Below are positions 1 to 64,000 of a stretch of 64,000 bases of DNA, one piece after another. Position 1 is the stretch's first letter; each line of letters opens with the position of its first letter. Under the pieces are notes generated by a model that was not told where the DNA came from, did no database searches, and saw only the letters and a list, made by a program, of their open reading frames with translations. Origin of the DNA: Clostridia bacterium (GTDB lineage Bacteria; Bacillota; Clostridia; Christensenellales; Borkfalkiaceae); contig JAFTPK010000009.1 in assembly GCA_017463325.1 (NCBI GenBank), positions 1 to 64,000 on the forward strand. Reading direction: 5' to 3'. A program made the translations under genes and the position numbers.

Positions 1-25
1 GACGGAAGATATCAGTATAGGATAA
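1..25 (+). CDS. 3' end of a TrkH/KtrB-type potassium channel subunit (partial)
   Basis: Only the last seven codons and the stop are in the window. Read from base 2 they give TEDISIG followed by TAA at 23-25. TrkH/KtrB proteins commonly end in a short acidic tail of the form (Y)P-E-x-D-I-x-x-G, and the next gene, 12 bases on, encodes the cytoplasmic KtrA/TrkA partner, so the membrane subunit is expected here. The call rests mainly on this neighbour. Confidence 0.5.
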
Positions 26-37
26 AGGAGAAGAACA

Positions 38-688
38 ATGAAAACAAAGAAAACATACGCAATCTTTGGACTTGGAAGATACGGCACAGCCGTGGCAAGA
101 GAACTTGTAGAGAACGGCATGGAAGTCATTGCCGTAGATACTGAGCAAAGAATCGTCAACGATGCAGCGGCATATCTGCCCGTATGTAAATGCGCTGACG
201 TGACCGATGCGGAGGTCATCTCACGCCTTGGAATTGGAAGTATTGATACGGTCATTGTATGTATGGCAAGTAACCTTGAAGCGAGTGTGATGGCGGTCAC
301 GCTTTGTAAAGAGGCAGGTGTGAAAACCGTTATCGCAAAATGCGCCAATGAGATGCAACAAAAGATATTGCTTCGTGTGGGTGCAGATCAGGTGGTATTT
401 CCCGAGCATGAGTCAGGAATCCGCCTTGCCAAGAATCTCTTAAGCTCTGGCTTCATTGATATGATTTCTTTGTCAAAGGATGTGTCAATGGTTGAGATCG
501 ACGTGAAGGACGAATGGTGCGGTAAGAACTTGATCGAATTGAATCTCCGCAAAAAATACGGCTTCAATATTGTCGCTATCAAGAAAGGCGAGAAAGTCAC
601 CGTAAATATCAACCCCGAACAGGTGCTTGATGCTCAAACTACACTGATTGTGATTGCAAACACAGCAAAATTGGGAAGATTGAAATAA
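38..688 (+). CDS. ktrA: KtrA/TrkA-type potassium uptake regulatory subunit (RCK protein)
   Basis: This 216-residue soluble protein should bind the cytoplasmic face of a Ktr/Trk potassium channel and gate it by binding nucleotide. An N-terminal Rossmann RCK_N (TrkA-N) domain spans about residues 6-125, with the dinucleotide motif FGLGRYGTAVA at 10-20 and an acidic residue at the end of the second strand (AVDTE). A TrkA-C domain follows at about 140-216. The length matches single-RCK KtrA proteins (about 220) rather than two-domain E. coli TrkA (about 458). The start follows an AAGGAG ribosome binding site at 25-30. It is the promoter-distal gene after the channel subunit, whose stop lies 12 bases upstream. 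Confidence 0.9.
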   Translation: MKTKKTYAIFGLGRYGTAVARELVENGMEVIAVDTEQRIVNDAAAYLPVCKCADVTDAEVISRLGIGSIDTVIVCMASNLEASVMAVTLCKEAGVKTVIAKCANEMQQKILLRVGADQVVFPEHESGIRLAKNLLSSGFIDMISLSKDVSMVEIDVKDEWCGKNLIELNLRKKYGFNIVAIKKGEKVTVNINPEQVLDAQTTLIVIANTAKLGRLK

Positions 689-737
689 GACCGTCAAATT
701 CCAATTTATCGAATTAAAACAGGTGTAACCCTTTCAA

Positions 738-836
738 TGAAATTTATGCCTGACGGCATAAGTGAAATAATAAGATTATGAAATATCCTGCGGATATGAA
801 ATATACTTCGTATATGGCGGCATAAATTTTATTTCA
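738..836. repeat. MITE-like element made of nested short palindromes
   Basis: This occupies the 300-base spacer 689-988. The ends are inverted: TGAAATTTATGCC at 738-750 matches GGCATAAATTT...ATTTCA at 819-836. Between them are perfect mini-hairpins: ATATCC-TGC-GGATAT (783-797) and ATATAC-TTC-GTATAT (801-815), separated by ATGAA linkers. No coding sequence is seen. The rest of the spacer is AT-rich, with a small palindrome TAACG-GTAAA-CGTTA near 930-945 that may be an operator for the next gene. Confidence 0.65.
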
Positions 837-988
837 TATTTCTTGCAATATTTCATTAAATATGTTAAACTAAATTAAAGATGTATAAAGGAAAGAAATA
901 TAAATTAGTAAATTTATCAATGGATTTAACGGTAAACGTTATTTAATTTTGCGAAAAAATAAAAAGATATTGTAAGGATCGAGAGAAA

Positions 989-2314
989 ATGAAAAAAACA
1001 ACTTTTAGTTATCAAAGAGAGAAAAAGCAAAATCCGTATATCGGTTTTACGAGCTTTCAGCATTTCAGAAACGACGAACTGTATTCCGATTTAGTGGTAA
1101 AGCCCGAAAATAATATGACGGAAACGGAGCACGTGGAGTGTTATCCCGTGCCTGCCTACGTGGAAGAAAAAGGGCGAGCGCAAGGTTACTATCCCGATTG
1201 TTCCGTCGTGTATATTCGTATTCTTTGGAAGGAGTTTGAACCTCAGGAAGGAGTATACAGGTACGAGTTTATTGAGGATATTTTGCGTAAAGCAAAGGAA
1301 AACGACCAAACGGTGATGTTTAGAATTATGCAGCACAGCACGCGTGAAAGCGACGACGTACCCGATTGGTTAAAGACGAAAATCGACTGTCCGGCACGCC
1401 CCGAAGGAATGAGAGTAAAGGACTGTCCGAAAGACCCGAAATTCTTGGAATATTTTGGGAGAGCGGTACGCGCATTTGGCGAACGTTTTGATAGTGATCC
1501 TACGCTGGCATTTGTGGATATTTCCCTGCCCGGGTCTTGGGGGGAGGGCAGTCACGTGGACTGGTTTACCCAAGAACAGCTTGCAAAGTTTGTAGATATT
1601 TACACGGACGTGTTTAAAAATACCTTATTGATAGGGCAAACCTGTATTCCTTGGCTTGTGAAACATTCCAACGAAAAGACATCAATGGGTTGGCGTGCGG
1701 ACTGTATCGGTAGACCGAATTTGACCTATGAAAATTTACCGCCTCGCGTAGAAAAAATGGGCGATATTTGGAAAAAAGGACACGTATCCTTTGAGGCGTA
1801 CTGGTGGCTTGGCGAATGGAAGCGCCAAGGCTGGGATTTGGATAAAATCATGCAGACTTTGCTTTCGTGGCACGTCAGTACCTTTAATGCAAAATCCTTG
1901 CCTATCCCTTGGGAATGGAAAGATAAAATCGACGAATGGATAGCAAAGATGGGCTATCATTTCGTTATTGACGAAGTAGAAACGGAAGAGATTGTAAAAC
2001 GTGGCGAAAACTTATCGTTAAGACTTGTTATTGAGAATGTAGGGGTTGCGCCGATTTATCATAAATTACCGCTGTATATCCGTTTAAAAAATAGTGAAAA
2101 CGAAAAGACGTTTGAAACAGACGTGGATATTCGCAAGTGGATTGAGGGTAAATATGAAGAGGAGATAGAGCTTTCTATTCCGAAAGATTTACTGCGCGGG
2201 GAATACGAATTGCAAATCGGTATCGGCGGAAACGGCGAAGAAAGCGTGGTATTTGCGACGAATGCAATGCAAGACGGCGAATACAGCGTATTGACGAAGA
2301 TTACAGTCGACTAA
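989..2314 (+). CDS. DUF4832-type glycoside hydrolase-like protein
   Basis: 441 residues with no signal peptide. About residues 10-330 read as a (beta/alpha)8 glycosidase-like barrel: aromatic-rich strands such as SVVYIRILWKEFEPQEG (GH-A clan style) and GSWGEG, whose glutamate is a candidate catalytic acid. About 335-441 is an Ig-like domain, with ENVGVAPIYHKLPLYI typical of the DUF4832 C-terminal module. The family is poorly characterised and usually sits in carbohydrate loci; the substrate is unknown. The start has AAGGA at 974-978. The gene stands alone between a repeat-containing spacer and a small unknown gene, and no transporter is adjacent, so a cytoplasmic role on an imported or endogenous glycan is inference only. 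Confidence 0.65.
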   Translation: MKKTTFSYQREKKQNPYIGFTSFQHFRNDELYSDLVVKPENNMTETEHVECYPVPAYVEEKGRAQGYYPDCSVVYIRILWKEFEPQEGVYRYEFIEDILRKAKENDQTVMFRIMQHSTRESDDVPDWLKTKIDCPARPEGMRVKDCPKDPKFLEYFGRAVRAFGERFDSDPTLAFVDISLPGSWGEGSHVDWFTQEQLAKFVDIYTDVFKNTLLIGQTCIPWLVKHSNEKTSMGWRADCIGRPNLTYENLPPRVEKMGDIWKKGHVSFEAYWWLGEWKRQGWDLDKIMQTLLSWHVSTFNAKSLPIPWEWKDKIDEWIAKMGYHFVIDEVETEEIVKRGENLSLRLVIENVGVAPIYHKLPLYIRLKNSENEKTFETDVDIRKWIEGKYEEEIELSIPKDLLRGEYELQIGIGGNGEESVVFATNAMQDGEYSVLTKITVD

Positions 2315-2358
2315 AAAATTTTTTTGGGAAGTCGTTATTGTAGTGTTGGGAGGGTTTT

Positions 2359-2646
2359 ATGAGAGAGGGAACCAGCGGTTTTTGGGTCACCAAAACAAAA
2401 GGACAGATAAGTATCGGATACGAGGATTACGGCGTGTCCGAATTCGGTGGCGGTGATTTTGAAAAAACGTATTATTTCAACAAGGAAAATTCAAAAAAAT
2501 TTCTGCTTGCCTTGAAAAAAGAATATAAAGGCTCGTTGGAGAAAATGATTGAAACGGCGTTTGGAAAAAATTTCAACGATCCGCTTTTTTGGGAATTTTG
2601 TAAAAAGCACGGGATAGAATATTCTTCTTCTACTTGGAGCGGTTAG
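2359..2646 (+). CDS. Small hypothetical protein
   Basis: A 95-residue protein I do not recognise. It starts after a strong GGGAGGG ribosome binding site (2348-2354), so it is probably translated. It is rich in Phe, Tyr, Gly and Lys; the N-terminal half (residues 1-40) looks like beta strands (TKGQISIGYEDYG, GDFEKTYYF) and the rest is helical (NSKKFLLALKKEYKGSLEKMIETAF is one amphipathic stretch at about 45-70), ending FCKKHGIEYSSSTW. It has no signal or membrane segment. It lies 44 bases after the DUF4832 gene and is followed by a terminator, so it is likely the last gene of that transcript. Confidence 0.6.
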   Translation: MREGTSGFWVTKTKGQISIGYEDYGVSEFGGGDFEKTYYFNKENSKKFLLALKKEYKGSLEKMIETAFGKNFNDPLFWEFCKKHGIEYSSSTWSG

Positions 2647-2700
2647 GTTTTGGAAAAGTTCTACGGCAGGGTATAAATTTTTTATATTATTTCACGCATA

Positions 2701-2727
2701 AACGCGGCTTTTAAGGCCGCGTTTTTT
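2701..2727 (+). terminator. Rho-independent terminator
   Basis: Stem ACGCGGC / GCCGCGT with a short loop (2702-2722) runs straight into TTTTTT. It ends the transcript of the two preceding genes. Confidence 0.85.
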
Positions 2728-2824
2728 ATGTTTAAAGGGCTTTTTAAGTGGGCTTATAATCAAAAAAACAAATAAAACAAATCAAAAAAGTTGATATAAT
2801 TTTCATTTTTCTCCTTAAAAACCG

Positions 2825-2853
2825 TTGCAATTATTAAAATCCTGTGTTATACT
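2825..2853 (+). promoter_or_regulatory. aspA promoter
   Basis: TTGCAA at 2825-2830, a 17-base spacer and TATACT at 2848-2853, about 40 bases before the aspA start. Confidence 0.6.
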
Positions 2854-2891
2854 ATACGTGTAAAGTTTGAGCGAAGGAGAAGACTGAAAAA

Positions 2892-4268
2892 ATGAGAATG
2901 GAAAGTGACTCGATCGGTGTGATGGAGGTGCCGACCGATGCCTATTACGGCGTGCAGACCTTGCGCGGATTTGAAAATTTCCAAATTACGGGCAACCGCA
3001 TGAACGGTTCGTTCGTTAAAAATATCGTCCGTATTAAAAAAGCGGCGGCGATCGTCAATGGGAAATGCGGGTACATAGACGGGGCGATCGCGAATGTAAT
3101 CGTAGTTGCCGCAGACGAGGCGCTTGCGGGGAAATTTGACGGCGACTTTATTACGGACGCGGTGCAGGGCGGCGCAGGTACGACGGTGAATATGAACGTC
3201 AACGAAGTGCTTGCCAACCGCGCGACAGAGCTTTTGGGGGGCAAAAAGGGAGAATATCTTTGCCACCCGAACGATCACGTGAACGCCTCGCAATCCACCA
3301 ACGACGTCATTCCTACGGCGGGAAAACTGACGGTGCTGGAACTTACGGACGGGCTTTTGGACGCTCTTGGCGAATTGATTATCGCCTTGGAAGAAAAGGG
3401 CAGGGAGTTCGACGGGATTGTGAAAATGGGTAGAACGCAATTACAGGACGCCGTACCCGTTCGCTTGGGACAAGAGTTTAACGCTTACGCGTCCGCGCTC
3501 AAACGGGACATGGCGCGGCTTACCTATGCGTTGAAGGAAATGACCGTCGTCAATTTAGGCGGCTCGGCAATCGGCACCTCCGTCAACGTCGGACGGGAAT
3601 ATTTAAAGGGGATCGTAGGGGAGCTTTCGGCGCAGAGTGGCAGAGCGTTGCTTCGCGCGGAAGATTTAATTGACGCGACGCAAAACGTAGACGGGTTCGT
3701 GTCCGTTTCGGGCAGTTTAAAGGCGTGCGCCGTTAATTTGTCCAAAATGTGCAACGATTTGCGCCTGATGTCGAGCGGTCCTAAGACAGGGTTAAGCGAG
3801 ATTACGTTGCCTGCTAAACAGAACGGCTCTTCCATTATGCCCGGCAAGATCAACCCCGTGATTCCCGAGGTGGTTTCGCAGGTGGCATTTCTTGTGATTG
3901 GCAACGATATGACGATCGCTATGGCGGCAGAGGGAGGGCAGTTGGAATTGAACGCGTTCGAGCCTGTGATTTTTTATAAGCTGTTCGAGTCGATCGTCTG
4001 TCTTACCAACGCGGTGCGGACGCTGACGAAAAACTGTATCGTAGGCATTACGGCAAGTAAGGCGCGCTGCGAGCAATTGACCTACGAAAGCGTGGGCGTC
4101 GTGACTGCGCTCTGCCCCTATTTAGGATATAAAAAATCGGCTGAACTTGCCAAGGAGGCGTTGAAAAAGAACGTCAAAATCAAAGATTTGATCTTGCAGT
4201 ACGGCCTGATGGAGGAGGGACAGCTTGCAAGGATACTCGACCCTTACGCTATGACGAAAAACGACTAA
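2892..4268 (+). CDS. aspA: Aspartate ammonia-lyase (aspartase)
   Basis: This cytoplasmic homotetramer interconverts aspartate with fumarate and ammonia. The 458 residues span the fumarase/aspartase superfamily, with the signature GSSIMPGKINPVIPE at about 315-329 holding the catalytic serine loop. The aspartase-type opening DSIGVMEVPTDAYYGVQT and the late motif NCIVGITA favour aspartase over class II fumarase. Expected length is about 470. Start is after GAAGGAGA (2873-2880); a second ATG at 2898 is possible. It is monocistronic, with its own promoter and terminator. Fumarase or another lyase cannot be excluded from sequence alone. Confidence 0.85.
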   Translation: MRMESDSIGVMEVPTDAYYGVQTLRGFENFQITGNRMNGSFVKNIVRIKKAAAIVNGKCGYIDGAIANVIVVAADEALAGKFDGDFITDAVQGGAGTTVNMNVNEVLANRATELLGGKKGEYLCHPNDHVNASQSTNDVIPTAGKLTVLELTDGLLDALGELIIALEEKGREFDGIVKMGRTQLQDAVPVRLGQEFNAYASALKRDMARLTYALKEMTVVNLGGSAIGTSVNVGREYLKGIVGELSAQSGRALLRAEDLIDATQNVDGFVSVSGSLKACAVNLSKMCNDLRLMSSGPKTGLSEITLPAKQNGSSIMPGKINPVIPEVVSQVAFLVIGNDMTIAMAAEGGQLELNAFEPVIFYKLFESIVCLTNAVRTLTKNCIVGITASKARCEQLTYESVGVVTALCPYLGYKKSAELAKEALKKNVKIKDLILQYGLMEEGQLARILDPYAMTKND

Positions 4269-4280
4269 AACGCTCCACAA

Positions 4281-4312
4281 GAAAAAGCCTTTTGCGAGGC
4301 TTTTTCTTTTTT
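4281..4312 (+). terminator. aspA terminator
   Basis: Stem GAAAAAGCC / GGCTTTTTC followed by a T-rich tract; the A-rich 5' arm could also make it work on the minus strand. Confidence 0.8.
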
Positions 4313-4358
4313 CGGGGGATTTTATCAAAAATTCACAAAAAAACGACGAGCGGTAGAA

Positions 4359-4392
4359 TTGACAAAAGGGAAATTTTATGATAGACTATAAT
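4359..4392 (+). promoter_or_regulatory. Promoter of the DUF1538/PII-like operon
   Basis: TTGACA at 4359-4364. With a 17-base spacer the -10 would be TAGACT (4382-4387); a better TATAAT lies at 4387-4392 but is spaced 22 bases away. Confidence 0.55.
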
Positions 4393-4417
4393 AAAGAATA
4401 AGCGTTAAGGAAAGAAA

Positions 4418-5944
4418 ATGAACCGTATTAAAAGCGTCGTAATGGAATCTATGTCATCCGTGCTGCCTATCGCGGCGATCGTTTTGCTTCTCAGCATCAC
4501 GATTGCGCCGATCAGCGCGGGTATTCTCGTGCAATTTTTGTTCGGGACGCTTTTACTTATTATCGGTATGAGCTTTTTCACCATAGGCTCCACCCTTTCC
4601 ATGCAGCCGCTTGGCGAGGGGATCGGCGTACAGGTGGGAAAATCCAAGAAAATTTTCTTTTCGTTGATCGTTTGTTTTCTTTTAGGAATGTTGATCACGA
4701 TTGCAGAACCCGATTTGCAAGTTCTTGCGGAGCAGGTGCCGTCCATTCCAAATATGACGCTGATCGTTTGTGTTGCGGTGGGCGTGGGGATTTTCCTTTC
4801 CGTCGCCGTTTGGCGGGCGAAAAAAGGGGTGCCCCTTTCCAGACTTTTAATCGTTTTCTACGCGGCGGTGTTTTTGCTCACCTTTTTCGTGGCGGCAGAT
4901 TTTATCCCGACGGCGTTCGACTCGGGCGGGGTGACGACGGGGCCGATCACGGTGCCGTTTATTATGGCGCTCGGCGCGGGTGTTGCGGGCGCGGGGAAAG
5001 ACAGCAGCAAATCGGGGGAGAACAGCTTCGGTCTTGTCGCGCTTTGCAGTATCGGTCCTATTTTGTCCGTGCTCGTTTTAAGTCTGTTTTTCGACGCGCA
5101 AGCGGAAACGACGCAAACGGTGATCGTTGCGGCGGGTACGACGCAGGAGGCGTTTTTGAGCTTTGTGTACGCATTCCCTGCCTATTTAAAGGAAGTGGCG
5201 ATTGCATTTCTTCCTATCGTCGCGCTGTTTTTCCTGTATCAAATCGTATTTAGAAGATTTCATAAGAGCCAAGTATTGAGAATGTGCGTGGGGTTCGTAT
5301 ACACGTACGTGGGACTGGTACTCTTCCTTTGCGGCGCGAACGTTGGGTTTATGCCCGTAGGGAAGCTGATCGGCTCGGGGATCGTTTCGGGCGGCACGGC
5401 GTGGTGGCTGATCCCGATCGGTATGCTCATGGGGTATTTTGTCGTTTCGGCAGAGCCTGCCGTTCATTCCTTAAAGACGCAGGTCGAGGAGGTGACCAAC
5501 GGTGCCATTTCTCGCCGTTCGATCGGTCTTGCGCTTTCCATCGGCGTTGCCGTTTCGGTGGGACTGTCTATGCTCCGCGTGCTACTGGGCATTTCCATTT
5601 TGCCTTTCTTGATCGGCGGGTACGCCATTTCTCTTGCGATCAGCTTTTTCGTCCCGCACATCTATACGGGGATCGCGTTCGACTCGGGCGGCGTTGCCAG
5701 CGGCCCTATGACGACAACGTTTATTCTTCCGTTCGCGGTGGGCGCGTGCGAGGCGATCGGCGGCAATATCATGACGGACGCGTTCGGGATCGTTGCATTT
5801 ATCGCCATGACTCCGCTTATCACTATTCAGGTGCTTGGTCTTGTGTCCAAGGTAAGGGCGGCGCGCCGTTTGAAGAAAACGCGTGAAGAGCTGGGGCAGG
5901 TATGCGACGACATGCTTTATTACGAAGAGGAGGCGGGCGCATGA
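4418..5944 (+). CDS. DUF1538 integral membrane protein (probable cation transporter)
   Basis: 508 residues with about a dozen hydrophobic segments. The protein is an internal duplication: FDSGGVTTGPITVPF near residue 167 recurs as FDSGGVASGPMTTTF near residue 422, each followed by a glycine-rich helix, suggesting two inverted or repeated DUF1538 halves in one chain. To my knowledge the family has been linked to Na+(Li+,K+)/H+ antiport through a two-gene form (UmpAB); here both halves are fused. Function in this organism is inference. It overlaps the next gene by ATGA (5941-5944), so membrane protein and PII-like protein are translationally coupled, suggesting nucleotide- or metabolite-controlled transport. 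Confidence 0.8.
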   Translation: MNRIKSVVMESMSSVLPIAAIVLLLSITIAPISAGILVQFLFGTLLLIIGMSFFTIGSTLSMQPLGEGIGVQVGKSKKIFFSLIVCFLLGMLITIAEPDLQVLAEQVPSIPNMTLIVCVAVGVGIFLSVAVWRAKKGVPLSRLLIVFYAAVFLLTFFVAADFIPTAFDSGGVTTGPITVPFIMALGAGVAGAGKDSSKSGENSFGLVALCSIGPILSVLVLSLFFDAQAETTQTVIVAAGTTQEAFLSFVYAFPAYLKEVAIAFLPIVALFFLYQIVFRRFHKSQVLRMCVGFVYTYVGLVLFLCGANVGFMPVGKLIGSGIVSGGTAWWLIPIGMLMGYFVVSAEPAVHSLKTQVEEVTNGAISRRSIGLALSIGVAVSVGLSMLRVLLGISILPFLIGGYAISLAISFFVPHIYTGIAFDSGGVASGPMTTTFILPFAVGACEAIGGNIMTDAFGIVAFIAMTPLITIQVLGLVSKVRAARRLKKTREELGQVCDDMLYYEEEAGA

Positions 5945-6603
5945 ATAAGATAAAAATACTGTTTTCTATCGTTGAGCGCGGCAAGGGTAAGGAATTGATC
6001 GAGCTGCTTAACGCCCGCGGGATCCGCTTTCATTTACAAACGGTAGGGCACGGCACAGCGCCGTCGGAAATGAAGGATATTTTCGGGCTGGTCAATAGTG
6101 AAAAAGACGTCGTGATCAGTCTTGCGTCGGAGCGTGCGTTGGCGTCGTTTGCGGCAGAACAAGGACAGGTGGTTGGAAAAAATACGCATTACGGCGGACT
6201 GACAATGATCACGCGGTTGACGGCGATCGGTCGTGTGACGGCAGAGATCCTCGAACGCGGGGTCGCCTTGGAAAAAGGAGGAAAACGAAAGGTGGATAAC
6301 GAACGTAAATACGAGATGATTTTTATTTCCGTCAATCAAGGGTATTCGGAAGAGGTGATGAAGACGGCGAAAAAAGCGGGCGCGACGGGGGGTACCGTCA
6401 TGCGCGGACGTCTTGCGGGGCTGGAACGGCTGGACGGCTATGGCGACGAGGAGGCGAGCGAGGAAAGAGAAATTATTTCCATTCTTGCGCCCGTAGCGTC
6501 GCGTAAGGAAATCATGGAGAGCGTGAACGCTGAATTCGGGCTTTCAACGAAAGCCAAAGGCACGGTGTGCGCCGTACCCGTGGAAAAGGCGTTTAAAATT
6601 TAA
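5941..6603 (+). CDS. Tandem PII-like (GlnB-fold) regulatory protein
   Basis: The start overlaps the upstream stop; a longer upstream reading is only a shadow of the membrane gene. 220 residues appear to hold two PII-like ferredoxin folds: residues 1-100 (KIKILFSIVERGKGKELIEL then GIRFHLQTVGHGTA) and about 118-220 (EMIFISVNQGYSEEVMKTAK, then AGATGGTVMRGR). The T-loop tyrosine of classical GlnB is not evident, so uridylylation is unlikely. Close coupling to DUF1538 suggests it senses a small ligand and gates the transporter, as PII-like proteins do for other transporters. A terminator follows. Confidence 0.75.
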   Translation: MNKIKILFSIVERGKGKELIELLNARGIRFHLQTVGHGTAPSEMKDIFGLVNSEKDVVISLASERALASFAAEQGQVVGKNTHYGGLTMITRLTAIGRVTAEILERGVALEKGGKRKVDNERKYEMIFISVNQGYSEEVMKTAKKAGATGGTVMRGRLAGLERLDGYGDEEASEEREIISILAPVASRKEIMESVNAEFGLSTKAKGTVCAVPVEKAFKI

Positions 6604-6612
6604 TCGAAACAC

Positions 6613-6639
6613 GGCCGCCTATCAGGCGGTCGATTTTTT
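6613..6639 (+). terminator. Terminator of the DUF1538/PII-like operon
   Basis: Stem GGCCGCCT-ATC-AGGCGGTC followed by GATTTTTT. Confidence 0.8.
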
Positions 6640-6680
6640 ACGATTGCTGTAATAGTTGGAAAAATGCGATCGTTTTTATA

Positions 6681-6709
6681 TTGACAACTCGTTTCGGGTG
6701 TGATAGAAT
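6681..6709 (+). promoter_or_regulatory. Phosphofructokinase promoter
   Basis: TTGACA (6681-6686), 17-base spacer, TAGAAT (6704-6709). Confidence 0.7.
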
Positions 6710-6736
6710 AAAGAAAAATTTTAGGAGGCGGAAAAA

Positions 6737-7954
6737 ATGAACGTAATCGTAGGACAGTCGGGCGGACCGACTTCGGTGATCAACGCAAGTCTTGCGGGGG
6801 TGTATCAAGCGGCGAGAAAGGCGGGCGCGGAAAAGGTGTACGGTATGGAGAACGGGATTGCGGGACTTTTAGAGGGTCGGCTTTTAGACCTGAACGCTTT
6901 ACTTGATGAGGAAATCAAGATCGAGCTGTTAAAACGCACGCCCTCCTCCTTTTTGGGGAGCTGTCGTTATAAGCTGAAAAAAGCGGAAGAGGACGAGTCG
7001 GAATACAAAAAAGTCTTTTCCCTTTTAGAGCAGTATCAGATCGGTTGGTTTTTCTATATCGGCGGCAACGACAGTATGGACACAATTTCCAAGCTCTCCG
7101 AGTACGGGAAAAGGATAGGCAGCCCGATTCGTTTCGTCGGCGTGCCGAAAACGATAGACAACGACTTGATGATCACCGACCATACCCCGGGGTACGGGAG
7201 CGCGGCGAAATTCGTGGCGACGGTGATGAAAGAAATCATAAGAGATGCCACCGTGTACGGAACGAACTACGTTACGATTGTGGAAATCATGGGTAGAAAC
7301 GCGGGTTGGCTGACGGCGGCCAGCGCACTTGCGCGGGGGGAGGACTCTGAGGGCGTCGATATGATCTGCTTGCCCGAGATCCCGTTCACCGTCGAGGGCT
7401 TTTTAAAGAAAGTGACGGCTATGCAAAAGAAAAAAAAGAGTATCGTGATCGCGGTGAGCGAGGGGGTGAAGCTGCCCGACGGGCGGTACGTGTGCGAGCT
7501 GTCGGATAACGTGCAGGACGTCGATTCGTTCGGACATAAAAAATTGACGGGTACGGCACGCTATCTTGCCAACGAGTGTGCCAAGGCGCTTAATACCAAG
7601 ACCCGCGCGATCGAGCTTTCCACTCTGCAACGCTGCTGCGGGCATTTGACCAGTCGCACGGATATTACGGAGGCGTATCAGGTGGGCGGCGCGGCGGTGC
7701 TTGCGGCGCAAAGCGGAAAGAGCGGCGTGGCAATCACCCTCGTTCGGCTTTCCGATAAGCCCTATCAATGCACGACGGGAACGGTGGAAATTGAGAGGAT
7801 TGCGAATTTTGAGAAAAAGATCCCCGTCGAATGGATCAATTCAACTCATACCGATATGTTGCCCCCTTTCCTTGACTACGCCCGTCCGCTCATTCAAGCG
7901 GAGCTGCCGCCTTTTTACGTGGACGGACTTCCCTATCATATCACCGCTAATTAA
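6737..7954 (+). CDS. Pyrophosphate-dependent 6-phosphofructokinase
   Basis: It phosphorylates fructose 6-phosphate in glycolysis. The 405-residue chain starts with the phosphate loop GQSGGPTSVIN (7-17). Two diagnostic positions point to pyrophosphate rather than ATP: the GG-D-G-S motif of ATP enzymes is GGNDS here (about 112-116), with Asp at the position that blocks ATP, and GVPKTIDND (about 135-143) carries the Lys typical of PPi enzymes; ATP-PFKs usually have Gly at both sites. The Asn in GGNDS, where most families have Asp, is slightly unusual. RBS AGGAGG sits at 6723-6728. The gene is monocistronic with its own promoter and terminator. Confidence 0.85.
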   Translation: MNVIVGQSGGPTSVINASLAGVYQAARKAGAEKVYGMENGIAGLLEGRLLDLNALLDEEIKIELLKRTPSSFLGSCRYKLKKAEEDESEYKKVFSLLEQYQIGWFFYIGGNDSMDTISKLSEYGKRIGSPIRFVGVPKTIDNDLMITDHTPGYGSAAKFVATVMKEIIRDATVYGTNYVTIVEIMGRNAGWLTAASALARGEDSEGVDMICLPEIPFTVEGFLKKVTAMQKKKKSIVIAVSEGVKLPDGRYVCELSDNVQDVDSFGHKKLTGTARYLANECAKALNTKTRAIELSTLQRCCGHLTSRTDITEAYQVGGAAVLAAQSGKSGVAITLVRLSDKPYQCTTGTVEIERIANFEKKIPVEWINSTHTDMLPPFLDYARPLIQAELPPFYVDGLPYHITAN

Positions 7955-7959
7955 AGCTT

Positions 7960-7994
7960 GCTCACCCGTTGCGGCGGGTGAGCAAATATTTTTT
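7960..7994 (+). terminator. Phosphofructokinase terminator
   Basis: Stem GCTCACCCG / CGGGTGAGC (7960-7983) followed by AAATATTTTTT. Confidence 0.8.
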
Positions 7995-8024
7995 ATAAAA
8001 AATATTTTTTTGGCTGCGTTTTGT

Positions 8025-8053
8025 TTTACTTTTTCGAGGGAAAGTTTTATAAT
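8025..8053 (+). promoter_or_regulatory. Promoter of the OB-fold lipoprotein gene
   Basis: TTTACT (8025-8030), 17-base spacer, TATAAT (8048-8053). Confidence 0.55.
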
Positions 8054-8087
8054 AGAGAAAGAAAACGTATAAGGAGTGGTTTTACAA

Positions 8088-9932
8088 ATGAAAAAGATAA
8101 AGAAACTGTTTTCTGCGCTGCTTGCGGGAATGATGCTGTTTGGAGTCGCTTGCGGCGACGGACATACGCACGATTACGCGACGCGTGAAACGACGAAATT
8201 CGCCACCTGCACTGAGGACGGGGCGATTACCTGCACCTGTGAATGTGGCGCGACTAAAACGATCGTGATCACGGCTGCGGGGCATGACTACGTGAAAGGC
8301 GTTTGTGCGGTTTGCGGCGATACGGCGCACGAGGCAATGACGATCGCACAGGCGAGAGCGGCCGAAGAGGGCGCGTACGTGGAAGTGGAGGGCGTTGTGG
8401 CGAGCATCACCTATGCGTACGGCATGGTGCCTAGCGGGGTGTACCTCGTAGACGATACGCAATCTATTTACGTGTACGGCGGCGAGCTTGCGGCAAGCGT
8501 CAGCGTTGGCAATAAGATCAAGGTACAGGCGCAAAAGACTTACTGGATTTTGGAGGACGAACAGGCAAGCGCGGCGAAATTCGGCTACAAGGGTTGTAAT
8601 CAGCTTGAAAACCCGACTCTTGTTTCCAAGGACGGCGGCAAATATGACTTCGACAAATCGTGGATCACCGAAAGCACGGTGAAGGCGATCGTCGATACCC
8701 CCGTCACCCAAGATATTACGACCACCATTTATAAAGTAAATGCGTACGTGAAAAAGGTACAGGGTCCGAGCTTTGTTAATTATTACATCAACGACCTTGA
8801 CGGAGAAACGGGCAATTACGTTTACACGCAATGCAACGGCGGCGACTTTGCTTGGTTGGACGAATTCGACGGAAAAATTTGCACCGTTTACCTTTCGCCC
8901 ATCAACGCCAAGAGCGCAAGCGGTGCTTGTTTCTTCCGTTTCCTGCCGATTGAGGTCAAGGACGAGGGCTTTACCTTTGACGCGAACGACGCGGGCAAGC
9001 TTGCGGTGGATTGCTACGGCGTAGATCAGTTTGAATCCGTCTATTATGCAGACCCTGCAAAAGAGATGACGACGAGCGTCGATCTTTCCCTGTTCTCCAT
9101 TTCGGGCGTTACTCTCTCCTATGCCTCCTCGAACACCTCCGTGCTCTCCTTTGCGACGGAGGGCGGCAAGACGGTGATGCATACGGGCAGCGTCGGGAAA
9201 GCGACGGTTACCGTCACGGGTAAGTACGGTAGCTACGCGGCGTATGAAAAGACGGTGGAGGTAGAGGTGAAGAGCGCGGACGCTATGCCCTCGATCACCG
9301 TTGCACAGGCGATTACCACCGAGCAGGATACCGAAATCACCGTGAAAGGGATCGTTGGCCCCTCCCTCGTCAATCAAAGCGGTTTTTACCTGTTCGGCGA
9401 CGACGGCAGTATGATTGCCGTGAAGGTCGGGAACGTGAGCGAGCTTGCAGGGGTAGAGATCGGGCATACCGTAGTGTTGAAAGGTAGAAGAGAACGTTAC
9501 GTAAAAGAGGATACCTCGACGAATGCAGGGCAGACCTGTATCGTGGACGCGGATATTCTGTTCAACTTGTATGGGAACACGGCGTATTCGGACGCGAAAT
9601 TCGTGACGGATAAGACGGTGGCTGATTTCTACGCGCTCGATTCCACGGTGGACTATTCGACGACGGTATTCGTTTTGAAAGCGACCGTCACCGTAACGGG
9701 CGGCGGCTATTCGACGGGGATCGTCTTAACGAGCGGCAGCGATTCCATTTCGCTCTATTGCTCGGGTGCAGGGCAGTACGAATGGCTGCAAGCGTATGCG
9801 GGACAGGAGGTGACCTTGGAGGTTGCAGCCTGCAACTGGAACGATAAGAGCTATTGGAGAGGCTGCGTGCTTGCGGTGCGGCTTTCGGACGGAACGAAGG
9901 TGTACAACACTCTCAATTTCGACAATAACTAA
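8088..9932 (+). CDS. Secreted lipoprotein with repeated OB-fold-like domains and a Big-type domain
   Basis: 614 residues from ATG 8088, chosen over an in-frame GTG at 8076 because AAGGAG (8071-8076) would lie inside that start. A lipoprotein signal is clear: basic residues, a hydrophobic run and lipobox GVAC near residue 20. Residues about 35-80 carry paired cysteines (CTCECG, CAVCG), possibly a metal-binding or disulfide knob of the kind common in gut Firmicutes surface proteins. Two OB-fold-like repeats start with similar phrases, MTIAQARAAEEGAYVEVEGV (about 85) and SITVAQAITTEQDTEITVKG (about 405), separated by a Big-2-like domain (about 325-400, ending in VTVTGKYGSY). A third similar region ends the protein. 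Function is unknown; surface nucleic acid or glycan binding is a guess. Confidence 0.7.
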   Translation: MKKIKKLFSALLAGMMLFGVACGDGHTHDYATRETTKFATCTEDGAITCTCECGATKTIVITAAGHDYVKGVCAVCGDTAHEAMTIAQARAAEEGAYVEVEGVVASITYAYGMVPSGVYLVDDTQSIYVYGGELAASVSVGNKIKVQAQKTYWILEDEQASAAKFGYKGCNQLENPTLVSKDGGKYDFDKSWITESTVKAIVDTPVTQDITTTIYKVNAYVKKVQGPSFVNYYINDLDGETGNYVYTQCNGGDFAWLDEFDGKICTVYLSPINAKSASGACFFRFLPIEVKDEGFTFDANDAGKLAVDCYGVDQFESVYYADPAKEMTTSVDLSLFSISGVTLSYASSNTSVLSFATEGGKTVMHTGSVGKATVTVTGKYGSYAAYEKTVEVEVKSADAMPSITVAQAITTEQDTEITVKGIVGPSLVNQSGFYLFGDDGSMIAVKVGNVSELAGVEIGHTVVLKGRRERYVKEDTSTNAGQTCIVDADILFNLYGNTAYSDAKFVTDKTVADFYALDSTVDYSTTVFVLKATVTVTGGGYSTGIVLTSGSDSISLYCSGAGQYEWLQAYAGQEVTLEVAACNWNDKSYWRGCVLAVRLSDGTKVYNTLNFDNN

Positions 9933-9942
9933 AAGCAGAAAG

Positions 9943-9976
9943 GCTGCCCGACGTAAACAGGCGTCGGGCTGTTTTT
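9943..9976 (+). terminator. Terminator between lipoprotein and SGNH esterase genes
   Basis: Stem GCCCGACG / CGTCGGGC followed by TGTTTTT. It ends only 15 bases before the next start, so the next RBS lies immediately beyond it and some readthrough is likely. Confidence 0.75.
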
Positions 9977-9990
9977 ATAAGGAGTACGAC

Positions 9991-11073
9991 ATGGATATTT
10001 CAAAGATTGACGAAAATTTTAAAACGACCTCGGTGACGCGTGATGACGTTGTTTGGTACGACGCGGAAACGTTGCCGTTATACGGCGTGTTTTACGATAA
10101 GGAGCGGGAGTGCTTTGCCCGTATGCCGCACGCCGTAGCGAAAACGGTGAGCTTGGGCGTCGAGTACCTTGCGGAAAATACGTCGGGGGGACGGGTGCGT
10201 TTTATGACCGATTCTCCGTTTGTGGCAATTAAGTGTTTACAAACGCAAAGCGATATTACGCACAACAGCTCCTCGGGAATGTTGTTTGCGTTTTCCGTGT
10301 ATCAAAACGGGGAGTATCGCGGAATGGTTTCGCCTACGGCGGCGCAGCGGCACGATTTAAAGGAAGGGTGTTTTTTCTTCGACGGATTAAGACCTCTTGC
10401 CGAGGCGGGGGAAAAGGAGGTTGCCCTGTTTTTCCCTTTGTACAACAAGGTGAAAAAGGCGTATATCGGTTTAAAGGCGGGCTGTAAGCTTTTGCCGCCG
10501 AAAGTGTATACCTATTCCAAGCCCGTCGTTTTTTACGGCAGCTCCATTACGCAAGGGGGCTGTGCCTCGCACTCGGGCAACGATTACATTTCCGTTCTTT
10601 CGAGGTGGTTGGATTTCGATTACGTCAACCTTGGCTTTTCGGGGGGAGCGAGAGGGGAAAAGGAGATGCGGGAGTATCTTGCGAGCCTCGACGCCTCCGT
10701 GTTCGTGCTCGATTACGACCATAATGCGCCGAACGTAGCGCATTTACAAAACACCCATTATCCCCTTTACGAGGGGATAAGAAAGGCGCACCCGCAAACG
10801 CCCATTCTTTTTTTGAGTAAGCCCGACATGGATTTTGACCCCGAGGCGAGTGAGGAGAGAAAACGGGTTATACGGGCAACCTATTTACAGGCAAAAAAAG
10901 AGGGGGACGAAAACGTTTTCTTTATCGACGGGAAAAAGCTGTTTGGGAAAGAGGACAGGACGGCGTGTACGGTGGACGGGTGCCATCCCAACGATTTGGG
11001 ATTTTACCGCATGGCAAAAACGGTGAAGCCTGTTTTGGAAAAAATTTTAAAAAAGTTGGCAGTACGTTCTTGA
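9991..11073 (+). CDS. SGNH/GDSL-family esterase with N-terminal accessory domain
   Basis: 360 residues. The start at 9991 follows AAGGAG (9979-9984); an upstream extension of this frame is a shadow of the lipoprotein gene. Residues about 1-165 form a beta-rich accessory domain, as in SGNH_3-type carbohydrate esterases. The catalytic domain begins KPVVFYGSSITQGGCA (about 172-187), whose GSSITQG is block I with the nucleophilic serine; block V is DGCHPNDLG near residue 330, giving the Asp-His pair. There is no signal peptide, so it acts in the cytoplasm. Deacetylation of an imported sugar is plausible. The strong ilvE promoter overlaps its last codons. Confidence 0.8.
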   Translation: MDISKIDENFKTTSVTRDDVVWYDAETLPLYGVFYDKERECFARMPHAVAKTVSLGVEYLAENTSGGRVRFMTDSPFVAIKCLQTQSDITHNSSSGMLFAFSVYQNGEYRGMVSPTAAQRHDLKEGCFFFDGLRPLAEAGEKEVALFFPLYNKVKKAYIGLKAGCKLLPPKVYTYSKPVVFYGSSITQGGCASHSGNDYISVLSRWLDFDYVNLGFSGGARGEKEMREYLASLDASVFVLDYDHNAPNVAHLQNTHYPLYEGIRKAHPQTPILFLSKPDMDFDPEASEERKRVIRATYLQAKKEGDENVFFIDGKKLFGKEDRTACTVDGCHPNDLGFYRMAKTVKPVLEKILKKLAVRS

Positions 11074-11097
11074 CAAATCCAACAAGCGTGATATAAT
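11070..11097 (+). promoter_or_regulatory. Distal ilvE promoter overlapping the SGNH gene stop
   Basis: TTGACA (11070-11075), 16-base spacer, TATAAT (11092-11097). The TGA of the preceding gene (11071-11073) lies within the -35 element. Confidence 0.65.
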
Positions 11098-11147
11098 ACA
11101 AGACGACGAAAATTTTTGAAAAATTTTAAAAAAAGCTTAAAAATCCG

Positions 11148-11176
11148 TTGACAACACGGCGCGGCTGTGCTATGAT
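11148..11176 (+). promoter_or_regulatory. Proximal ilvE promoter
   Basis: TTGACA (11148-11153), 17-base spacer, TATGAT (11171-11176); near-consensus, about 70 bases before ilvE. Confidence 0.75.
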
Positions 11177-11244
11177 ATTACATAATTAAATTTGTAAATC
11201 AGGTATTAAAATTCGTTTCGATTTTTCGATAGGTGGTAACGGTT

Positions 11245-12306
11245 ATGGATATTCAGATCACGAAAACGGCGGCTCCCAAAGTCATGCCGCCTGAAAACGA
11301 GCTGGGGTTTGGGAAATATTTCACCGACCATATGTTCGTCATGGACTACGAGGAGGGAAAGGGCTGGTACGACGCCCGCATTATTCCCTTTGGGAATATT
11401 TCTTTGCACCCTGCGTCCACCGTGCTACATTACGGCGCGGAGATCTTCGAGGGGCTGAAAGCCTACCGTCGGATAGACGGCGGCGTGCAGCTTTTTCGTC
11501 CTATGGAAAATATTCGCCGCATGAACAATTCGGCGGAAAGAATGAGCTTACCCGCAATCGACGAACAGGATATGCTTGACATTTTGACGACCTTTGTCAA
11601 GTTGGAAGAGAGGTTTGTGCCTAAGTCGTTCGGCACCTCCCTCTATCTTCGTCCGTTTACCTTTGGGAACGACGAAACGCTTGGGGTGCACGCCGTCAAG
11701 CGGGCGACGTTTATGCTGATCGCCTCGCCGAGCGGGAGCTACTACAAGGAGGGAATTAACCCCGTCGGGATCATGATCGAGTCCGAGGACGTACGGACGG
11801 TGCGCGGCGGTACGGGCTACGCCAAGTGCGGCGGCAACTACGCGGCGAGTACGAGAGCGGGCGAGAGAGCCGCGAAAAAAGGGTATTCCCAAGTGCTTTG
11901 GCTGGACGGCGTAGAACGGAAATATATCGAAGAGGTAGGCGCCATGAACGTCATGTTTAAGATTGACGGCGTCGTGGTAACGCCTATGCTGACCGGCTCT
12001 ATTCTTCCCGGGATCACGAGAAAGAGCTGTATTGAAATGCTGAAAAAGCTCGGCTACGAGGTGCAAGAAAGACTGTTCTCGATGGAAGAGCTTTTAGAGT
12101 CGCTTGAAAAGGGAAGCTTAGAAGAGGCGTGGGGCTGTGGTACGGCGGCCGTCGTTTCGCCGATCGGCAAGCTTGCGTACGGCGATAAGGAATACGTGAT
12201 CGGCGGCGGGAAAATCGGCGAGGTCACGCAAAGACTGTACGACGAGCTGACTGCCATTCAATGGGGGAAAGCAGAGGACCCGTTCGGGTGGACGTATAAA
12301 ATTTAA
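11245..12306 (+). CDS. ilvE: Branched-chain amino acid aminotransferase
   Basis: This PLP enzyme performs the last step of Leu, Ile and Val synthesis, moving an amino group from glutamate to the 2-oxo acids. 353 residues of the fold-IV, eukaryote-like BCAT group. Start at ATG 11245, seven bases after AGGTGG (11231-11236), rather than GTG 11233 inside the RBS. The lysine that binds PLP is expected in the GYAKCGGNYAASTRA region (about 190-204). FEGLKAYRR and ERKYIEEVGAMNVMF (about 230-245) are further family marks. The gene has two promoters and is separated from leuA by a repeat and the T-box leader, so it is not under the same attenuator. Confidence 0.93.
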   Translation: MDIQITKTAAPKVMPPENELGFGKYFTDHMFVMDYEEGKGWYDARIIPFGNISLHPASTVLHYGAEIFEGLKAYRRIDGGVQLFRPMENIRRMNNSAERMSLPAIDEQDMLDILTTFVKLEERFVPKSFGTSLYLRPFTFGNDETLGVHAVKRATFMLIASPSGSYYKEGINPVGIMIESEDVRTVRGGTGYAKCGGNYAASTRAGERAAKKGYSQVLWLDGVERKYIEEVGAMNVMFKIDGVVVTPMLTGSILPGITRKSCIEMLKKLGYEVQERLFSMEELLESLEKGSLEEAWGCGTAAVVSPIGKLAYGDKEYVIGGGKIGEVTQRLYDELTAIQWGKAEDPFGWTYKI

Positions 12307-12373
12307 ATGAATTGAAAGCGTTTCTTTCATGAATGGCGCGGCGTTTTCGCGCGTTATGGAATTATTTCCATGA
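12307..12373. repeat. Modular palindromic repeat, copy 1
   Basis: This starts directly after the ilvE stop. It chains small hairpins: GAAAG...CTTTC, GCGCG...CGCGC, and ATGGAA...TTCCAT with a GTTATGGAATTATT core that recurs in copies 3 and 4 (19435-19499 and 23627-23680). No U-tract follows, so it is not a classical terminator. Confidence 0.6.
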
Positions 12374-12392
12374 TAAAAACAATACAAAAAAC

Positions 12393-12421
12393 TTGACAAA
12401 ATAAAAAAAATCAGATATAAT
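12393..12421 (+). promoter_or_regulatory. Promoter of the T-box/leuA-ilv-leu transcript
   Basis: TTGACA (12393-12398), 17-base spacer, TATAAT (12416-12421). Transcription should start near 12428. Confidence 0.85.
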
Positions 12422-12427
12422 AGCGAA

Positions 12428-12722
12428 TAATCAAAAAGGCGTTGATGGGAAAAAAATTCGCGAATTTGCAGTTTCAGAGAGCCGACGTTAGGTGCGAGTC
12501 GGTACGCGGCGCGAAAGATAGCTCCTCCCGTAGCCTCCGACAGAACGGCGGAAAAACCGCTCAGTAGATTCGGACGGGCGCTCCCGTGACAGAGCAAACC
12601 CTATGAACAGGGTGAGAGGGTGCCTTTGGGCATCAAAAAGAGTGGTACCGCGGAGAAAAACCTTCGTCTCTTTACGGCGCGTATAATTTGGCGCGCGTAA
12701 AACAGACGGAGGATTATTTTTT
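12428..12722 (+). ncRNA. T-box leader (probably leucine-specific) upstream of leuA
   Basis: This tRNA-sensing leader reads the charging state of a tRNA and decides whether the operon is transcribed. Seen here: a Stem I AG-rich bulge and distal loop (CAGAGAGCCGAC then GGTGCGA, 12474-12497), a candidate specifier codon CTC at 12522-12524 followed by CTCCCGTAG in the usual place, the conserved T-box AGTGGTACCGCGG at 12641-12653 whose UGGU pairs with the uncharged NCCA end, and a terminator with arms CCTTCGTCT (12661-12669) and AGACGGAGG followed by ATTATTTTTT. CTC is a Leu codon and leuA follows, so leucine is the likely signal; the exact codon is inferred from position. Confidence 0.92.
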
Positions 12723-12741
12723 CTCCCAAGAGAGGTGATTT

Positions 12742-14400
12742 ATGAAAAATACGAACAAGTACGTGAAACAGTTTTTCCTGCCCGAGGGCGTGAGCATGGA
12801 GTGGATGAAAAAGTCGTATATCGACAAGCCGCCTATTTGGTGTAGCGTCGATCTTCGCGACGGTAATCAGGCGCTCATTATCCCTATGAGCTTAGAGGAA
12901 AAGCTTGAATTTTTTACGCTGCTTTGCGAGATCGGCTTTAAGGAGATCGAGATCGGGTTCCCTGCGGCGAGTGAAACGGAGTATGAATTTTGCCGCGCGT
13001 TGATCGAGCGGGGGTTGATTCCTGACGACGTTACCATTCAGGTATTGACCCAAGCGAGAGATCATATTTTGAAAAAGACCTTCGAGGCGATCGACGGGGC
13101 GAAACACGCCGTCGTGCATTTGTACAATTCTACCTCCGTCGCGCAAAGAGAGCAGGTGTTTAGAAAGGAGAAAAAGGAGATTGTCGAGATCGCCTTAAAG
13201 GGAGCGCGGCTTTGCGCGGAATATAAAAAGAAGGCGAAAGGGAAAATCACCTTTGAGTATTCCCCCGAGAGCTTTACGGGTACCGAGCCTGCATTTGCTC
13301 TTGAAATTTGCAACGCCGTATTAGACGTTTGGAAGCCGACGGCTGAGAACAAGGTGATTATCAACCTCCCCGTCACCGTTTCCCATTCCATGCCGCACGT
13401 GTACGCAAGTCAGGTGGAGTACATGGACAAGAATTTGAAATACCGTGAAAACGTTATCATTTCTTTGCACCCGCACAACGACAGAGGGTGTGCGGTGGCA
13501 GACAGCGAAATGGGGCTTTTAGCGGGGGGCGACCGTATTGAGGGGACCCTCTTTGGTAACGGCGAACGGACGGGCAACGTTGACATTATCACCCTCGCGC
13601 TCAATATGTATTCGCAAGGGGTGGAGCCGAATTTGGATTTTTCCAACCTGCCCAAAATTACCGAGGTGTATGAAAAGGTTACCCGTATGCGGGTGAGCGA
13701 ACGCCAACCCTATTCGGGACAGCTCGTTTTCGCGGCGTTTTCCGGGTCGCATCAGGACGCGATTGCAAAGGGCATGAAATACCGCTTGGAAAAGGGGTCG
13801 CAAACGTGGACGGTGCCCTATTTGCCCCTCGATCCGTCGGACGTAGGCAGAAAGTACGAGGCTGACGTGATCCGTATCAATTCGCAATCGGGCAAGGGCG
13901 GGATCGGTTACGTCCTCGAAACGCAGTTCAAGCTCGTACTGCCGCCCAAGATGCGGGAGGTGTTCGGTTATCATATTAAGAGCATTTCCGACCACGCGCA
14001 TAAAGAGCTTTCCCCCCAAGAGGTGTATGATATTTTTGTGCGAGATTTCGTCAATCTGCGCGATAAGTTAGACGTTGTGGAAAAGCGGTTTGAACAGACA
14101 GACGGAGAGAAAGTAAAAGGGGAGATTACCCTGCGCTATCACGGCGTGGAAAAGACGTACGCCGTAGAGGGCAACGGGCGGCTTGATTGCGTATGCAAGG
14201 CCATTATTGAAGCCACGGGCGAGGAATTTACCATTGAAAGTTACGTAGAGCACGCTCTGGAAGAAAAATCCTCCTCCAAGGCAGCCTCGTACGTGAGTAT
14301 CGTCAAAAAGGGCGCGACCTACTGGGGAACGGGTATTCACAGCGACATTATGACCTCGTCGGTGCGGGCGCTCGTAAGTGCGGTGAATAAGACGATTTGA
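12742..14400 (+). CDS. leuA: 2-isopropylmalate synthase
   Basis: It condenses acetyl-CoA with 2-oxoisovalerate, the committed step to leucine. 552 residues of the long LeuA2 type (actinobacterial/fungal style), starting after AGAGAGGTGA (12729-12738). The HMGL-like catalytic barrel carries SVDLRDGNQ (35-43) and the metal-binding HPHNDRG (about 243-249). The C-terminal third (about 430-552) fits the LeuA allosteric dimer domain, so leucine feedback is expected in addition to the T-box. It is the first gene of the run leuA-ilvB-ilvN-ilvC-ilvD-leuC-leuD-leuB. Length and the LeuA2-style N-terminus separate it from the other synthase in the window at 25540. Confidence 0.93.
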   Translation: MKNTNKYVKQFFLPEGVSMEWMKKSYIDKPPIWCSVDLRDGNQALIIPMSLEEKLEFFTLLCEIGFKEIEIGFPAASETEYEFCRALIERGLIPDDVTIQVLTQARDHILKKTFEAIDGAKHAVVHLYNSTSVAQREQVFRKEKKEIVEIALKGARLCAEYKKKAKGKITFEYSPESFTGTEPAFALEICNAVLDVWKPTAENKVIINLPVTVSHSMPHVYASQVEYMDKNLKYRENVIISLHPHNDRGCAVADSEMGLLAGGDRIEGTLFGNGERTGNVDIITLALNMYSQGVEPNLDFSNLPKITEVYEKVTRMRVSERQPYSGQLVFAAFSGSHQDAIAKGMKYRLEKGSQTWTVPYLPLDPSDVGRKYEADVIRINSQSGKGGIGYVLETQFKLVLPPKMREVFGYHIKSISDHAHKELSPQEVYDIFVRDFVNLRDKLDVVEKRFEQTDGEKVKGEITLRYHGVEKTYAVEGNGRLDCVCKAIIEATGEEFTIESYVEHALEEKSSSKAASYVSIVKKGATYWGTGIHSDIMTSSVRALVSAVNKTI

Positions 14401-14418
14401 CGGCAAAGGAGCATGAAG

Positions 14419-16122
14419 ATGAAATTAAACGGTGCGGAGATCGTAGTACGGACGCTGATCGAACAGGGGGTTACCGACGTGTTCGGATACCCTGGGGGGC
14501 AGGTCATCAATATCTACGACGCGTTATATAAATATCAAGAGGAAATTAATCATATTTTGACCGCGCACGAGCAAGGGGCGTCGCACGCGGCAGACGGCTA
14601 TTCCCGCGCGACGGGAAAGGTGGGGGTTTGTCTTGCAACTTCCGGGCCCGGGGCAACCAACCTCGTCACGGGGATTGCGACCGCAATGCTCGATTCCATT
14701 CCCCTCGTGGCCATTACGGGGAACGTGCCTTGCGCGCTGATCGGTAAGGACGCCTTTCAGGAAATCGACATTACGGGGGTGACCCTGCCTATCACCAAAC
14801 ATAACTTTTTTGTGAAAAAGATAGAGGATTTGGCTGATACTTTACGTACGGCGTTCGCGATCGCGAAATCGGGACGACCCGGGCCTGTACTTGTTGATAT
14901 TCCCAAGGACGTGCAGCTTGCGACCTACGAGTATGAGCCGCAGCCGCCTGTCAAGCGTACCCCTCCGCCCAAGGTGGACGAGGCGTTGGTTGAGCGGGCG
15001 GCAGAGCTGCTCTCGCTGTCGCGGCGGCCGTATATCTATATCGGCGGCGGTGCGGCGGGGCTTGGTATGGGGAAAGCGGTGATCGAATTCGCCCGTAAAA
15101 TAGACGCTGTGATCGGTTGTTCGTTTATGGGACTTTCGGCGGTGCCCGACGAGAATGAGAGGTTTCTCGGTATGCAGGGTATGCACGGGCATTACGCTTC
15201 GACGATCGCGCAAAAGGAGGCGGATCTTATTCTTGCCGTCGGCGTGCGGTTTTCCGACCGTGCGACGGGCAACGTTAAGAAATTTGCAAAAAACGCGCGG
15301 ATCGTACAGCTTGACCCCGATCCCTCAGAGGTGAATAAAAACGTACGGGTAACGTTAGGGCTTGTGGGGGACGTCGAGGATTCGTTTAAGAGGATCGCGG
15401 CGCGCTGCGAGGCGGAAAAGCGGCCTGAATGGGTGGCGCGCGTAGAGGAGCTGAAAGCGGAAGAGGCTCGCTTGCAACAGGAGATCGAGGAGGCAAACAA
15501 GGAAAAAATTACCCCCAAACAGGTATTCGACGTTATCAACGCCGTAAAAACCCCCGAAACGATTATCGCAACGGACGTCGGGCAGCATCAGATGTGGACG
15601 GCGCAATACGTGTCCTTTGCGCGGCCACGTAGGTGGATTTCTAGCGGCGGGCTGGGCACTATGGGCTTTGGGCTTGGTGCGGCTATGGGCGCGTACGTGG
15701 CGACGGGCGATAAAACGGTGCTTATTACAGGCGACGGAAGCTTTGGTATGAATTTGAACGAGCTTGCTACCGCCGTATCCTATAATATCCCGATTATAAT
15801 CGTGCTCCTAAACAACGGTGTGTTGGGCATGGTACGGCAATGGCAAACGCTGTTTTTCGGGGAAAGGTATTCGCAGACGGTGCTTTCCCGTCAAACCGAT
15901 TTCGTGAAGCTTGCCGAAGCGTTTGGCGCCGTGGGAAAAAGAGCGGAAACACCCGAGGAGTTTGAGGCGGCCTTTCAAGAGGCATTCCAAGCGAACCGTC
16001 CGTACGTGATCGACGTGACGATCGGAAAAGACGAAATGGTGCTCCCCATGCTGCCGCCAGGTGGGGCGATTGACGATATTATCGTGAAAGTGGAAAAGAA
16101 ACCGAGGAGGAAGAAAAAATGA
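14419..16122 (+). CDS. ilvB: Acetolactate synthase, large catalytic subunit
   Basis: This ThDP- and FAD-dependent enzyme makes 2-acetolactate (Val/Leu) and 2-aceto-2-hydroxybutyrate (Ile). ATG 14419 is preferred to ATG 14413 because AAAGGAG (14405-14411) is then seven bases away and the protein begins MKLNGAEIV like its relatives (567 residues). The catalytic glutamate is Glu51 in AHEQGASHAA. The ThDP/metal motif GDGSFGMNLNE starts near residue 438. The C-terminal tail is very basic (KKPRRKKK). Its stop overlaps the start of the small subunit, ensuring balanced synthesis. Confidence 0.95.
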   Translation: MKLNGAEIVVRTLIEQGVTDVFGYPGGQVINIYDALYKYQEEINHILTAHEQGASHAADGYSRATGKVGVCLATSGPGATNLVTGIATAMLDSIPLVAITGNVPCALIGKDAFQEIDITGVTLPITKHNFFVKKIEDLADTLRTAFAIAKSGRPGPVLVDIPKDVQLATYEYEPQPPVKRTPPPKVDEALVERAAELLSLSRRPYIYIGGGAAGLGMGKAVIEFARKIDAVIGCSFMGLSAVPDENERFLGMQGMHGHYASTIAQKEADLILAVGVRFSDRATGNVKKFAKNARIVQLDPDPSEVNKNVRVTLGLVGDVEDSFKRIAARCEAEKRPEWVARVEELKAEEARLQQEIEEANKEKITPKQVFDVINAVKTPETIIATDVGQHQMWTAQYVSFARPRRWISSGGLGTMGFGLGAAMGAYVATGDKTVLITGDGSFGMNLNELATAVSYNIPIIIVLLNNGVLGMVRQWQTLFFGERYSQTVLSRQTDFVKLAEAFGAVGKRAETPEEFEAAFQEAFQANRPYVIDVTIGKDEMVLPMLPPGGAIDDIIVKVEKKPRRKKK

Positions 16123-16619
16123 AGGATGAAAGATTTGTAATCGCGTTATACGTGGACAATCAATTCGGGGTTTTGACCCGCGTTACGGGCTTGTTTACGC
16201 GGCGGTCGTTTAATATCGACTCGCTGACCGTGGGCGTGACCGAGGACGAACGGTATTCCCGCATCACTATTACCATGCGCGGCGACGAGCTGACCAAGGA
16301 ACAGGTCATCAATCAGTTGAAAAAGCAGTTTTGCGTGAAAAAGGTCGATCTTCTCGACGAGTCCTCCACGCAACGAGAATTGATGCTAATCAAGGTAAGA
16401 CATACCTCGGGGACGCGGACGGAAATTATGACGGCGGTGGACGTGTTCCGTGCCAAAGTAATCGACTATTCCCCCGAAGAAATGTGTATCGAAGTAACGG
16501 GCGATCCCTCCAAAATGGACGCGTTCGTGACCTTGATGCAACCGTTTGGGATTTTGGAAATGTGCCGTACGGGGATCGTTGCGCTCGATCGCGGCTCGGC
16601 AACGCTTTTAACGAAATAA
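16119..16619 (+). CDS. ilvN: Acetolactate synthase, small regulatory subunit
   Basis: 166 residues. It binds valine and controls the large subunit. An ACT domain at about 4-80 begins FVIALYVDNQFGVLTRVTGLF and holds RRSFNIDSLTVG; the C-terminal ALS_ss_C domain covers about 85-160, ending with GIVALDRG. The start overlaps ilvB by four bases (ATGA, 16119-16122) with GAGGAAG upstream. Length equals the usual IlvH/IlvN of about 160-170. Confidence 0.95.
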   Translation: MKDERFVIALYVDNQFGVLTRVTGLFTRRSFNIDSLTVGVTEDERYSRITITMRGDELTKEQVINQLKKQFCVKKVDLLDESSTQRELMLIKVRHTSGTRTEIMTAVDVFRAKVIDYSPEEMCIEVTGDPSKMDAFVTLMQPFGILEMCRTGIVALDRGSATLLTK

Positions 16620-16634
16620 GAAATTTGAAAGTAA

Positions 16635-17669
<1,035 letters not shown>

Positions 17670-17670
17670 A

Positions 17671-17755
17671 GCGAATTGAAAATCTTTGGGTTTTCGTGAA
17701 TTGCTTGCTTTGCAAGCGTGCAATTTACGGAGTGCTGTAAGGCGCGAGAATTCAC
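17671..17755. repeat. Modular palindromic repeat, copy 2 (ilvC-ilvD spacer)
   Basis: Chained hairpins: GAAAA...TTTTC and GCTTGC-TTT-GCAAGC, opening GCGAATTG just after the ilvC stop and closing GAATTCAC at 17748-17755. Same design and same end motif as copies 3 and 4, but without the GGAATTATTCC core. Confidence 0.55.
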
Positions 17756-17775
17756 TAAGATAAAAGAGGAGTACT

Positions 17776-19434
17776 ATGATTAAAGACAAGGTGGTGGACG
17801 GATTTCATAACGCGCCGCATAGGTCGCTGTATCACGCGCTCGGGCTTACCGACGAGGAGCAGCAACGGCCGTTGATCGGCGTCGTTTGCTCGTATAACGA
17901 GATCGTTCCCGGACATATCAATTTGGATAAAATTTGCGACGCCGTAAAAATGGGAGTCGCCATGGCGGGCGGTACGCCGATCATGTTCCCTGCAATCACC
18001 GTTTGCGACGGGATCGCTATGGGACACGTCGGCATGAAATATTCCCTCGTCACGCGCGATCTGATTGCTGATTCGACCGAGGCAATGGTGATGGCGCACG
18101 GCTTTGACGGGCTTGTAATGATCCCGAATTGTGACAAGAACGTGCCCGGGCTGCTAATGGCGGCGGCGCGCTTGAATATTCCGACGATTTTCGTTTCGGG
18201 TGGACCTATGCTCGCCGGGAGAGTGGGCGGCGAGAAACGCTCTCTTTCGAGTATGTTCGAGGCGGTGGGCGCATATAAGGCGGGTAAGATCGACGAGGAA
18301 AAGCTCTGCGAGTTTGAGAAAAAGGTTTGCCCGACCTGCGGATCTTGCTCGGGTATGTATACTGCAAATTCCATGAATTGCCTGACCGAGGTGCTCGGTA
18401 TGGGACTGAAAGGGAACGGCACGATTCCCGCTGCGTATTCGGCGCGGATCGAGCTTGCTAAGTATGCGGGTATGCAGATTATGGAGCTTGTAAAAAAGAA
18501 TATCAAGCCGCGCGATATTATGACGGCGGCAGCCATTAAAAACGCGATCACCGCGGACATGGCACTCGGTTGTTCCACCAACAGTATGCTGCATTTGCCT
18601 GCGATTGCAAACGAGTGCGGGGTGGAATTTTCGCTTGACGAGGTCAACCGTATCAGCGAGGTCACGCCAAATCTTTGTCACCTCGCGCCTGCTGGCCCGA
18701 CGTATATGGAGGATTTGAACGAGGCGGGCGGCGTGTACGCCGTTTTGAAAGAAATCGAAAAGCTTGGCCTTTTGGATACCTCCGTTTTGACCTGTACGGG
18801 CAAGACCTTGAAAGAAAATCTTGTCGGCGTGGAAGCCTTGGATAAAAACGTGATCCGTAGCTATGAAACCGCGTTCAGCAAGACGGGCGGGATCGCTGTG
18901 CTCAAAGGGAATCTTGCCCCCGACGGGTGCGTTGTGAAACGCTCGGCTGTGGCGGAAGAAATGCTCGTGCACGAAGGCCCTGCAAGGGTGTTCGAGAGCG
19001 AAGAGGAATGTATCGCCGCGATCTATGGCGGGAAAATTGTCAAAGGGGACGTTGTCGTGATACGCTACGAAGGACCTGCAGGCGGGCCGGGTATGAGAGA
19101 AATGCTTTCGCCGACGAGCGCGATCGCGGGAATGGGGCTGGATAAGGACGTTGCCTTAATCACCGACGGGCGGTTCTCGGGGGCGACCAGAGGGGCGTCG
19201 ATCGGGCACGTTTCTCCCGAGGCGGCAACGGGCGGACCGATCGCCTACGTTAAGGAAGGGGATAGGATTTCTATCAATATTCCCAACTACACGATTGAGT
19301 GGAAGATTTCGGACGAGGAGCTTGCGAAGCGGAAAGCGGAAATGCCTATCAAGAAAAAACAGGTGAGCGGGTATTTGAAACGGTATGCGGCACAGGTGCT
19401 TTCGGCTGATAAGGGCGCGATACTCAATTATTGA
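17776..19434 (+). CDS. ilvD: Dihydroxy-acid dehydratase
   Basis: This Fe-S dehydratase makes 2-oxoisovalerate and 2-oxo-3-methylvalerate. 552 residues. Cluster cysteine candidates are Cys119 in PNCDKN and Cys185/Cys188/Cys191 in [18 protein letters not shown], with [15 protein letters not shown] [15 protein letters not shown] near the C-terminal end. The set matches the oxygen-sensitive [4Fe-4S] type, fitting an anaerobe, though cluster type is inference. Start after AAGAGGAG (17762-17769). It follows ilvC after a palindromic spacer. Confidence 0.95.
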
Positions 19435-19499
19435 GTGAATTGCGCGGCGTTGCCCGCGCGTTATGGAAATATTCCGCAATGAATTGCAACGCAATTCAC
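19435..19499. repeat. Modular palindromic repeat, copy 3 (ilvD-leuC spacer)
   Basis: It begins GTGAAT on the base after the ilvD stop and ends ATTCAC (19494-19499). Inside are GCGCGG...CCGCGC, GGAAATATTCC, and GAATTGC-AAC-GCAATTC. A further small hairpin AAAGGC-GCAA-GCCTTT follows at about 19501-19516. Confidence 0.7.
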
Positions 19500-19556
19500 C
19501 AAAGGCGCAAGCCTTTCAATTGACTAAAAATAAATATTTAAAGGAAAACAAACGAT

Positions 19557-20825
19557 ATGGGAATGACAATGACGCAGAAGATCCTTGCGGCGCACGCAGG
19601 GCTTGAAAGCGTGGAGGCGGGGCAACTGATCCTCGCAAAGCTTGATAGGGTGTTGGGGAATGACATTACCTCACCCGTTGCAATCAAGGAATTTGAAAAG
19701 CTTGGGGTTAGCGGGGTGTTCGATAAGGAAAAGGTGACGATGGTTATGGACCATTTCGCCCCGAACAAGGACATTAAAGCTGCCGCGCAATGTAAGGTTT
19801 GCCGCGAATTTTGTAACAAGGAAGAGATCGTTCATTTTTACGACGTGGGGGAAATGGGCATAGAACACGCCTTGCTTCCCGAAAAGGGGCTTGTCGTTTG
19901 CGGCGACGTGGTCATAGGTGCAGATTCGCATACGTGTACCTACGGTGCGCTCGGTGCCTTTTCGACGGGGGTCGGCTCTACCGATATGGCTTGCGGTATG
20001 GCAACGGGAAAGGCTTGGTTTAAGGTACCCTCCGCGATCCGTTTCGTTTTAAAGGGGAAGTTAAATCCGTACGTATCGGGCAAGGACGTGATCCTTTCCA
20101 TTATCGGCAAAATAGGGGTGGACGGCGCGTTGTATAAGTCGATGGAATTTGTCGGCGAGGGGGTTTCCTCCCTTACCGTTTACGACCGTTTGACCATTGC
20201 GAATATGGCCATTGAGGCGGGTGCGAAAAACGGTATTTTCGAGGTGGACGAACAGACGCTTGCCTACGTAAAGGAACGTTCGGGCAGGACGCCCGTCGTC
20301 TATAAAGCGGACGAGGACGCTGTTTACGACGAAACGTATGAAATTGATCTGAGCACCGTTCAACCGACCGTTGCTTTCCCGCATTTACCTGAAAATACGA
20401 AAACTTTTGACGAGATCGGCGACGTGAAAATTGATCAGGTGGTAATCGGATCGTGTACCAACGGGCACTATAAGGATCTTGCCGAGGCTGCGGAAATTTT
20501 GAAAGGGAAAAAGGTCGCCAAAGGAGTGCGCGCGATCGTAATCCCTGCTACGCAAAAAATTTATCTGCAAGCCATGGAAAACGGGCTTCTGAAAACCTTT
20601 ATCGAGGCGGGGTGTATCGTTTCAACGCCTACCTGCGGGCCTTGTCTTGGCGGGTATATGGGGGTACTTGCGGCGGGCGAAAGAGCCGTTGCGACGACAA
20701 ATCGAAATTTTGTCGGGCGTATGGGGCACGTGGAGTCGGAGGTGTATTTGGCCTCGCCTGCGGTGGCGGCGGCAAGCGCGGTCTTGGGAAAAATTGCAAG
20801 TCCGTATGAGGTAATGGGGGAATAA
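19557..20825 (+). CDS. leuC: 3-isopropylmalate dehydratase, large subunit
   Basis: It isomerises 2- to 3-isopropylmalate together with LeuD. 422 residues, the shorter archaeal/clostridial-type LeuC within the aconitase superfamily. [4Fe-4S] ligands are Cys300 in GSCTNG and Cys360/Cys363 in [29 protein letters not shown] substrate loop lies near residue 121. RBS AAAGGAAA is at 19540-19547. It is five bases from leuD. A homoaconitase role is possible in this subfamily, but the operon context fixes leucine. Confidence 0.93.
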
Positions 20826-20830
20826 GAAAA

Positions 20831-21322
20831 ATGAAATTTCAAGGAACGGTGATTAAATACGGCGACAACGTGGATACGGACGTTATCATTCCCGCGCGGT
20901 ATTTGAATACGACGGATAAAAAAGAGTTGGCCTCTCATTGTATGGAGGATATTGACAAAACCTTTATTTCTCGCGTAAAAGCAGGGGATATTATGGTGGC
21001 AGGGTATAATTTCGGTTGCGGCTCCTCCCGTGAACACGCGCCGATCGCGATTAAGGAGAGCGGGATCGCTTTGGTGATAGCGAAAAGCTTTGCCCGTATC
21101 TTTTATCGCAATTCTATCAATATCGGGCTGGCAATCGTTGAATGTGAGGAGGCTGCAGAGGCGATTGCGGAGGGACATCTCGTGGAGGCCGACCTCGACG
21201 CGGGCGTGATTTACGATAAGACGACGGGCGAAAGCTTTAAAACGCAGCCTTTCCCTGATTTTATTCAAAAGATCGTGGCGGGCGGAGGGCTTGTCCAAAG
21301 TATTAAAAACGGGGAGATTTGA
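20831..21322 (+). CDS. leuD: 3-isopropylmalate dehydratase, small subunit
   Basis: 163 residues forming the swivelling domain that completes the LeuC active site. [20 protein letters not shown] (about 58-77) is the family signature, with the serine loop binding substrate. Short length matches the archaeal-type LeuD paired with the 420-residue LeuC. It is 5 bases after leuC and 3 bases before leuB. Confidence 0.95.
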
Positions 21323-21325
21323 AAA

Positions 21326-22399
21326 ATGCGCTATACAATCGGTTTATTAAAAGGGGACGGGATCGGCCCCGAGATCGTGGACAGCGCGGTGCGCGTTTTA
21401 AAGGCGGTCGGGAAAAAGTACGGTCATGAATTTATCTTCACGCCTTACCTCATAGGCGGGGCGGCGATTGACGAGTGCGGTATGCCTTTGCCCGAAGAAA
21501 CGGTGAAGGGTTGTCTTGCGTCGGACAGCGTATTGCTCGGCGCTGTGGGCGGTCCGAAATGGGACGGTTTGCCCGGGAATTTGCGGCCTGAAAAGGCACT
21601 TTTGGGGATCCGTGAGGCTATGGGCTTGTTTATCAACCTGCGCCCTGCAAAGCTGTATCCCGCTTTAAAAGCGGAATGCCCTTTGCGAGAGGATATCGTA
21701 GCGCAGGGCTTTGATATTATGATCGTGCGCGAACTGACGGGCGGGATCTATTTCGGGGAACGGGGGTATCGCAACGGAAAATACGGCGAAGAGGCGTACG
21801 ATACCGAAAGTTACAGCCGCATGGAGATAGAACGGATCGTCCGCGTGGCTTTTGAAACGGCGAGAAAAAGAAGAAAAAAACTGACGAGTATCGACAAGGC
21901 GAACGTCCTCGAAACGTCGCGGCTGTGGCGCAAGATCGTCCATGAGATCGCCGCGGAATATCCCGACGTGGAGGCAAGCGATATGCTTGTCGATAACGCG
22001 GCAATGCAGCTTGTTAGAAATCCCGCGCAATTCGACGTGATCGTGACGAGCAATATGTTCGGGGATATTCTCTCCGACGAAGCCTCGCAAATTACGGGGT
22101 CGATCGGTATGCTGCCGTCGGCGTCCCTTTCAGGCGGGAGCTGCGGCTTATACGAGCCTATTCACGGCTCCGCCCCCGACATTGCGGGAACGGGCAAGGC
22201 AAATCCTATCGCAACCATTCTTTCCGCGGCTATGATGTTGCTGTATGCGTTCTCCTTGAATAAGGAGTCGGAATCGATCGTAAACGCCGTGGATAAGGTG
22301 TTGGAGGCAGGGCTTCGGACGGCGGATATTGCACGCGGAAAGGTCGCCCTTTCCACGGACGAGATGACGGACGCGATTATTCGGGAATTATCGGTATGA
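21326..22399 (+). CDS. leuB: 3-isopropylmalate dehydrogenase
   Basis: NAD-dependent oxidative decarboxylation to 2-oxoisocaproate. 357 residues, the usual length. GDGIGPEIV (10-18), [13 protein letters not shown] (about 134-146, the substrate loop) and [19 protein letters not shown] (about 241-259, Mg-binding aspartates) are all present. [18 protein letters not shown] is the nucleotide-binding stretch of NAD-type enzymes. The stop overlaps the start of the next gene (ATGA at 22396-22399). The long reading frames opposite are shadows. Confidence 0.95.
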
Positions 22400-23580
22400 A
22401 TGGAAAAATAGAAAAAATTTATGAGAAACTTTGCGTGACGAGTGTGTTTGGCGAAGTGCTGAAAACTCCCCTTTTCGGGGCGTTTTTCGCCTTTTGCGAA
22501 AGTCAAGGCGCAGAGAAAAGACGGGCGTACGCCCGTTTCGTCGGGCTTGTGTACGAGGGCGGCGGCAATTTGACGGAGCTTACGTATAGGCTGGTTTGCG
22601 AGGACGAGAACGCGTACGTTCGCACGGCGGCGCGGGGCGTACAACCGAACGTGAAAATGGAGGCGGCAGCAAAAAGAGAGCTTGCCGTCTTTTCCGAATT
22701 CGGTGCGCTTGCCTTAGGGGATTTTGCTTCGGCTTTAAACGAGCGCGCGGAAAATTTGCCCGCGTTTGATTCGTTCGTTAAGGACATGGTAGGCGCATAT
22801 GGGCAAAGAATAGGGGCAATAGACAAATACGGGTACGGCGTTTTTTCTTCGCACGGTATGTTTCGGCTTTCCGACGAACGCACAATTGAACCGATTATTA
22901 GCGCGGATAAGTCAGGCTTAACAAATTTTATCGGCTACGAGGCGGAGCGGGAGAAGATCGTGGAAAATACTCTTGCCTTTTTGGAGGGCGGACCTGCCGC
23001 TAACACGCTGCTTTGCGGCGACGCGGGAACGGGAAAATCTTCGACGGTGAAAGCGATTGCAAACGAGTTCTTTGAAAAGGGGCTGCGCTTGATCGAGCTG
23101 AGAAAGGATCAGCTTCGGTATTTGCCCCTCGTCATGGGCAGAATCGAGGGAAATCCTTTGAAATTTATTATTTTTGTGGACGATCTTTCCTTTGCCGCCG
23201 CGGGCGACGATTTTGGAACGCTGAAAGCGGCGTTGGAAGGGTCGGCAAGCGCGAGGGCAGACAACGCCGTGATCTACGCAACAAGCAACCGTCGGCATAT
23301 TGTCAAGGAGCGTTTTTCCGATCGCGATGGCGACGACGTGCATCAAAACGATACCCTGCAAGAAACCCTTTCCTTGGCAGATCGGTTTGGCTTAACCGTG
23401 CTCTATCAAAAGCCCGACAAGCGGCTTTATTTAAAAATTGCGCGGGAGCTTGCTCGGCGAAAAGGGGTGGAGGTTGGCGAAAGCTTTGACGTGGAGGCGG
23501 AGGCGTTCGCCCTGCGGAAAGGAAACCGCTCGGCACGGTGTGCAGGGCAATTCGTGGAAAGTATTTTGCGCCGAAAATAA
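22396..23580 (+). CDS. DUF815-family AAA+ ATPase
   Basis: 394 residues. A poorly characterised AAA+ ATPase family. Walker A is [10 protein letters not shown] (about 209-218); Walker B is [10 protein letters not shown] (about 257-266), with the DUF815 hallmarks [16 protein letters not shown] and [17 protein letters not shown] (sensor region). Residues 1-190 are a helical N-terminal extension without known motifs. It is translationally coupled to leuB by ATGA, so it is the last gene of the leucine transcript, although no link between DUF815 and leucine synthesis is known. Its role may be unrelated housekeeping. Confidence 0.85.
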
Positions 23581-23590
23581 AGAGTTTTAC

Positions 23591-23619
23591 TTGACTTATC
23601 CTTTCACAAGGTATATAAT
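23591..23619 (+). promoter_or_regulatory. ilvA promoter
   Basis: TTGACT (23591-23596), 17-base spacer, TATAAT (23614-23619). The leader then runs through palindromic repeat copy 4. Confidence 0.7.
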
Positions 23620-23626
23620 GGTTAGA

Positions 23627-23680
23627 GTGAATGGAATTGCCTATGGCAATTCGTTATGGAATTATTCCATACGTATTCAC
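23627..23680. repeat. Modular palindromic repeat, copy 4 (ilvA leader)
   Basis: Bounded by GTGAAT (23627) and ATTCAC (23675-23680). It contains two perfect hairpins, GAATTGCC-TAT-GGCAATTC and ATGGAAT-T-ATTCCAT. It lies inside the predicted 5' leader of ilvA, so it will be present in the mRNA. Confidence 0.7.
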
Positions 23681-23725
23681 TTATGGTAAGTCACATGAGA
23701 GAGATTTTTGGGAGGTCGTTTTACT

Positions 23726-24919
23726 ATGTTGACTATTGATAACGTGTATCGCGCGGCAAAGGCGCTCAAAGGCGTAGCTAGAAAAACGGACGTTATTCAC
23801 GCCCGCAATATTTGTCCCGAAGCACAGCTCTATTTAAAAACGGAAAACTTACAGGTGACAGGCTCCTTTAAGGTGCGCGGCGCTTATTATAAAATGTCGC
23901 GTTTGAGTAGCGAGGAAAAGGCGAAGGGCGTTGTTGCCTGTTCGGCGGGAAATCACGCGCAGGGCGTCGCTTTGGCAGCGCAAAAGAACGGTATTAAGGC
24001 GGTGATCTGTCTGCCTGACGGCGCGCCGATTTCCAAGGTGGAGGCGACGAAAAGCTACGGCGCGGAGGTGTGCCTTGTGAAAGGGGTGTATGATGACGCT
24101 TATCAAAAGGCTCTTTCCCTGCAAGCGGAAAAGGGGTATACTTTCTTGCACCCGTTTGACGACGAGGACGTGATTGCGGGGCAGGGGACGATCGCTTTGG
24201 AGCTTGCCGAGCAAATTCCCGACATGGACGCGGTGATCGTGCCGATCGGCGGGGGCGGGCTGATTTCGGGCGTTGCCTTTACTATTAAGACCTTATTCCC
24301 GAACGTGAAAGTGTACGGCGTGCAGGCGGCGGGGGCGCCCTCTATGGCGAATTCGCTGAAAGCGGGGAAAATTTCTCCCCTTACCTCCGTTTCAACGATC
24401 GCCGATGGGATCGCCGTCAAAAAGTCGGGCGAGCTGACGTATGCGTGCTGTAAACAGTACGTGGACGAGATCGTGACCGTCACCGACGACGAAATTTCCG
24501 CGGCTATTCTTACATTGATGGAAAAGCAAAAGCTCGTCACCGAGGGGGCGGGCGCGGTGGCCGTTGCAGCCGCTATGTTCGGTAAGGTGGACGTAAAAGG
24601 AAAAAAGGTGGTTTGCGTTTTGTCGGGCGGGAATATCGACGTAAACATTCTCTCTCGCGTGATTTCAAGAGGTCTGATGACGTCGGGCAGAATGTGTACC
24701 CTTGACGTGGAGCTGATGGATAAGCCCGGACAGTTGATGAACGTCGCGAAAGCGATCGCCGAGCAGGGCGGGAACGTTACCTCCGTGTCGCACGAGAGAA
24801 CGGACGCGGGTACCGACGTCAACGCCTGTTACTTACGGATTACCCTTGAAACGAGAAATTTCGAGCATATCCAAGCCATTAAAAAAGCATTGTCCGATTG
24901 TGGATTTAAAGTGAGGTAA
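23726..24919 (+). CDS. ilvA: Threonine ammonia-lyase with C-terminal ACT domain
   Basis: This PLP enzyme deaminates threonine to 2-oxobutyrate, the entry to isoleucine. 397 residues from ATG 23726, ten bases after GGAGG (23711-23715). The Schiff-base lysine is Lys49 in GSFKVRGAYYK; the phosphate loop is GGGGLISG near residue 178. One ACT domain sits at about 325-397 (VELMDKPGQLMNVAKAIAEQG), so it is the shorter 400-residue form rather than the two-ACT IlvA of E. coli. In this genome section it is the only visible source of 2-oxobutyrate; no citramalate synthase is nearby. RidA follows seven bases later. Confidence 0.9.
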   Translation: MLTIDNVYRAAKALKGVARKTDVIHARNICPEAQLYLKTENLQVTGSFKVRGAYYKMSRLSSEEKAKGVVACSAGNHAQGVALAAQKNGIKAVICLPDGAPISKVEATKSYGAEVCLVKGVYDDAYQKALSLQAEKGYTFLHPFDDEDVIAGQGTIALELAEQIPDMDAVIVPIGGGGLISGVAFTIKTLFPNVKVYGVQAAGAPSMANSLKAGKISPLTSVSTIADGIAVKKSGELTYACCKQYVDEIVTVTDDEISAAILTLMEKQKLVTEGAGAVAVAAAMFGKVDVKGKKVVCVLSGGNIDVNILSRVISRGLMTSGRMCTLDVELMDKPGQLMNVAKAIAEQGGNVTSVSHERTDAGTDVNACYLRITLETRNFEHIQAIKKALSDCGFKVR

Positions 24920-24925
24920 AAAACT

Positions 24926-25306
24926 ATGAATGAATTAAAAAAAGTAGCGACAGAAAAAGCGCCTGCGGCCATAGGTCCCTATTCACAGGCGATTGTGGTG
25001 GGGAATATCGTATTCACCTCGGGGCAAATTCCGCTTGATCCAAAAAGCGGGCAGATCGTGGGAGAAACGATTGAGGAGCAGGCTTTACAAGTGATGAAAA
25101 ACTTGGGCGAGGTGCTCAACGCGGCGGGTTCTTCCTACGAAAAGGCAATCAAAACGACCTGCTTTCTTGCCGATATGGCTGACTTTGCTGCCTTTAACGG
25201 CGTGTACGCGCAATTCTTTACCGAAAAACCCGCGCGTAGCTGCGTCGCCGTTAAAACCTTGCCTAAAAACGTCCTCGTGGAAGTGGAAGTAATCGCGTCT
25301 TTATAA
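24926..25306 (+). CDS. ridA: RidA family enamine/imine deaminase
   Basis: 126 residues of the YjgF/YER057c/UK114 family. It hydrolyses reactive 2-aminoacrylate and 2-aminocrotonate released by PLP dehydratases such as IlvA. The catalytic arginine is in the motif PARSCVAVKTLPKNVLVEVE (about 101-120), and IGPYSQAIVVGNIVFTSGQI is the N-terminal signature. Location straight after ilvA makes functional sense and suggests co-expression. A terminator follows. Confidence 0.93.
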   Translation: MNELKKVATEKAPAAIGPYSQAIVVGNIVFTSGQIPLDPKSGQIVGETIEEQALQVMKNLGEVLNAAGSSYEKAIKTTCFLADMADFAAFNGVYAQFFTEKPARSCVAVKTLPKNVLVEVEVIASL

Positions 25307-25314
25307 TCTTTTGT

Positions 25315-25350
25315 TGCCGTCCATACTCTATGGACGGTACCGTCTTTTTT
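25315..25350 (+). terminator. ilvA-ridA terminator
   Basis: Stem CCGTCCATA-CTC-TATGGACGG followed by TACCGTCTTTTTT. Confidence 0.85.
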
Positions 25351-25443
25351 AAACGACTTCAAAAAATCAAGCGTTTTGCGTAAAAAACTTGTTAAAATAA
25401 GGGAAAACTCCCTCAACTCGTCGTTTTTTTGGCCGTGAAATCC

Positions 25444-25472
25444 TTGACAAAACACGTCGTTTCGTGTATAAT
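25444..25472 (+). promoter_or_regulatory. Promoter of the citrate-cysteine-proline run
   Basis: TTGACA (25444-25449), 17-base spacer, TATAAT (25467-25472). Confidence 0.85.
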
Positions 25473-25539
25473 TACATAAATTTATTTCATTGATAAAAAT
25501 TTATTTTTAATCGAAAAAACGTATGGAGTAAAAAACGAC

Positions 25540-26907
25540 ATGATAGAAAAGAACAAGCACAGCAATCTATTAGAACAAGATCAGTACAAGTATTCGTTAC
25601 AGGACGTAAAGGACCCGCAGTTGTTTCGGGATATTTACCCTTACGACGAAATTCCCAAGACGGTATTCAATCACCGTCGGGTGCCGCTGGATATGCCCGA
25701 GGAGATTTGGATTACGGATACGACTTTTCGTGACGGGCAGCAATCGCGCGCGCCGTATACGGCTAAGCAAATCGTCGAGCTTTATAAAATGCTTGCGCGG
25801 CTTGGCGGACCGAAAGGGATTATTCGTCAGAGTGAATTTTTCGTATACACGAAAAAGGACAGAGAGGCCATTGAGGAATGTATGGCACTCGGCTACAAAT
25901 TCCCTGAGATCACGACGTGGATACGGGCGAAAAAAGAGGATTTTGCGTTGGCGCGCAATATCGGTATTCGCGAAACGGGGATCCTTGTGAGCTGCTCCGA
26001 CTATCATATTTTCAAGAAGTTGAATATGACCCGTCAGCAGGCGTTCGACCATTATTTAGGGGTGGTCAAAGACGCGTTTGCCGCGGGGATCAGTCCGAGA
26101 TGTCATTTGGAGGACTTGACGCGGGCGGACTTTTACGGGTTTGTCGTGCCGTTCGTCAACGAGCTTGCCTCCCTTTCCAAGGAAGCGGGGGTGCCTGTGA
26201 AAATCAGAATGTGCGACACTATGGGCTACGGCGTCCCCTTCCCCGGGGCATCGCTCCCTCGAAGCGTTCCCGGGATCGTATACGGGTTGCATCATTATTC
26301 GGACGTAACCTCGGGTATGCTGGAATGGCACGGTCATAACGACTTTTATATGGGTGTAGCCAACGCCGTTTCCGCGTGGTTGTACGGTGCGTCGGGCGTC
26401 AATTGCTCGCTGCTTGGGATCGGGGAGAGAACGGGGAACGTGCCCTTGGAGGCTATGGTGATGCAATACGCGTCTATGCAGGGAACGCTTGACGGTATGG
26501 ACCCGACTGTGATCACCGAAATAGCAGAGTATTTCAAAAAAGAGCTTGGCTACGACATTCCGCCTATGACGCCGTTTGTCGGCGACGCCTTTAATTTGAC
26601 GAGGGCGGGGATCCATGCGGACGGCATGATGAAGGACGCCGAAATTTATAATATTTTCGACACCGAGAAAATTCTCGGCCGTCCTGCGTCGGTGTCCATT
26701 TCCAATACTTCCGGGCTTGCTGGGATCGCGTACTGGCTGAATATGAATTATGGGCTTGTCGGTGAAAGGATGCTGACCAAGCAAGACCCGCTCGTGATTG
26801 CCATGAAAGCGAAAATTGACGAGCTGTACGCCGACGGAAGAACGACGGTGATGGGCGACGAAGAGCTTGAAAAGCTTGTACAAACGCTTGCGGGCGGGAG
26901 GTTTTAA
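25540..26907 (+). CDS. Probable Re-citrate synthase (HMGL/isopropylmalate synthase family)
   Basis: Probable reaction: acetyl-CoA plus oxaloacetate to citrate with Re-face stereochemistry. 455 residues with an HMGL-like barrel: ITDTTFRDGQQSRAPYT (about 58-74) is the metal and catalytic Arg-Asp motif, MLEWHGHNDFYMGVANA (about 263-279) carries the HxH metal ligands. No LeuA allosteric dimer domain is evident. Re-citrate synthase of Clostridium kluyveri belongs to this superfamily rather than to the GltA fold, and the two next genes are aconitase and isocitrate dehydrogenase, which is the decisive context. Homocitrate or citramalate synthase are alternatives, but neither explains the neighbours as well. 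Confidence 0.75.
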   Translation: MIEKNKHSNLLEQDQYKYSLQDVKDPQLFRDIYPYDEIPKTVFNHRRVPLDMPEEIWITDTTFRDGQQSRAPYTAKQIVELYKMLARLGGPKGIIRQSEFFVYTKKDREAIEECMALGYKFPEITTWIRAKKEDFALARNIGIRETGILVSCSDYHIFKKLNMTRQQAFDHYLGVVKDAFAAGISPRCHLEDLTRADFYGFVVPFVNELASLSKEAGVPVKIRMCDTMGYGVPFPGASLPRSVPGIVYGLHHYSDVTSGMLEWHGHNDFYMGVANAVSAWLYGASGVNCSLLGIGERTGNVPLEAMVMQYASMQGTLDGMDPTVITEIAEYFKKELGYDIPPMTPFVGDAFNLTRAGIHADGMMKDAEIYNIFDTEKILGRPASVSISNTSGLAGIAYWLNMNYGLVGERMLTKQDPLVIAMKAKIDELYADGRTTVMGDEELEKLVQTLAGGRF

Positions 26908-26912
26908 GCGGT

Positions 26913-28850
26913 ATGGGATTGACGATCGCAGAAAAAATTATTCAAAAACACCTCGTGAGCGGGGAGATGACGGCGGGCGCGGAAATCGGGCTGAAAATTG
27001 ATCAAACCTTGACGCAGGACGCGACGGGAACTATGGCGTATTTGCAGTTCGAGGCTATGGGCGTCGAGCGAGTGAAAACGGAATTGTCCGTCGCGTATAT
27101 CGACCACAATACCCTGCAAGCGGGCTATGAAAACGCGGACGATCACCGCTATATCCAAACGGTGACGAAAAAGCACGGGATCCGTTTTTCTCGCCCGGGA
27201 AACGGGATTTGCCATCAGGTGCATTTAGAGCGCTTTGCCGTACCCGGGAAAACCTTGATCGGCTCCGATTCGCATACGCCGACGGCGGGCGGGATCGGTA
27301 TGCTTGCTATGGGCGCGGGCGGGTTGGACGTCGCCGTGGCTATGGGGGGCGGCGCGTATTTTATCACTATGCCCAAATGTATCCGTGTGGAGCTGACGGG
27401 CAGACTTCGTGATTACGTGAGCGCGAAAGACGTTATTTTAGAGGTGCTCAGACGCTTGTCCGTGAAAGGCGGCGTGGGGTACGTCGTCGAATACGGCGGG
27501 GAGGGGGTGAAGACCTTGTCTGTGCCGCAACGCGCCACCATTACGAATATGGGCGCGGAGCTTGGGGCAACGACTTCTATTTTTCCCTCCGACGAGGTAA
27601 CGAGAGCCTTTTTAAAGGCCGAGGGCAGAGAGGGGGATTTCGTGGAGCTTTTCCCCGACGCCGACGCGAACTACGAAAAGGTAATAAAAATAGATCTGGA
27701 CGAATTGCAGCCCTTGGCTGCCTGTCCGCACAGCCCCGACAACGTGAAATCTGTGAAAGAGCTTGCGGGGAAGAAAATCGACCAGATTTGTATCGGATCG
27801 TGTACGAACTCGTCTATGCTCGATATGCTGACGGTGGCCGCTATGCTCAAAGGCAAGACGGTACACCCCGACGTGAGCCTTTCTATTTCGCCCGGTTCTA
27901 AGCAGGTATATACCATGCTTGCACGGTGCGGGGCACTTGCCGATATGATCGCGGCGGGGGCGCGTATTTTGGAATGTGCGTGCGGGCCGTGTATCGGTAT
28001 GGGGTTTTCTCCGAGGTCGGCAGGGGTGAGTTTAAGGACGTTTAACCGAAATTTCCTCGCCCGTAGCGGTACGGCGGACGCGCAAGTATTTCTTGTTTCG
28101 CCCGAAACGGCGGCGGCGAGCGCGATTGCGGGGGTGTTCACCGACCCCACAACGCTTGGAAGTGCGCCTGAGGTGCGTTTGCCCGAGCGTTTCCTCGTGG
28201 ACGATAATTTGATCGAACTGCCCGTAGCTGCCGAGGCGGCGGGGAGCGTCGCCGTGGAAAGAGGGCCGAATATCAAGCCTGTACCTACGCAGACGCCGCT
28301 TGTAAGAGATTTGAAAGCGGAGCTGATTTTAAAGGTAGGCGACGATATTACCACCGATCATATTATGCCTGCGGGAACGAAGGTGCTGCCTTACCGTTCT
28401 AACGTGCCGAAGCTGTCGGAGTTTTGCTTTACCGTTTGCGATCCTACCTTTCCTGAGCGGGCAAAGGCCGCGGGCGGCGGGGTGATTGTTGGCGGAGTGA
28501 ATTACGGGCAAGGCTCTTCGAGGGAGCACGCCGCGCTCGTGCCGCAATACCTCGGTGTGAAAGCGGTGGTCGCAAAAAGCTTTGCGCGAATTCACGTGGC
28601 GAATTTGATTAATTTCGGAATCGTACCGCTGACGTTTAAGCAAGCGGAGGATTATGAGAAATTTGCGCAAGGCGACGAAATGGAAATTAGGGGGCTTGCG
28701 GACGCGGTGCGCTCGAAAACGGAGGTGACGCTTGAAAACGTGACCACGGGAGAGCGTGTGACGGTGGAACTGACGCTTACCGAGCGGCAAAGAGGGATCT
28801 TGCTTGCGGGTGGAGCACTTAATTACGCCAAGTCGGGCGCGGAGGAGTAA
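26913..28850 (+). CDS. Aconitate hydratase (single-chain, about 645 residues)
   Basis: Interconverts citrate and isocitrate through a [4Fe-4S] cluster. The large domain has GSDSHTPTAGGIGMLAMGAGG (substrate loop, near 117-137), GSCTNSSMLDM with the first cluster cysteine (about 295) and CACGPCIGMGFSP with the other two (about 351-363). The swivel domain, with NYGQGSSREHAALVPQYLG near residue 530, is fused at the C-terminal end. The length is typical of the short clostridial aconitases (640-650), not of the 900-residue AcnA. Five bases separate it from the citrate synthase gene and three from the dehydrogenase. Confidence 0.92.
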   Translation: MGLTIAEKIIQKHLVSGEMTAGAEIGLKIDQTLTQDATGTMAYLQFEAMGVERVKTELSVAYIDHNTLQAGYENADDHRYIQTVTKKHGIRFSRPGNGICHQVHLERFAVPGKTLIGSDSHTPTAGGIGMLAMGAGGLDVAVAMGGGAYFITMPKCIRVELTGRLRDYVSAKDVILEVLRRLSVKGGVGYVVEYGGEGVKTLSVPQRATITNMGAELGATTSIFPSDEVTRAFLKAEGREGDFVELFPDADANYEKVIKIDLDELQPLAACPHSPDNVKSVKELAGKKIDQICIGSCTNSSMLDMLTVAAMLKGKTVHPDVSLSISPGSKQVYTMLARCGALADMIAAGARILECACGPCIGMGFSPRSAGVSLRTFNRNFLARSGTADAQVFLVSPETAAASAIAGVFTDPTTLGSAPEVRLPERFLVDDNLIELPVAAEAAGSVAVERGPNIKPVPTQTPLVRDLKAELILKVGDDITTDHIMPAGTKVLPYRSNVPKLSEFCFTVCDPTFPERAKAAGGGVIVGGVNYGQGSSREHAALVPQYLGVKAVVAKSFARIHVANLINFGIVPLTFKQAEDYEKFAQGDEMEIRGLADAVRSKTEVTLENVTTGERVTVELTLTERQRGILLAGGALNYAKSGAEE

Positions 28851-28853
28851 AAA

Positions 28854-30020
28854 ATGGAAGATTACGAAAAACAATTAGAAATTGCTTGTGAAAAGTTTAA
28901 AAAGGTGCTGGAAGGGCAGCTGAAACGGGTAGAGGATATGAAAGCGCAGGGCGGGTTTGTCGATTATACGAAGCTCGACTGCATTAAGATAGGCGTGTGC
29001 GGCGGCGACGGGATAGGTCCCACGATTACCGCACAGGCACGGCGGGTGCTGGAATTTGTGCTTGCTGACCTGAAAGAGGCAGGCAGGGTCGAGTTTATTG
29101 ACATTGACGGGCTGACGATCGAGAACCGTATTAAGCAGAAAAAAGCCATTCCCGACGACGTGATGGCGGCGTTGAAAGGCTGTCATATCATTCTCAAAGG
29201 CCCGACGACGACGCCGCAAAAAGGGGACGGTATGCCCAACATTGAGTCGGCGAACGTCGCTATGAGAAAGGCACTTGATCTGTTTGCGAATATTCGTCCC
29301 GTTAAGGTGCCGAGTGAGGGGATCAACTGGACGATTTTCCGTGAAAATACCGAGGGCGGGTATGCCGTTGGGTCGTCGGGGTTCAACGTCACGGACGATC
29401 TTGCCGTCGATTTCACGATTACGACCAAGCAAGGCTCTGAGCGGATCGCACGGCTTGCGTACGAGTATGCGAGAAAGAACGGACTTGGCAGAGTGTCGCT
29501 CGTTACTAAGGCGAACGTCATCAAGACGACGGACGGGAATTTCCTTGAAGATTGCCATAAGGTGGCGAATGAGTATCCTGAAATCGTTACCGACGAATGG
29601 TATGCTGATATTATGACGGCAAAGCTTGTAGACACCAAGCGTCGAAAGGATTTTCAGGTGTTGCTGCTCCCTAACCTGTACGGCGATATTATTTCCGACG
29701 AGGCGGCTGAATTTCAAGGCGGCGTCGGCACGGCGGGTTGTGCGAATATCGGCAAAAAATACGCTATGTTCGAGGCAATTCACGGCTCGGCACCCCGCAT
29801 GGTGAAAGAGGGGCGGGCGAAGTACGCCGACCCGTGCTCTATGCTCCGTGCGTGCGTGATGCTGCTGTCGCATATCGGCTTGCAGGAGAGGGCGGACAGG
29901 TTGGAAAGAGCGCTTGATATCTGTTCGTTTGAAGAGAAAAAATTGGTCATCACGGGAAGAGAAACGGGCGCAACCTGCGAGCAGTTTGGCGATTACGTGA
30001 TGGAAACGTTAAATAAGTGA
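28854..30020 (+). CDS. Isocitrate dehydrogenase (NAD(P)-dependent)
   Basis: Oxidatively decarboxylates isocitrate to 2-oxoglutarate, the glutamate precursor. 388 residues of the isocitrate/isopropylmalate dehydrogenase family. GGDGIGPTIT (about 50-59), RENTEGGYAVGSSGFNVTDD (about 164-183) with the Ser/Asn substrate loop of isocitrate enzymes, and LYGDIISDEAAEFQGGVGTAG carrying the Mg aspartates. An N-terminal extension of about 40 charged residues (EDYEKQLEIACEKFKKVLEG) is unusual for bacterial Icd. Cofactor choice is unresolved. Citrate synthase, aconitase and this gene form a closed oxidative half-cycle. Confidence 0.88.
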   Translation: MEDYEKQLEIACEKFKKVLEGQLKRVEDMKAQGGFVDYTKLDCIKIGVCGGDGIGPTITAQARRVLEFVLADLKEAGRVEFIDIDGLTIENRIKQKKAIPDDVMAALKGCHIILKGPTTTPQKGDGMPNIESANVAMRKALDLFANIRPVKVPSEGINWTIFRENTEGGYAVGSSGFNVTDDLAVDFTITTKQGSERIARLAYEYARKNGLGRVSLVTKANVIKTTDGNFLEDCHKVANEYPEIVTDEWYADIMTAKLVDTKRRKDFQVLLLPNLYGDIISDEAAEFQGGVGTAGCANIGKKYAMFEAIHGSAPRMVKEGRAKYADPCSMLRACVMLLSHIGLQERADRLERALDICSFEEKKLVITGRETGATCEQFGDYVMETLNK

Positions 30021-30036
30021 AATAAAAAAGCATTTA

Positions 30037-30061
30037 AAGCGGCGCGGCGCATGCGCCGCTT
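30037..30061 (+). other. GC-rich hairpin in the icd-cysK spacer
   Basis: AAGCGGCGC / GCGCCGCTT, perfect 9-bp stem with a 7-base loop. No U-tract follows, so it is more likely an mRNA-processing or stabilising structure, or a repeat, than a terminator. Confidence 0.5.
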
Positions 30062-30088
30062 ACGGTGCATATAATAAAGAGGGGTTTT

Positions 30089-30991
30089 ATGAAAAATTCG
30101 GTGAGCGCGCTGATCGGGAATACGCCGCTGATCAGGTTGGAAAAAATTGAAAAATTGCTTGGGCTGAAAGCCGAGCTTTACGCTAAGCTTGAAAATTTTA
30201 ATCCCACCGGCTCGGCAAAGGATCGCGCGGCGCTGTATATGATCGAGGACGCGGAAAAACGCGGACTTTTACAAGCGGGCGGCTGCGTTGTGGAACCGAC
30301 CTCGGGGAATACGGGCATAGGGCTTGCCCTCGTTTGCAAGAAAAAGGGTTATAAGCTCTTTATCGTGATGCCTGAAAGTATGAGCGAGGAGAGGCGAAAG
30401 CTGTTGGCTCATTACGGCGCGGAGCTTGTCCTTACGGACGGAAAGGCGGGCATGGCGGGAGCGATCAAAAAGGCGGAGGAAATGCTTGCGGCGGATAGGA
30501 CTATGTTTATGCCCGATCAGTTTTCCAACCCTGCGAACGCTTTGGCGCATTACGAAACGACAGGCCCTGAGATTTTTGAAGCACTTCCCGAGGTGGATAT
30601 TTTTACCGCGTGCGTGGGCACGGGCGGGACGCTGACGGGGGTTGGACAGTTTTTGAAAGAACAAAAAAGCGGCGTAAGGGTAGTGGCTGTCGAGCCGAGC
30701 GCTTCTCCCGTTTTATCGGGCGGAAAGGCGGGCGCGCATAAGATCCAAGGAATAGGCGCTGGGTTTGTGCCCAAGGTGCTGGATACCGCCGTTTACGACG
30801 AGGTGCGGACGGTGACGGACGGGGACGCCTACGACTATGCGCGGCTTTTGGCTAAGGAGGAGGGGCTGTTCGTTGGCATTTCCTCGGGCGCGGCTTTAAA
30901 GGCTGCCGTAGAGCTTGCCAAAGAGAACGAGGGGAAAAAGATCGTATTCGTCGCGCCTGACAGCGGCGACAGGTATTTATCTGTTTTTTAA
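30089..30991 (+). CDS. cysK: Cysteine synthase (O-acetylserine sulfhydrylase)
   Basis: PLP enzyme making cysteine from O-acetylserine and sulfide. 300 residues from ATG 30089 (RBS AAGAGGGG, 30077-30084); an earlier in-frame ATG at 30065 lacks an RBS. The PLP lysine is Lys44 in NPTGSAKDRAALYM. PTSGNTGIGLA is the substrate loop (near 71-81) and GIGAGFVPKVLD is the site that binds the CysE C-terminal tail. It is placed 24 bases upstream of cysE, so the cysteine synthase complex partners are co-transcribed. Confidence 0.93.
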   Translation: MKNSVSALIGNTPLIRLEKIEKLLGLKAELYAKLENFNPTGSAKDRAALYMIEDAEKRGLLQAGGCVVEPTSGNTGIGLALVCKKKGYKLFIVMPESMSEERRKLLAHYGAELVLTDGKAGMAGAIKKAEEMLAADRTMFMPDQFSNPANALAHYETTGPEIFEALPEVDIFTACVGTGGTLTGVGQFLKEQKSGVRVVAVEPSASPVLSGGKAGAHKIQGIGAGFVPKVLDTAVYDEVRTVTDGDAYDYARLLAKEEGLFVGISSGAALKAAVELAKENEGKKIVFVAPDSGDRYLSVF

Positions 30992-31015
30992 ACGAAAAAC
31001 GAACAGGAGAAAAGT

Positions 31016-31864
31016 ATGGTGGACATCAAAAAAACGGCGAAAGAATTAGTGGCGTCTTATCAGATAGAGCAGCCGAGTTTTCGGCGGGAGTTGGCTCTGC
31101 CCGATAAGGCGGAGATCGTGCGGGTGATCGAGGAGCTTAGGCGGCTTATGTTCCCGTCTTGTTATGGGGGACAGGAGGCGAGAGAGGACTTGGTGCATTT
31201 CGCCGAATCGACGCTGCATACCGTCTATTTCCGTTTGAAAAAGCAAATAGAGCTTGCGCTCTCTTTCGAGTGTGAGTGTAAAGCGGACGCGGAGGAGGTG
31301 ACGGCGGCTTTTTTAAATGCGCTGCCTGAGCTTAGACGGGTGCTGTATACCGATCTTGCCGCGACTTTTGAGGGGGATCCCGCCGCGAAGAGCAAGGAGG
31401 AAATTATTTTCTCCTATCCCGGATTTTACGCGATCTTCGTGTATCGCCTTGCCCATATCCTCTATTTGTCCAAAGTGCCTTTTATCCCGAGAATGATGAC
31501 TGAGCACGCGCACGAGAAAACGGGGATTGACATCAACCCCGGAGCGACGATCGGGGAGTATTTCTTTATCGACCACGGCACGGGCGTCGTGATCGGGGAA
31601 ACGACCGTGATCGGCAAGCGGGTTAAAATTTATCAAATGGTGACGCTGGGTGCTCTTTCCCCGAGAAAGGGGCAGAGCTTGAAAGGGGTGAAACGCCACC
31701 CCACCGTGATGGACGACGTTACCGTGTATTCGGGTGCGTCTATCCTCGGCGGCGAAACGGTGATCGGCGAAGGCGCCGTGATCGGCGGAAACTGTTTCTT
31801 GACGCAAAGCGTTCAGGCAGGGGCGAGGGTAAGCGCGAAGCAACCCGAATTGATTATCAAATAA
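31016..31864 (+). CDS. cysE: Serine O-acetyltransferase
   Basis: Transfers acetyl from acetyl-CoA to serine. 282 residues: a helical N-terminal domain to about 165 and a left-handed beta-helix of hexapeptide repeats (INPGATIGEYFFIDHGTGVV at about 178-197, then VIGETTVIG, VTVYSGASILGG). The protein ends ARVSAKQPELIIK; the terminal isoleucine-lysine differs slightly from the usual terminal Ile that docks in CysK, so tail docking is uncertain. RBS AGGAG at 31004-31008. Confidence 0.92.
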   Translation: MVDIKKTAKELVASYQIEQPSFRRELALPDKAEIVRVIEELRRLMFPSCYGGQEAREDLVHFAESTLHTVYFRLKKQIELALSFECECKADAEEVTAAFLNALPELRRVLYTDLAATFEGDPAAKSKEEIIFSYPGFYAIFVYRLAHILYLSKVPFIPRMMTEHAHEKTGIDINPGATIGEYFFIDHGTGVVIGETTVIGKRVKIYQMVTLGALSPRKGQSLKGVKRHPTVMDDVTVYSGASILGGETVIGEGAVIGGNCFLTQSVQAGARVSAKQPELIIK

Positions 31865-31880
31865 GTAGAGTGTTACGAAT

Positions 31881-32654
31881 ATGAAAATCGTAGTAAAAGT
31901 GGGAACCTCCACGTTGGCGCACGCCACGGGGAAGTTGAATATTCAAAGAACCAAACGGCTGTGTGAAACGCTGGCGGACTTGAAAAATGAAGGACACGAG
32001 ATCGTGCTCGTTTCCTCGGGGGCGATCGGTATGGGCGTGGGCAAGCTCAATCTTTCCGCGCGGCCTGAGGACGTGCCGACCAAGCAGGCGGCTGCCGCCG
32101 TTGGACAATGCGAGCTGATGTATACCTACGACAAGCTCTTTTCTGAATACGGACATATCGTCGCGCAGGTACTGTTGACCGGCTCCGATTTTACGCACGC
32201 GGACAGGTTGGAAAATTTTTCAAATACCATGACGAGGCTGTTACAGCTTGGCGCATTGCCCGTTGTAAACGAAAACGATACCGTTTCTACGGAGGAGATC
32301 GGCGTGGGTGACAACGACACCCTTTCAGCGTACGTGGCTGTGAATATCGGTGCGGACGTGCTCGTTATTTTATCCGATATTGACGGTTTGTACACCGCCG
32401 ACCCGCATAAGGATCCGACTGCCAAACGGATAGAGGTGGTGGACGAGCTGACGCCTGAGATAATTGCTCTTGGCGGCGGGAAAGGTTCTGCTCTTGGAAC
32501 GGGCGGCATGAAAACCAAGCTTCGCGCGGCGAGTATTTGCGTGGAGGCGGGGTGCGACATGATTATTGCAAGCGGCGAAAGCCCCGAAATTTTGTACAAT
32601 TTGGTGCAAGGCAAGGGGGCAGGTACGAGGTTTCTTGCAAAAAAGGAGCGTTGA
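31881..32654 (+). CDS. proB: Glutamate 5-kinase (short form without PUA domain)
   Basis: First step of proline synthesis: phosphorylates the gamma-carboxylate of glutamate. 257 residues, amino acid kinase fold only; the C-terminal PUA domain of E. coli ProB (about 370 residues) is missing, as in many clostridia. VKVGTSTLAHATGKLN (4-19), LVSSGAIGMGVGKL (about 46-59), NENDTVSTEEIGVGDNDTLSA (feedback/substrate loop, about 133-153) and GTGGMKTKLRAA are present. RBS is weak. It is followed after one base by proA. Confidence 0.93.
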   Translation: MKIVVKVGTSTLAHATGKLNIQRTKRLCETLADLKNEGHEIVLVSSGAIGMGVGKLNLSARPEDVPTKQAAAAVGQCELMYTYDKLFSEYGHIVAQVLLTGSDFTHADRLENFSNTMTRLLQLGALPVVNENDTVSTEEIGVGDNDTLSAYVAVNIGADVLVILSDIDGLYTADPHKDPTAKRIEVVDELTPEIIALGGGKGSALGTGGMKTKLRAASICVEAGCDMIIASGESPEILYNLVQGKGAGTRFLAKKER

Positions 32655-32655
32655 G

Positions 32656-33906
32656 ATGAGAACGGTCAAGGAAATTTTGACGGGCGCGAGGGCGGCGGCG
32701 CGGACGCTTGCCGTGGCGAGCACGGAAGAGAAAAATCGCGCGCTTTCGTTGATCGCGGACGGGCTTTTGGAGAACGTGGGGGAGATTTTGCGGGAGAATA
32801 CGCTCGATATTGAGGCTGCCAGAGAGCGGCTTGGCGCGGTGATGGTGGACAGGCTTCGCTTGACGGAAGCGCGTATTGCTGCTATTGCCGAGGCGGTGCG
32901 CGAGGTGGCGGCGCTGCCTGACCCCGTAGGACGGACGCTTTCTACCGTCGTAAGACCGAACGGCTTACAAATCGAAAAGGTGGCGGTGCCGCTTGGCGTC
33001 GTGGCTATTATTTATGAGAGTCGTCCGAACGTGACGGCTGACGCGGCGGCGCTTTGCTTAAAAAGTGGGAACGCTTGCGTGCTGCGCGGCGGTAAGGACG
33101 CTTACCGTTCTTCGGCGAAAATCGTCGAGGTGATCCGCGCGGCGTTGAAAAAGGCGGGCTTGGACGAGAATTGCGTGAATATGCCCGAGGATACGTCGAG
33201 AACCAGCGCGAACGAGTTGATGACCGCCGTAGGCGAGGTGGACGTGCTCATTCCGCGTGGCGGCGCGGGGCTGATTAAAAGCTGTCTTGAAAACGCGAAG
33301 GTGCCCTGTATTCAGACGGGGACGGGAATTTGTCATTTATTCGTGGACGCTGCCGCCGATTTTACCAAGGCGCTCGATTTGATCGAAAACGCCAAGACGT
33401 CGCGACCGTCCGTTTGTAACGCTTTGGAGGTTTGTCTTGTACACGAGCGGGTGGCGCGGGAGTTTTTGCCCCTTTTGAAAGCACGCTTGGTGGACGGGCG
33501 TAAGGAAAATCCCGTAGAGCTGCGTTTGTGTGAAAGAGCGGCGGCGATCGTGGACGGCGTGAAAGCGGGCGCGGAGGATTTCGACACCGAATTTCTTGAT
33601 TACGTCCTTGCCGTTAAAGTGGTAGCGGACGTGAGAGAGGCCGTAGAGCATATTGTTCGTCATTCAAGTGGGCATAGCGACGGGATTGTGACGGAAAACA
33701 AGGCGGCGGCGCGGACGTTTGTGGCGGCGGTGGACAGCGCTGCCGTGTACGTCAACGCCTCGACGAGATTTACCGACGGCGGGGAGTTCGGCAAGGGCTG
33801 TGAAATCGGCATTTCTACGCAAAAAATGCACGCGCGCGGGCCTATGGGCTTGGAGGAGCTGACGAGCTACAAATACGTCGTTTACGGAAACGGTCAGGTG
33901 AGGTAA
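32656..33906 (+). CDS. proA: Glutamate-5-semialdehyde dehydrogenase (gamma-glutamyl phosphate reductase)
   Basis: NADPH-dependent second step of proline synthesis. 416 residues from ATG 32656, just after the proB TGA (32652-32654), with AAGGAG at 32643-32648; an upstream extension is a shadow of proB. Aldehyde dehydrogenase fold: YESRPNVTADAAALCLKSGN (about 118-137) and the catalytic cysteine in RPSVCNALE (about 248-256). ProB and ProA usually form a complex that protects the acyl phosphate; adjacency fits. Confidence 0.95.
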   Translation: MRTVKEILTGARAAARTLAVASTEEKNRALSLIADGLLENVGEILRENTLDIEAARERLGAVMVDRLRLTEARIAAIAEAVREVAALPDPVGRTLSTVVRPNGLQIEKVAVPLGVVAIIYESRPNVTADAAALCLKSGNACVLRGGKDAYRSSAKIVEVIRAALKKAGLDENCVNMPEDTSRTSANELMTAVGEVDVLIPRGGAGLIKSCLENAKVPCIQTGTGICHLFVDAAADFTKALDLIENAKTSRPSVCNALEVCLVHERVAREFLPLLKARLVDGRKENPVELRLCERAAAIVDGVKAGAEDFDTEFLDYVLAVKVVADVREAVEHIVRHSSGHSDGIVTENKAAARTFVAAVDSAAVYVNASTRFTDGGEFGKGCEIGISTQKMHARGPMGLEELTSYKYVVYGNGQVR

Positions 33907-33911
33907 AAAAA

Positions 33912-34712
33912 ATGAAAAAATATTCGTTCGGGTTTATCGGTTGCGGGCATATGGGAGCAACGCTTGTAAATGCGGTGGCGAAAATCGTGAACCCTGCTAC
34001 GATCGCGGTGTGTGACCGTGATGAGAGAAAAACGGAGGCGCTTGCAAAGACGCTCGGCGTGGCGGTGACAACAGCCGAGGAACTTGTGAAAAACAGTAAG
34101 TTCGTCGTGCTTGGTGTGAAGCCGCAAAATATGGAGGAAACGCTTATTCCCTTACGTGCGGCGTTTGCCGAAAATGACGAGGTGAGCGTGATTACCATGG
34201 CGGCAGGTGTGGAAATAACGAAAATTCGCGCGCTTGCGAACGGGGATTTTCCCGTCGTGCGTATTATGCCCAACACCCCTTGCGAGGTAGGCGAGGGTAC
34301 TATTTTATACGCCCTGTCAAACGTCGGCGAGAAAGAAAAAACGATTTTTGAAAAGGCGTTTTCCGCGTGCGGCTTGCTCGTGCCCGTAAAGGAAGAGGAG
34401 ATCGACGCGGCGGGCGCGTTGAGCGGCTGCGGTCCCGCCTTTTTCTATCTGTATGCCCAAGGCCTTGCGGATGGCGCGGCGGCACTTGGAATGGACGGGA
34501 AAACGGCTGTGACCCTCGCGGCACAGACTATGCTCGGCGCGGCAAAAATGCTGTTGAAACACGGTGACGCGCAGAAACTTTGCGAGGAGGTTTGTTCCCC
34601 CGGCGGTACGACGATCGAGGGGGTAAAGACCTTGCGTGAACAGGGCGTGCCCGCGGCGGCGAAGGCGGCAGTCAACGCCTCCTTTGAACGAACCCTACAA
34701 TTAAAAAAATAA
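33912..34712 (+). CDS. proC: Pyrroline-5-carboxylate reductase
   Basis: Last step of proline synthesis. 266 residues; GFIGCGHMGATLVNA (7-21) is the NAD(P)H-binding motif; MPNTPCEVGEGTILYAL (about 117-133) and the signature SPGGTTIEGVKTLREQGV (about 231-248) confirm the family. Five bases after proA. A strong terminator closes the run that began with the citrate synthase gene. Confidence 0.95.
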   Translation: MKKYSFGFIGCGHMGATLVNAVAKIVNPATIAVCDRDERKTEALAKTLGVAVTTAEELVKNSKFVVLGVKPQNMEETLIPLRAAFAENDEVSVITMAAGVEITKIRALANGDFPVVRIMPNTPCEVGEGTILYALSNVGEKEKTIFEKAFSACGLLVPVKEEEIDAAGALSGCGPAFFYLYAQGLADGAAALGMDGKTAVTLAAQTMLGAAKMLLKHGDAQKLCEEVCSPGGTTIEGVKTLREQGVPAAAKAAVNASFERTLQLKK

Positions 34713-34727
34713 TTTTTTGCTTTTTTC

Positions 34728-34761
34728 TTCCTCCGACTTTTTTACGTCGGAGGAATTTTTA
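34728..34761 (+). terminator. Terminator after proC
   Basis: Stem TTCCTCCGAC / GTCGGAGGAA (34728-34755) then TTTTTATT. Confidence 0.85.
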
Positions 34762-34826
34762 TTCACTTTATTCATAATTTATTTGATATTTATTCATTTA
34801 TTCATTAAATTCATAAAAATATTCAT
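34761..34826 (+). promoter_or_regulatory. Cluster of ARG-box-like half sites upstream of argG
   Basis: Six copies of ATTCA(T/C) begin at 34761, 34770, 34792, 34800, 34809 and 34821, within very AT-rich DNA upstream of the argG promoter. TGAAT/ATTCA is the half site of the ARG box bound by ArgR/AhrC arginine repressors. Full palindromes are not evident, and the sites lie upstream of the -35, so the assignment is inferred from motif and from the seven arg genes that follow. Confidence 0.55.
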
Positions 34827-34856
34827 AAAAAAGTTAAAAAACGTGCATAAAAATAC

Positions 34857-34885
34857 TTGCTTTTCGTAGGAAGAAATAGTATAAT
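34857..34885 (+). promoter_or_regulatory. arg operon promoter
   Basis: TTGCTT (34857-34862), 17-base spacer, TATAAT (34880-34885). Confidence 0.7.
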
Positions 34886-34934
34886 AATATCGTCGAAAAT
34901 CAAACGGGTAAATTCGCCCGAGGAGGATAAGAAA

Positions 34935-36164
34935 ATGGAAAATCAAGAAATTAAAAAAGTAGTGCTTGCCTATTCGGGCGGGCTGGATACTTCGATTATC
35001 ATTCCCTGGCTCAAAGAAAATTACAACAACTGCGAGGTGATCGCGGTGTCGGGGAACGTCGGACAGGCGGACGAGCTGGACGGCTTGGAGGAAAAGGCTC
35101 TTAAAACGGGGGCGTCCAAGCTGTACGTGGAGGATTTGACGGACGAGTTCGTGGACGAATACGTAATTCCTACCGTGAAAGCGGGGGCAATGTACGAGGA
35201 ATATATGCTGGGTACTTCGTTTGCTCGTCCCGTCATTGCAAAGCGGATTGTAGAGATCGCGCTCAAAGAGGGCGCGGATGCAATTTGTCACGGCTGTACG
35301 GGGAAAGGGAACGACCAGGTACGCTTTGAACTTGCGATCAAGGCCTTTGCGCCCGATATGAAGATCATTGCGCCGTGGAGAGAATGGAGCATTAAATCGC
35401 GTGAAGAGGAGATCGAATACGCCGAGGCGCACAACGTACCCCTCAAAATTAACCGCGAAACCAACTATTCCAAGGATAAAAACTTGTGGCATTTGAGCCA
35501 CGAGGGGTTGGACCTTGAAGACGCGGGCTTAGAGCCGCAGTACGAAAAGCCCGGGTTCCTTGAAATGGGCGTTTCGCCTATGCAGGCGCCTGATAAGCCT
35601 ACCTATATCACCCTTGACTTCGAGAAAGGGGTGCCCGTAGCGTTCAACGATAAAAAGATGAGCGCAAAAGAAATCATTTACGCTTTGAACGAAGTGGGTG
35701 GGGCAAACGGGATCGGCTTGCTCGATATCGTGGAAAACCGTCTTGTCGGCATGAAATGTCGCGGTGTGTACGAAACCCCCGGCGGGGCGATCCTCTATTT
35801 CGCGCACAACTATTTGGAAACCCTCTGCCTTGATAAGATGACGGCGCATAAAAAACAGGAGCTTGCCGTGACCTTTGCCGACCTCGTATACAACGGGCAA
35901 TGGTATACCCCCCTTCGCGAGGCGCTTTCCGCATTCGTGGACAAAACGCAGGAGAACGTGACGGGGAAAGTAAGGATCAAGCTTTATAAAGGGAATATGA
36001 TCAAAGCGGGGGCTTGGAGCGATTATTCGCTGTATTCGGAGGAGATCGCGACCTTTGGCGAGGATCACGTATACAACCAAGCGGACGCAACGGGCTTTAT
36101 TAACCTGTTCGGGTTGCCGATCAAGGTACAGGCACAGGTCAATCAGAAAAACGCGAAGAAATAA
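34935..36164 (+). CDS. argG: Argininosuccinate synthase
   Basis: ATP-dependent joining of citrulline and aspartate. 409 residues from ATG 34935, eight bases after AGGAGG (34921-34926). [18 protein letters not shown] (about 11-28) is the N-type PP-loop; [16 protein letters not shown] and the C-terminal [21 protein letters not shown] match the family. First gene of argG-argH-argC-argJ-argB-argD-argF. Confidence 0.95.
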
Positions 36165-36252
36165 GTTGGGGTTTGAAAGGAATAAAAAACGGGAGAAATT
36201 GCCTGCCGCCGCGTGAAAACGCGCGCGGTGGGCGAAAAGTGTTTTAAAGGCT

Positions 36253-37626
36253 ATGGAAAAAATGTGGGCGGGGAGATTTTTGAAAAAGTCCGAGGAGATT
36301 GCGGACGAGTTCAATTCTTCCATTCGATTTGACAAGATAATGTTTGAAGAGGATATTCGCGGCTCCTTGGCGCACGCGGCAATGCTCGGGCGGCAGGGGA
36401 TTATTTCCGCCGCCGACGTGGAGGCGATCACGGCGGGACTTGGCGAAATTCTTTCCGACCTCAAAAGCGGTGCGTTGGTTGTGGACGAGAAAGCGGAGGA
36501 TATTCATATGTTTATCGAGGCGGAGCTGACCAAACGGATCGGCGACGCGGGAAAGCGGTTGCATACCGCCCGTTCGAGAAATGATCAGGTAGCCGTTGAT
36601 CTTCGGCTGTATCTTCGCGGAAAAACGGAGGGGCTGATCGACCTTTTAAAAGCGCTTACGCGGGCGGTTTTGGAGCAGGCGAAAGCCAACGTGCATACCA
36701 TTATGCCCGGGTATACCCATTTACAACGGGCGCAGCCTATCACTTTTGCTCAACACCTGCTTGCTTATTGCATGATGTTTTTGCGGGATATCGGGCGACT
36801 TCAAGACGCGGCGCAGCGTATGAACTTTTCGCCACTCGGCTCCTGTGCGTTGGCGGGCACGACCTATCCGCTTGACCGTGACGGCGTGGCGAAGGAGCTT
36901 GGCTTTGACGGGGTGTGTATGAATTCAATCGACGGCGTTTCCGACCGCGATTATTGTGTGGAGTTGGAAAGCTGCTTTTCGCTGATTATGACCCACCTTT
37001 CGCGCTTTTCGGAGGAGATTATTCTTTGGTCGAGCTGGGAGTTTAAGTTTGTGGAGTTGGACGACGGATATACGACAGGTTCGTCGATTATGCCGCAAAA
37101 GAAAAATCCTGATATGGCAGAGCTTGTCCGTGGCAAGACGGGCAGGGTCTACGGCGATTTGATGGCGACGCTTACCATGCTCAAAGGCTTGCCTCTTGCC
37201 TATAATAAAGATATGCAAGAGGACAAGGAGGCGGTGTTTGACGCGCTTGAAACGGTGGAAAAATGCCTCGGGATCTTTATTCCTATGGTGCAGACCATGA
37301 CGCCGATCAAGGAAAATATGTATGCGGCTGCCAAAAAGGGCTTTATCAACGCCACCGATCTTGCCGACTATCTTACCAAGAAAGGTATGCCGTTCCGTAT
37401 GGCGTACAAGACGGTGGGCGCGATTGTCGCCGAATGTATCCAAAAGGGGATTACGCTTGACGAAATGCCCCTTGCCGACTATCAAGGGAAATCAGAGCTT
37501 TTTGCGGGGGACGTGTACGAGGCGATTGCGTTAGAAACGTGCGTTGGAAAACGGATCTCCAAAGGCTCCACGGGGTATGCGAGCGTAGAAGAACAGATCG
37601 CGTTCGTAGAGGAAAAATTAGCATGA
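36253..37626 (+). CDS. argH: Argininosuccinate lyase
   Basis: Cleaves argininosuccinate to arginine and fumarate. 457 residues; MWAGRFLKKSEEIADEFN opens the protein, AGTTYPLDR and the superfamily signature GSSIMPQKKNPDMAELVRG (about 277-295) carry the catalytic serine loop. ATG 36253 has AAAGG only two bases away; ATG 36262, nine bases on, is an alternative start. The 88-base spacer from argG holds a GC-rich imperfect hairpin (about 36209-36235). The stop overlaps argC (ATGA, 37623-37626). Confidence 0.94.
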   Translation: MEKMWAGRFLKKSEEIADEFNSSIRFDKIMFEEDIRGSLAHAAMLGRQGIISAADVEAITAGLGEILSDLKSGALVVDEKAEDIHMFIEAELTKRIGDAGKRLHTARSRNDQVAVDLRLYLRGKTEGLIDLLKALTRAVLEQAKANVHTIMPGYTHLQRAQPITFAQHLLAYCMMFLRDIGRLQDAAQRMNFSPLGSCALAGTTYPLDRDGVAKELGFDGVCMNSIDGVSDRDYCVELESCFSLIMTHLSRFSEEIILWSSWEFKFVELDDGYTTGSSIMPQKKNPDMAELVRGKTGRVYGDLMATLTMLKGLPLAYNKDMQEDKEAVFDALETVEKCLGIFIPMVQTMTPIKENMYAAAKKGFINATDLADYLTKKGMPFRMAYKTVGAIVAECIQKGITLDEMPLADYQGKSELFAGDVYEAIALETCVGKRISKGSTGYASVEEQIAFVEEKLA

Positions 37627-38621
37627 AGAAAAAGATATTTATCGACGGTAGCGCGGGTACGACGGGGCTTCGGATCCGTGGAAGATTAGAGGGTAGAGAG
37701 GAGGTAGAGCTGCTTACTCTGCCCGAGGAACTTAGAAAGGACAAAGAGGCGAGAAGAAAAAAACTAAACGAGGCAGACGTTGCTTTTTTGTGTCTGCCTG
37801 ACGACGCCGCGAGAGAGTCCGTTTCCTTGATCGAAAACGAGAAAACGGTGGTGATCGACGCATCTACGGCGCATAGGACGTTGCCTGAGTGGGCGTACGG
37901 CTTTCCCGAGCTTGGGGAGAGTTTTGAAAAAAAACTCCTCTCTTCCAAACGGATCGCCGTACCCGGGTGTCATGCGAGCGGGTTTATCGCGCTCGTGTAT
38001 CCGTTGATAGAGGCGGGGTTTTTGGAGAAAGACGCGCTGCTTACCTGTCATTCGGTGACTGGATATTCGGGGGGCGGGAACGCCATGATCAAGGAATACG
38101 AGGGCTTGGAGCGTTCGGTGTGGCTGGGCGCGCCCTGTCAGTACGGTAACCGTCAACAGCACAAGCATTTAAAGGAAATGACGGCGGTCAGCGGACTTTC
38201 CGTAGCTCCCTTGTTTTGTCCGATTTTGTCCGACTTTTACAGCGGTATGCTCGTGACCGTGCCTCTGTTTGCGTCGCAACTGAAAAAAGGGGGCATGAAA
38301 GAGATTAAAGAGCTTTATCGCGGCAAATATCGCGGGGCGATCGTACGCTACGAGGAGCCGAACGACGACTGGAAAGTGGGATTTATTTCGGCGGCGGAGC
38401 GTTCGGAATACGACAGCATGAAAATCGTCGTGGACGGAAATGACGAACGAATTTTGCTTATGGCGGCGTATGACAATCTTGGAAAAGGAGCGAGCGGCGC
38501 GGCGATTGAGTGTATGAATATGGCACTTGGAATCGAGCGGACAACGGGACTTGTATTGACACATTCCGATTTGGTGGAAGAAAGTAAACGGAATAAGGCG
38601 AAAAGGAAGGAAAACAACTAA
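37623..38621 (+). CDS. argC: N-acetyl-gamma-glutamyl-phosphate reductase, type 2
   Basis: NADPH-dependent reduction of N-acetylglutamyl phosphate. 332 residues from ATG 37623 that overlaps the argH stop; the upstream open frame is a shadow. IFIDGSAGTTGLRIRGRL (5-22) is the cofactor loop, and the catalytic cysteine is in VPGCHASGFIALVYPL (about 117). The compact layout and PGCHASG motif point to the type-2 ArgC subfamily rather than the 345-residue E. coli type. The stop and the argJ start share a base (TAATG). Confidence 0.93.
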   Translation: MKKKIFIDGSAGTTGLRIRGRLEGREEVELLTLPEELRKDKEARRKKLNEADVAFLCLPDDAARESVSLIENEKTVVIDASTAHRTLPEWAYGFPELGESFEKKLLSSKRIAVPGCHASGFIALVYPLIEAGFLEKDALLTCHSVTGYSGGGNAMIKEYEGLERSVWLGAPCQYGNRQQHKHLKEMTAVSGLSVAPLFCPILSDFYSGMLVTVPLFASQLKKGGMKEIKELYRGKYRGAIVRYEEPNDDWKVGFISAAERSEYDSMKIVVDGNDERILLMAAYDNLGKGASGAAIECMNMALGIERTTGLVLTHSDLVEESKRNKAKRKENN

Positions 38622-39838
38622 TGGTAAAGACGATTATCGGCGGCGTTTGCGCTGCAAAAGGGTTTAAGGCGAGCGGCGTACACGCGGGGATCCGTAAAAA
38701 CAGAACGAAAAAAGATTTGGCGCTCATTCTTTCGGAAAAGAAAGCGGCGGCGGCTTGCGTATATACGACCAACCTCGTGAAAGGTGCTCCTCTTACCGTG
38801 ACCAAAGCGCACGTACAAAACGGCTATGCACAGGCAGTTATCTGCAACAGCGGCAATGCGAATACCTGTAATGCGAACGGGGTGGAAATTGCGGAAAAGA
38901 CTTGCTCTTTATTGGGCGAGGCGCTGGGAATTCCCGCAAGTGACGTCGTGGTGGCGTCAACGGGAGTGATCGGGCAGCCGTTGGATATTACTCCTATTCA
39001 AAATGCTATTCCCGCGCTCGTTTCCGCCCTTTCTGACGAGGGCAGCGAGGCGGCTGCCGAGGGGATCATGACCACGGATACCGTGAGAAAAGAAATCGCC
39101 GTGGAATTTACTGTCGGGGGAAAGGTTTGTAAAATGGGCGGCATTGCCAAAGGCTCGGGTATGATTCACCCTAACATGGCAACTATGCTCGTGTTTATCA
39201 CTACCGATTGTAAAATCAGTCCTGAAATGCTTCAAAAGGGGTTATCGAGCGATATTGAAAACACCTTTAATATGGTGAGCGTGGACGGCGATACCTCCAC
39301 AAACGATATGGTTTCGGTGCTTGCCAACGGGCTTGCGGGAAACGAGGAGATTGTGGAAGAGGGCGAGGATTTTACTGCGTTTATGGAGGCGCTCAATACG
39401 GTGACTGTTTTCCTTTGCCGCAAAATTGCGGGCGACGGCGAGGGCGCAACCAAGCTTCTGGAATGTAAAGTGGAGGGGGGCAGGGATTTGATTACCGCGA
39501 AAACGGTGGCGAAAAGCGTCATTTGCTCCTCCCTTGTGAAAGCGGCTATGTTCGGCGCGGACGCGAACTGGGGACGGGTGCTCTGCGCGATCGGGTATAG
39601 CGGCGCGGACGTGGACGTGAGCAAGATCGACGTTTCCTTTGCTTCGGCTAAGGGGACGGTGGAGGTTTGCAAAAACGGCGCGGGCGTCGCTTTCTCCGAG
39701 GAAAAGGCAAAAGAAATTTTATTAGAACCCGAAATCGACGTCCTGATTTATTTGAACGATGGCGAGGAAAAGAGCGTGGCTTGGGGTTGCGATCTGACGT
39801 ATGAGTATGTACGCATAAACGGCGACTACCGTACCTAA
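38621..39838 (+). CDS. argJ: Bifunctional ornithine acetyltransferase / N-acetylglutamate synthase
   Basis: Recycles acetyl groups from N-acetylornithine to glutamate and may also make N-acetylglutamate from acetyl-CoA. 405 residues. The proenzyme self-cleaves at the Ala-Thr bond in GMIHPNMATMLVF (Thr near residue 189), giving alpha and beta chains; AVICNSGNANTCNANG and GADANWGRVLCAIGYSG are family marks. No separate argA or argE is in the window, so the cyclic pathway is used. Translationally coupled to argC. Confidence 0.95.
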   Translation: MVKTIIGGVCAAKGFKASGVHAGIRKNRTKKDLALILSEKKAAAACVYTTNLVKGAPLTVTKAHVQNGYAQAVICNSGNANTCNANGVEIAEKTCSLLGEALGIPASDVVVASTGVIGQPLDITPIQNAIPALVSALSDEGSEAAAEGIMTTDTVRKEIAVEFTVGGKVCKMGGIAKGSGMIHPNMATMLVFITTDCKISPEMLQKGLSSDIENTFNMVSVDGDTSTNDMVSVLANGLAGNEEIVEEGEDFTAFMEALNTVTVFLCRKIAGDGEGATKLLECKVEGGRDLITAKTVAKSVICSSLVKAAMFGADANWGRVLCAIGYSGADVDVSKIDVSFASAKGTVEVCKNGAGVAFSEEKAKEILLEPEIDVLIYLNDGEEKSVAWGCDLTYEYVRINGDYRT

Positions 39839-39877
39839 AAAAAGACTTATATACTTCGCAATGCGGCGTTGCAGTCC

Positions 39878-40083
39878 GCGTTTCCTTGCTTACGTACGGA
39901 TAGTACGCGCGCGGCGGAAATGCTCCTGCGCCTTGCCTTGCTCGTATCTAAGCCTTTTTTTACAAAGAAAGAGCAATACTTTGTCGGGCTTGCGTTTTCC
40001 CTCGGTCACGTACGTCCAAGTACGCTCCCGTCGGGAAAGCCGCGCCCTTCGCGTCTTGCTCGTATCTAAGCCTTTTTTACAAA
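39878..40083 (+). repeat. Two tandem hairpin units, period 118 bases, between argJ and argB
   Basis: Each unit is an imperfect inverted repeat with a CACGTAC/TACGTAC...GTACGC core and TTTCC...GGAAA outer arms (39878-39923; 39992-40040), followed by a nearly identical tail. The tails at 39938-39966 and 40056-40083 share TTGCTCGTATCTAAGCC followed by a T-run and ACAAA. The only difference is one T. The T-run after each tail gives a terminator-like flavour. No gene is seen in 39839-40124. Confidence 0.75.
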
Positions 40084-40124
40084 CAGGCGAAAAACAACGA
40101 AAATCAAACCGAAAGGAGAACCTT

Positions 40125-41003
40125 ATGGAATTGACTAACGCGGGACGCGCCGAGGTGCTTACCCAAGCGCTTCCCTACATTCAAAAATATTACGGAAAGG
40201 TGGTCGTCGTCAAATACGGCGGTAACGCCATGATCAACGAGAGCCTCAAACAGCAGGTGATGGAGGATATCGTTCTTTTATCGCTGATTGGCATTAAGGT
40301 CGTGCTCGTGCATGGCGGCGGGCCTGAAATTACCGATATGCTCAAAAAGATAGGAAAAGAGAGCGTGTTTGTGGACGGGCTTCGCGTCACCGACAAGGAA
40401 ACGGCTGACGTTGTACAGATGGTACTTGCGGGCAAAATCAACAAAGGACTTGTCAATCTATTGCAAACCAAAGGCGGCAAGGCGATTGGGCTTTCTGGCT
40501 TGGACGGGCATATGATCCGCGCGAAGATGAAGGACGAGCGGCTTGGCTACGTCGGAAAGATCGTGGGCGTGGACGTCACCCCTATTCAAGACCTTTTGGA
40601 AAAGGAATATATCCCCGTAATTTCTACGGTTGCCTGTGACGACGAGGGGAACGTATACAACGTGAACGCGGACACGGCTGCCGCATATATCGCGGGAAAG
40701 ATGAAAGCAGCACGCTTGATCACCATGACCGATATCGAGGGGATCTTGCGGGATAAGAACGATCCGAAGTCGCTCATTTCCCATATTGATTTGAAAGACG
40801 CGGACGAGCTGATTAAAGAGGGCGTTATTTCAGGGGGTATGATCCCCAAAGTCGAATGTTGCGTAGAGGCGATTCACCTCGGCGTAAAAAAGGTGACCAT
40901 TCTTGACGGCAGAGTGCCGCACGCCCTTTTGATTGAAACTATGACGGACGAGGGCGCAGGAACCATGGTGGTAAAGGATAAACGCTATGATACAGAATTT
41001 TAA
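40125..41003 (+). CDS. argB: Acetylglutamate kinase
   Basis: Phosphorylates N-acetylglutamate. 292 residues from ATG 40125 after AAAGGAG (40112-40118); an upstream extension through the repeat region is not real coding. VVVKYGGNAMINES (about 26-39), LVHGGGPEI (about 63-71) and the C-terminal GGMIPKVECCVEAI are conserved. The N-terminal helix (TQALPYIQKYYGK) is the kind found in hexameric, arginine-inhibited kinases, so feedback control is plausible. It overlaps argD by 17 bases. Confidence 0.95.
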   Translation: MELTNAGRAEVLTQALPYIQKYYGKVVVVKYGGNAMINESLKQQVMEDIVLLSLIGIKVVLVHGGGPEITDMLKKIGKESVFVDGLRVTDKETADVVQMVLAGKINKGLVNLLQTKGGKAIGLSGLDGHMIRAKMKDERLGYVGKIVGVDVTPIQDLLEKEYIPVISTVACDDEGNVYNVNADTAAAYIAGKMKAARLITMTDIEGILRDKNDPKSLISHIDLKDADELIKEGVISGGMIPKVECCVEAIHLGVKKVTILDGRVPHALLIETMTDEGAGTMVVKDKRYDTEF

Positions 41004-42150
41004 AGAGCTGGATAAGGAATACGTTGCGAACACCTACGGCCGCTTTGATTTACTGATTGAACGGGGCAAAGGCTCGCTCGTGTACGACGAAACGGGCAAG
41101 GAATATATCGACCTTTCAACGGGGATTGCCGTCAATACCTTTGGCGTTTGCGACGACGGAGTGAAAAACGCCGTTCTTGCGCAGCTTGACAAGGTGCAGC
41201 ATACCTCCAACCTCTATTACAGCGAACCGTGTATTCTTTTGGCGCAAACGCTTTGTGAGCGTACGGGTGCGAAAAAGGTGTTTTTCGGCAATTCGGGCGC
41301 AGAGGCCAACGAGTGCGCAATCAAGGTGGCGCGGAAGTGGGCGGACGATAAAAAGGGGTTTGGACATTCTAAAATCATTACCTTACAAAACAGCTTTCAC
41401 GGCCGAACGGTGACCACTCTTTCCGCAACGGGACAGGACGTATTCCATCAGCATTTCCACCCGTTTACGGGCGGGTTCGTGCACGTGGCGGTGGGGGATC
41501 TTGCGGCGGTAGAAACGGAGATGAAAACGGGCGAGGTGGCGGCGGTATTTGTCGAGCTTGTGCAAGGCGAAGGCGGTGTAATGCCGCTCGAAAAGGAGTT
41601 TGTGCAAGGACTGGTTTCTCTTTGTGAAAAATACGACGCGCTGTTTATGGTGGACGAGGTTCAAACGGGCAACGGGCGTTCGGGCGCGTTGTACGCTTAC
41701 CAAAAATTCGGCGTAACGCCCGACGTCGTGACGACGGCAAAAGGACTTGGCGGCGGCTTACCTCTCGGGGCAACGCTGCTGTTTGAAAAGGTACAAGGAG
41801 TGCTTGACGTGGGTTCGCACGGGTCTACCTTTGGTGGAAATCCCGTTGCTTGCGCGGCGGCGCTTTCCGTGCTTTCCCGTATCGACGACGTGCTTTTGAA
41901 AGAGGTGGAGGAGAAATCGGAGCTGATCTTCTCTTCGCTTTCGGGCGCAAAAGGCGTGAAGAGTGTTTCGGGTATGGGGCTGATGATCGGCGTGGAAACG
42001 GAAAAGCCCGTGGGCGAAGTACTTGCCGCCTGTATGGAAAAGGGGATTTTACCCATCAAGGCAAAAAATAAGCTGCGCTTACTGCCCGCCCTCAATATCG
42101 AAAAAGAATTGCTTGAAAAAGCATTGAACGTTTTAAAGGAGTGTTTATAA
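40987..42150 (+). CDS. argD: Acetylornithine aminotransferase
   Basis: PLP enzyme that transaminates N-acetylglutamate semialdehyde with glutamate. 387 residues, class III aminotransferase. GNSGAEANECAIKVAR (about 99-114), DEVQTGNGRSGALYAYQ (about 222-238) with the PLP-ring aspartate, and the Schiff-base lysine in TTAKGLGGGLPLGA (about 249). Starts inside argB, three bases before argF, so it is tightly coupled. Confidence 0.94.
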   Translation: MIQNFKELDKEYVANTYGRFDLLIERGKGSLVYDETGKEYIDLSTGIAVNTFGVCDDGVKNAVLAQLDKVQHTSNLYYSEPCILLAQTLCERTGAKKVFFGNSGAEANECAIKVARKWADDKKGFGHSKIITLQNSFHGRTVTTLSATGQDVFHQHFHPFTGGFVHVAVGDLAAVETEMKTGEVAAVFVELVQGEGGVMPLEKEFVQGLVSLCEKYDALFMVDEVQTGNGRSGALYAYQKFGVTPDVVTTAKGLGGGLPLGATLLFEKVQGVLDVGSHGSTFGGNPVACAAALSVLSRIDDVLLKEVEEKSELIFSSLSGAKGVKSVSGMGLMIGVETEKPVGEVLAACMEKGILPIKAKNKLRLLPALNIEKELLEKALNVLKECL

Positions 42151-42153
42151 GGC

Positions 42154-43149
42154 ATGGAAAAGGTGAATTTTTTACAGGGAAGAGATTTTTTAAAGCTGCT
42201 TGACTACACGCCCGAGGAAATTGAGAAATTGCTCGATCTTGCAGCGGAGCTGAAAGCAAAGAAAAAAGCGGGTAAGCCACACCGCCTTTGCGAGGGGAAA
42301 AATATCGCGCTCATCTTTGAAAAGACGAGCACGCGTACCCGTTGCAGCTTTGAGGTGGCGGCGTACGACCTTGGTATGGGCGTGACCTATCTTGATTCGC
42401 AAGGCTCGCAAATCGGAAAAAAGGAGAGCATTGCCGATACCGCGCGCGTCCTTTCCTCTATGTATGACGGGATCGAATACCGCGGTTACGGGCAGGAGAT
42501 CGTCGAGGAGCTTGCCAAATATTCTAAGGTGCCTGTTTGGAACGGGCTGACGAACGAATTTCATCCCACGCAAATTCTTGCCGACTTTTTGACGATTAGG
42601 GAAAAGTTCGGTAAGCTCAAAGGCTTGAAGCTTGTTTATTTCGGTGACGCGCGCTATAATATGGGCAACTCGCTGATGGTAGGCGCGGCAAAAATGGGTA
42701 TGAATTTCGTGGCTTGCGCACCCAAGGAATATTTCCCGAGCGAGGAGCTTGTAAAGACCTGCAACGCGATTGCGGCGCAAACGGGCGGCAGCGTGAGCCG
42801 TCAAACAGATCCTATGAAAGCGGTGAAAGACGCTGATATCGTCTACACCGACGTTTGGGTGTCTATGGGTGAGCCTGTGGAGGTTTGGGAAGAGCGTATT
42901 AAGGCGCTTTCCCCTTACCAGGTACGCGGCGAGATTATGAAAAAGGCAAAAAAGACGGCGGTGTTTATGCATTGCTTGCCTGCTTATCACGACCTGAAAA
43001 CGGCGGTTGGCAAAGAGATGGGCGAGCGTTTTAAACGCAAGAGCATGGAGGTGACGAACGAGGTGTTTGAGGGGAAACAGTCGATCGTCTTTGAAGAGGC
43101 GGAAAACCGTATGCATACCATTAAAGCGGTGATGGCGGCGACGTTATAA
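42154..43149 (+). CDS. argF: Ornithine carbamoyltransferase
   Basis: Makes citrulline from ornithine and carbamoyl phosphate. 331 residues. [19 protein letters not shown] (about 56-74) binds carbamoyl phosphate, and [10 protein letters not shown] (about 271-280) is the ornithine site with its cysteine. Anabolic role is inferred from the operon; no arcA or arcC is nearby. Carbamoyl phosphate synthase is not in the window. Confidence 0.95.
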
Positions 43150-43168
43150 ATTACTTGTAGAAAAATAC

Positions 43169-43208
43169 GCGGCAGACGAAAAGCGTCTGCCGCATATTTT
43201 TTTGTTTT
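43169..43208 (+). terminator. Bidirectional terminator between argF and the antiporter gene
   Basis: Perfect stem GCGGCAGACG / CGTCTGCCGC with T-runs on both strands (ATATTTTTTT on plus, GTATTTTT on minus). It serves convergent genes argF (+) and the antiporter (-). Confidence 0.88.
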
Positions 43209-43215
43209 TGTAACG

Positions 43216-44484
43216 TTACGCCGTCTTGGCTTGACGGGCGCTGGTCTTGCCTTCGGGGTTGATTTCCCCTGCTTTGGTAAGCGCGAGTTTGGTGAGCGTC
43301 GGGCCTACAAGCTCGTACACGAGTACCGCGAACAGAGTGATATTTGCAACGATCAAGCCTACTTCGCCAAGCTCTGCCGCTTTGATTGCCATACCGAGCG
43401 CAACCCCCGCTTGCGGGAAAAGTGTGATACCCAGGTATTTGACGACGTTCTGATCGCAATGCATCATGCGCGCGGAAAGGAAGGCGCCGCCGTACTTACC
43501 GCCTGCACGGGAAAGGATATAGACAAGCCCAACGAGAATGATGATCGGGTCGGCGAATACCGACAGTTCAAGCTCGGCACCGCTAAGGACGAAGAAGAGC
43601 ACGAACAGGGGCGCCGTCCAGCGATCTACACGTTCCATAAGCTCTGCGGAAAAATCGCAAATATTACAGAAAATCGTTCCGAGCATCATACACACGAGCA
43701 GGGAAGAAAAGCCGATATGCACGGGGCCGATCTCAAATTTGAGCATGGAAAGGGCGATTGTGAGGAATACGAACGCGATCGACACCGAAAGACGTTTAGA
43801 GCGGGAGTGGAAAAATCGTTCGCAGAAATGGAACAAAAAGCCCATACCTCCGCCGAGAATAAGAGAGAGCACGACTTCGAGAAGAGGCTCGACGAGGACG
43901 GAAATCACGTCCACGTGTCCGCTGCCGAGAGCGTTTGCTACCCCAAAGGAGATAGCAAAGAGAACAAGACCTACCGCGTCGTCGATAGCAACGACGGGGA
44001 GCAGGGTGCTCGTGACAGGGCCTTTGGCTTTGTATTGCCGCACGACCATAAGCGTTGCCGCGGGCGCGGTGGCAGAGGCGATTGCGCCAAGGACGATCGC
44101 CGCTTCCAAGGAGAATTTCTCTGGGATTATAAAATGCAAGGTGATGAGGATCGCGTCAACGACGAGGGTGGTGATGACCGCTTGCAGAATACCGATCACC
44201 GTCGCTTGTTTGCCGATATGTTTGAGTTCGGAAAGACGGAATTCGTTGCCGATCGAAAAGGCGATAAAGCCGAGGGCGACGTCCGAAAGTAAAGAAAACT
44301 TTTTGACGTTGGCCATGGACGTAAAGCCGAGGCCGTCCACTCCGAGCGCGCCTAAGCAGTAGGGACCGATCAGTAGTCCCGCAACGAGATAGGCGGTGAC
44401 GGCGGGTAGCTTTGCAAGCTTTGCAAGACGGGAAAGCAATAACCCCGCGAGCAACGCCACCGAAAGCGAGAGTAACGTTTGCAT
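43216..44484 (-). CDS. CPA2-family monovalent cation:proton antiporter
   Basis: 422 residues from ATG at 44484, six bases after GGAGGT on the minus strand; an upstream extension is not supported. About twelve membrane segments, with AYLVAGLLIGPYCLGALG (about 32-49) typical of CPA2/Kef antiporters and the ion-binding stretch GAIASATAPAATLMVVRQYK (an Ala-Thr-Ala-Pro version) and VAIDDAVGLVLFAISF, the Asp-Asp motif expected for electrogenic exchange. No RCK (TrkA-N) domain at the C-terminus. Possible Na+/H+ or K+/H+ exchange; direction and ion are unresolved. The long plus-strand frames opposite are shadows. Confidence 0.85.
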   Translation of the reverse strand: MQTLLSLSVALLAGLLLSRLAKLAKLPAVTAYLVAGLLIGPYCLGALGVDGLGFTSMANVKKFSLLSDVALGFIAFSIGNEFRLSELKHIGKQATVIGILQAVITTLVVDAILITLHFIIPEKFSLEAAIVLGAIASATAPAATLMVVRQYKAKGPVTSTLLPVVAIDDAVGLVLFAISFGVANALGSGHVDVISVLVEPLLEVVLSLILGGGMGFLFHFCERFFHSRSKRLSVSIAFVFLTIALSMLKFEIGPVHIGFSSLLVCMMLGTIFCNICDFSAELMERVDRWTAPLFVLFFVLSGAELELSVFADPIIILVGLVYILSRAGGKYGGAFLSARMMHCDQNVVKYLGITLFPQAGVALGMAIKAAELGEVGLIVANITLFAVLVYELVGPTLTKLALTKAGEINPEGKTSARQAKTA

Positions 44485-44638
44485 AAATATACCTCCGTAA
44501 AAACGATTTTGACGTAAAAAAAGCGGCTCCCCTATAAAAGCCGTGTATATTATAGTCCTATTACCTAAAAAAAGCAAATAAAAAAGGGGATAAAAAATAA
44601 AATTTTTTAAAATTTTTTTTGAGCCTTAGACAAGGCGT

Positions 44639-44667
44639 TTGACAATTTTGTGAAAGTACGCTATAAT
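44639..44667 (+). promoter_or_regulatory. nfnAB promoter
   Basis: TTGACA (44639-44644), 17-base spacer, TATAAT (44662-44667). Confidence 0.85.
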
Positions 44668-44705
44668 GGTCTTTGTGAATATATAAATAAAGGAGAAGAT
44701 ATTCC

Positions 44706-45548
44706 ATGTATCAGATCGTTGGCAAAAAACAGCTTAATCCTACGGTGACGCAAATGGAGATTTTGGCTCCGTTCGTGGCGAAAAAGGCAATGCCCGGGCA
44801 GTTTATCATTTTGCGTGTGACGGAGGACGGCGAACGTATTCCGCTTACGGTGGCGGGTTATGACAGAGAAAAGGGAACGGTTACGATTATTTTCCAGATC
44901 GTCGGTGGCAGTACCGAGCTTTTGAACGGGAAAAACGTCGGGGAATATTTGCCAGATTTCGTTGGACCGCTCGGTCGGCCTACGCATACGGAGGGCTTGA
45001 AAAAGGTGTGCGTCGTTGGCGGCGGCGTGGGCTGCGCGATTGCGTTGCCCGTTGCAAGGGCTTTGCACGAGCAGGGCTGTGAGGTGACCTCCATTATCGG
45101 GTTTAGAAATAAAGATCTTGTGATCCTCGAAGAGGAGTTTAAGGCTTGTTCAAGCGATTTTTATATGATGACAGACGACGGAAGCTATGGCCGTCAAGGG
45201 AACGTTTGCGTGCCGTTAAACGAGCTTTTGGAAAAGGGTGAAAGGTTTGACGAGGTGATCACGATCGGTCCGCTTATCATGATGAAATTCGTGTGCGCGG
45301 CAACCAAGCCCTACGGCGTGAAAACGATTGCAAGCATGAACCCCGTCATGGTAGACGGAACGGGGATGTGCGGCGGCTGTCGTTTGACGGTGGGCGGTAA
45401 AATGAAATTTGCCTGTGTGGACGGCCCCGAGTTTGACGGACATGAAATTGATTTCGACGAGGCTATGAGCCGTGCGAATATGTACGCGCCCTTTGAAAAG
45501 AGAGAACGGGAGGCTAATTGTAACCTGTTCAAAAAGGAGGTAGAGTAA
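44706..45548 (+). CDS. nfnA: NADH-dependent ferredoxin:NADP+ oxidoreductase subunit A (NfnA)
   Basis: Small subunit of the electron-bifurcating transhydrogenase that couples NADH and reduced ferredoxin to NADP+ reduction. 280 residues of the ferredoxin-reductase/DHODH-electron-transfer family: FAD domain to about 95 (GQFIILRVTEDGERIPLTVAG), NAD domain (VCVVGGGVGCAIALPVA, about 102-118), and a C-terminal [2Fe-2S] site in DGTGMCGGCRLTVGGKMKFAC. Pairing with the next gene separates it from PyrK and from sulfide dehydrogenase. RBS AAGGAG lies at 44690-44695. Confidence 0.88.
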   Translation: MYQIVGKKQLNPTVTQMEILAPFVAKKAMPGQFIILRVTEDGERIPLTVAGYDREKGTVTIIFQIVGGSTELLNGKNVGEYLPDFVGPLGRPTHTEGLKKVCVVGGGVGCAIALPVARALHEQGCEVTSIIGFRNKDLVILEEEFKACSSDFYMMTDDGSYGRQGNVCVPLNELLEKGERFDEVITIGPLIMMKFVCAATKPYGVKTIASMNPVMVDGTGMCGGCRLTVGGKMKFACVDGPEFDGHEIDFDEAMSRANMYAPFEKREREANCNLFKKEVE

Positions 45549-45549
45549 G

Positions 45550-46974
45550 ATGGCGGCGAAATTTAATATGACCCCTTTGAAAAATCCTATGCCGACACAA
45601 GACCCCGAGGTTAGAAACGGGAATTTTAACGAGGTGGCACTTGGCTATACGGCAGAGCAGGCAATCGACGAGGCAAAGCGTTGTATCGGCTGCAAGAACC
45701 GCCCCTGCGTTTCGGGCTGCCCCGTTGGGATAGACATTCCCGAATTTATCGCAAAGATCGCCGAGGGTGAATTTGAAGAGGCTTATCAAATCATTGCGAA
45801 GGACTCCGCTCTCCCTGCCGTTTGCGGCAGAGTTTGCCCGCAGGAAACGCAATGCGAATGTAAATGCACCCGTGGCATCAAGGCGGGCTGCGAGTCGGTG
45901 GCAATCGGGCGTTTGGAACGCTTCGTTGCGGACTATCATAACGCAAACGTTACGGATAAACCCGTACCTGCCCCCTCCAACGGGCATAAAGTAGCTGTCG
46001 TAGGCTCGGGACCTGCGGGGCTTACCTGTGCGGGAGATTTGGCGCGGCTTGGATACGAGGTGACGGTGTTTGAAGCGTTGCACGTAGCGGGCGGCGTGCT
46101 CGTATACGGGATTCCCGAATTCCGTCTTCCGAAAGCAATCGTGCAAAAGGAAGTGGATAATTTAAAGGCGCTCGGCGTGAAGGTGGAAACGAACATGGTA
46201 ATCGGCCGCGTGATCACGATTGAGGAGTTGAAAAACGAATACGGCTTTGAGGCGGTGTTTATCGGTTCAGGCGCGGGACTTCCCAAGTTTATGAATATCC
46301 CGGGCGAAAGCTTGAAAGGGGTGTATTCGGCAAACGAATTCCTTACTCGCTCTAATCTGATGAAAGCGTACAAGGAGGACAGCCATACCCCTATTCAGCG
46401 GGGTAAATGCGTAGCGGTTGTCGGCGGCGGAAACGTTGCCATGGACGCGGCAAGAACGGCAAAACGGCTTGGCGCGGAGGTGCATATCATTTACCGCCGC
46501 GGTGAAGAGGAGCTGCCTGCCCGTCGTGAAGAGATTGAGCACGCGAAAGAAGAGGGCATTATTTTCGATCTTCTTACCAACCCTACGAAGATCCTTGCGA
46601 CGCCCGTAGAGAACCCGCGCGATCCCGCATACGGTTGGGTGGACGGCATTGAGTGCGTGCGTATGGAGCTTGGCGAACCTGACGAGAGTGGCAGACGTTC
46701 TCCGAAAGCGGTGGCGGGAAGTGAGTTTGTGATCCCCGTCGATTGCGTGATCATGTCCCTTGGCACCTCGCCGAATCCGCTTTTGAAAGCGACGACGCCG
46801 GGGCTTGAAACCAAAAAGTGGGGGGAGATTGCCGTAGACGAAGTGGGCAAAACCTCGATTGAGGGCGTATATTGCGGCGGCGACGCAGCGACGGGCGCAG
46901 CGACGGTCATTAAAGCCATGGGTGCAGGAAAAGTGGCTGCAAAAGCAATTCATGAATATATTCAAAGCAAATAA
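45550..46974 (+). CDS. nfnB: NADPH-binding large subunit NfnB (glutamate synthase small-chain family)
   Basis: 474 residues. N-terminal [4Fe-4S] domain with CIGCKNRPCVSGCPVGIDIP (about 41-60) and CGRVCPQETQCECKCTRG (about 93-110); then FAD-binding VVGSGPAGLTCAGDLARLGY and NADPH-binding VVGGGNVAMDAARTAKRLG (about 297-315). This family also contains GltD, but a GltB large subunit is absent and the NfnA partner overlaps in expression, so a transhydrogenase is favoured. Starts two bases after nfnA with AAGGAGG upstream. It would supply NADPH to the biosynthetic genes in this window. Confidence 0.88.
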   Translation: MAAKFNMTPLKNPMPTQDPEVRNGNFNEVALGYTAEQAIDEAKRCIGCKNRPCVSGCPVGIDIPEFIAKIAEGEFEEAYQIIAKDSALPAVCGRVCPQETQCECKCTRGIKAGCESVAIGRLERFVADYHNANVTDKPVPAPSNGHKVAVVGSGPAGLTCAGDLARLGYEVTVFEALHVAGGVLVYGIPEFRLPKAIVQKEVDNLKALGVKVETNMVIGRVITIEELKNEYGFEAVFIGSGAGLPKFMNIPGESLKGVYSANEFLTRSNLMKAYKEDSHTPIQRGKCVAVVGGGNVAMDAARTAKRLGAEVHIIYRRGEEELPARREEIEHAKEEGIIFDLLTNPTKILATPVENPRDPAYGWVDGIECVRMELGEPDESGRRSPKAVAGSEFVIPVDCVIMSLGTSPNPLLKATTPGLETKKWGEIAVDEVGKTSIEGVYCGGDAATGAATVIKAMGAGKVAAKAIHEYIQSK

Positions 46975-46986
46975 AATCAGTTAAAA

Positions 46987-47029
46987 AAACGGCGCGATGG
47001 CGAAAGTAAGTTTGCCGATCGCGCCGTTT
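46987..47029 (+). terminator. Probable nfnAB terminator hairpin
   Basis: Long stem AAACGGCGCGAT / ATCGCGCCGTTT enclosing an inner GGC...GCC. The T-tract is only three bases, so efficiency may be modest. Confidence 0.6.
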
Positions 47030-47065
47030 GGATATAATTAAACGGAAATAAAAAAAGGAATGAGT

Positions 47066-49606
47066 ATGGAAAGGAAAGCGGCAACGAAAATTGAAAAATT
47101 TTTTCGCGAAAATTACGGCTATTTTTTCGCGGCACTTTCCGTACTCGTTTTATGGGTATTCATGCTTGTTGTGGACAGGGTGTATCCGTTTGGCGAGTAC
47201 ACGGTGGCGAGCTACGATTTGTCCGCGCAAATTTGTCCGTATATCGAGCATCTTTTTGATGTGTTGGACGGAAAATCTACCCTATTTTACAGCTATTCGA
47301 TTGTTGGCGGTGCGGACGTTTTCGGGGGGCTGATTTATTTTATCGTTAGTCCGTTTAGTTTTTTATTCCTCCTGTTTGGCGACGGGCGAGTGGCGGAAGC
47401 TGCGGCGCTTGTATTGCCCGTAAAGCTTGTCAGTATTTCGCTTGCGGGTACATGGTTTGCGAAAAAGTTTTTCCATATCCACGAGGGGATTTGCGGCGCG
47501 ATCGGGATCGTGTACGCCTATTGCGGTTATACGTTCGTGGCAAATACGTATATTAACTGGTTGGATTTTTTGCTTTACGCGCCGTTTGCCGTATGGGCAT
47601 TCGTACGATTTGTTCAAACGGAAAAATATTTGACCTTTTCGCTCTTTCTTGCGGCGTTTATATACACCTGTTTTTCGATCGCCTGTTTTTCTATGCTCAC
47701 CGTATATCCCGTACTGGTTGCTTACGCGTTTTTTTGTGTAGAAAAGGGGAAGAGAAAAAGGTTCGTCGCGTACCTGTCCCTATCTTTTGTGGTTGGAGTT
47801 GCCATTTCCTTGCCTGTTTTATTGCCTGCGCTGGCTTCTTATTTGCGGGCGGCACGAGCGGGAAATCTGTTCGCGGAAATTTATTACGGCTTTACGGGCG
47901 AGGGCTTTGACGCGGCTGTCTTTTTTAATCGCTACGTAGCCTCGTTGGAGGCGAAATGGAGTTATATTCTCTCCGACGCCGCGTTTTTTACGCTCACCGT
48001 TTTTTATTTTATCCGTCGGGGGCTGAGGAGCGGTTTTTCTAAATTTATGCTTGTTGCGGGGGTGTACCTGCTTTTGCCTACCGTCGTAGACGAAAGTATG
48101 CTGCTACTCAATATGGGGTCGTATTTTTCGTACGCCTTGCGGTTCGGATTTTTGAACGCCGTGTACGTTTTGGGCGGGGCGTGTTTAGCGCTCGACGGGC
48201 TTGACTTGTTTAAAGAAAAGGCGCCCGCGGCGTTGGGGGAGCCGTTACCTGCAAAAAAGAAAAATTCCGCTACGCTTTGGTACATTCTTGTTTGCGGCTT
48301 GCTGATTGCGGCGCTTGCCTTTTGCTTGGCGGGCGATTTTCATAAAGTGATGTGGGATTTTTTGACGAGCGACGAGAATATGCGTGAAGTGTTTCGCTCG
48401 TTCGCTTCCCGTTTTGCCCATTCGATCGGGGGAATTGCGACGATCGCGCCGCTCTTTTTTGTCGTTGCGGGAGTGTTAGCCGCGGGGATTTTGCTAGCCG
48501 CAAAAAAGAAAGTGGCAAATCGTGTCGTGACGTGGGTGGTTTTGTTTGTCGTGGCAGTACAGACGATCTTTTTCAACGAACAACTGGTGGCGGGGAATTT
48601 GTCGGCGCAAAACCTCGTCAACGCCGAGTACGCCAAGCTGACGGCGACGCTTGACGAGCGCGAGGACGGGTATTTCCGTATTCGCGATTACAACGACGCG
48701 CTCAGCGCAAACGCACCGTTTACGGGGGGCGGGAACGCATTCACCGTCTTTTCCTCTATGGTGGACGCCGACAATATGACGACGGCTACGCTGTTTGGGT
48801 TTGCGACTAACGGCAAGAATACCTTTAAGGGGAACGGCGGGTGCGCGTTTGGCGAAAGCTTTCTTGGCTATAAGTATATTTTGGCGACGGAGGAGGGCAA
48901 AACGATTGCAAACGCGCGCTCATACTGGAAAAAGGTGCTCGTGGACGAAAACGGGGAGTTTTCGCCGCTTACAAGTGAAACTTTTTCGGTATATGAAAAC
49001 GAGTTGGTTTTTCCGAACGGCTACTGGCTTGAAAGCGGAGAGTTTCGTTTTCCTAAGGAAAATACGTGGGATAATTCTAATGAGAACCAAAACGCTCTGT
49101 ATGAATTTTTAAGCGGAAAAGAGTTGACGGGGAATATTACTACATCGAAAATTCGCACGCTGTCGCTGTCGCTTTGGAAACGTGCGGCAACGGTAGAGGT
49201 GGGCGCAGGGCGTATCACCGCGAGCATTACCGCCGAAGAGGACGGGTATGTGTTTTTAAATTTCGTGGCGAGTAAAGGGTATCGCGCGCTTGTCAACGGA
49301 AAGGAAACGAATTTGACGGAAAACGATTTGCATTTTCTTTGCGTGAAAGTGGAAAAGGGGGAGAATGTTGTGGAATTTATTTACGAAAGCCCCTATCCCA
49401 TGTATGCGTTGAGTGGGGTTTTGATTGCTTTGACGGTCTTGCTTGCCGTTTGGTTTGTCACCAAGAAAACTGCCGTGTTTGAAAAAATGGAAAGAGCTAT
49501 TTTTGCGGCGGGAGTGGTGCTCTCGGTAGGGGTAACGGCGTTCTTTTTCCTGTTCCCTACGGGGCTTTGGTTGGTTAAGTTGTTTGCGGCGTTATTTGCG
49601 CTATAA
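47066..49606 (+). CDS. YfhO-family multi-pass membrane protein (GT-C-like)
   Basis: 846 residues from ATG 47066 (AAAGGA at 47054-47059; ATG 47060 would be too close). About a dozen membrane helices to residue 510, including the large N-terminal loop FGEYTVASYDLSAQICPYIEH typical of YfhO/GT-C proteins with acidic residues for a lipid-phosphate sugar donor, then a soluble external domain (about 515-775) and two or three closing helices. YfhO in Bacillus and Listeria is linked to glycosylation of lipoteichoic acid. Substrate here is unknown. No partner glycosyltransferase (CsbB/GtcA-type) is adjacent. Confidence 0.82.
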   Translation: MERKAATKIEKFFRENYGYFFAALSVLVLWVFMLVVDRVYPFGEYTVASYDLSAQICPYIEHLFDVLDGKSTLFYSYSIVGGADVFGGLIYFIVSPFSFLFLLFGDGRVAEAAALVLPVKLVSISLAGTWFAKKFFHIHEGICGAIGIVYAYCGYTFVANTYINWLDFLLYAPFAVWAFVRFVQTEKYLTFSLFLAAFIYTCFSIACFSMLTVYPVLVAYAFFCVEKGKRKRFVAYLSLSFVVGVAISLPVLLPALASYLRAARAGNLFAEIYYGFTGEGFDAAVFFNRYVASLEAKWSYILSDAAFFTLTVFYFIRRGLRSGFSKFMLVAGVYLLLPTVVDESMLLLNMGSYFSYALRFGFLNAVYVLGGACLALDGLDLFKEKAPAALGEPLPAKKKNSATLWYILVCGLLIAALAFCLAGDFHKVMWDFLTSDENMREVFRSFASRFAHSIGGIATIAPLFFVVAGVLAAGILLAAKKKVANRVVTWVVLFVVAVQTIFFNEQLVAGNLSAQNLVNAEYAKLTATLDEREDGYFRIRDYNDALSANAPFTGGGNAFTVFSSMVDADNMTTATLFGFATNGKNTFKGNGGCAFGESFLGYKYILATEEGKTIANARSYWKKVLVDENGEFSPLTSETFSVYENELVFPNGYWLESGEFRFPKENTWDNSNENQNALYEFLSGKELTGNITTSKIRTLSLSLWKRAATVEVGAGRITASITAEEDGYVFLNFVASKGYRALVNGKETNLTENDLHFLCVKVEKGENVVEFIYESPYPMYALSGVLIALTVLLAVWFVTKKTAVFEKMERAIFAAGVVLSVGVTAFFFLFPTGLWLVKLFAALFAL

Positions 49607-49618
49607 CGAGGTGTTACT

Positions 49619-50581
49619 ATGGAAACTTTTTTACCTATTTTTAATCAGACGCTGTTTTTGCTGATCTTTATTTTGCTCGGCTATATTTTTGCTAAGGGGA
49701 AATTTGTGCCTGACAATGCGGCGACGACCCTTTCGCGTTTAGAAACGCTGTTGTTTGTGCCGGCGTTGGTGGCGGGTACGTTTGTGAAAAACTGTACCGT
49801 CGAGAACCTTTCTTCCGTTTGGAAAGTATTGCTTGCGGGATTGATTATGGTGATTGTTTTGATCCCCGTTTCTATTCCTATGGCAAAGCTTTGTTTTAAG
49901 GAAAATTATCTACAAAAAATTGCGACCTACGGCTTGGCATTCTCTAATTTCGCGTTTATGGGCAACGCCGTTATGAGCGCGGTTTATCCCGAAATTTTCT
50001 TTGAATATACGGTGTTTACGTTGCCGTTTTGGGTGTTTATTTATCTTTGGGGCACGCCCGTACTTTTGATCGGCGGGGATACGAAAGGTGGAAAAACTTC
50101 AATAAAAAGCCGAATGAAAGCGTTTTTAAATCCTATGCTGATCGGTATGTTGATTGGCGCTGTAATCGGGCTTACTGGGATAAAACTTCCTAGGGTCGTG
50201 CTTTCGGTGGTGGATACGGCGGGAGGGTGTATGTCGCCTGTGGCAATGTTACTGACGGGAATGACGGTGGCAAAGTTGCGCTTGGCTGAGCTTTTGAAAA
50301 ACGGCAGAGTATATTTGCTTTCGGCGATCAAGCTCGTAGGGTATCCGTTGCTGTACGTGGCGATAGCGTTGCTGCTTTCGGTCTTTGGTTTTTCGGATAG
50401 GACGATTTTGCTTTGCGGGCTGTGCGTAGCGACCATGCCGACGGGTTTAAATTCCATTGTCGTGCCGGCTTCGTACGGGAAAGACACGAAAGCGGCGGCG
50501 AGCATGGCGTTGTTGACGCACGTACTATCGGTGCTCACGATCCCGCTTGCTTTTTGGTTGTTCCAAATTTTGATGTTTTAA
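49619..50581 (+). CDS. AEC family transporter (auxin efflux carrier-like permease)
   Basis: 320 residues, ten predicted membrane helices in two halves of five. FILLGYIFAKGKFVPDNAATTLSRLETLLFVPAL covers the first repeat; ATMPTGLNSIVVPASYGKD near residue 278 is the crossover motif of the second. Such permeases often move organic acids (malate, for example) but substrates are mostly unknown. Begins 12 bases after the YfhO gene with GAGGTG RBS, so they may be co-transcribed. No terminator is evident before the tRNA promoter. Confidence 0.85.
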   Translation: METFLPIFNQTLFLLIFILLGYIFAKGKFVPDNAATTLSRLETLLFVPALVAGTFVKNCTVENLSSVWKVLLAGLIMVIVLIPVSIPMAKLCFKENYLQKIATYGLAFSNFAFMGNAVMSAVYPEIFFEYTVFTLPFWVFIYLWGTPVLLIGGDTKGGKTSIKSRMKAFLNPMLIGMLIGAVIGLTGIKLPRVVLSVVDTAGGCMSPVAMLLTGMTVAKLRLAELLKNGRVYLLSAIKLVGYPLLYVAIALLLSVFGFSDRTILLCGLCVATMPTGLNSIVVPASYGKDTKAAASMALLTHVLSVLTIPLAFWLFQILMF

Positions 50582-50630
50582 GCGGGGAAGAAATAATTGA
50601 AATAATTTTAAAATAACGGATAAAAAATGC

Positions 50631-50659
50631 TTGACATTATTCAAGATAAATGATATTAT
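50631..50659 (+). promoter_or_regulatory. tRNA-Pro promoter
   Basis: TTGACA (50631-50636), 17-base spacer, TATTAT (50654-50659). Confidence 0.75.
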
Positions 50660-50699
50660 GTTAAAGCTGTCGGGCGGAAAAGCTCGTAGGCAAACATAT

Positions 50700-50776
50700 T
50701 GAGGCGTAGCGCAGTTTGGTAGCGCGCTTGGTTAGGGACCAAGAGGTCGTGGGTTCAAGTCCCGTCGCCTCAACCA
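50700..50776 (+). tRNA. tRNA-Pro (anticodon AGG)
   Basis: Full cloverleaf: acceptor TGAGGCG / CGCCTCA, D arm GCGC...GCGC, anticodon stem CTTGG / CCAAG with loop TTAGGGA giving anticodon AGG (decodes CCU), T arm GTGGG-TTCAAGT-CCCGT, discriminator A and an encoded CCA (50774-50776). Proline AGG tRNAs are less common in bacteria than GGG or TGG types. Own promoter and terminator make it a single-gene unit. Confidence 0.95.
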
Positions 50777-50779
50777 AAA

Positions 50780-50827
50780 CAAGGCATTTATGCAATAAAT
50801 CATTGCATAAATGCCTTGTTTTTTTGT
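50780..50827 (+). terminator. tRNA-Pro terminator
   Basis: A 17-bp perfect stem, CAAGGCATTTATGCAAT / ATTGCATAAATGCCTTG, with a 5-base loop and seven Ts; unusually long and stable. Confidence 0.92.
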
Positions 50828-51055
50828 ATATTCGTATAAATATTCCGCCTAAAATTGCGTTTTTAGGGTGGTTTGGCGAACGATTTGGCGAATAAAATCA
50901 TTTCCATTCGTTTAATTTCTTGCCTTCTTTCAAAAGATATTCATCGGATAAGTCGCGATAGCCACAAACCAAAAGGAAAAATTGGAGATATGTAATCTTA
51001 TGCTGGTATATTATAATTTGGTTTTATTTTACAGATAAAATTCAGCTAAAAGGTA
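50828..51055. other. Spacer between tRNA-Pro and small RNA, with a possible minus-strand gene remnant
   Basis: No intact gene. On the minus strand an open frame of about 40 codons (51023 down to a stop at 50898-50900) ends CGYRDLSDEYLLKEGKKLNEWK, which reads like the tail of a protein but has no start or RBS. I do not recognise it. It may be debris of an element inserted beside the tRNA gene. Confidence 0.35.
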
Positions 51056-51084
51056 TTAACAAGATTTTGAGAAGATTGTATAAT
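51056..51084 (+). promoter_or_regulatory. Promoter of the candidate small RNA
   Basis: TTAACA (51056-51061), exactly 17 bases, TATAAT (51079-51084). The expected start, about seven bases later, falls on the first base of the closing stem at 51091. Confidence 0.8.
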
Positions 51085-51090
51085 AATTAA

Positions 51091-51256
51091 GCTAAACTTT
51101 CTGAATAGAACTATCATAGGTATAGTCTGGGTAGGACTATGCCATAATCGCTTTACAATCAACCCTATGGTAGTGAGTAAGAAAGTTTAGCAGCTTGCGA
51201 AATGGCATATGTTTCTATGGTGTCGTTTCGCAAGAAGCGGCACTTTTTATTTTTTT
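51091..51256 (+). ncRNA. Candidate structured small RNA, family not recognised
   Basis: About 165 bases with no usable reading frame. P1: GCTAAACTTTCT (51091-51102) pairs perfectly with AGAAAGTTTAGC (51180-51191). P2: ACTATCATA (51110-51118) with TATGGTAGT (51166-51174), one U-G pair. P3: GGTATAGTC-TGGGTAG-GACTATGCC (51119-51143). The P3 loop GGGT (51129-51132) can pair with ACCC (51162-51165), a possible pseudoknot. After P1 comes a terminator: GTGTCGTTTC-GCAA-GAAGCGGCAC (51220-51243) then TTTTTATTTTTTT. It is too short and differently arranged for 6S, tmRNA or SRP RNA. The downstream gene is on the other strand, so this is not a leader. Confidence 0.75.
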
Positions 51257-52074
51257 CAGTTTTTTTGATTCGTTCCTTGTTTCCTATATTGTGAAGGTGT
51301 TTTTCCGTTGCGTTGTTTGAAAACGTTGCAAAAGTAAGCTAAACTACTGAATCCACATTGTTCGCTGATTTGACTGATTGTCATTTTCTTTTCGAGCAAC
51401 ATTTCTTGGGCGAGCGATAAACGAGTGCTCAAAATATATTCCATAACGGATAAGCCTGTTGTCTTTTTGAATTTTCGGCAAAAATAATATTTACTCATAA
51501 ATACCGCGGTGCATATTTCATCAACGGTCAGCGGTTCGCTGATATGCTTGTTGATATATTCAATCGCTTTAAACACAAAATTCGAGGTGGTGGATACGGG
51601 CAAATTATGCATTGCGTATTTATCCAAATAAACCAATAGTTTTGCACATACGCTAACAAGCAACGCTTCAAAGTAGTGTTCGTCGCTTTGATGATTTTGT
51701 AGCTCTAAAAAAAGCGCACCTATTTTTTTCTGTTCGTGTGGGGGAATTTGCGCATAAACAAGTTTGTCGTTTTCAAAAAGATCCTTAAAACGATTGTTGG
51801 TATCGCAAATCGTTCGTATGGTTTCAAAGCGTGAAACGGATAGGAATAGTTTGTCGCGAATATATTCGTCTATGTTGTCAGGCACGGTGTAATGGGATTT
51901 TTTTGAGCCTACGAAATAGAGTGCGCCCGTCTTTAAAGGGCTTATTTTTTCATGGGTAACGAAACTTCCGTTGGCTTGATTTACGTATAAGAACATAACA
52001 CGGTTTCCAAACTCGTGCCAAATTTTATACATAGAATCTTTTCCTTGTTGATGATAGATAAACGTAGAGTCCAT
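51256..52074 (-). CDS. AraC-family regulator of the sialic acid genes
   Basis: 272 residues; starts at 52074 with AGAGGTGA (minus strand) upstream. Residues 1-150 are a ligand-binding cupin-like domain; about 168-268 hold two helix-turn-helix motifs (LTVDEICTAVFMSKYYFCRKFKK and MTISQISEQCGFSSLAYFCNVFKQ). Divergently transcribed from nanA with a 161-base shared control region, the standard layout for a local activator, so sialic acid or a derivative is the inferred signal. Its last codon abuts the T-tract of the candidate RNA coming from the other direction. Confidence 0.88.
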   Translation of the reverse strand: MDSTFIYHQQGKDSMYKIWHEFGNRVMFLYVNQANGSFVTHEKISPLKTGALYFVGSKKSHYTVPDNIDEYIRDKLFLSVSRFETIRTICDTNNRFKDLFENDKLVYAQIPPHEQKKIGALFLELQNHQSDEHYFEALLVSVCAKLLVYLDKYAMHNLPVSTTSNFVFKAIEYINKHISEPLTVDEICTAVFMSKYYFCRKFKKTTGLSVMEYILSTRLSLAQEMLLEKKMTISQISEQCGFSSLAYFCNVFKQRNGKTPSQYRKQGTNQKN

Positions 52075-52100
52075 AAGTCACCTCTTTTTTCCATAATAAC

Positions 52101-52119
52101 ATACTTTTGCTAAAAGTAT
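52101..52119. promoter_or_regulatory. Perfect palindrome in the araC-nanA control region
   Basis: ATACTTTT-GCT-AAAAGTAT. The right arm extends to TATA and can serve as the -10 (TATACT, minus strand, 52115-52120) of the araC gene, so a bound dimer would repress that gene. The nanA side has TATAAT at 52196-52201 without a good -35, as expected for an activator-dependent promoter. Confidence 0.55.
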
Positions 52120-52235
52120 AGCATGTTTTTTAAAAAAAGGCAATCACAATAAAAACAAAAGCAATATTTATATAGAAAATGTGAAAAAATTATATTATAA
52201 TGAATATAGCAAATATAAAAATAGGATGGAATGTT

Positions 52236-53105
52236 ATGGAAAAATTTAAGGGAATCTTTCCTGCGTTGTTAACTCCGTTTGACCAAAACGGCAAAATCAA
52301 TGAAGTTCAACTTAAAAAACTCGTGCGATTTAATTTAGAAAAAGGGGCAAAGGGCTTTTACGTTTGTGGTAGTACGGCAGAGGCATTTTTGCTTTCTACG
52401 GAAGAGAGAAAGCAAGTGATGGAAATTGTTAAAGAAAATGCGCCCACGGCAACGCTGATTGCGCACGTTGGGTCGGTAGACGAGAGAGTGGCGGTAGAGC
52501 TTGGCAAGTACGCAAAAGAGCTTGGCTATCACGCCGTATCTTCCGTTGCGCCTTTCTATTACAAATTCTCGTTTGAGGAAATTAAAAACTATTATTTCCG
52601 CGTAGCGGACGCATCTCAGCTTCCCATGCTCGTTTATCACTTCCCTGCTTTTTCGGGGGTAAACATGGGCGTGAAAGAAATTTCACAATTCTTGTTAGAC
52701 GATAGATTTATCGGTATTAAATATACGTCTAACGATTTCTTTACCATGGAGCGCTGTAAGACGGCTTTCCCTAACAAGCTTGTATATAACGGTTACGACG
52801 AAATGTTCCTTGCGGGGCTTTCCATGGGCGCGGACGGCGGAATCGGCAGTACGTATAATTTCATGACGGATAAATTCGTCAAAATCCAAAAGCTGTTTAA
52901 GGAGAACAAGATTGCCGAGGCGCAAACGTTGCAACAGGAAGTAAACGGCATTATCGCCGTGCTTTGCTCGATCGGCGTTATGCGGGCAGAAAAGGAAGTA
53001 CTCAATCAGCTCGGTTTTGATTTCGGTATTTGCCGCAAACCGTTTGGGGAGCCGACGGACGAACAGAAAAAGTTAATCGCTGAAAAAATTATTCCTTATT
53101 TATAA
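52236..53105 (+). CDS. nanA: N-acetylneuraminate lyase (DapA/NanA family aldolase)
   Basis: Probably splits sialic acid into N-acetylmannosamine and pyruvate. 289 residues from ATG 52236 (AGGATGG at 52223-52229). Family marks: YVCGSTAEAFLLSTEERK (the usual GSTGE is GSTAE here), the catalytic tyrosine in LVYHFPAFSGV and the Schiff-base lysine in GIKYTSNDF (about 163). DapA shares the fold, but the AEAFLL motif and the sialidase downstream favour NanA. Other sialic acid genes (nanE, nanK) are not present. Confidence 0.88.
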   Translation: MEKFKGIFPALLTPFDQNGKINEVQLKKLVRFNLEKGAKGFYVCGSTAEAFLLSTEERKQVMEIVKENAPTATLIAHVGSVDERVAVELGKYAKELGYHAVSSVAPFYYKFSFEEIKNYYFRVADASQLPMLVYHFPAFSGVNMGVKEISQFLLDDRFIGIKYTSNDFFTMERCKTAFPNKLVYNGYDEMFLAGLSMGADGGIGSTYNFMTDKFVKIQKLFKENKIAEAQTLQQEVNGIIAVLCSIGVMRAEKEVLNQLGFDFGICRKPFGEPTDEQKKLIAEKIIPYL

Positions 53106-53116
53106 GGTGCAATAGT

Positions 53117-53761
53117 ATGGATATTTCTAACCAAAAAGTGCATTTTTTTGGGGATAGCATTACCTACGGTTGGGGGATGGACGAGATAGGGAACTCGTAC
53201 GTTTTGCGGTTTCGTGAAAAATACCCCAATGCGGAAATTAGTAATTACGGAGTAAGCGGTTCAAGCATAGCCCCGCATTTAAACCCCAAAGGTTTAAGTC
53301 GTGATAGGCATTTTTTAATGCGTGTAGGCGAAATGACGGAAGGGGCTGACCTTATCGTGGTATTCGGCGGAACGAACGATTTTGGGCAAACCGACGCCTC
53401 TCCGATAGGACAATGGGGCGATAAGAGTATAGATACGTTTTACGGCGCTTTATACGTATTGTACAAAGACTTAATTGAAAAGTATCCGTTTGCGAACATT
53501 TTGGTGGTTACTCCACTACCGAGAAGAGATGGCGCAGTAAAAAATGTTTACGGCTATTTATTGCAAGATTACGTGCAAGCAATTATTCGTACTGCAAATT
53601 ATTTTTCCTTGCCTATACTAGATTTATATAGAAACTCGGGAATGAATCCTGAAATGGACATCATCAACGAACTGATGTTTTTTGACGGATTGCATCCCAA
53701 CGAGGCAGGGCATAAGCGAATTTTTGAGCGCATGGACGCCTATATCAAACATTTATTGTAG
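53117..53761 (+). CDS. SGNH/GDSL esterase, possible sialate O-acetylesterase
   Basis: 214 residues, no signal peptide. Block I VHFFGDSITYGWG (about 8-20) has the nucleophile serine; block III GGTNDFG (about 83) gives the oxyanion Asn; block V FDGLHPNEAGH (about 195-205) gives Asp-His. The compact single-domain form fits lysophospholipase-L1-like or sialate O-acetylesterases. Between nanA and a sialidase, removal of O-acetyl groups from imported sialic acid is the likely role. Eleven bases after nanA. Confidence 0.82.
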   Translation: MDISNQKVHFFGDSITYGWGMDEIGNSYVLRFREKYPNAEISNYGVSGSSIAPHLNPKGLSRDRHFLMRVGEMTEGADLIVVFGGTNDFGQTDASPIGQWGDKSIDTFYGALYVLYKDLIEKYPFANILVVTPLPRRDGAVKNVYGYLLQDYVQAIIRTANYFSLPILDLYRNSGMNPEMDIINELMFFDGLHPNEAGHKRIFERMDAYIKHLL

Positions 53762-53770
53762 GAGAATGGC

Positions 53771-54724
53771 ATGATTATTGAAAAGGCAAATACCGAATAT
53801 AGCACGTGCCGTATTCCAACGCTGGTGACGACGGAGAGCGGAAGATTGCTTGCCTGCTACGAGTGTCGAAAAGACTATTCGGACTGGGCGGAAATCGACC
53901 TCAAAATCATCAAGAGCGACGACGGCGGAGAGAGCTGGCAAACGCTGCAAATTCTCAAAGGCGCAGGGAATACCCTAAACAATCCCGTTTTCATCGTTAA
54001 AAACGGCGTGGTGCATTTTTTGTATTGTAAAAATTACAAGCAGGCATTTTATTGTAAGAGTGAGGACGAGGGAGAAAGCTTTTCTTTCCCGCAGGAAATT
54101 TCCGATATTTTCATGGAAAAAGGGATTGCGTATACGGTGGTTGCCGTCGGTCCTTCGCATGGTATCGTGCATAACGGAAATTTACTTATCCCCGTTTGGT
54201 TTGCCTACGACGAAGAGGATTTAGAGGCTCATAAGCCGTCGTTTATTGCAACGATCTATTCCGAGGATGATGGGGCGAGTTGGAAAGTCGGCGAGTTTAT
54301 TGGCAAAGAGTTTTTTGCAAATCCGAGTGAGTGCAGCTTAGCCGTTAATAAAGAAAATCGGGTGGTCATGTCCATAAGGAATGAAAACGGAGATCATTTC
54401 CATTCGTTTAGAGGCTTTGCCGAGAGTGATACGGGCTACTCTAAGTGGACGAATATCGTCTTGCGTGAAAATATGCGTGATTGGATCTGTCAAGGCAGTA
54501 TGTACGCGTTGAACGAAAAATTATATCATTGTAATTGCGTAGGGGAAGCGCGCACGGAATTAACGCTAAAAATAAGCGAAGACAATTTTCAAAATTATCA
54601 AAGCATTTTAGTAGACGAAGTCGGTGGGTATTCGGATATCGTTGTCAAAGACGGTATAGCGTATATTTTATACGAACGCAATCCCAGAGAAGACGGCTTG
54701 TATTTCAAGAAAATAGCGTTATAA
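53771..54724 (+). CDS. Sialidase-like BNR-repeat protein (GH33-like), cytoplasmic
   Basis: 317 residues with a six-bladed propeller pattern. Opens with a CRIPTLVTTESGRLLACYE stretch equivalent to the (F/Y)RIP arginine-triad motif; Asp boxes are SDDGGESW (about 49), SEDEGESF (about 97) and SEDDGASW (about 165). A late tyrosine nucleophile may lie in VGGYSDIVV. No signal peptide, so it would act on imported sialosides rather than on host mucin directly, or on another substrate in this BNR family. Ends 48 bases before the broken lipoprotein gene. Confidence 0.82.
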   Translation: MIIEKANTEYSTCRIPTLVTTESGRLLACYECRKDYSDWAEIDLKIIKSDDGGESWQTLQILKGAGNTLNNPVFIVKNGVVHFLYCKNYKQAFYCKSEDEGESFSFPQEISDIFMEKGIAYTVVAVGPSHGIVHNGNLLIPVWFAYDEEDLEAHKPSFIATIYSEDDGASWKVGEFIGKEFFANPSECSLAVNKENRVVMSIRNENGDHFHSFRGFAESDTGYSKWTNIVLRENMRDWICQGSMYALNEKLYHCNCVGEARTELTLKISEDNFQNYQSILVDEVGGYSDIVVKDGIAYILYERNPREDGLYFKKIAL

Positions 54725-54772
54725 AAACGTAAAAATAAAACCAATAAAAACACATATAAGGAAGGTAGAAAA

Positions 54773-55081
54773 ATGAAGAACAGAGTAAAAAAAGTAATGG
54801 CATTGTCACTTGCGTTGATGACGCTGGGCGCAACGGCGGCTTGCGGTCCTCAAGGCGAAAACATCTACGGTGATACAACGATTTCCTATTTATACGTCGC
54901 AACGCGCGATTCGGGCTTAGGTACGGTCTGGCTGGACGAAATGGCGAAAAAATTTGAGGATAGATATGCCGAAACGTCTTTTGCCGAAGGCAAAATGGGC
55001 GTAAAGGTACTCAAAGAACCCGTTCGTTCGTTGACGGGCGCAGGTAGAATGGCTTGTCGAACCCGAATATACAGAAAGTAA
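54773..55081 (+). pseudogene. Truncated substrate-binding lipoprotein (N-terminal fragment)
   Basis: 102 codons. A lipoprotein signal with lipobox TAAC near residue 24 is followed by ISYLYVATRDSGLGTVWLDEM, which matches the start of the substrate-binding protein at 62555 (QLYVNVRDCGIGREFVYAL). Normal family length is over 450. Similarity stops near residue 85; the last codons are an out-of-frame reading of the next fragment. RBS AAGGAAGG is intact (54760-54767), so a short peptide may still be made. Confidence 0.85.
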
Positions 55082-55802
55082 ATCAGGGGAATCGGGGCAA
55101 GATAATTCACCGAGGTTTGAATTTGACGAAAATATGGACGCCATGGATTTCTCTGCTTTCCAAGCACAGGACAGCGAGTATTTGTCTAAGATTTACGCGG
55201 AACTTGGCAACGAGCAAAAGAGCAGGGAATGGAAAGAATATTCGGACTATATTAAGTCGCAAATGAACGCTTTGCTTTGGGACGAAGAGGACGGAACGTA
55301 TTACGATAGATTAGAAAGCGGAGCGTTTACGAAAGTATTAACGCCGTCGAGTTTCTTCCCTTTAATGGCAGGCGTGCCTAGTAAAGAGCAAGCGGCAAAA
55401 ATGGTAAAAACGCTTGTCAATCCCGACCTGCTTTGGACGAAACTTCCCTTAGCTACGGTAGCAAAGACCCACCCCATGTACGGAACGGATATGTGGAGAG
55501 GGGGAGTTTGGCTTAATCTCAATTATTTCATTATCAAGGGTTTGTATAAATACGGCTATAACGAAATCGCAGAGGAATTAAAAACGAAAACATTAGAGGC
55601 TGTGAATAAATGGTACAAAAAGACGGGCGCGATTTTTGAGTTTTTCGATTCTCGCGACGAAGTATATCCTTATGAATGTGAAAGAAAGGGAAAGCCGACG
55701 ACTCCGCCCGATTGGAGAAAACAAGTACATTCGATTGTAGACTTTAACTGGTCGTCTTGTTTTACGCTGATGTTTATTCAAGACGAATTGTATTTAGATT
55801 AA
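55035..55802 (+). pseudogene. C-terminal fragment of a GH63/trehalase-like glycoside hydrolase
   Basis: In the frame of base 55035 the sequence stays open to a stop at 55802 and reads WLVEPEYTESKSGESGQDN SPRF-like hydrolase text: the SGQDNSPRF motif, LLWDEEDGTYYDRLESG, MYGTDMWRGGVWLNLNYFIIKGL and VDFNWSSCFTLMFI are conserved in (alpha/alpha)6-barrel GH63-type enzymes. About 255 codons remain of a protein usually well over 500; the N-terminal part and the start are missing. ATG 55134 is internal and has no RBS. It is joined out of frame to the lipoprotein fragment. Confidence 0.85.
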
Positions 55803-55992
55803 GGAGTTCTAAACCCCTTGGCAAGTCCCTAACAAATGTCTTAACTTATAAAATTTTAAAGTGTTTAATCCATTTTTTCGTTCATTTGACCCCATTGCCC
55901 TTGAACGTGAACCCATAGGGCGAAAATTTTGAACCCATTTCACTTCAAAATGAACCCATTTTGAAATTGTATCAAAATTGGTTATCTAACAC
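55803..55992. repeat. Spacer with four helically phased GAACCCAT repeats
   Basis: GACCCCAT at 55888 and GAACCCAT at 55909, 55931 and 55952, spaced 21, 22 and 21 bases, two turns of DNA each. A small hairpin GCCCT...AGGGC (55897-55921) overlaps the second copy. No gene is seen. Confidence 0.7.
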
Positions 55993-56045
55993 AAAATCGG
56001 GTAATTTTAGGCAAAAAACAGCTTAAAATTGACCGATTTTTTTGT
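55993..56045 (+). terminator. Terminator downstream of the GH63 fragment
   Basis: Imperfect 20-bp stem (arms AAAATCGGGTAATTTTAGGC and GCTTAAAATTGACCGATTTT) with an 8-base loop and a T-run. It probably ended the ancestral sialic acid operon. Confidence 0.75.
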
Positions 56046-56165
56046 ATATTTGACGTGTTTATACAATCTCTTTTACAAGAAACACACAATTTTGTCCTGC
56101 TTTGGGGGACTTAAACGTCATTTCACGAATAAGATGTTATAGATAAAATTCACTTTTTAAAATTA

Positions 56166-56194
56166 TTGACAAAATTTGTAAAATATGCTATACT
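56166..56194 (+). promoter_or_regulatory. Promoter of the zinc-ribbon/propeller gene
   Basis: TTGACA (56166-56171), 17-base spacer, TATACT (56189-56194); RBS AAGGAG follows at 56202-56207. Confidence 0.8.
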
Positions 56195-56215
56195 GCATTT
56201 ACAAGGAGAAAAAGT

Positions 56216-57406
56216 ATGTATTGTCCTAAATGTTATCAAAAAATTACAGAAAATTATAATTTTTGTACGCAATGCGGCGCGTCGCTTTCCGATTTGAAGA
56301 AAATTGAAACGCCTGAGCCGTCGGGCGGAAATTTTTGGTTTGGCGTACTTAGCTTTTTAGAGCCTATCGTCGGCTTTATCTTCTTTGGGATGTGGAAAAA
56401 GAAACGCCCCAAAAGAGCGAAGGTTTGTGGAATTAACGCAATCGTAAGCGCGGCGCTTGCTCTCTTGTTGGGAATTGTTTTTGGCGTAATGTTTTGGCAA
56501 AAAATTTCAAAATATATCGTGCCTACCCGTAATGGCGCTGTTAAAATCGTGCAATATGCGCAAGACGCAGAAATTTGCTACGATGGGCAAACGAACGCAT
56601 TGATTGCGTGGAAAGAAAAGAAAGTAACGGTGTATGAGAGCGGAACGAAAAGGGTTTGGTTTACTTACGACTTTAAACAAACCGTTACGGCGGCGGACGC
56701 TTATAACGGCGTGCTTGCCGTGGGGTTTAGCAATTTGCAAACGCAAACGGGGGAAATTGTTCTGTACGATTTGACGACGGGGCAGAAGAGCGTTTCTTTT
56801 AAAACGGAAATTGCCGTGAGTGAAATGGTGGTGACGGACGGAAAGCTCGTTTATTGTGATGACGATCAATGGTGTCAAATTTGGGCGTATGATTTTAATA
56901 CGCGACAAACAAGCACGGTGATGAATTCTATTTACGTCCCTGCGCTTGCAATTAATCACGAAGATAGAATTTTGTATGCTGTGGAACGATATATTTCAAG
57001 CTGTAGGCTCTACTATATTTCGTTGGATACCTTTTCGGCGGTTTCGCATACGGAATTTGGTGAATACCAATACAATGCTCACGGCGTGTATTTCGACGGG
57101 AAAAATACCCACGCGTTCGGGTGTACCTTTGACGGAATTACAGGCGAGAAAATTTCCGAAACGGGACTTTCCGTAACGGTGAAAGACGAAGATAGCTTGT
57201 ATTGGCGCGCCTTATATCATAATGATTTCTACGAGCTTTGGGATACGGAAGACGGGGAAACGGTGGTGTACGATTTGGCGAAAAAGAGGGTCGTGGCAAA
57301 ATTGGGCATTGAAATTGAGAAGGTATATCCGCTACTTAGCGGCGATTTGCTTGCCGTTTGCGATGGCGGAAAAGTGGCGATTATTGAAATGGGGAAAATC
57401 GTATAA
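56216..57406 (+). CDS. Zinc-ribbon membrane protein with beta-propeller-like domain
   Basis: 396 residues. Residues 1-24 form a zinc ribbon (CPKCYQKI...CTQCGASL). Two membrane segments lie at about 42-62 and 72-96, separated by the basic loop KKKRPKRAK. The rest (about 105-396) is beta-rich, with repeating phrases such as GVLAVGFSNLQTQTGEIVLYD, LVYCDDDQWCQIWAYD and YELWDTEDGETVVYD, like a WD40/PQQ-type propeller on the outer face. Function unknown. Zinc-ribbon plus membrane segments is common in Firmicutes sensor or scaffold proteins. Confidence 0.7.
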   Translation: MYCPKCYQKITENYNFCTQCGASLSDLKKIETPEPSGGNFWFGVLSFLEPIVGFIFFGMWKKKRPKRAKVCGINAIVSAALALLLGIVFGVMFWQKISKYIVPTRNGAVKIVQYAQDAEICYDGQTNALIAWKEKKVTVYESGTKRVWFTYDFKQTVTAADAYNGVLAVGFSNLQTQTGEIVLYDLTTGQKSVSFKTEIAVSEMVVTDGKLVYCDDDQWCQIWAYDFNTRQTSTVMNSIYVPALAINHEDRILYAVERYISSCRLYYISLDTFSAVSHTEFGEYQYNAHGVYFDGKNTHAFGCTFDGITGEKISETGLSVTVKDEDSLYWRALYHNDFYELWDTEDGETVVYDLAKKRVVAKLGIEIEKVYPLLSGDLLAVCDGGKVAIIEMGKIV

Positions 57407-57414
57407 CGGAACGG

Positions 57415-57535
57415 ATTGCGCGGACAATAGAGTTTGTTGGGCAAAAGCGCAAAGGGCAGTACCGCACGGGCGAAAATGCTTAAAAAGGACGGGTACGACG
57501 AAAAATTCTTTTTAGCGGAGCTGTTCCACGATTAA
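57415..57535 (+). pseudogene. Frameshifted gene remnant
   Basis: Frame 1 reads TIEFVGQKRKGQYRTGENA then stops at 57481; the adjacent frame continues LKKDGYDEKFFLAELFHD and stops at 57533-57535. The two parts join naturally if one base near 57479 is removed, so this looks like the conserved tail of a protein broken by a single insertion. I do not recognise the family. Confidence 0.45.
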
Positions 57536-57549
57536 AATGTTATAAATAA

Positions 57550-57592
57550 AAAATCCGCCTTTTCGGTTACTTTCAACCAAGGCGGATTTTTC
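57550..57592. terminator. Probable bidirectional terminator
   Basis: AAATCCGCCTT / AAGGCGGATTT with A-run before and T-run after; works in either direction between the propeller gene region (+) and the second AraC gene (-). Confidence 0.75.
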
Positions 57593-57796
57593 TATTATAG
57601 ATATTAAAGATTAAAGACAGCCAAATCCATTTACTCTTTCATAACGCTGTTAGGGAAGTAGGTACAGACTCTATCAACTAATCTTTCAGGGCTGTTACCT
57701 ATTCACAATATCAGATCGAATGTATTGCGCAGGAAGTACCGTGTGGCTTTTGGGTACGTAGAGCCTATTGGAAAGCGTTGTTTTTGTTTGTGTTCG
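57593..57796. other. Spacer with possible minus-strand coding debris
   Basis: No intact gene. The minus strand contains short tails NSPERLVDRVCTYFPNSVMKE (stop at 57631-57633) and RLYVPKSHTVLPAQYIRSD in different frames, resembling a decayed transposase or similar protein. The assignment is weak. Confidence 0.3.
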
Positions 57797-58594
57797 CTAA
57801 GGGGTGGGTGAGCGTTTGACGTAATCGAGTAAAGGGGAATGACCGTAAAACCGTAAATACGTACGGTAAAAAGTCGAATAGTTTTCATACGCGCAACGCT
57901 CCGCCGTTTTTACGGGGGATAAGCCTTCGTGCAACAACCGCTTTGCATAAGCGGTTTTTTTCTTGTCGATCAAATATTTTACGGTGACGCCTAGTTTTTG
58001 CGAAACGATATGCTGTACGCTAGATTCGGAAATAAAAAGTGCTTTGGCAATACTTCGCGCGGAAATCGGCTGCGTAAGGTTTTTATTGAGGAAATTGATG
58101 ATCTCCGAAAGCTTGTTACTGATGATCTCCGTCTTTTCGGGTTTTAAATATTTCAAGCTGATCAAAAGACTTTTCAGCGAGGCGTTGAAGAAGGCTTCCA
58201 TGTCTTGATCGCTGTAATGAAGGTCATATTCCGCGCGCAAAAGATTGTTGAAGAGAGTATCTAAAAAATCGTTGGGTTTTAAAGAATAATAGGAATATAC
58301 CTGTGGCGCCTCTTGGGGGGAAAAGCCGAAATCCTTTGGGGCTAAGTGAAGGCAAAAACGCTCGTACCGAGAAAAGGAATGGTGATTGACGAAATGAAAA
58401 GAGCCTGCGGGAATGTATAAAAGAGTGTGCGGCTTTAACCGTATCACGGTATCGTCTACGATACATTCCGCGTCGCCGTCAAGAAAATATAAAATTTCGT
58501 CCTGATCGTGCACGTGTCTTCCTTTGTCGCAGGCAGGCTCTGAATAAAAGACGTCGTAATTGTAATGAGATTTGTTAAAGAAATAGTTTTTCAT
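57797..58594 (-). CDS. AraC-family regulator with N-terminal cupin
   Basis: 265 residues. Cupin-type sugar-sensing domain with GRHVHDQDEILYFLDGDAECIV (about 26-47), then two helix-turn-helix motifs at the C-terminal end (ISARSIAKALFISESSVQHIVSQ and LSPVKTAERCAYENYSTFYRTYLR). Divergent from the GH2 gene and probably its regulator. ATG at 58594 has no recognisable RBS: upstream on the minus strand is CTATAGTATACTGTAAACC, which is the end of a MITE-like element, so expression may be impaired or leaderless. Confidence 0.85.
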   Translation of the reverse strand: MKNYFFNKSHYNYDVFYSEPACDKGRHVHDQDEILYFLDGDAECIVDDTVIRLKPHTLLYIPAGSFHFVNHHSFSRYERFCLHLAPKDFGFSPQEAPQVYSYYSLKPNDFLDTLFNNLLRAEYDLHYSDQDMEAFFNASLKSLLISLKYLKPEKTEIISNKLSEIINFLNKNLTQPISARSIAKALFISESSVQHIVSQKLGVTVKYLIDKKKTAYAKRLLHEGLSPVKTAERCAYENYSTFYRTYLRFYGHSPLLDYVKRSPTP

Positions 58595-58603
58595 GGTTTA
58601 CAG

Positions 58604-58883
58604 TATACTATAGGGGAATAAAACGAACCCGCCACAAAAGCGTCTTTTTGGCTCTTTTATTCTCGTCGTCATGATAATACGGCAAGTATTATTGCTTCCT
58701 CCTCGCAAAAAATAACTCAAAAATACACCTTTTGTGGTGCGAAGCAATTTTCAGCAGCCGAATTTTAGCGATAGTCAAGGCGAAAGCCGCAGTTAAACCT
58801 GTGTGGTTTATCAAGGCTTTGGACGAAGAATAGCGCAAAATTCGGTGCTCAAAATCGGGTTTTGCTTATTTCCCTATAGTATA
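58604..58883. mobile_element. MITE-like non-coding element, about 280 bp
   Basis: Terminal inverted repeats: TATACTATAGGGGAATA (58604-58620) and its complement at 58867-58883 with one mismatch; similarity continues to about 28 bp with further mismatches, ending AACCCG. Internal inverted pairs: CCACAAAAG / CTTTTGTGG and CCGAATTTTaGCG / GCGCAAAATTCGG. No transposase gene inside. Ends in TA suggest an IS630/Tc1-type origin, but no clear target duplication is visible. Confidence 0.65.
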
Positions 58884-58929
58884 ACAAATATTTGCAGAAA
58901 TTGCAATCATTTTTTAGAAAAATTTGCAA

Positions 58930-58958
58930 TTGATTTTCAAAATCAACTATGTTATACT
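58930..58958 (+). promoter_or_regulatory. GH2 gene promoter with overlapping operator palindrome
   Basis: TTGATT (58930-58935), 17-base spacer, TATACT (58953-58958). A perfect 17-base palindrome TTGATTTTCAAAATCAA (58930-58946) covers the -35 and spacer. TTGCAAT direct repeats lie just upstream (58901-58931). Confidence 0.75.
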
Positions 58959-58991
58959 ATTAATATAATGAAACGTGGAGAGGAAAAAGAT

Positions 58992-61394
58992 ATGATCACG
59001 GCGAGAAAAAGTGTTGTAAAAATAAAAACGGAGGGGCTTAGCGGCGGCTTAGAGTTTTTGTTGAAAGCGGAAACGGACATAAAAAGTGTGGCTTTAACAA
59101 TAAAGGAGAGTGGAACGGGGCGTTGCTTTGAATACTGTTTTCAAGGCGGCGGGAAAGAGCTGCGAGAGCATATTAAAATAGAGGCGCCGTTAGCTTGGTC
59201 TTTGCAAACCCCCAACCTCTATCGCTATTCTTTTCAGGCGACGTACTGTGATGGCGAGCAGGAGGCGGGAGAGAGCGTGTTTGGTATACGGACGCTTGCG
59301 ACCGATCGGAAAAATTTCTATTTAAACGGAGAGAAAATTTTTATTCGCGGCTATATACGCGGGGCGCGTGCGCACGACCATTCTAATTGCGGTCGGTTAA
59401 CGGAAGAGGAGTTTTATCGGAAAAATATCTTACAGGCAAAAAAATACGGCTTTAATTATATTCGTTTTCATTCCACGGTGCCGCCGCGTGCCCTCTTTAA
59501 GGCCGCGGACGAGCTTGGAATGTTGATCCATATTGAGTTCCGTTCGCCCGTAGACGAGTACAATAATTTGGAAGAAATGCTCTTTGCTAAGCACGATTTG
59601 GTAAGCGACCGTTTTATTCAAACGACGATAGACGAGCTGTACGATCACCCCTCTTTGGCGGTGTATTGTATCGGCAACGAATTGAAATCGGTAGCTGCCC
59701 CCGAGCGGATCGTGGAAATAGGCGCGTTCATTAAGAAAACGGACGGGAGTAGACTGTTCGTAGACACCTGCGCGTGGGGAAAACCGAATCGGGCGAATAT
59801 TGATTTTGACGTGCAGCATATGGGCTACTATTTCCCCTACGGAAAACACGCCGCCATGTACGAGGATCTGGCAAGTCTGCATACCTATTCGGAGTTTTTG
59901 GAAAAGCAAGGGGAGGGGGACGCGTTGAACGTACCTCTGGTGGCGCACGAGGTGTGTCATTATACGGCGCTTAGGGATTTTTCAGCGTTAAAGGCAAAGT
60001 TTGAAAAGCATCAAACGCCGCCGCCTTGGTGGATCGACGAAGAATTGAAAATGATCAAAGCAAAGGGCTTTGAAAAGGAATATGACGAAATGTACAGGGC
60101 GAGTAAAGACTTTCAGATTAAGTGCTGGAAGGTCGCTTTGGAGGAGTTGAGAAGAAGTCGCCTGCTGGGGGGATTTCACTTTTTACAGTTCGCCGATACG
60201 GACGTGTACGAAAACTCCAACGGTGTCGTTGATTGTTTTGACGACGACACGGTGGTAACGGAAAAGGAATTTTTACGTTTTAACGGCGATCGGGTGCTGA
60301 CGGCAAAGCTGAAAGAACGGTTACTGTATGCAGGGGAAGAATTGTCGATTCCCGTCTATCTTTCCGACTACGCCGCAGACGATTTTTCTGCGGCGAACCT
60401 TTCCTATGCCTTTAAGGACGGGGACGGGCGTACGTACGCGGAGGGGGAACAGACGGTGACGTGGCAAGGGAAAGGAGTACACACGCTTGGAATGGTAAAC
60501 GCAACCCTGCCCCCTTCAAATATGGCAAAAAGGCTTTGTTTGGAGCTTACGCTTTCGGTGGGTGAACGGGTGCTTTGTGAAAACGAATATTCTCTTTGGA
60601 CTTATCCCAAGACGGAAACGGACGGGTATCGTGAGTTTTGCAACTTTGAAAAAGAGAACGCTTTGATTACGGACGACGCGGAAAAGGCTCTCCTCGCCTT
60701 GGAAGAGGGAAAGCGCGTTTGCTTGGTCTACCGTAGTCCTTGGACGAGGCATTTGAAAGATAAAAAGATGAAAAATCCCAAGTACGCGTTTAAGGCGACG
60801 TGGAATCGGTTCAAGCCCGTGATTTGGGATCGGGGCACGAATTACGGTGGTCTTTGCGAGGCGGCGCTGTTGAAAAAATACGGCTTTGAAACGGGGCGAT
60901 ATTACGATTTCAATTATTCCAAGATTACGGAGGATTGCGATAAGATTATTTTGGACGATTTTCCCGCGCAGGTTCGTTCGCTTGTGAGCGGAACGGATAA
61001 AAACGTGCGCGACCGTTTCGACGCGTATAGCCATTCCTTTAACCTGCCCGAATTGCAGTACGATAGGACGCTGCGGCGATTTTCCTATCTGTTCGAGGTA
61101 AAGGTGGGAAAAGGGAGCTTGCTTGTTTGCGGATTTAATTTGACGGGGTTGGACGAGCGGGAGCCTTCTTCCGTGTGTATGGCGAACTGTATCAAGGCTT
61201 ATCTCCTCTCCGAGGATTTCCACCCGAACGGCGCGCTTGCGTTGGAGGAATTGCGGGTTTATCTTCAAGATTGCGCGCAATTCCCTGTGAAAGAACGTAT
61301 GATGACACAATTTTGGGAATTGGACGATACGCCCGTGGAAAGTAGGGAATACTGGTTGGAGTCGAGGGCGTATTTAACGGGGGCTAAATTATAG
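58992..61394 (+). CDS. Glycoside hydrolase family 2 protein
   Basis: 800 residues from ATG 58992 (GGAGAGGA at 58977-58984); ATG 58968 is too near the transcription start. No signal peptide, so cytoplasmic. Residues 1-105 match the end of a GH2 sandwich domain (SLQTPNLYRYSFQATYCDGE), shorter than the usual N-terminal part because the sugar-binding jelly roll seems to be missing. The barrel starts FYLNGEKIFIRGYIRGARAHDH; acid/base is Glu in AVYCIGNELKS (near residue 233) and the nucleophile is probably Glu in PLVAHEVCHYTA (near residue 320). Substrate is unknown. Carbohydrate-utilisation context fits with the AraC genes on both sides and the binding protein downstream. Confidence 0.85.
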   Translation: MITARKSVVKIKTEGLSGGLEFLLKAETDIKSVALTIKESGTGRCFEYCFQGGGKELREHIKIEAPLAWSLQTPNLYRYSFQATYCDGEQEAGESVFGIRTLATDRKNFYLNGEKIFIRGYIRGARAHDHSNCGRLTEEEFYRKNILQAKKYGFNYIRFHSTVPPRALFKAADELGMLIHIEFRSPVDEYNNLEEMLFAKHDLVSDRFIQTTIDELYDHPSLAVYCIGNELKSVAAPERIVEIGAFIKKTDGSRLFVDTCAWGKPNRANIDFDVQHMGYYFPYGKHAAMYEDLASLHTYSEFLEKQGEGDALNVPLVAHEVCHYTALRDFSALKAKFEKHQTPPPWWIDEELKMIKAKGFEKEYDEMYRASKDFQIKCWKVALEELRRSRLLGGFHFLQFADTDVYENSNGVVDCFDDDTVVTEKEFLRFNGDRVLTAKLKERLLYAGEELSIPVYLSDYAADDFSAANLSYAFKDGDGRTYAEGEQTVTWQGKGVHTLGMVNATLPPSNMAKRLCLELTLSVGERVLCENEYSLWTYPKTETDGYREFCNFEKENALITDDAEKALLALEEGKRVCLVYRSPWTRHLKDKKMKNPKYAFKATWNRFKPVIWDRGTNYGGLCEAALLKKYGFETGRYYDFNYSKITEDCDKIILDDFPAQVRSLVSGTDKNVRDRFDAYSHSFNLPELQYDRTLRRFSYLFEVKVGKGSLLVCGFNLTGLDEREPSSVCMANCIKAYLLSEDFHPNGALALEELRVYLQDCAQFPVKERMMTQFWELDDTPVESREYWLESRAYLTGAKL

Positions 61395-61519
61395 AAAAAT
61401 TTTAAAATAGTTTAAATTTCCCCCAGTAATCGTAAAAAATACTCCCATAGCCAAAAAGAGGAGGCGTGGTATAATATTGATAAGAGGATTAGTGAAAAAT
61501 GAATAGGGGGGAGGATAGT

Positions 61520-62401
61520 ATGAACGGCCAGTATTTATCGGGGATCACGAATATCGCGTCCTACGAGGGGATTGCCGTTGTGGAATCCGCGAATATAAAC
61601 AATCAATTGCACTATCACAAATTCATAGAGATCGTGTATTTCGATAAGGGGAGCGGCTATCATACCTTTGATGGCAATAAACAGAGGGTGAGCGCGGGCG
61701 ACTTATATGTGATCAATCCCTTTATTTCCCATGAATTTCAAGCGGACGAGGAGGGCGTTCTTCGCGTGATCAACATTATGTTTTACGCGGATTTTTTTGA
61801 TTTGAACGTCGAGGCGAACTCTTTTATCGAGAACGTATATAAGGTGCTCTTTGGGACGGAGCTGAAAGAATCTAAGCGGGTAAACGTCATTCATTTGCGC
61901 GGAGAGCGTCAGCAAAGCTTTGGAGAGATGTTCCACGCTATGTTAAAGGAATTCCAAGACAAATCGGACGGATATTTAAAGGTACTGCATAATCAGCTTT
62001 CCATTTTATTGATTTCCCTCTTCCGCGACTACGTGAGTGAAACGAGTAAGCTTGGCTTGACCGTCTTTCAGAAAAATCGCGTGGAGAGTGCGATCAAGTA
62101 TTTGGACGCTCATTTTACGCAAAACGTGAACGTAGATACGATTGCAAAAAAAATAGGTTTTTGTTCGCTGTATTTTAATCACCTTTTTAAGGTGTATACA
62201 GGAACTACGATCCCGCAGTATATAAAAAATAAGCGCTTAGAGCACGCCTGTCGGCTTTTAGAACAGACGGATAAAAGCGTAGAGCAAATATGCTATGACG
62301 TTGGGTATAGCGATATCAAGCACTTTTATAAAATATTCCGCACGCATAAGAAGATGACACCGGGGGAATATCGGAAAAAATCGGGCTTTTACATTGTGTA
62401 A
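61520..62401 (+). CDS. AraC-family regulator
   Basis: 293 residues from ATG 61520, six bases after GGGGGGAGG (61505-61513); ATG 61499 is an alternative. Cupin domain with LHYHKFIEIVYFDKGSGYHTF (about 29-49) and two C-terminal helix-turn-helix motifs (VDTIAKKIGFCSLYFNHLFKVYTG and VEQICYDVGYSDIKHFYKIFRT). Upstream TATAAT (61470-61475) has no good -35. It lies between GH2 and the binding-protein gene, both plausible targets. Confidence 0.88.
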   Translation: MNGQYLSGITNIASYEGIAVVESANINNQLHYHKFIEIVYFDKGSGYHTFDGNKQRVSAGDLYVINPFISHEFQADEEGVLRVINIMFYADFFDLNVEANSFIENVYKVLFGTELKESKRVNVIHLRGERQQSFGEMFHAMLKEFQDKSDGYLKVLHNQLSILLISLFRDYVSETSKLGLTVFQKNRVESAIKYLDAHFTQNVNVDTIAKKIGFCSLYFNHLFKVYTGTTIPQYIKNKRLEHACRLLEQTDKSVEQICYDVGYSDIKHFYKIFRTHKKMTPGEYRKKSGFYIV

Positions 62402-62473
62402 AAAACAGGGAAAAAATAAAGGTAAAAACTCCCGATTATAAAATTACCACCCAAACTATTTAAATACCTCCCC

Positions 62474-62502
62474 TTGAAAAGGAAACGGGTATTTGTTATA
62501 AT
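62474..62502 (+). promoter_or_regulatory. Promoter of the substrate-binding protein gene
   Basis: TTGAAA (62474-62479), 17-base spacer, TATAAT (62497-62502). C-rich boxes (ACTCCC, ACCACCC, TACCTCCCC, 62427-62474) sit directly upstream and resemble ACTCCC/CCCCC before the AraC gene (61419-61446). Confidence 0.65.
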
Positions 62503-62554
62503 AGAAAAAATAGCTACAAGAGGCAAAAAAATTACAGGAAAATGAGGTGAAATT

Positions 62555-64000
62555 ATGAAGAAAAAAATAGGTTCGATTTTGTTGGCGGGGCTTTTTGTCG
62601 GTTGCGCGTTTCCGTTTGGGGCGTGCGGCGGAGGCGGTGACGGTGAGGAGGTTGATCCCAACCGTACGCAGCTTTACGTAAACGTACGCGACTGCGGGAT
62701 CGGCAGAGAATTTGTTTACGCCTTAAAGGCTGGCTATGAGGCGAAAAACCCCGAGGTGCAGGTAATCCCCACGTTTGACGATACGTTGGACGACGAGGGC
62801 TTGCAGTCGTTGAAAACGAACGACGACGTGGACGTGATTTTCGCGCCCAACTACATACTGAACGATTTCGTGAGCGTGAATAATCAAACGAGCGAATACT
62901 TCGCCGATATTACGGATATCGTAACGGGCGGCGGAGAAAATTCCATTATGGCGAAAATGTACGAAACGGAGAAGAACTATCACAACGTGGGCAGCGCAAC
63001 CGCGCCCAAGTTTTTCTCGTTGCCTTGGTACGTTTCCTATCACGGTACGGTGTACGACGTCGATTTATTTGAGGAAGAAAATTTCTACAATATCGACGGG
63101 TATGCGGGGCTTGACTGCATTGCGGACACGGAGGACGACTTCTGGGGACCTGACGGGAAAGAGGGCACGTACGACGACGGCTTACCCGCTACTTGGGAGG
63201 ACATGAAGCTGCTGATGGGAGAAATGGAGAGCGCGGACGTAATTCCCTTTACGTGGACCAGCTATGCCGGGTATTCCGATTCTTGGCTTTCCTCCGTCGT
63301 GGCGAGCTACGAGGGGGCGAGCAATTTCAGTCTGCTTGGCGGCTTTGACGGTACCTACGTCTATTCGGAGAACACGGAGTGGATGACGGGCGGCACTAAA
63401 AACCAAGAAACGGGCAATATGGAGCTTGCCGTTACCTCTGCCAACGGTAATATGATGGGCTACCAAAACGGGAAGCTTGCGGCGTTGGAGGTTGCCGAAT
63501 ACATTATTGAAAATAAGCTGTTCTCGGGGAAAGCGATCGGTACGACGCAAAATCACTACGAGGCGCAGACGGAATATTTGACGAGCGTAGAGCTTTGCAA
63601 AGAGGATCCCAACGTCAAGCGGATCGCCTTCCTCATGGAGGGGAACTGGTGGGAATTAGAGGCCAAAGAAACCTTTAACGATATGAAGACCTTCTATCAC
63701 GAAAAATACGCTTACGGTACCCGTCGTTTCGGATATTTCCCTTGGCCGAAATTTATCGGCTCGGCGGATATTCCCGATCAGGTGAATACGAAAACGACCC
63801 TGCTTGGCGGCAATGTGGATAACCGCGTCAACGTGTGTGCGGTAAATAAAATTTCTCCCAACCTGGAAATTGCCAAGGATTTCGTAAAATATGCGTACAG
63901 CGACGAGGGGAACGCCTCCTTTACCATCAATTCGGGCGTGCTCCGTCCTTTCGATTACGAGCTGACCCCCGAACAGCAGAACGGGCTGACCCATTATCAA
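62555..64000 (+). CDS. Extracellular sugar-binding lipoprotein of an ABC transporter (3' end outside window)
   Basis: 482 codons, open to the window edge; RBS GAGGTG at 62544-62549. Lipoprotein signal with lipobox FGAC near residue 24, then mature domain TQLYVNVRDCGIGREFVYAL. It follows the family-1 extracellular solute-binding fold, with LPWYVSYHGTVYDVDLF (about 156) at the hinge, the loop GPDGKEGTYDDGLPATWEDM (about 192-211) common in gut clostridial binding proteins, and LMEGNWWELEA in the C-lobe. Ligand unknown; context with GH2 suggests an oligosaccharide. It lacks an entry as a complete frame only because its stop lies beyond 64000. It is a paralogue of the fragment at 54773. Confidence 0.9.
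   Translation, partial: MKKKIGSILLAGLFVGCAFPFGACGGGGDGEEVDPNRTQLYVNVRDCGIGREFVYALKAGYEAKNPEVQVIPTFDDTLDDEGLQSLKTNDDVDVIFAPNYILNDFVSVNNQTSEYFADITDIVTGGGENSIMAKMYETEKNYHNVGSATAPKFFSLPWYVSYHGTVYDVDLFEEENFYNIDGYAGLDCIADTEDDFWGPDGKEGTYDDGLPATWEDMKLLMGEMESADVIPFTWTSYAGYSDSWLSSVVASYEGASNFSLLGGFDGTYVYSENTEWMTGGTKNQETGNMELAVTSANGNMMGYQNGKLAALEVAEYIIENKLFSGKAIGTTQNHYEAQTEYLTSVELCKEDPNVKRIAFLMEGNWWELEAKETFNDMKTFYHEKYAYGTRRFGYFPWPKFIGSADIPDQVNTKTTLLGGNVDNRVNVCAVNKISPNLEIAKDFVKYAYSDEGNASFTINSGVLRPFDYELTPEQQNGLTHYQ

Follow-up and report, generated by a model that had tools for sequence, protein, structure and literature searches.

The structured RNA at 51091-51256 of the window (the whole stretch of 64,000 nucleotides of Clostridia DNA analysed here) is probably one copy of a multi-copy Clostridia family, predicted to act as a riboswitch-like transcription attenuator with a conserved promoter, antiterminator, terminator and two pseudoknots, a reading to which we assign a probability of roughly 0.7. 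Several conserved helices of this family exclude one another, as would be expected of a transcription attenuator in which two alternative folds have evolved.

The RNA in the window and its relatives

The original prediction for this stretch described a structured RNA with its own promoter, in which a 12-bp stem closes a 101-base fold that is followed by an intrinsic terminator, and as a whole it was confirmed, each of these elements lying where it had been placed (Table 1). Behind the promoter match, the segment has a folding energy of -58.3 kcal/mol, compared with an average of -35.1 for shuffled versions (z -5.8; none of 200 shuffles equalled it), and the P1 stem encloses 101 bases with P2 and P3 inside. 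The terminator with its GCAA tetraloop was likewise recovered next to the U-rich tract, yet it is absent from the minimum-energy fold, which instead contains a longer hairpin, P4, that overlaps it; with the terminator forced, the window copy folds at -56.2 kcal/mol, 2.1 kcal/mol worse than the P4 fold.

Table 1. Features of the RNA and of its immediate surroundings in the window
Feature	Position	Strand	Remarks
Promoter TTAACA-17-TATAAT	51056..51084	+	6 nt ahead of P1 first base; motif scan of the window; -35 TTAACA 51056-51061, 17-nt spacer, -10 TATAAT 51079-51084; 11/12 matches
RNA transcript (inferred)	51091..51256	+	covariance-model match 51090-51249
P1 5' strand	51091..51102	+	partner 51180-51191
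P2 5' strand	51110..51118	+	partner 51166-51174
P3 5' strand	51119..51128	+	partner 51134-51143
P3 loop, P3 3' strand and J3/2, GUAGGACUAUGCCAUAAUCGC	51131..51151	+	5' half of alternative long helix
UCGC of pseudoknot PK1	51148..51151	+	covariation
P1 3' strand	51180..51191	+	partner 51091-51102
P4 (antiterminator) 5' strand	51194..51208	+	partner 51220-51234
Tail GCGAAAUGGCAUAUGUUUCUAU	51197..51218	+	3' half of long helix
PK1 GCGA, in tail	51197-51200	+	
PK2 UUCUAU, in tail	51213-51218	+	
Intrinsic terminator stem-loop, GCAA loop	51220..51243	+	scan and folding
U-rich tract	51244..51256	+	read from sequence
AraC-type regulator gene (HTH_AraC/HTH_18)	51256..52074	-	convergent with RNA
DHDPS-family gene	52233..53105	+	beyond regulator; first of sense-strand cluster

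No Rfam 15 family matched over the window RNA at the gathering threshold, as anticipated when the RNA could not be assigned to 6S, tmRNA, SRP, RNase P or a riboswitch class, and matches below threshold were at chance level (best 18.5 bits, with 72 required). Thirty locus entries of relatives, some of them overlapping, gave only sub-threshold matches over the RNA (26.4 bits against 80.4, 27.2 against 46), and a known RNA family was rejected on this basis for the window RNA and its relatives alike. Other features seen on the forward strand of the window are a Gut-1 RNA (RF01706) at 735-807 (52.9 bits, barely above the threshold of 50), a T-box leader at 12433-12674 (103 bits) ahead of the ORF 12742-14400, and a tRNA-Pro (AGG) with a 20-pair hairpin terminator immediately behind it (50631-50822), with a promoter-like TTGACA-17-TATTAT upstream. 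By its sequence, the ORF 12742-14400 resembles a 2-isopropylmalate synthase gene, and the next ORF appears acetolactate-synthase-like.

A DNA search with the window RNA matched 8 of 61 genomes, the window's own included, and most of the matching loci share one architecture by eye. A covariance model built from 11 sequences (R1) matched 46 of the 57 genomes of the genus, with up to 11 copies per genome, as well as 68 of 396 genomes of the order and 29 of 391 of the class. R2, a further covariance model trained on 40 diverse copies, among them the window's and eight from other orders, matched 81 of the 391 class genomes at E <= 1e-4; E-values of both models are rough, and thresholds vary among the searches. 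R2 scores the window copy at 109.8 bits (E 6e-18) in a search of the window, a score obtained with that copy among its training sequences. When R2 was run on 398 genomes drawn from the phylum, the sole match was the window's own genome, which speaks for the specificity of the model rather than for a sharp taxonomic border, since some unmatched genomes in the sample belong to that class too. Titled genome records contain an exact 19-letter pattern in 36 stretches, of which 33 carry titles of Clostridia or Clostridiales MAGs, many from the gut of deer, goat and sheep; the three other records are gammaproteobacterial, Anaerolineae and Saccharibacteria.

The window's genome holds four family matches: the window copy, two copies ahead of genes for large proteins with surface-type repeats, and one remnant. 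The protein behind one of the two further copies carries BspA-type LRR_5 and Flg_new domains, and that behind the other MBG_3, Flg_new and Ig-like domains. Judged by eye, the remnant (L225, 7934-8075, on contig 15) has kept just the P1 3' strand, the tail and the terminator; at its 5' side it extends into the end of a metallophosphoesterase gene, and behind it lies a short ORF that looks by eye like a SLOG C-terminus. A phage or plasmid origin of the RNA was also considered and rejected, given that distant blastn searches of phage and plasmid records with the window copy and a search of IMG/VR with one exact pattern returned no match, both being weak tests for so divergent an RNA.

Covariation and mutually exclusive helices

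The family was analysed through 172 copies, the better-scoring part of all places found by R1 in the genus and the order, which remained of 182 model matches after removal of nine same-place repeats and one doubtful match (L141:5050, E 0.0096); an alignment of 173 rows includes the latter. For duplex tests, L141:5050 and rows whose P3 fell outside 18-32 nt or lacked the loop pattern were dropped, and the 162 remaining rows were reduced to 96 diverse representatives. A further alignment, A2, comprises 96 distinct rows and was fitted to P1, P3 and the terminator, hence favouring these helices; on it, 95.6% of their cells are paired and 19 of their 26 pairs are changed on both sides, which none of 500 shuffles matched.

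Two pseudoknots that are absent from the model were read off the alignment. PK1 joins UCGC of J3/2 with GCGA immediately 3' of P1, and PK2 joins GUAGRA of the P3 loop and 3' strand with UUCUAY directly ahead of the terminator. On A2, 93.0% of their cells are paired and 6 of 10 pairs are changed on both sides; no shuffle of 500 attained their paired share and covariation score, and 18 of 500 attained the count of pairs changed on both sides. Sliding the pairing by one column (+1) raises the number of both-side-changed cells from 18 to 43, but lowers the paired share to 41.6%. PK1 is locally misaligned in A2, and the column count for the two pseudoknots on this alignment is less clean than the duplex test, in which the duplex energy of each copy is compared with that obtained when partners are exchanged between copies, making an alignment of the partners unnecessary.

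Over the 96 diverse copies, this test yielded z values of -15.2 for P1, -16.8 for P3, -16.6 for the terminator, -13.4 for PK2, -6.8 for PK1 and -10.4 for P4, against -2.1 (A:G) to +1.6 for nine control pairs; P2 reached -39, one of its nine controls (P2a:F) standing at -2.9. P1, P2 and P3, for which compensatory changes had been named as support, all covary. The signals of the six helices other than P2 persisted when swaps were limited to the 15 nearest relatives, with a mean loss per swap of 3.10 kcal for the terminator, 1.74 for P1, 1.63 for P3, 0.86 for P4, 0.59 for PK2 and 0.33 for PK1. Controls under this restriction lost at most 0.16 kcal, although three of the eight (A:tailM, p 0.02; D:G, p 0.02; D:tailM, p 0.002) show that not every control is entirely null. 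When PK2 is extended into the P3 stem, the added part gives a weak signal under the same restriction (0.27 kcal, 0.56 of copies). The other orders contributed 23 copies (of 29 rows), among which every helix repeats with z values of -3.2 to -12.9, six controls ranging from -2.2 (X:H) to +0.2. PK1 is formed there by wholly different sequence, for instance GCUC with GGAGC. Further alternative pairings, X:F and D:F, which involve the strand immediately 5' of the P1 3' strand, behave likewise.

The original interpretation was borne out only in part, having missed both covarying pseudoknots and the antiterminator helix that overlaps the terminator. In their place it had proposed a GGGU/ACCC pseudoknot linking the P3 loop to the 3' flank of P2, which did not stand: the letters are complementary in the window copy, but GGGT in P3 with ACCC 3' of P3 occurs in 1 of 173 aligned copies, the window's own, and the P3 loop and that flank show no covariation whatever the letters (z +0.2, 96 copies).

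P4 pairs the tail with the 5' arm of the terminator. It shares bases with the terminator and with PK1 and is mutually exclusive with each, and both P4 and the terminator covary; in 81 of the 96 copies a potential for P4 of -5 kcal/mol or better and for PK1 of -3 kcal/mol or better are both kept despite the shared bases. P3 and the full PK2 helix likewise share the P3 3' strand. The family therefore displays the mutually exclusive expression-platform helices, here P4 and the terminator, that are a general feature of riboswitches. Calculated energies for the window copy are -19.4 kcal/mol for P4, -18.6 for the long helix between the P3 3' strand with J3/2 and the tail, -13.4 for P3 and -13.0 for the terminator, and in these calculations the four are predicted to be close rivals. 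P4 is already complete in the predicted fold of a transcript ending at 51236, in which the 3' arm of the terminator is still unfinished.

We propose that polymerase would start at P1, and that P1, P2 and P3 would fold first, after which the tail 3' of P1 could take either of two partners. Capture of the tail by J3/2 and by the loop and 3' strand of P3, through PK1 and PK2, would block the 5' arm of P4; the terminator would then form and transcription would stop. An uncaptured tail would instead pair with the 5' arm of the terminator as P4, and polymerase would read through. A metabolite or a protein might serve as the trigger by stabilising one of the two states; as a point against a ligand pocket, much of the conserved sequence is accounted for by pairing. 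Where a relative of the RNA is followed by a gene, often one for a surface-type or SLOG protein, that gene would be expressed upon read-through.

Downstream genes and competing readings

A same-strand ORF with a ribosome-binding site follows within 200 nt in 119 of the 172 copies, and within 60 nt in 96 of these 119, which makes the family chiefly a leader, often of surface-type genes. The conserved structured leader ahead of a gene that is general to riboswitches is therefore found in these 119 copies and not in the window copy. A different sorting assigned 118 of the 172 copies to a gene in cis and 21 to a next ORF in antisense, the rest consisting of 14 whose sense ORF is farther away or has a weak site, 13 that are upstream members of tandem arrays, four at contig ends and two with none. 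The earlier statement that the RNA is not a leader accordingly holds for the window copy, whose next gene lies on the opposite strand, and fails for most relatives examined.

Domain scans of the 119 downstream proteins, shortened to 400 aa, gave LRR_5 (BspA-type) in 47, YpsA (SLOG) in 12, collagen repeats in eight and Flg_new in seven; an export-like start was present in 71 by a simple rule of our own, 64 of them lipobox-like. LRR_5 matches number 21 to 106 per genome in eight genomes, and because this domain is common in these genomes anyway, most LRR_5 genes are probably without the RNA. Among 16 downstream proteins scanned from other orders, Cu_amine_oxidN1 was found in four (one below cut-off) and SLH and Flg_new in one each. 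Carriage of defence systems was rejected, PADLOC matches among the 119 proteins being scattered, with at most two members per model. Tandem arrays place two or three RNA copies ahead of one gene (L071 2129-2803, L083 1820-2305, L088 4208-4731 and others), and the tandem units mostly have their own promoter match and their own terminator. In one genome (G029), similar charged proteins of about 145 aa lie directly behind five copies (L054, L056, L057, L058 and L012), and the two that were scanned (L054 and L058) gave no convincing Pfam match. A small protein behind L092 bears a weak, below-cut-off likeness to Rho_N.

In the window itself, the AraC-type ORF has its 3' end at 51256, exactly where the U tract of the RNA finishes, and the DHDPS-family gene beyond it opens a sense-strand cluster that continues with a GDSL lipase and a BNR-repeat protein. 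As the window copy has no sense gene, attenuation there would act on antisense transcription or on nothing. In the former case, polymerase reading through would cross the AraC-type gene in antisense and probably lower the regulator. Three AraC HTH queries, taken from the window, L017 and L026, were searched against the 2-kb flanks of all 172 copies and matched at six loci, in each case downstream and on the strand opposite to the RNA; since the queries themselves came from three of the six, only the other three (L038, L117 and L130) are independent. Six further copies (L090, L097, L131, L135, L163 and L089) face a convergent double-HTH gene of Cro/CI type encoding about 155 aa, and at some of them a gene that is SLOG-like by eye lies beyond it on the RNA strand. 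Among the 21 copies with the next ORF in antisense, the window's included, at least nine face a regulator (three AraC-like, six double-HTH), which is a raw count. Descent of the regulator-facing copies from one inherited locus was rejected: over the HTH part, the AraC-like genes of L038, L017 and L026 share only 27-33% with that of the window, and the flanking sequences compared can be aligned across promoter and RNA alone.

For the window copy alone, a different history deserves consideration, namely that it once led a SLOG-like gene that has since been lost, leaving an intact but idle unit beside a regulator gene. The relative L002/L038 showed the highest DNA identity over more than 100 nt in the first search (80% over query positions 71-193), and its order is RNA, a gene resembling SLOG by eye, and an AraC-like gene on the opposite strand, so that the arrangement of the window copy may have arisen by loss of an intervening SLOG-like gene of this kind; the contig 15 match shows that a remnant does exist in the same genome. 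Nevertheless, the helices and promoter of the window copy are all intact, copies facing AraC-like genes recur in genomes G030 and G013 (L017 and L026), and the six copies facing a double-HTH regulator add to them. We regard this history as possible but doubtful.

Nor do we think it likely that the family consists of free-standing small RNAs acting in trans or binding a protein, for which the terminator would be a mere end and P4 would have no regulatory use. Such RNAs would fit the promoter match of at least 9/12 that lies immediately upstream in 155 of 171 copies (against 8.4% of shuffles), the -10 ending 5 nt ahead of the RNA match in 146 of them, as well as the strong terminator helix of all 96 representatives, the 13 copies of 172 that are upstream members of tandem arrays and the 21 of 172, the window's among them, whose next gene is on the opposite strand. 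They fit poorly with the 119 same-strand genes and their closely spaced ribosome-binding sites, and with the covariation of P4 with the very terminator arm that it would disrupt. A new class of c-di-GMP riboswitch, proposed because many target genes are adhesin-like, is highly improbable: many targets do resemble surface proteins, and c-di-GMP was suggested as a possible ligand of the SLH motif by its authors (PMC6429828), but GGDEF was not found in any of the eight genomes of the genus searched (71-95% complete), which makes c-di-GMP an unlikely trigger in this genus. GGDEF was present in all three genomes from two other genera of the order that carry the RNA; a search for the c-di-GMP-I riboswitch in the same genomes as the RNA gave no match, but neither did its control, so that this search carries no weight.

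Returning to the attenuator reading, we would extend it with less than even confidence to an undescribed major riboswitch class of Clostridia, present in about one fifth of sampled class genomes at up to 11 copies per genome, that senses a signal other than c-di-GMP by exchanging a P3 strand between its hairpin and the tail, governs a regulon of surface adhesins and SLOG proteins in sense, and in a second mode silences regulators by antisense read-through. A class found in 81 of 391 genomes, often in several copies, and without an Rfam match would rank among the larger orphan attenuator classes; if the extension is correct, some signal is tied to clostridial surface proteins. Both folds are defined in enough detail for a direct in vitro test of trigger and switch, and possible antisense control could be studied in the copies that naturally face a regulator.

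Comparison with known systems

T-box leaders (RF00230) exchange a terminator and an antiterminator within the leader, as is predicted for this family. Unlike them, the RNA at 51091-51256 gave no T-box match in the same scan that found one at 12433-12674, and none of the family's scanned targets is an amino-acid gene.

A literature search returned no published description of the RNA, and such terms for the target genes as were looked for are absent from the main text of PMC11109978, PMC8632094, PMC2864571 and PMC8040213. The closest parallel to the window copy in arrangement is AspocR, the antisense-acting cobalamin riboswitch of Listeria monocytogenes, which is reported (PMC9943018, PMC8079631) to be an attenuator that adjoins a regulator gene at its 3' end and is transcribed toward that gene, so that read-through is antisense to it. 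The window RNA is a different RNA, however, and its antisense transcript is only predicted. The triple-tandem c-di-GMP riboswitch (PMC4759541) is also reported to have structured leader copies arranged in tandem within a single 5' region; in the present family, by contrast, the tandem units mostly have their own promoter match and terminator, and GGDEF was not found in eight incomplete genomes of the genus.

The SLH motif is reported by Stav et al. 2019 (PMC6429828) as an orphan riboswitch candidate, partly from Clostridia, located upstream of genes for cell-surface SLH proteins; its 80 examples, which include Synergistaceae and Negativicutes, stand ahead of SLH genes in about 60% of cases. 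One family copy from another order (L216) precedes a gene for an SLH-domain protein, the only one among the 16 other-order downstream proteins scanned, and a similar gene lies behind L231, outside that scan. The family does not share the preference of about 60% of copies for SLH-domain genes: genes for BspA-type LRR, collagen-like and SLOG proteins are the commonest here, SLH being rare among those scanned and absent among the best 25 of the 45 Pfam families listed for the 119 downstream proteins, so that it can have at most a few members there. Compared by gene associations alone, the two could nevertheless be related or even the same RNA, the SLH motif being the nearest published candidate in setting.
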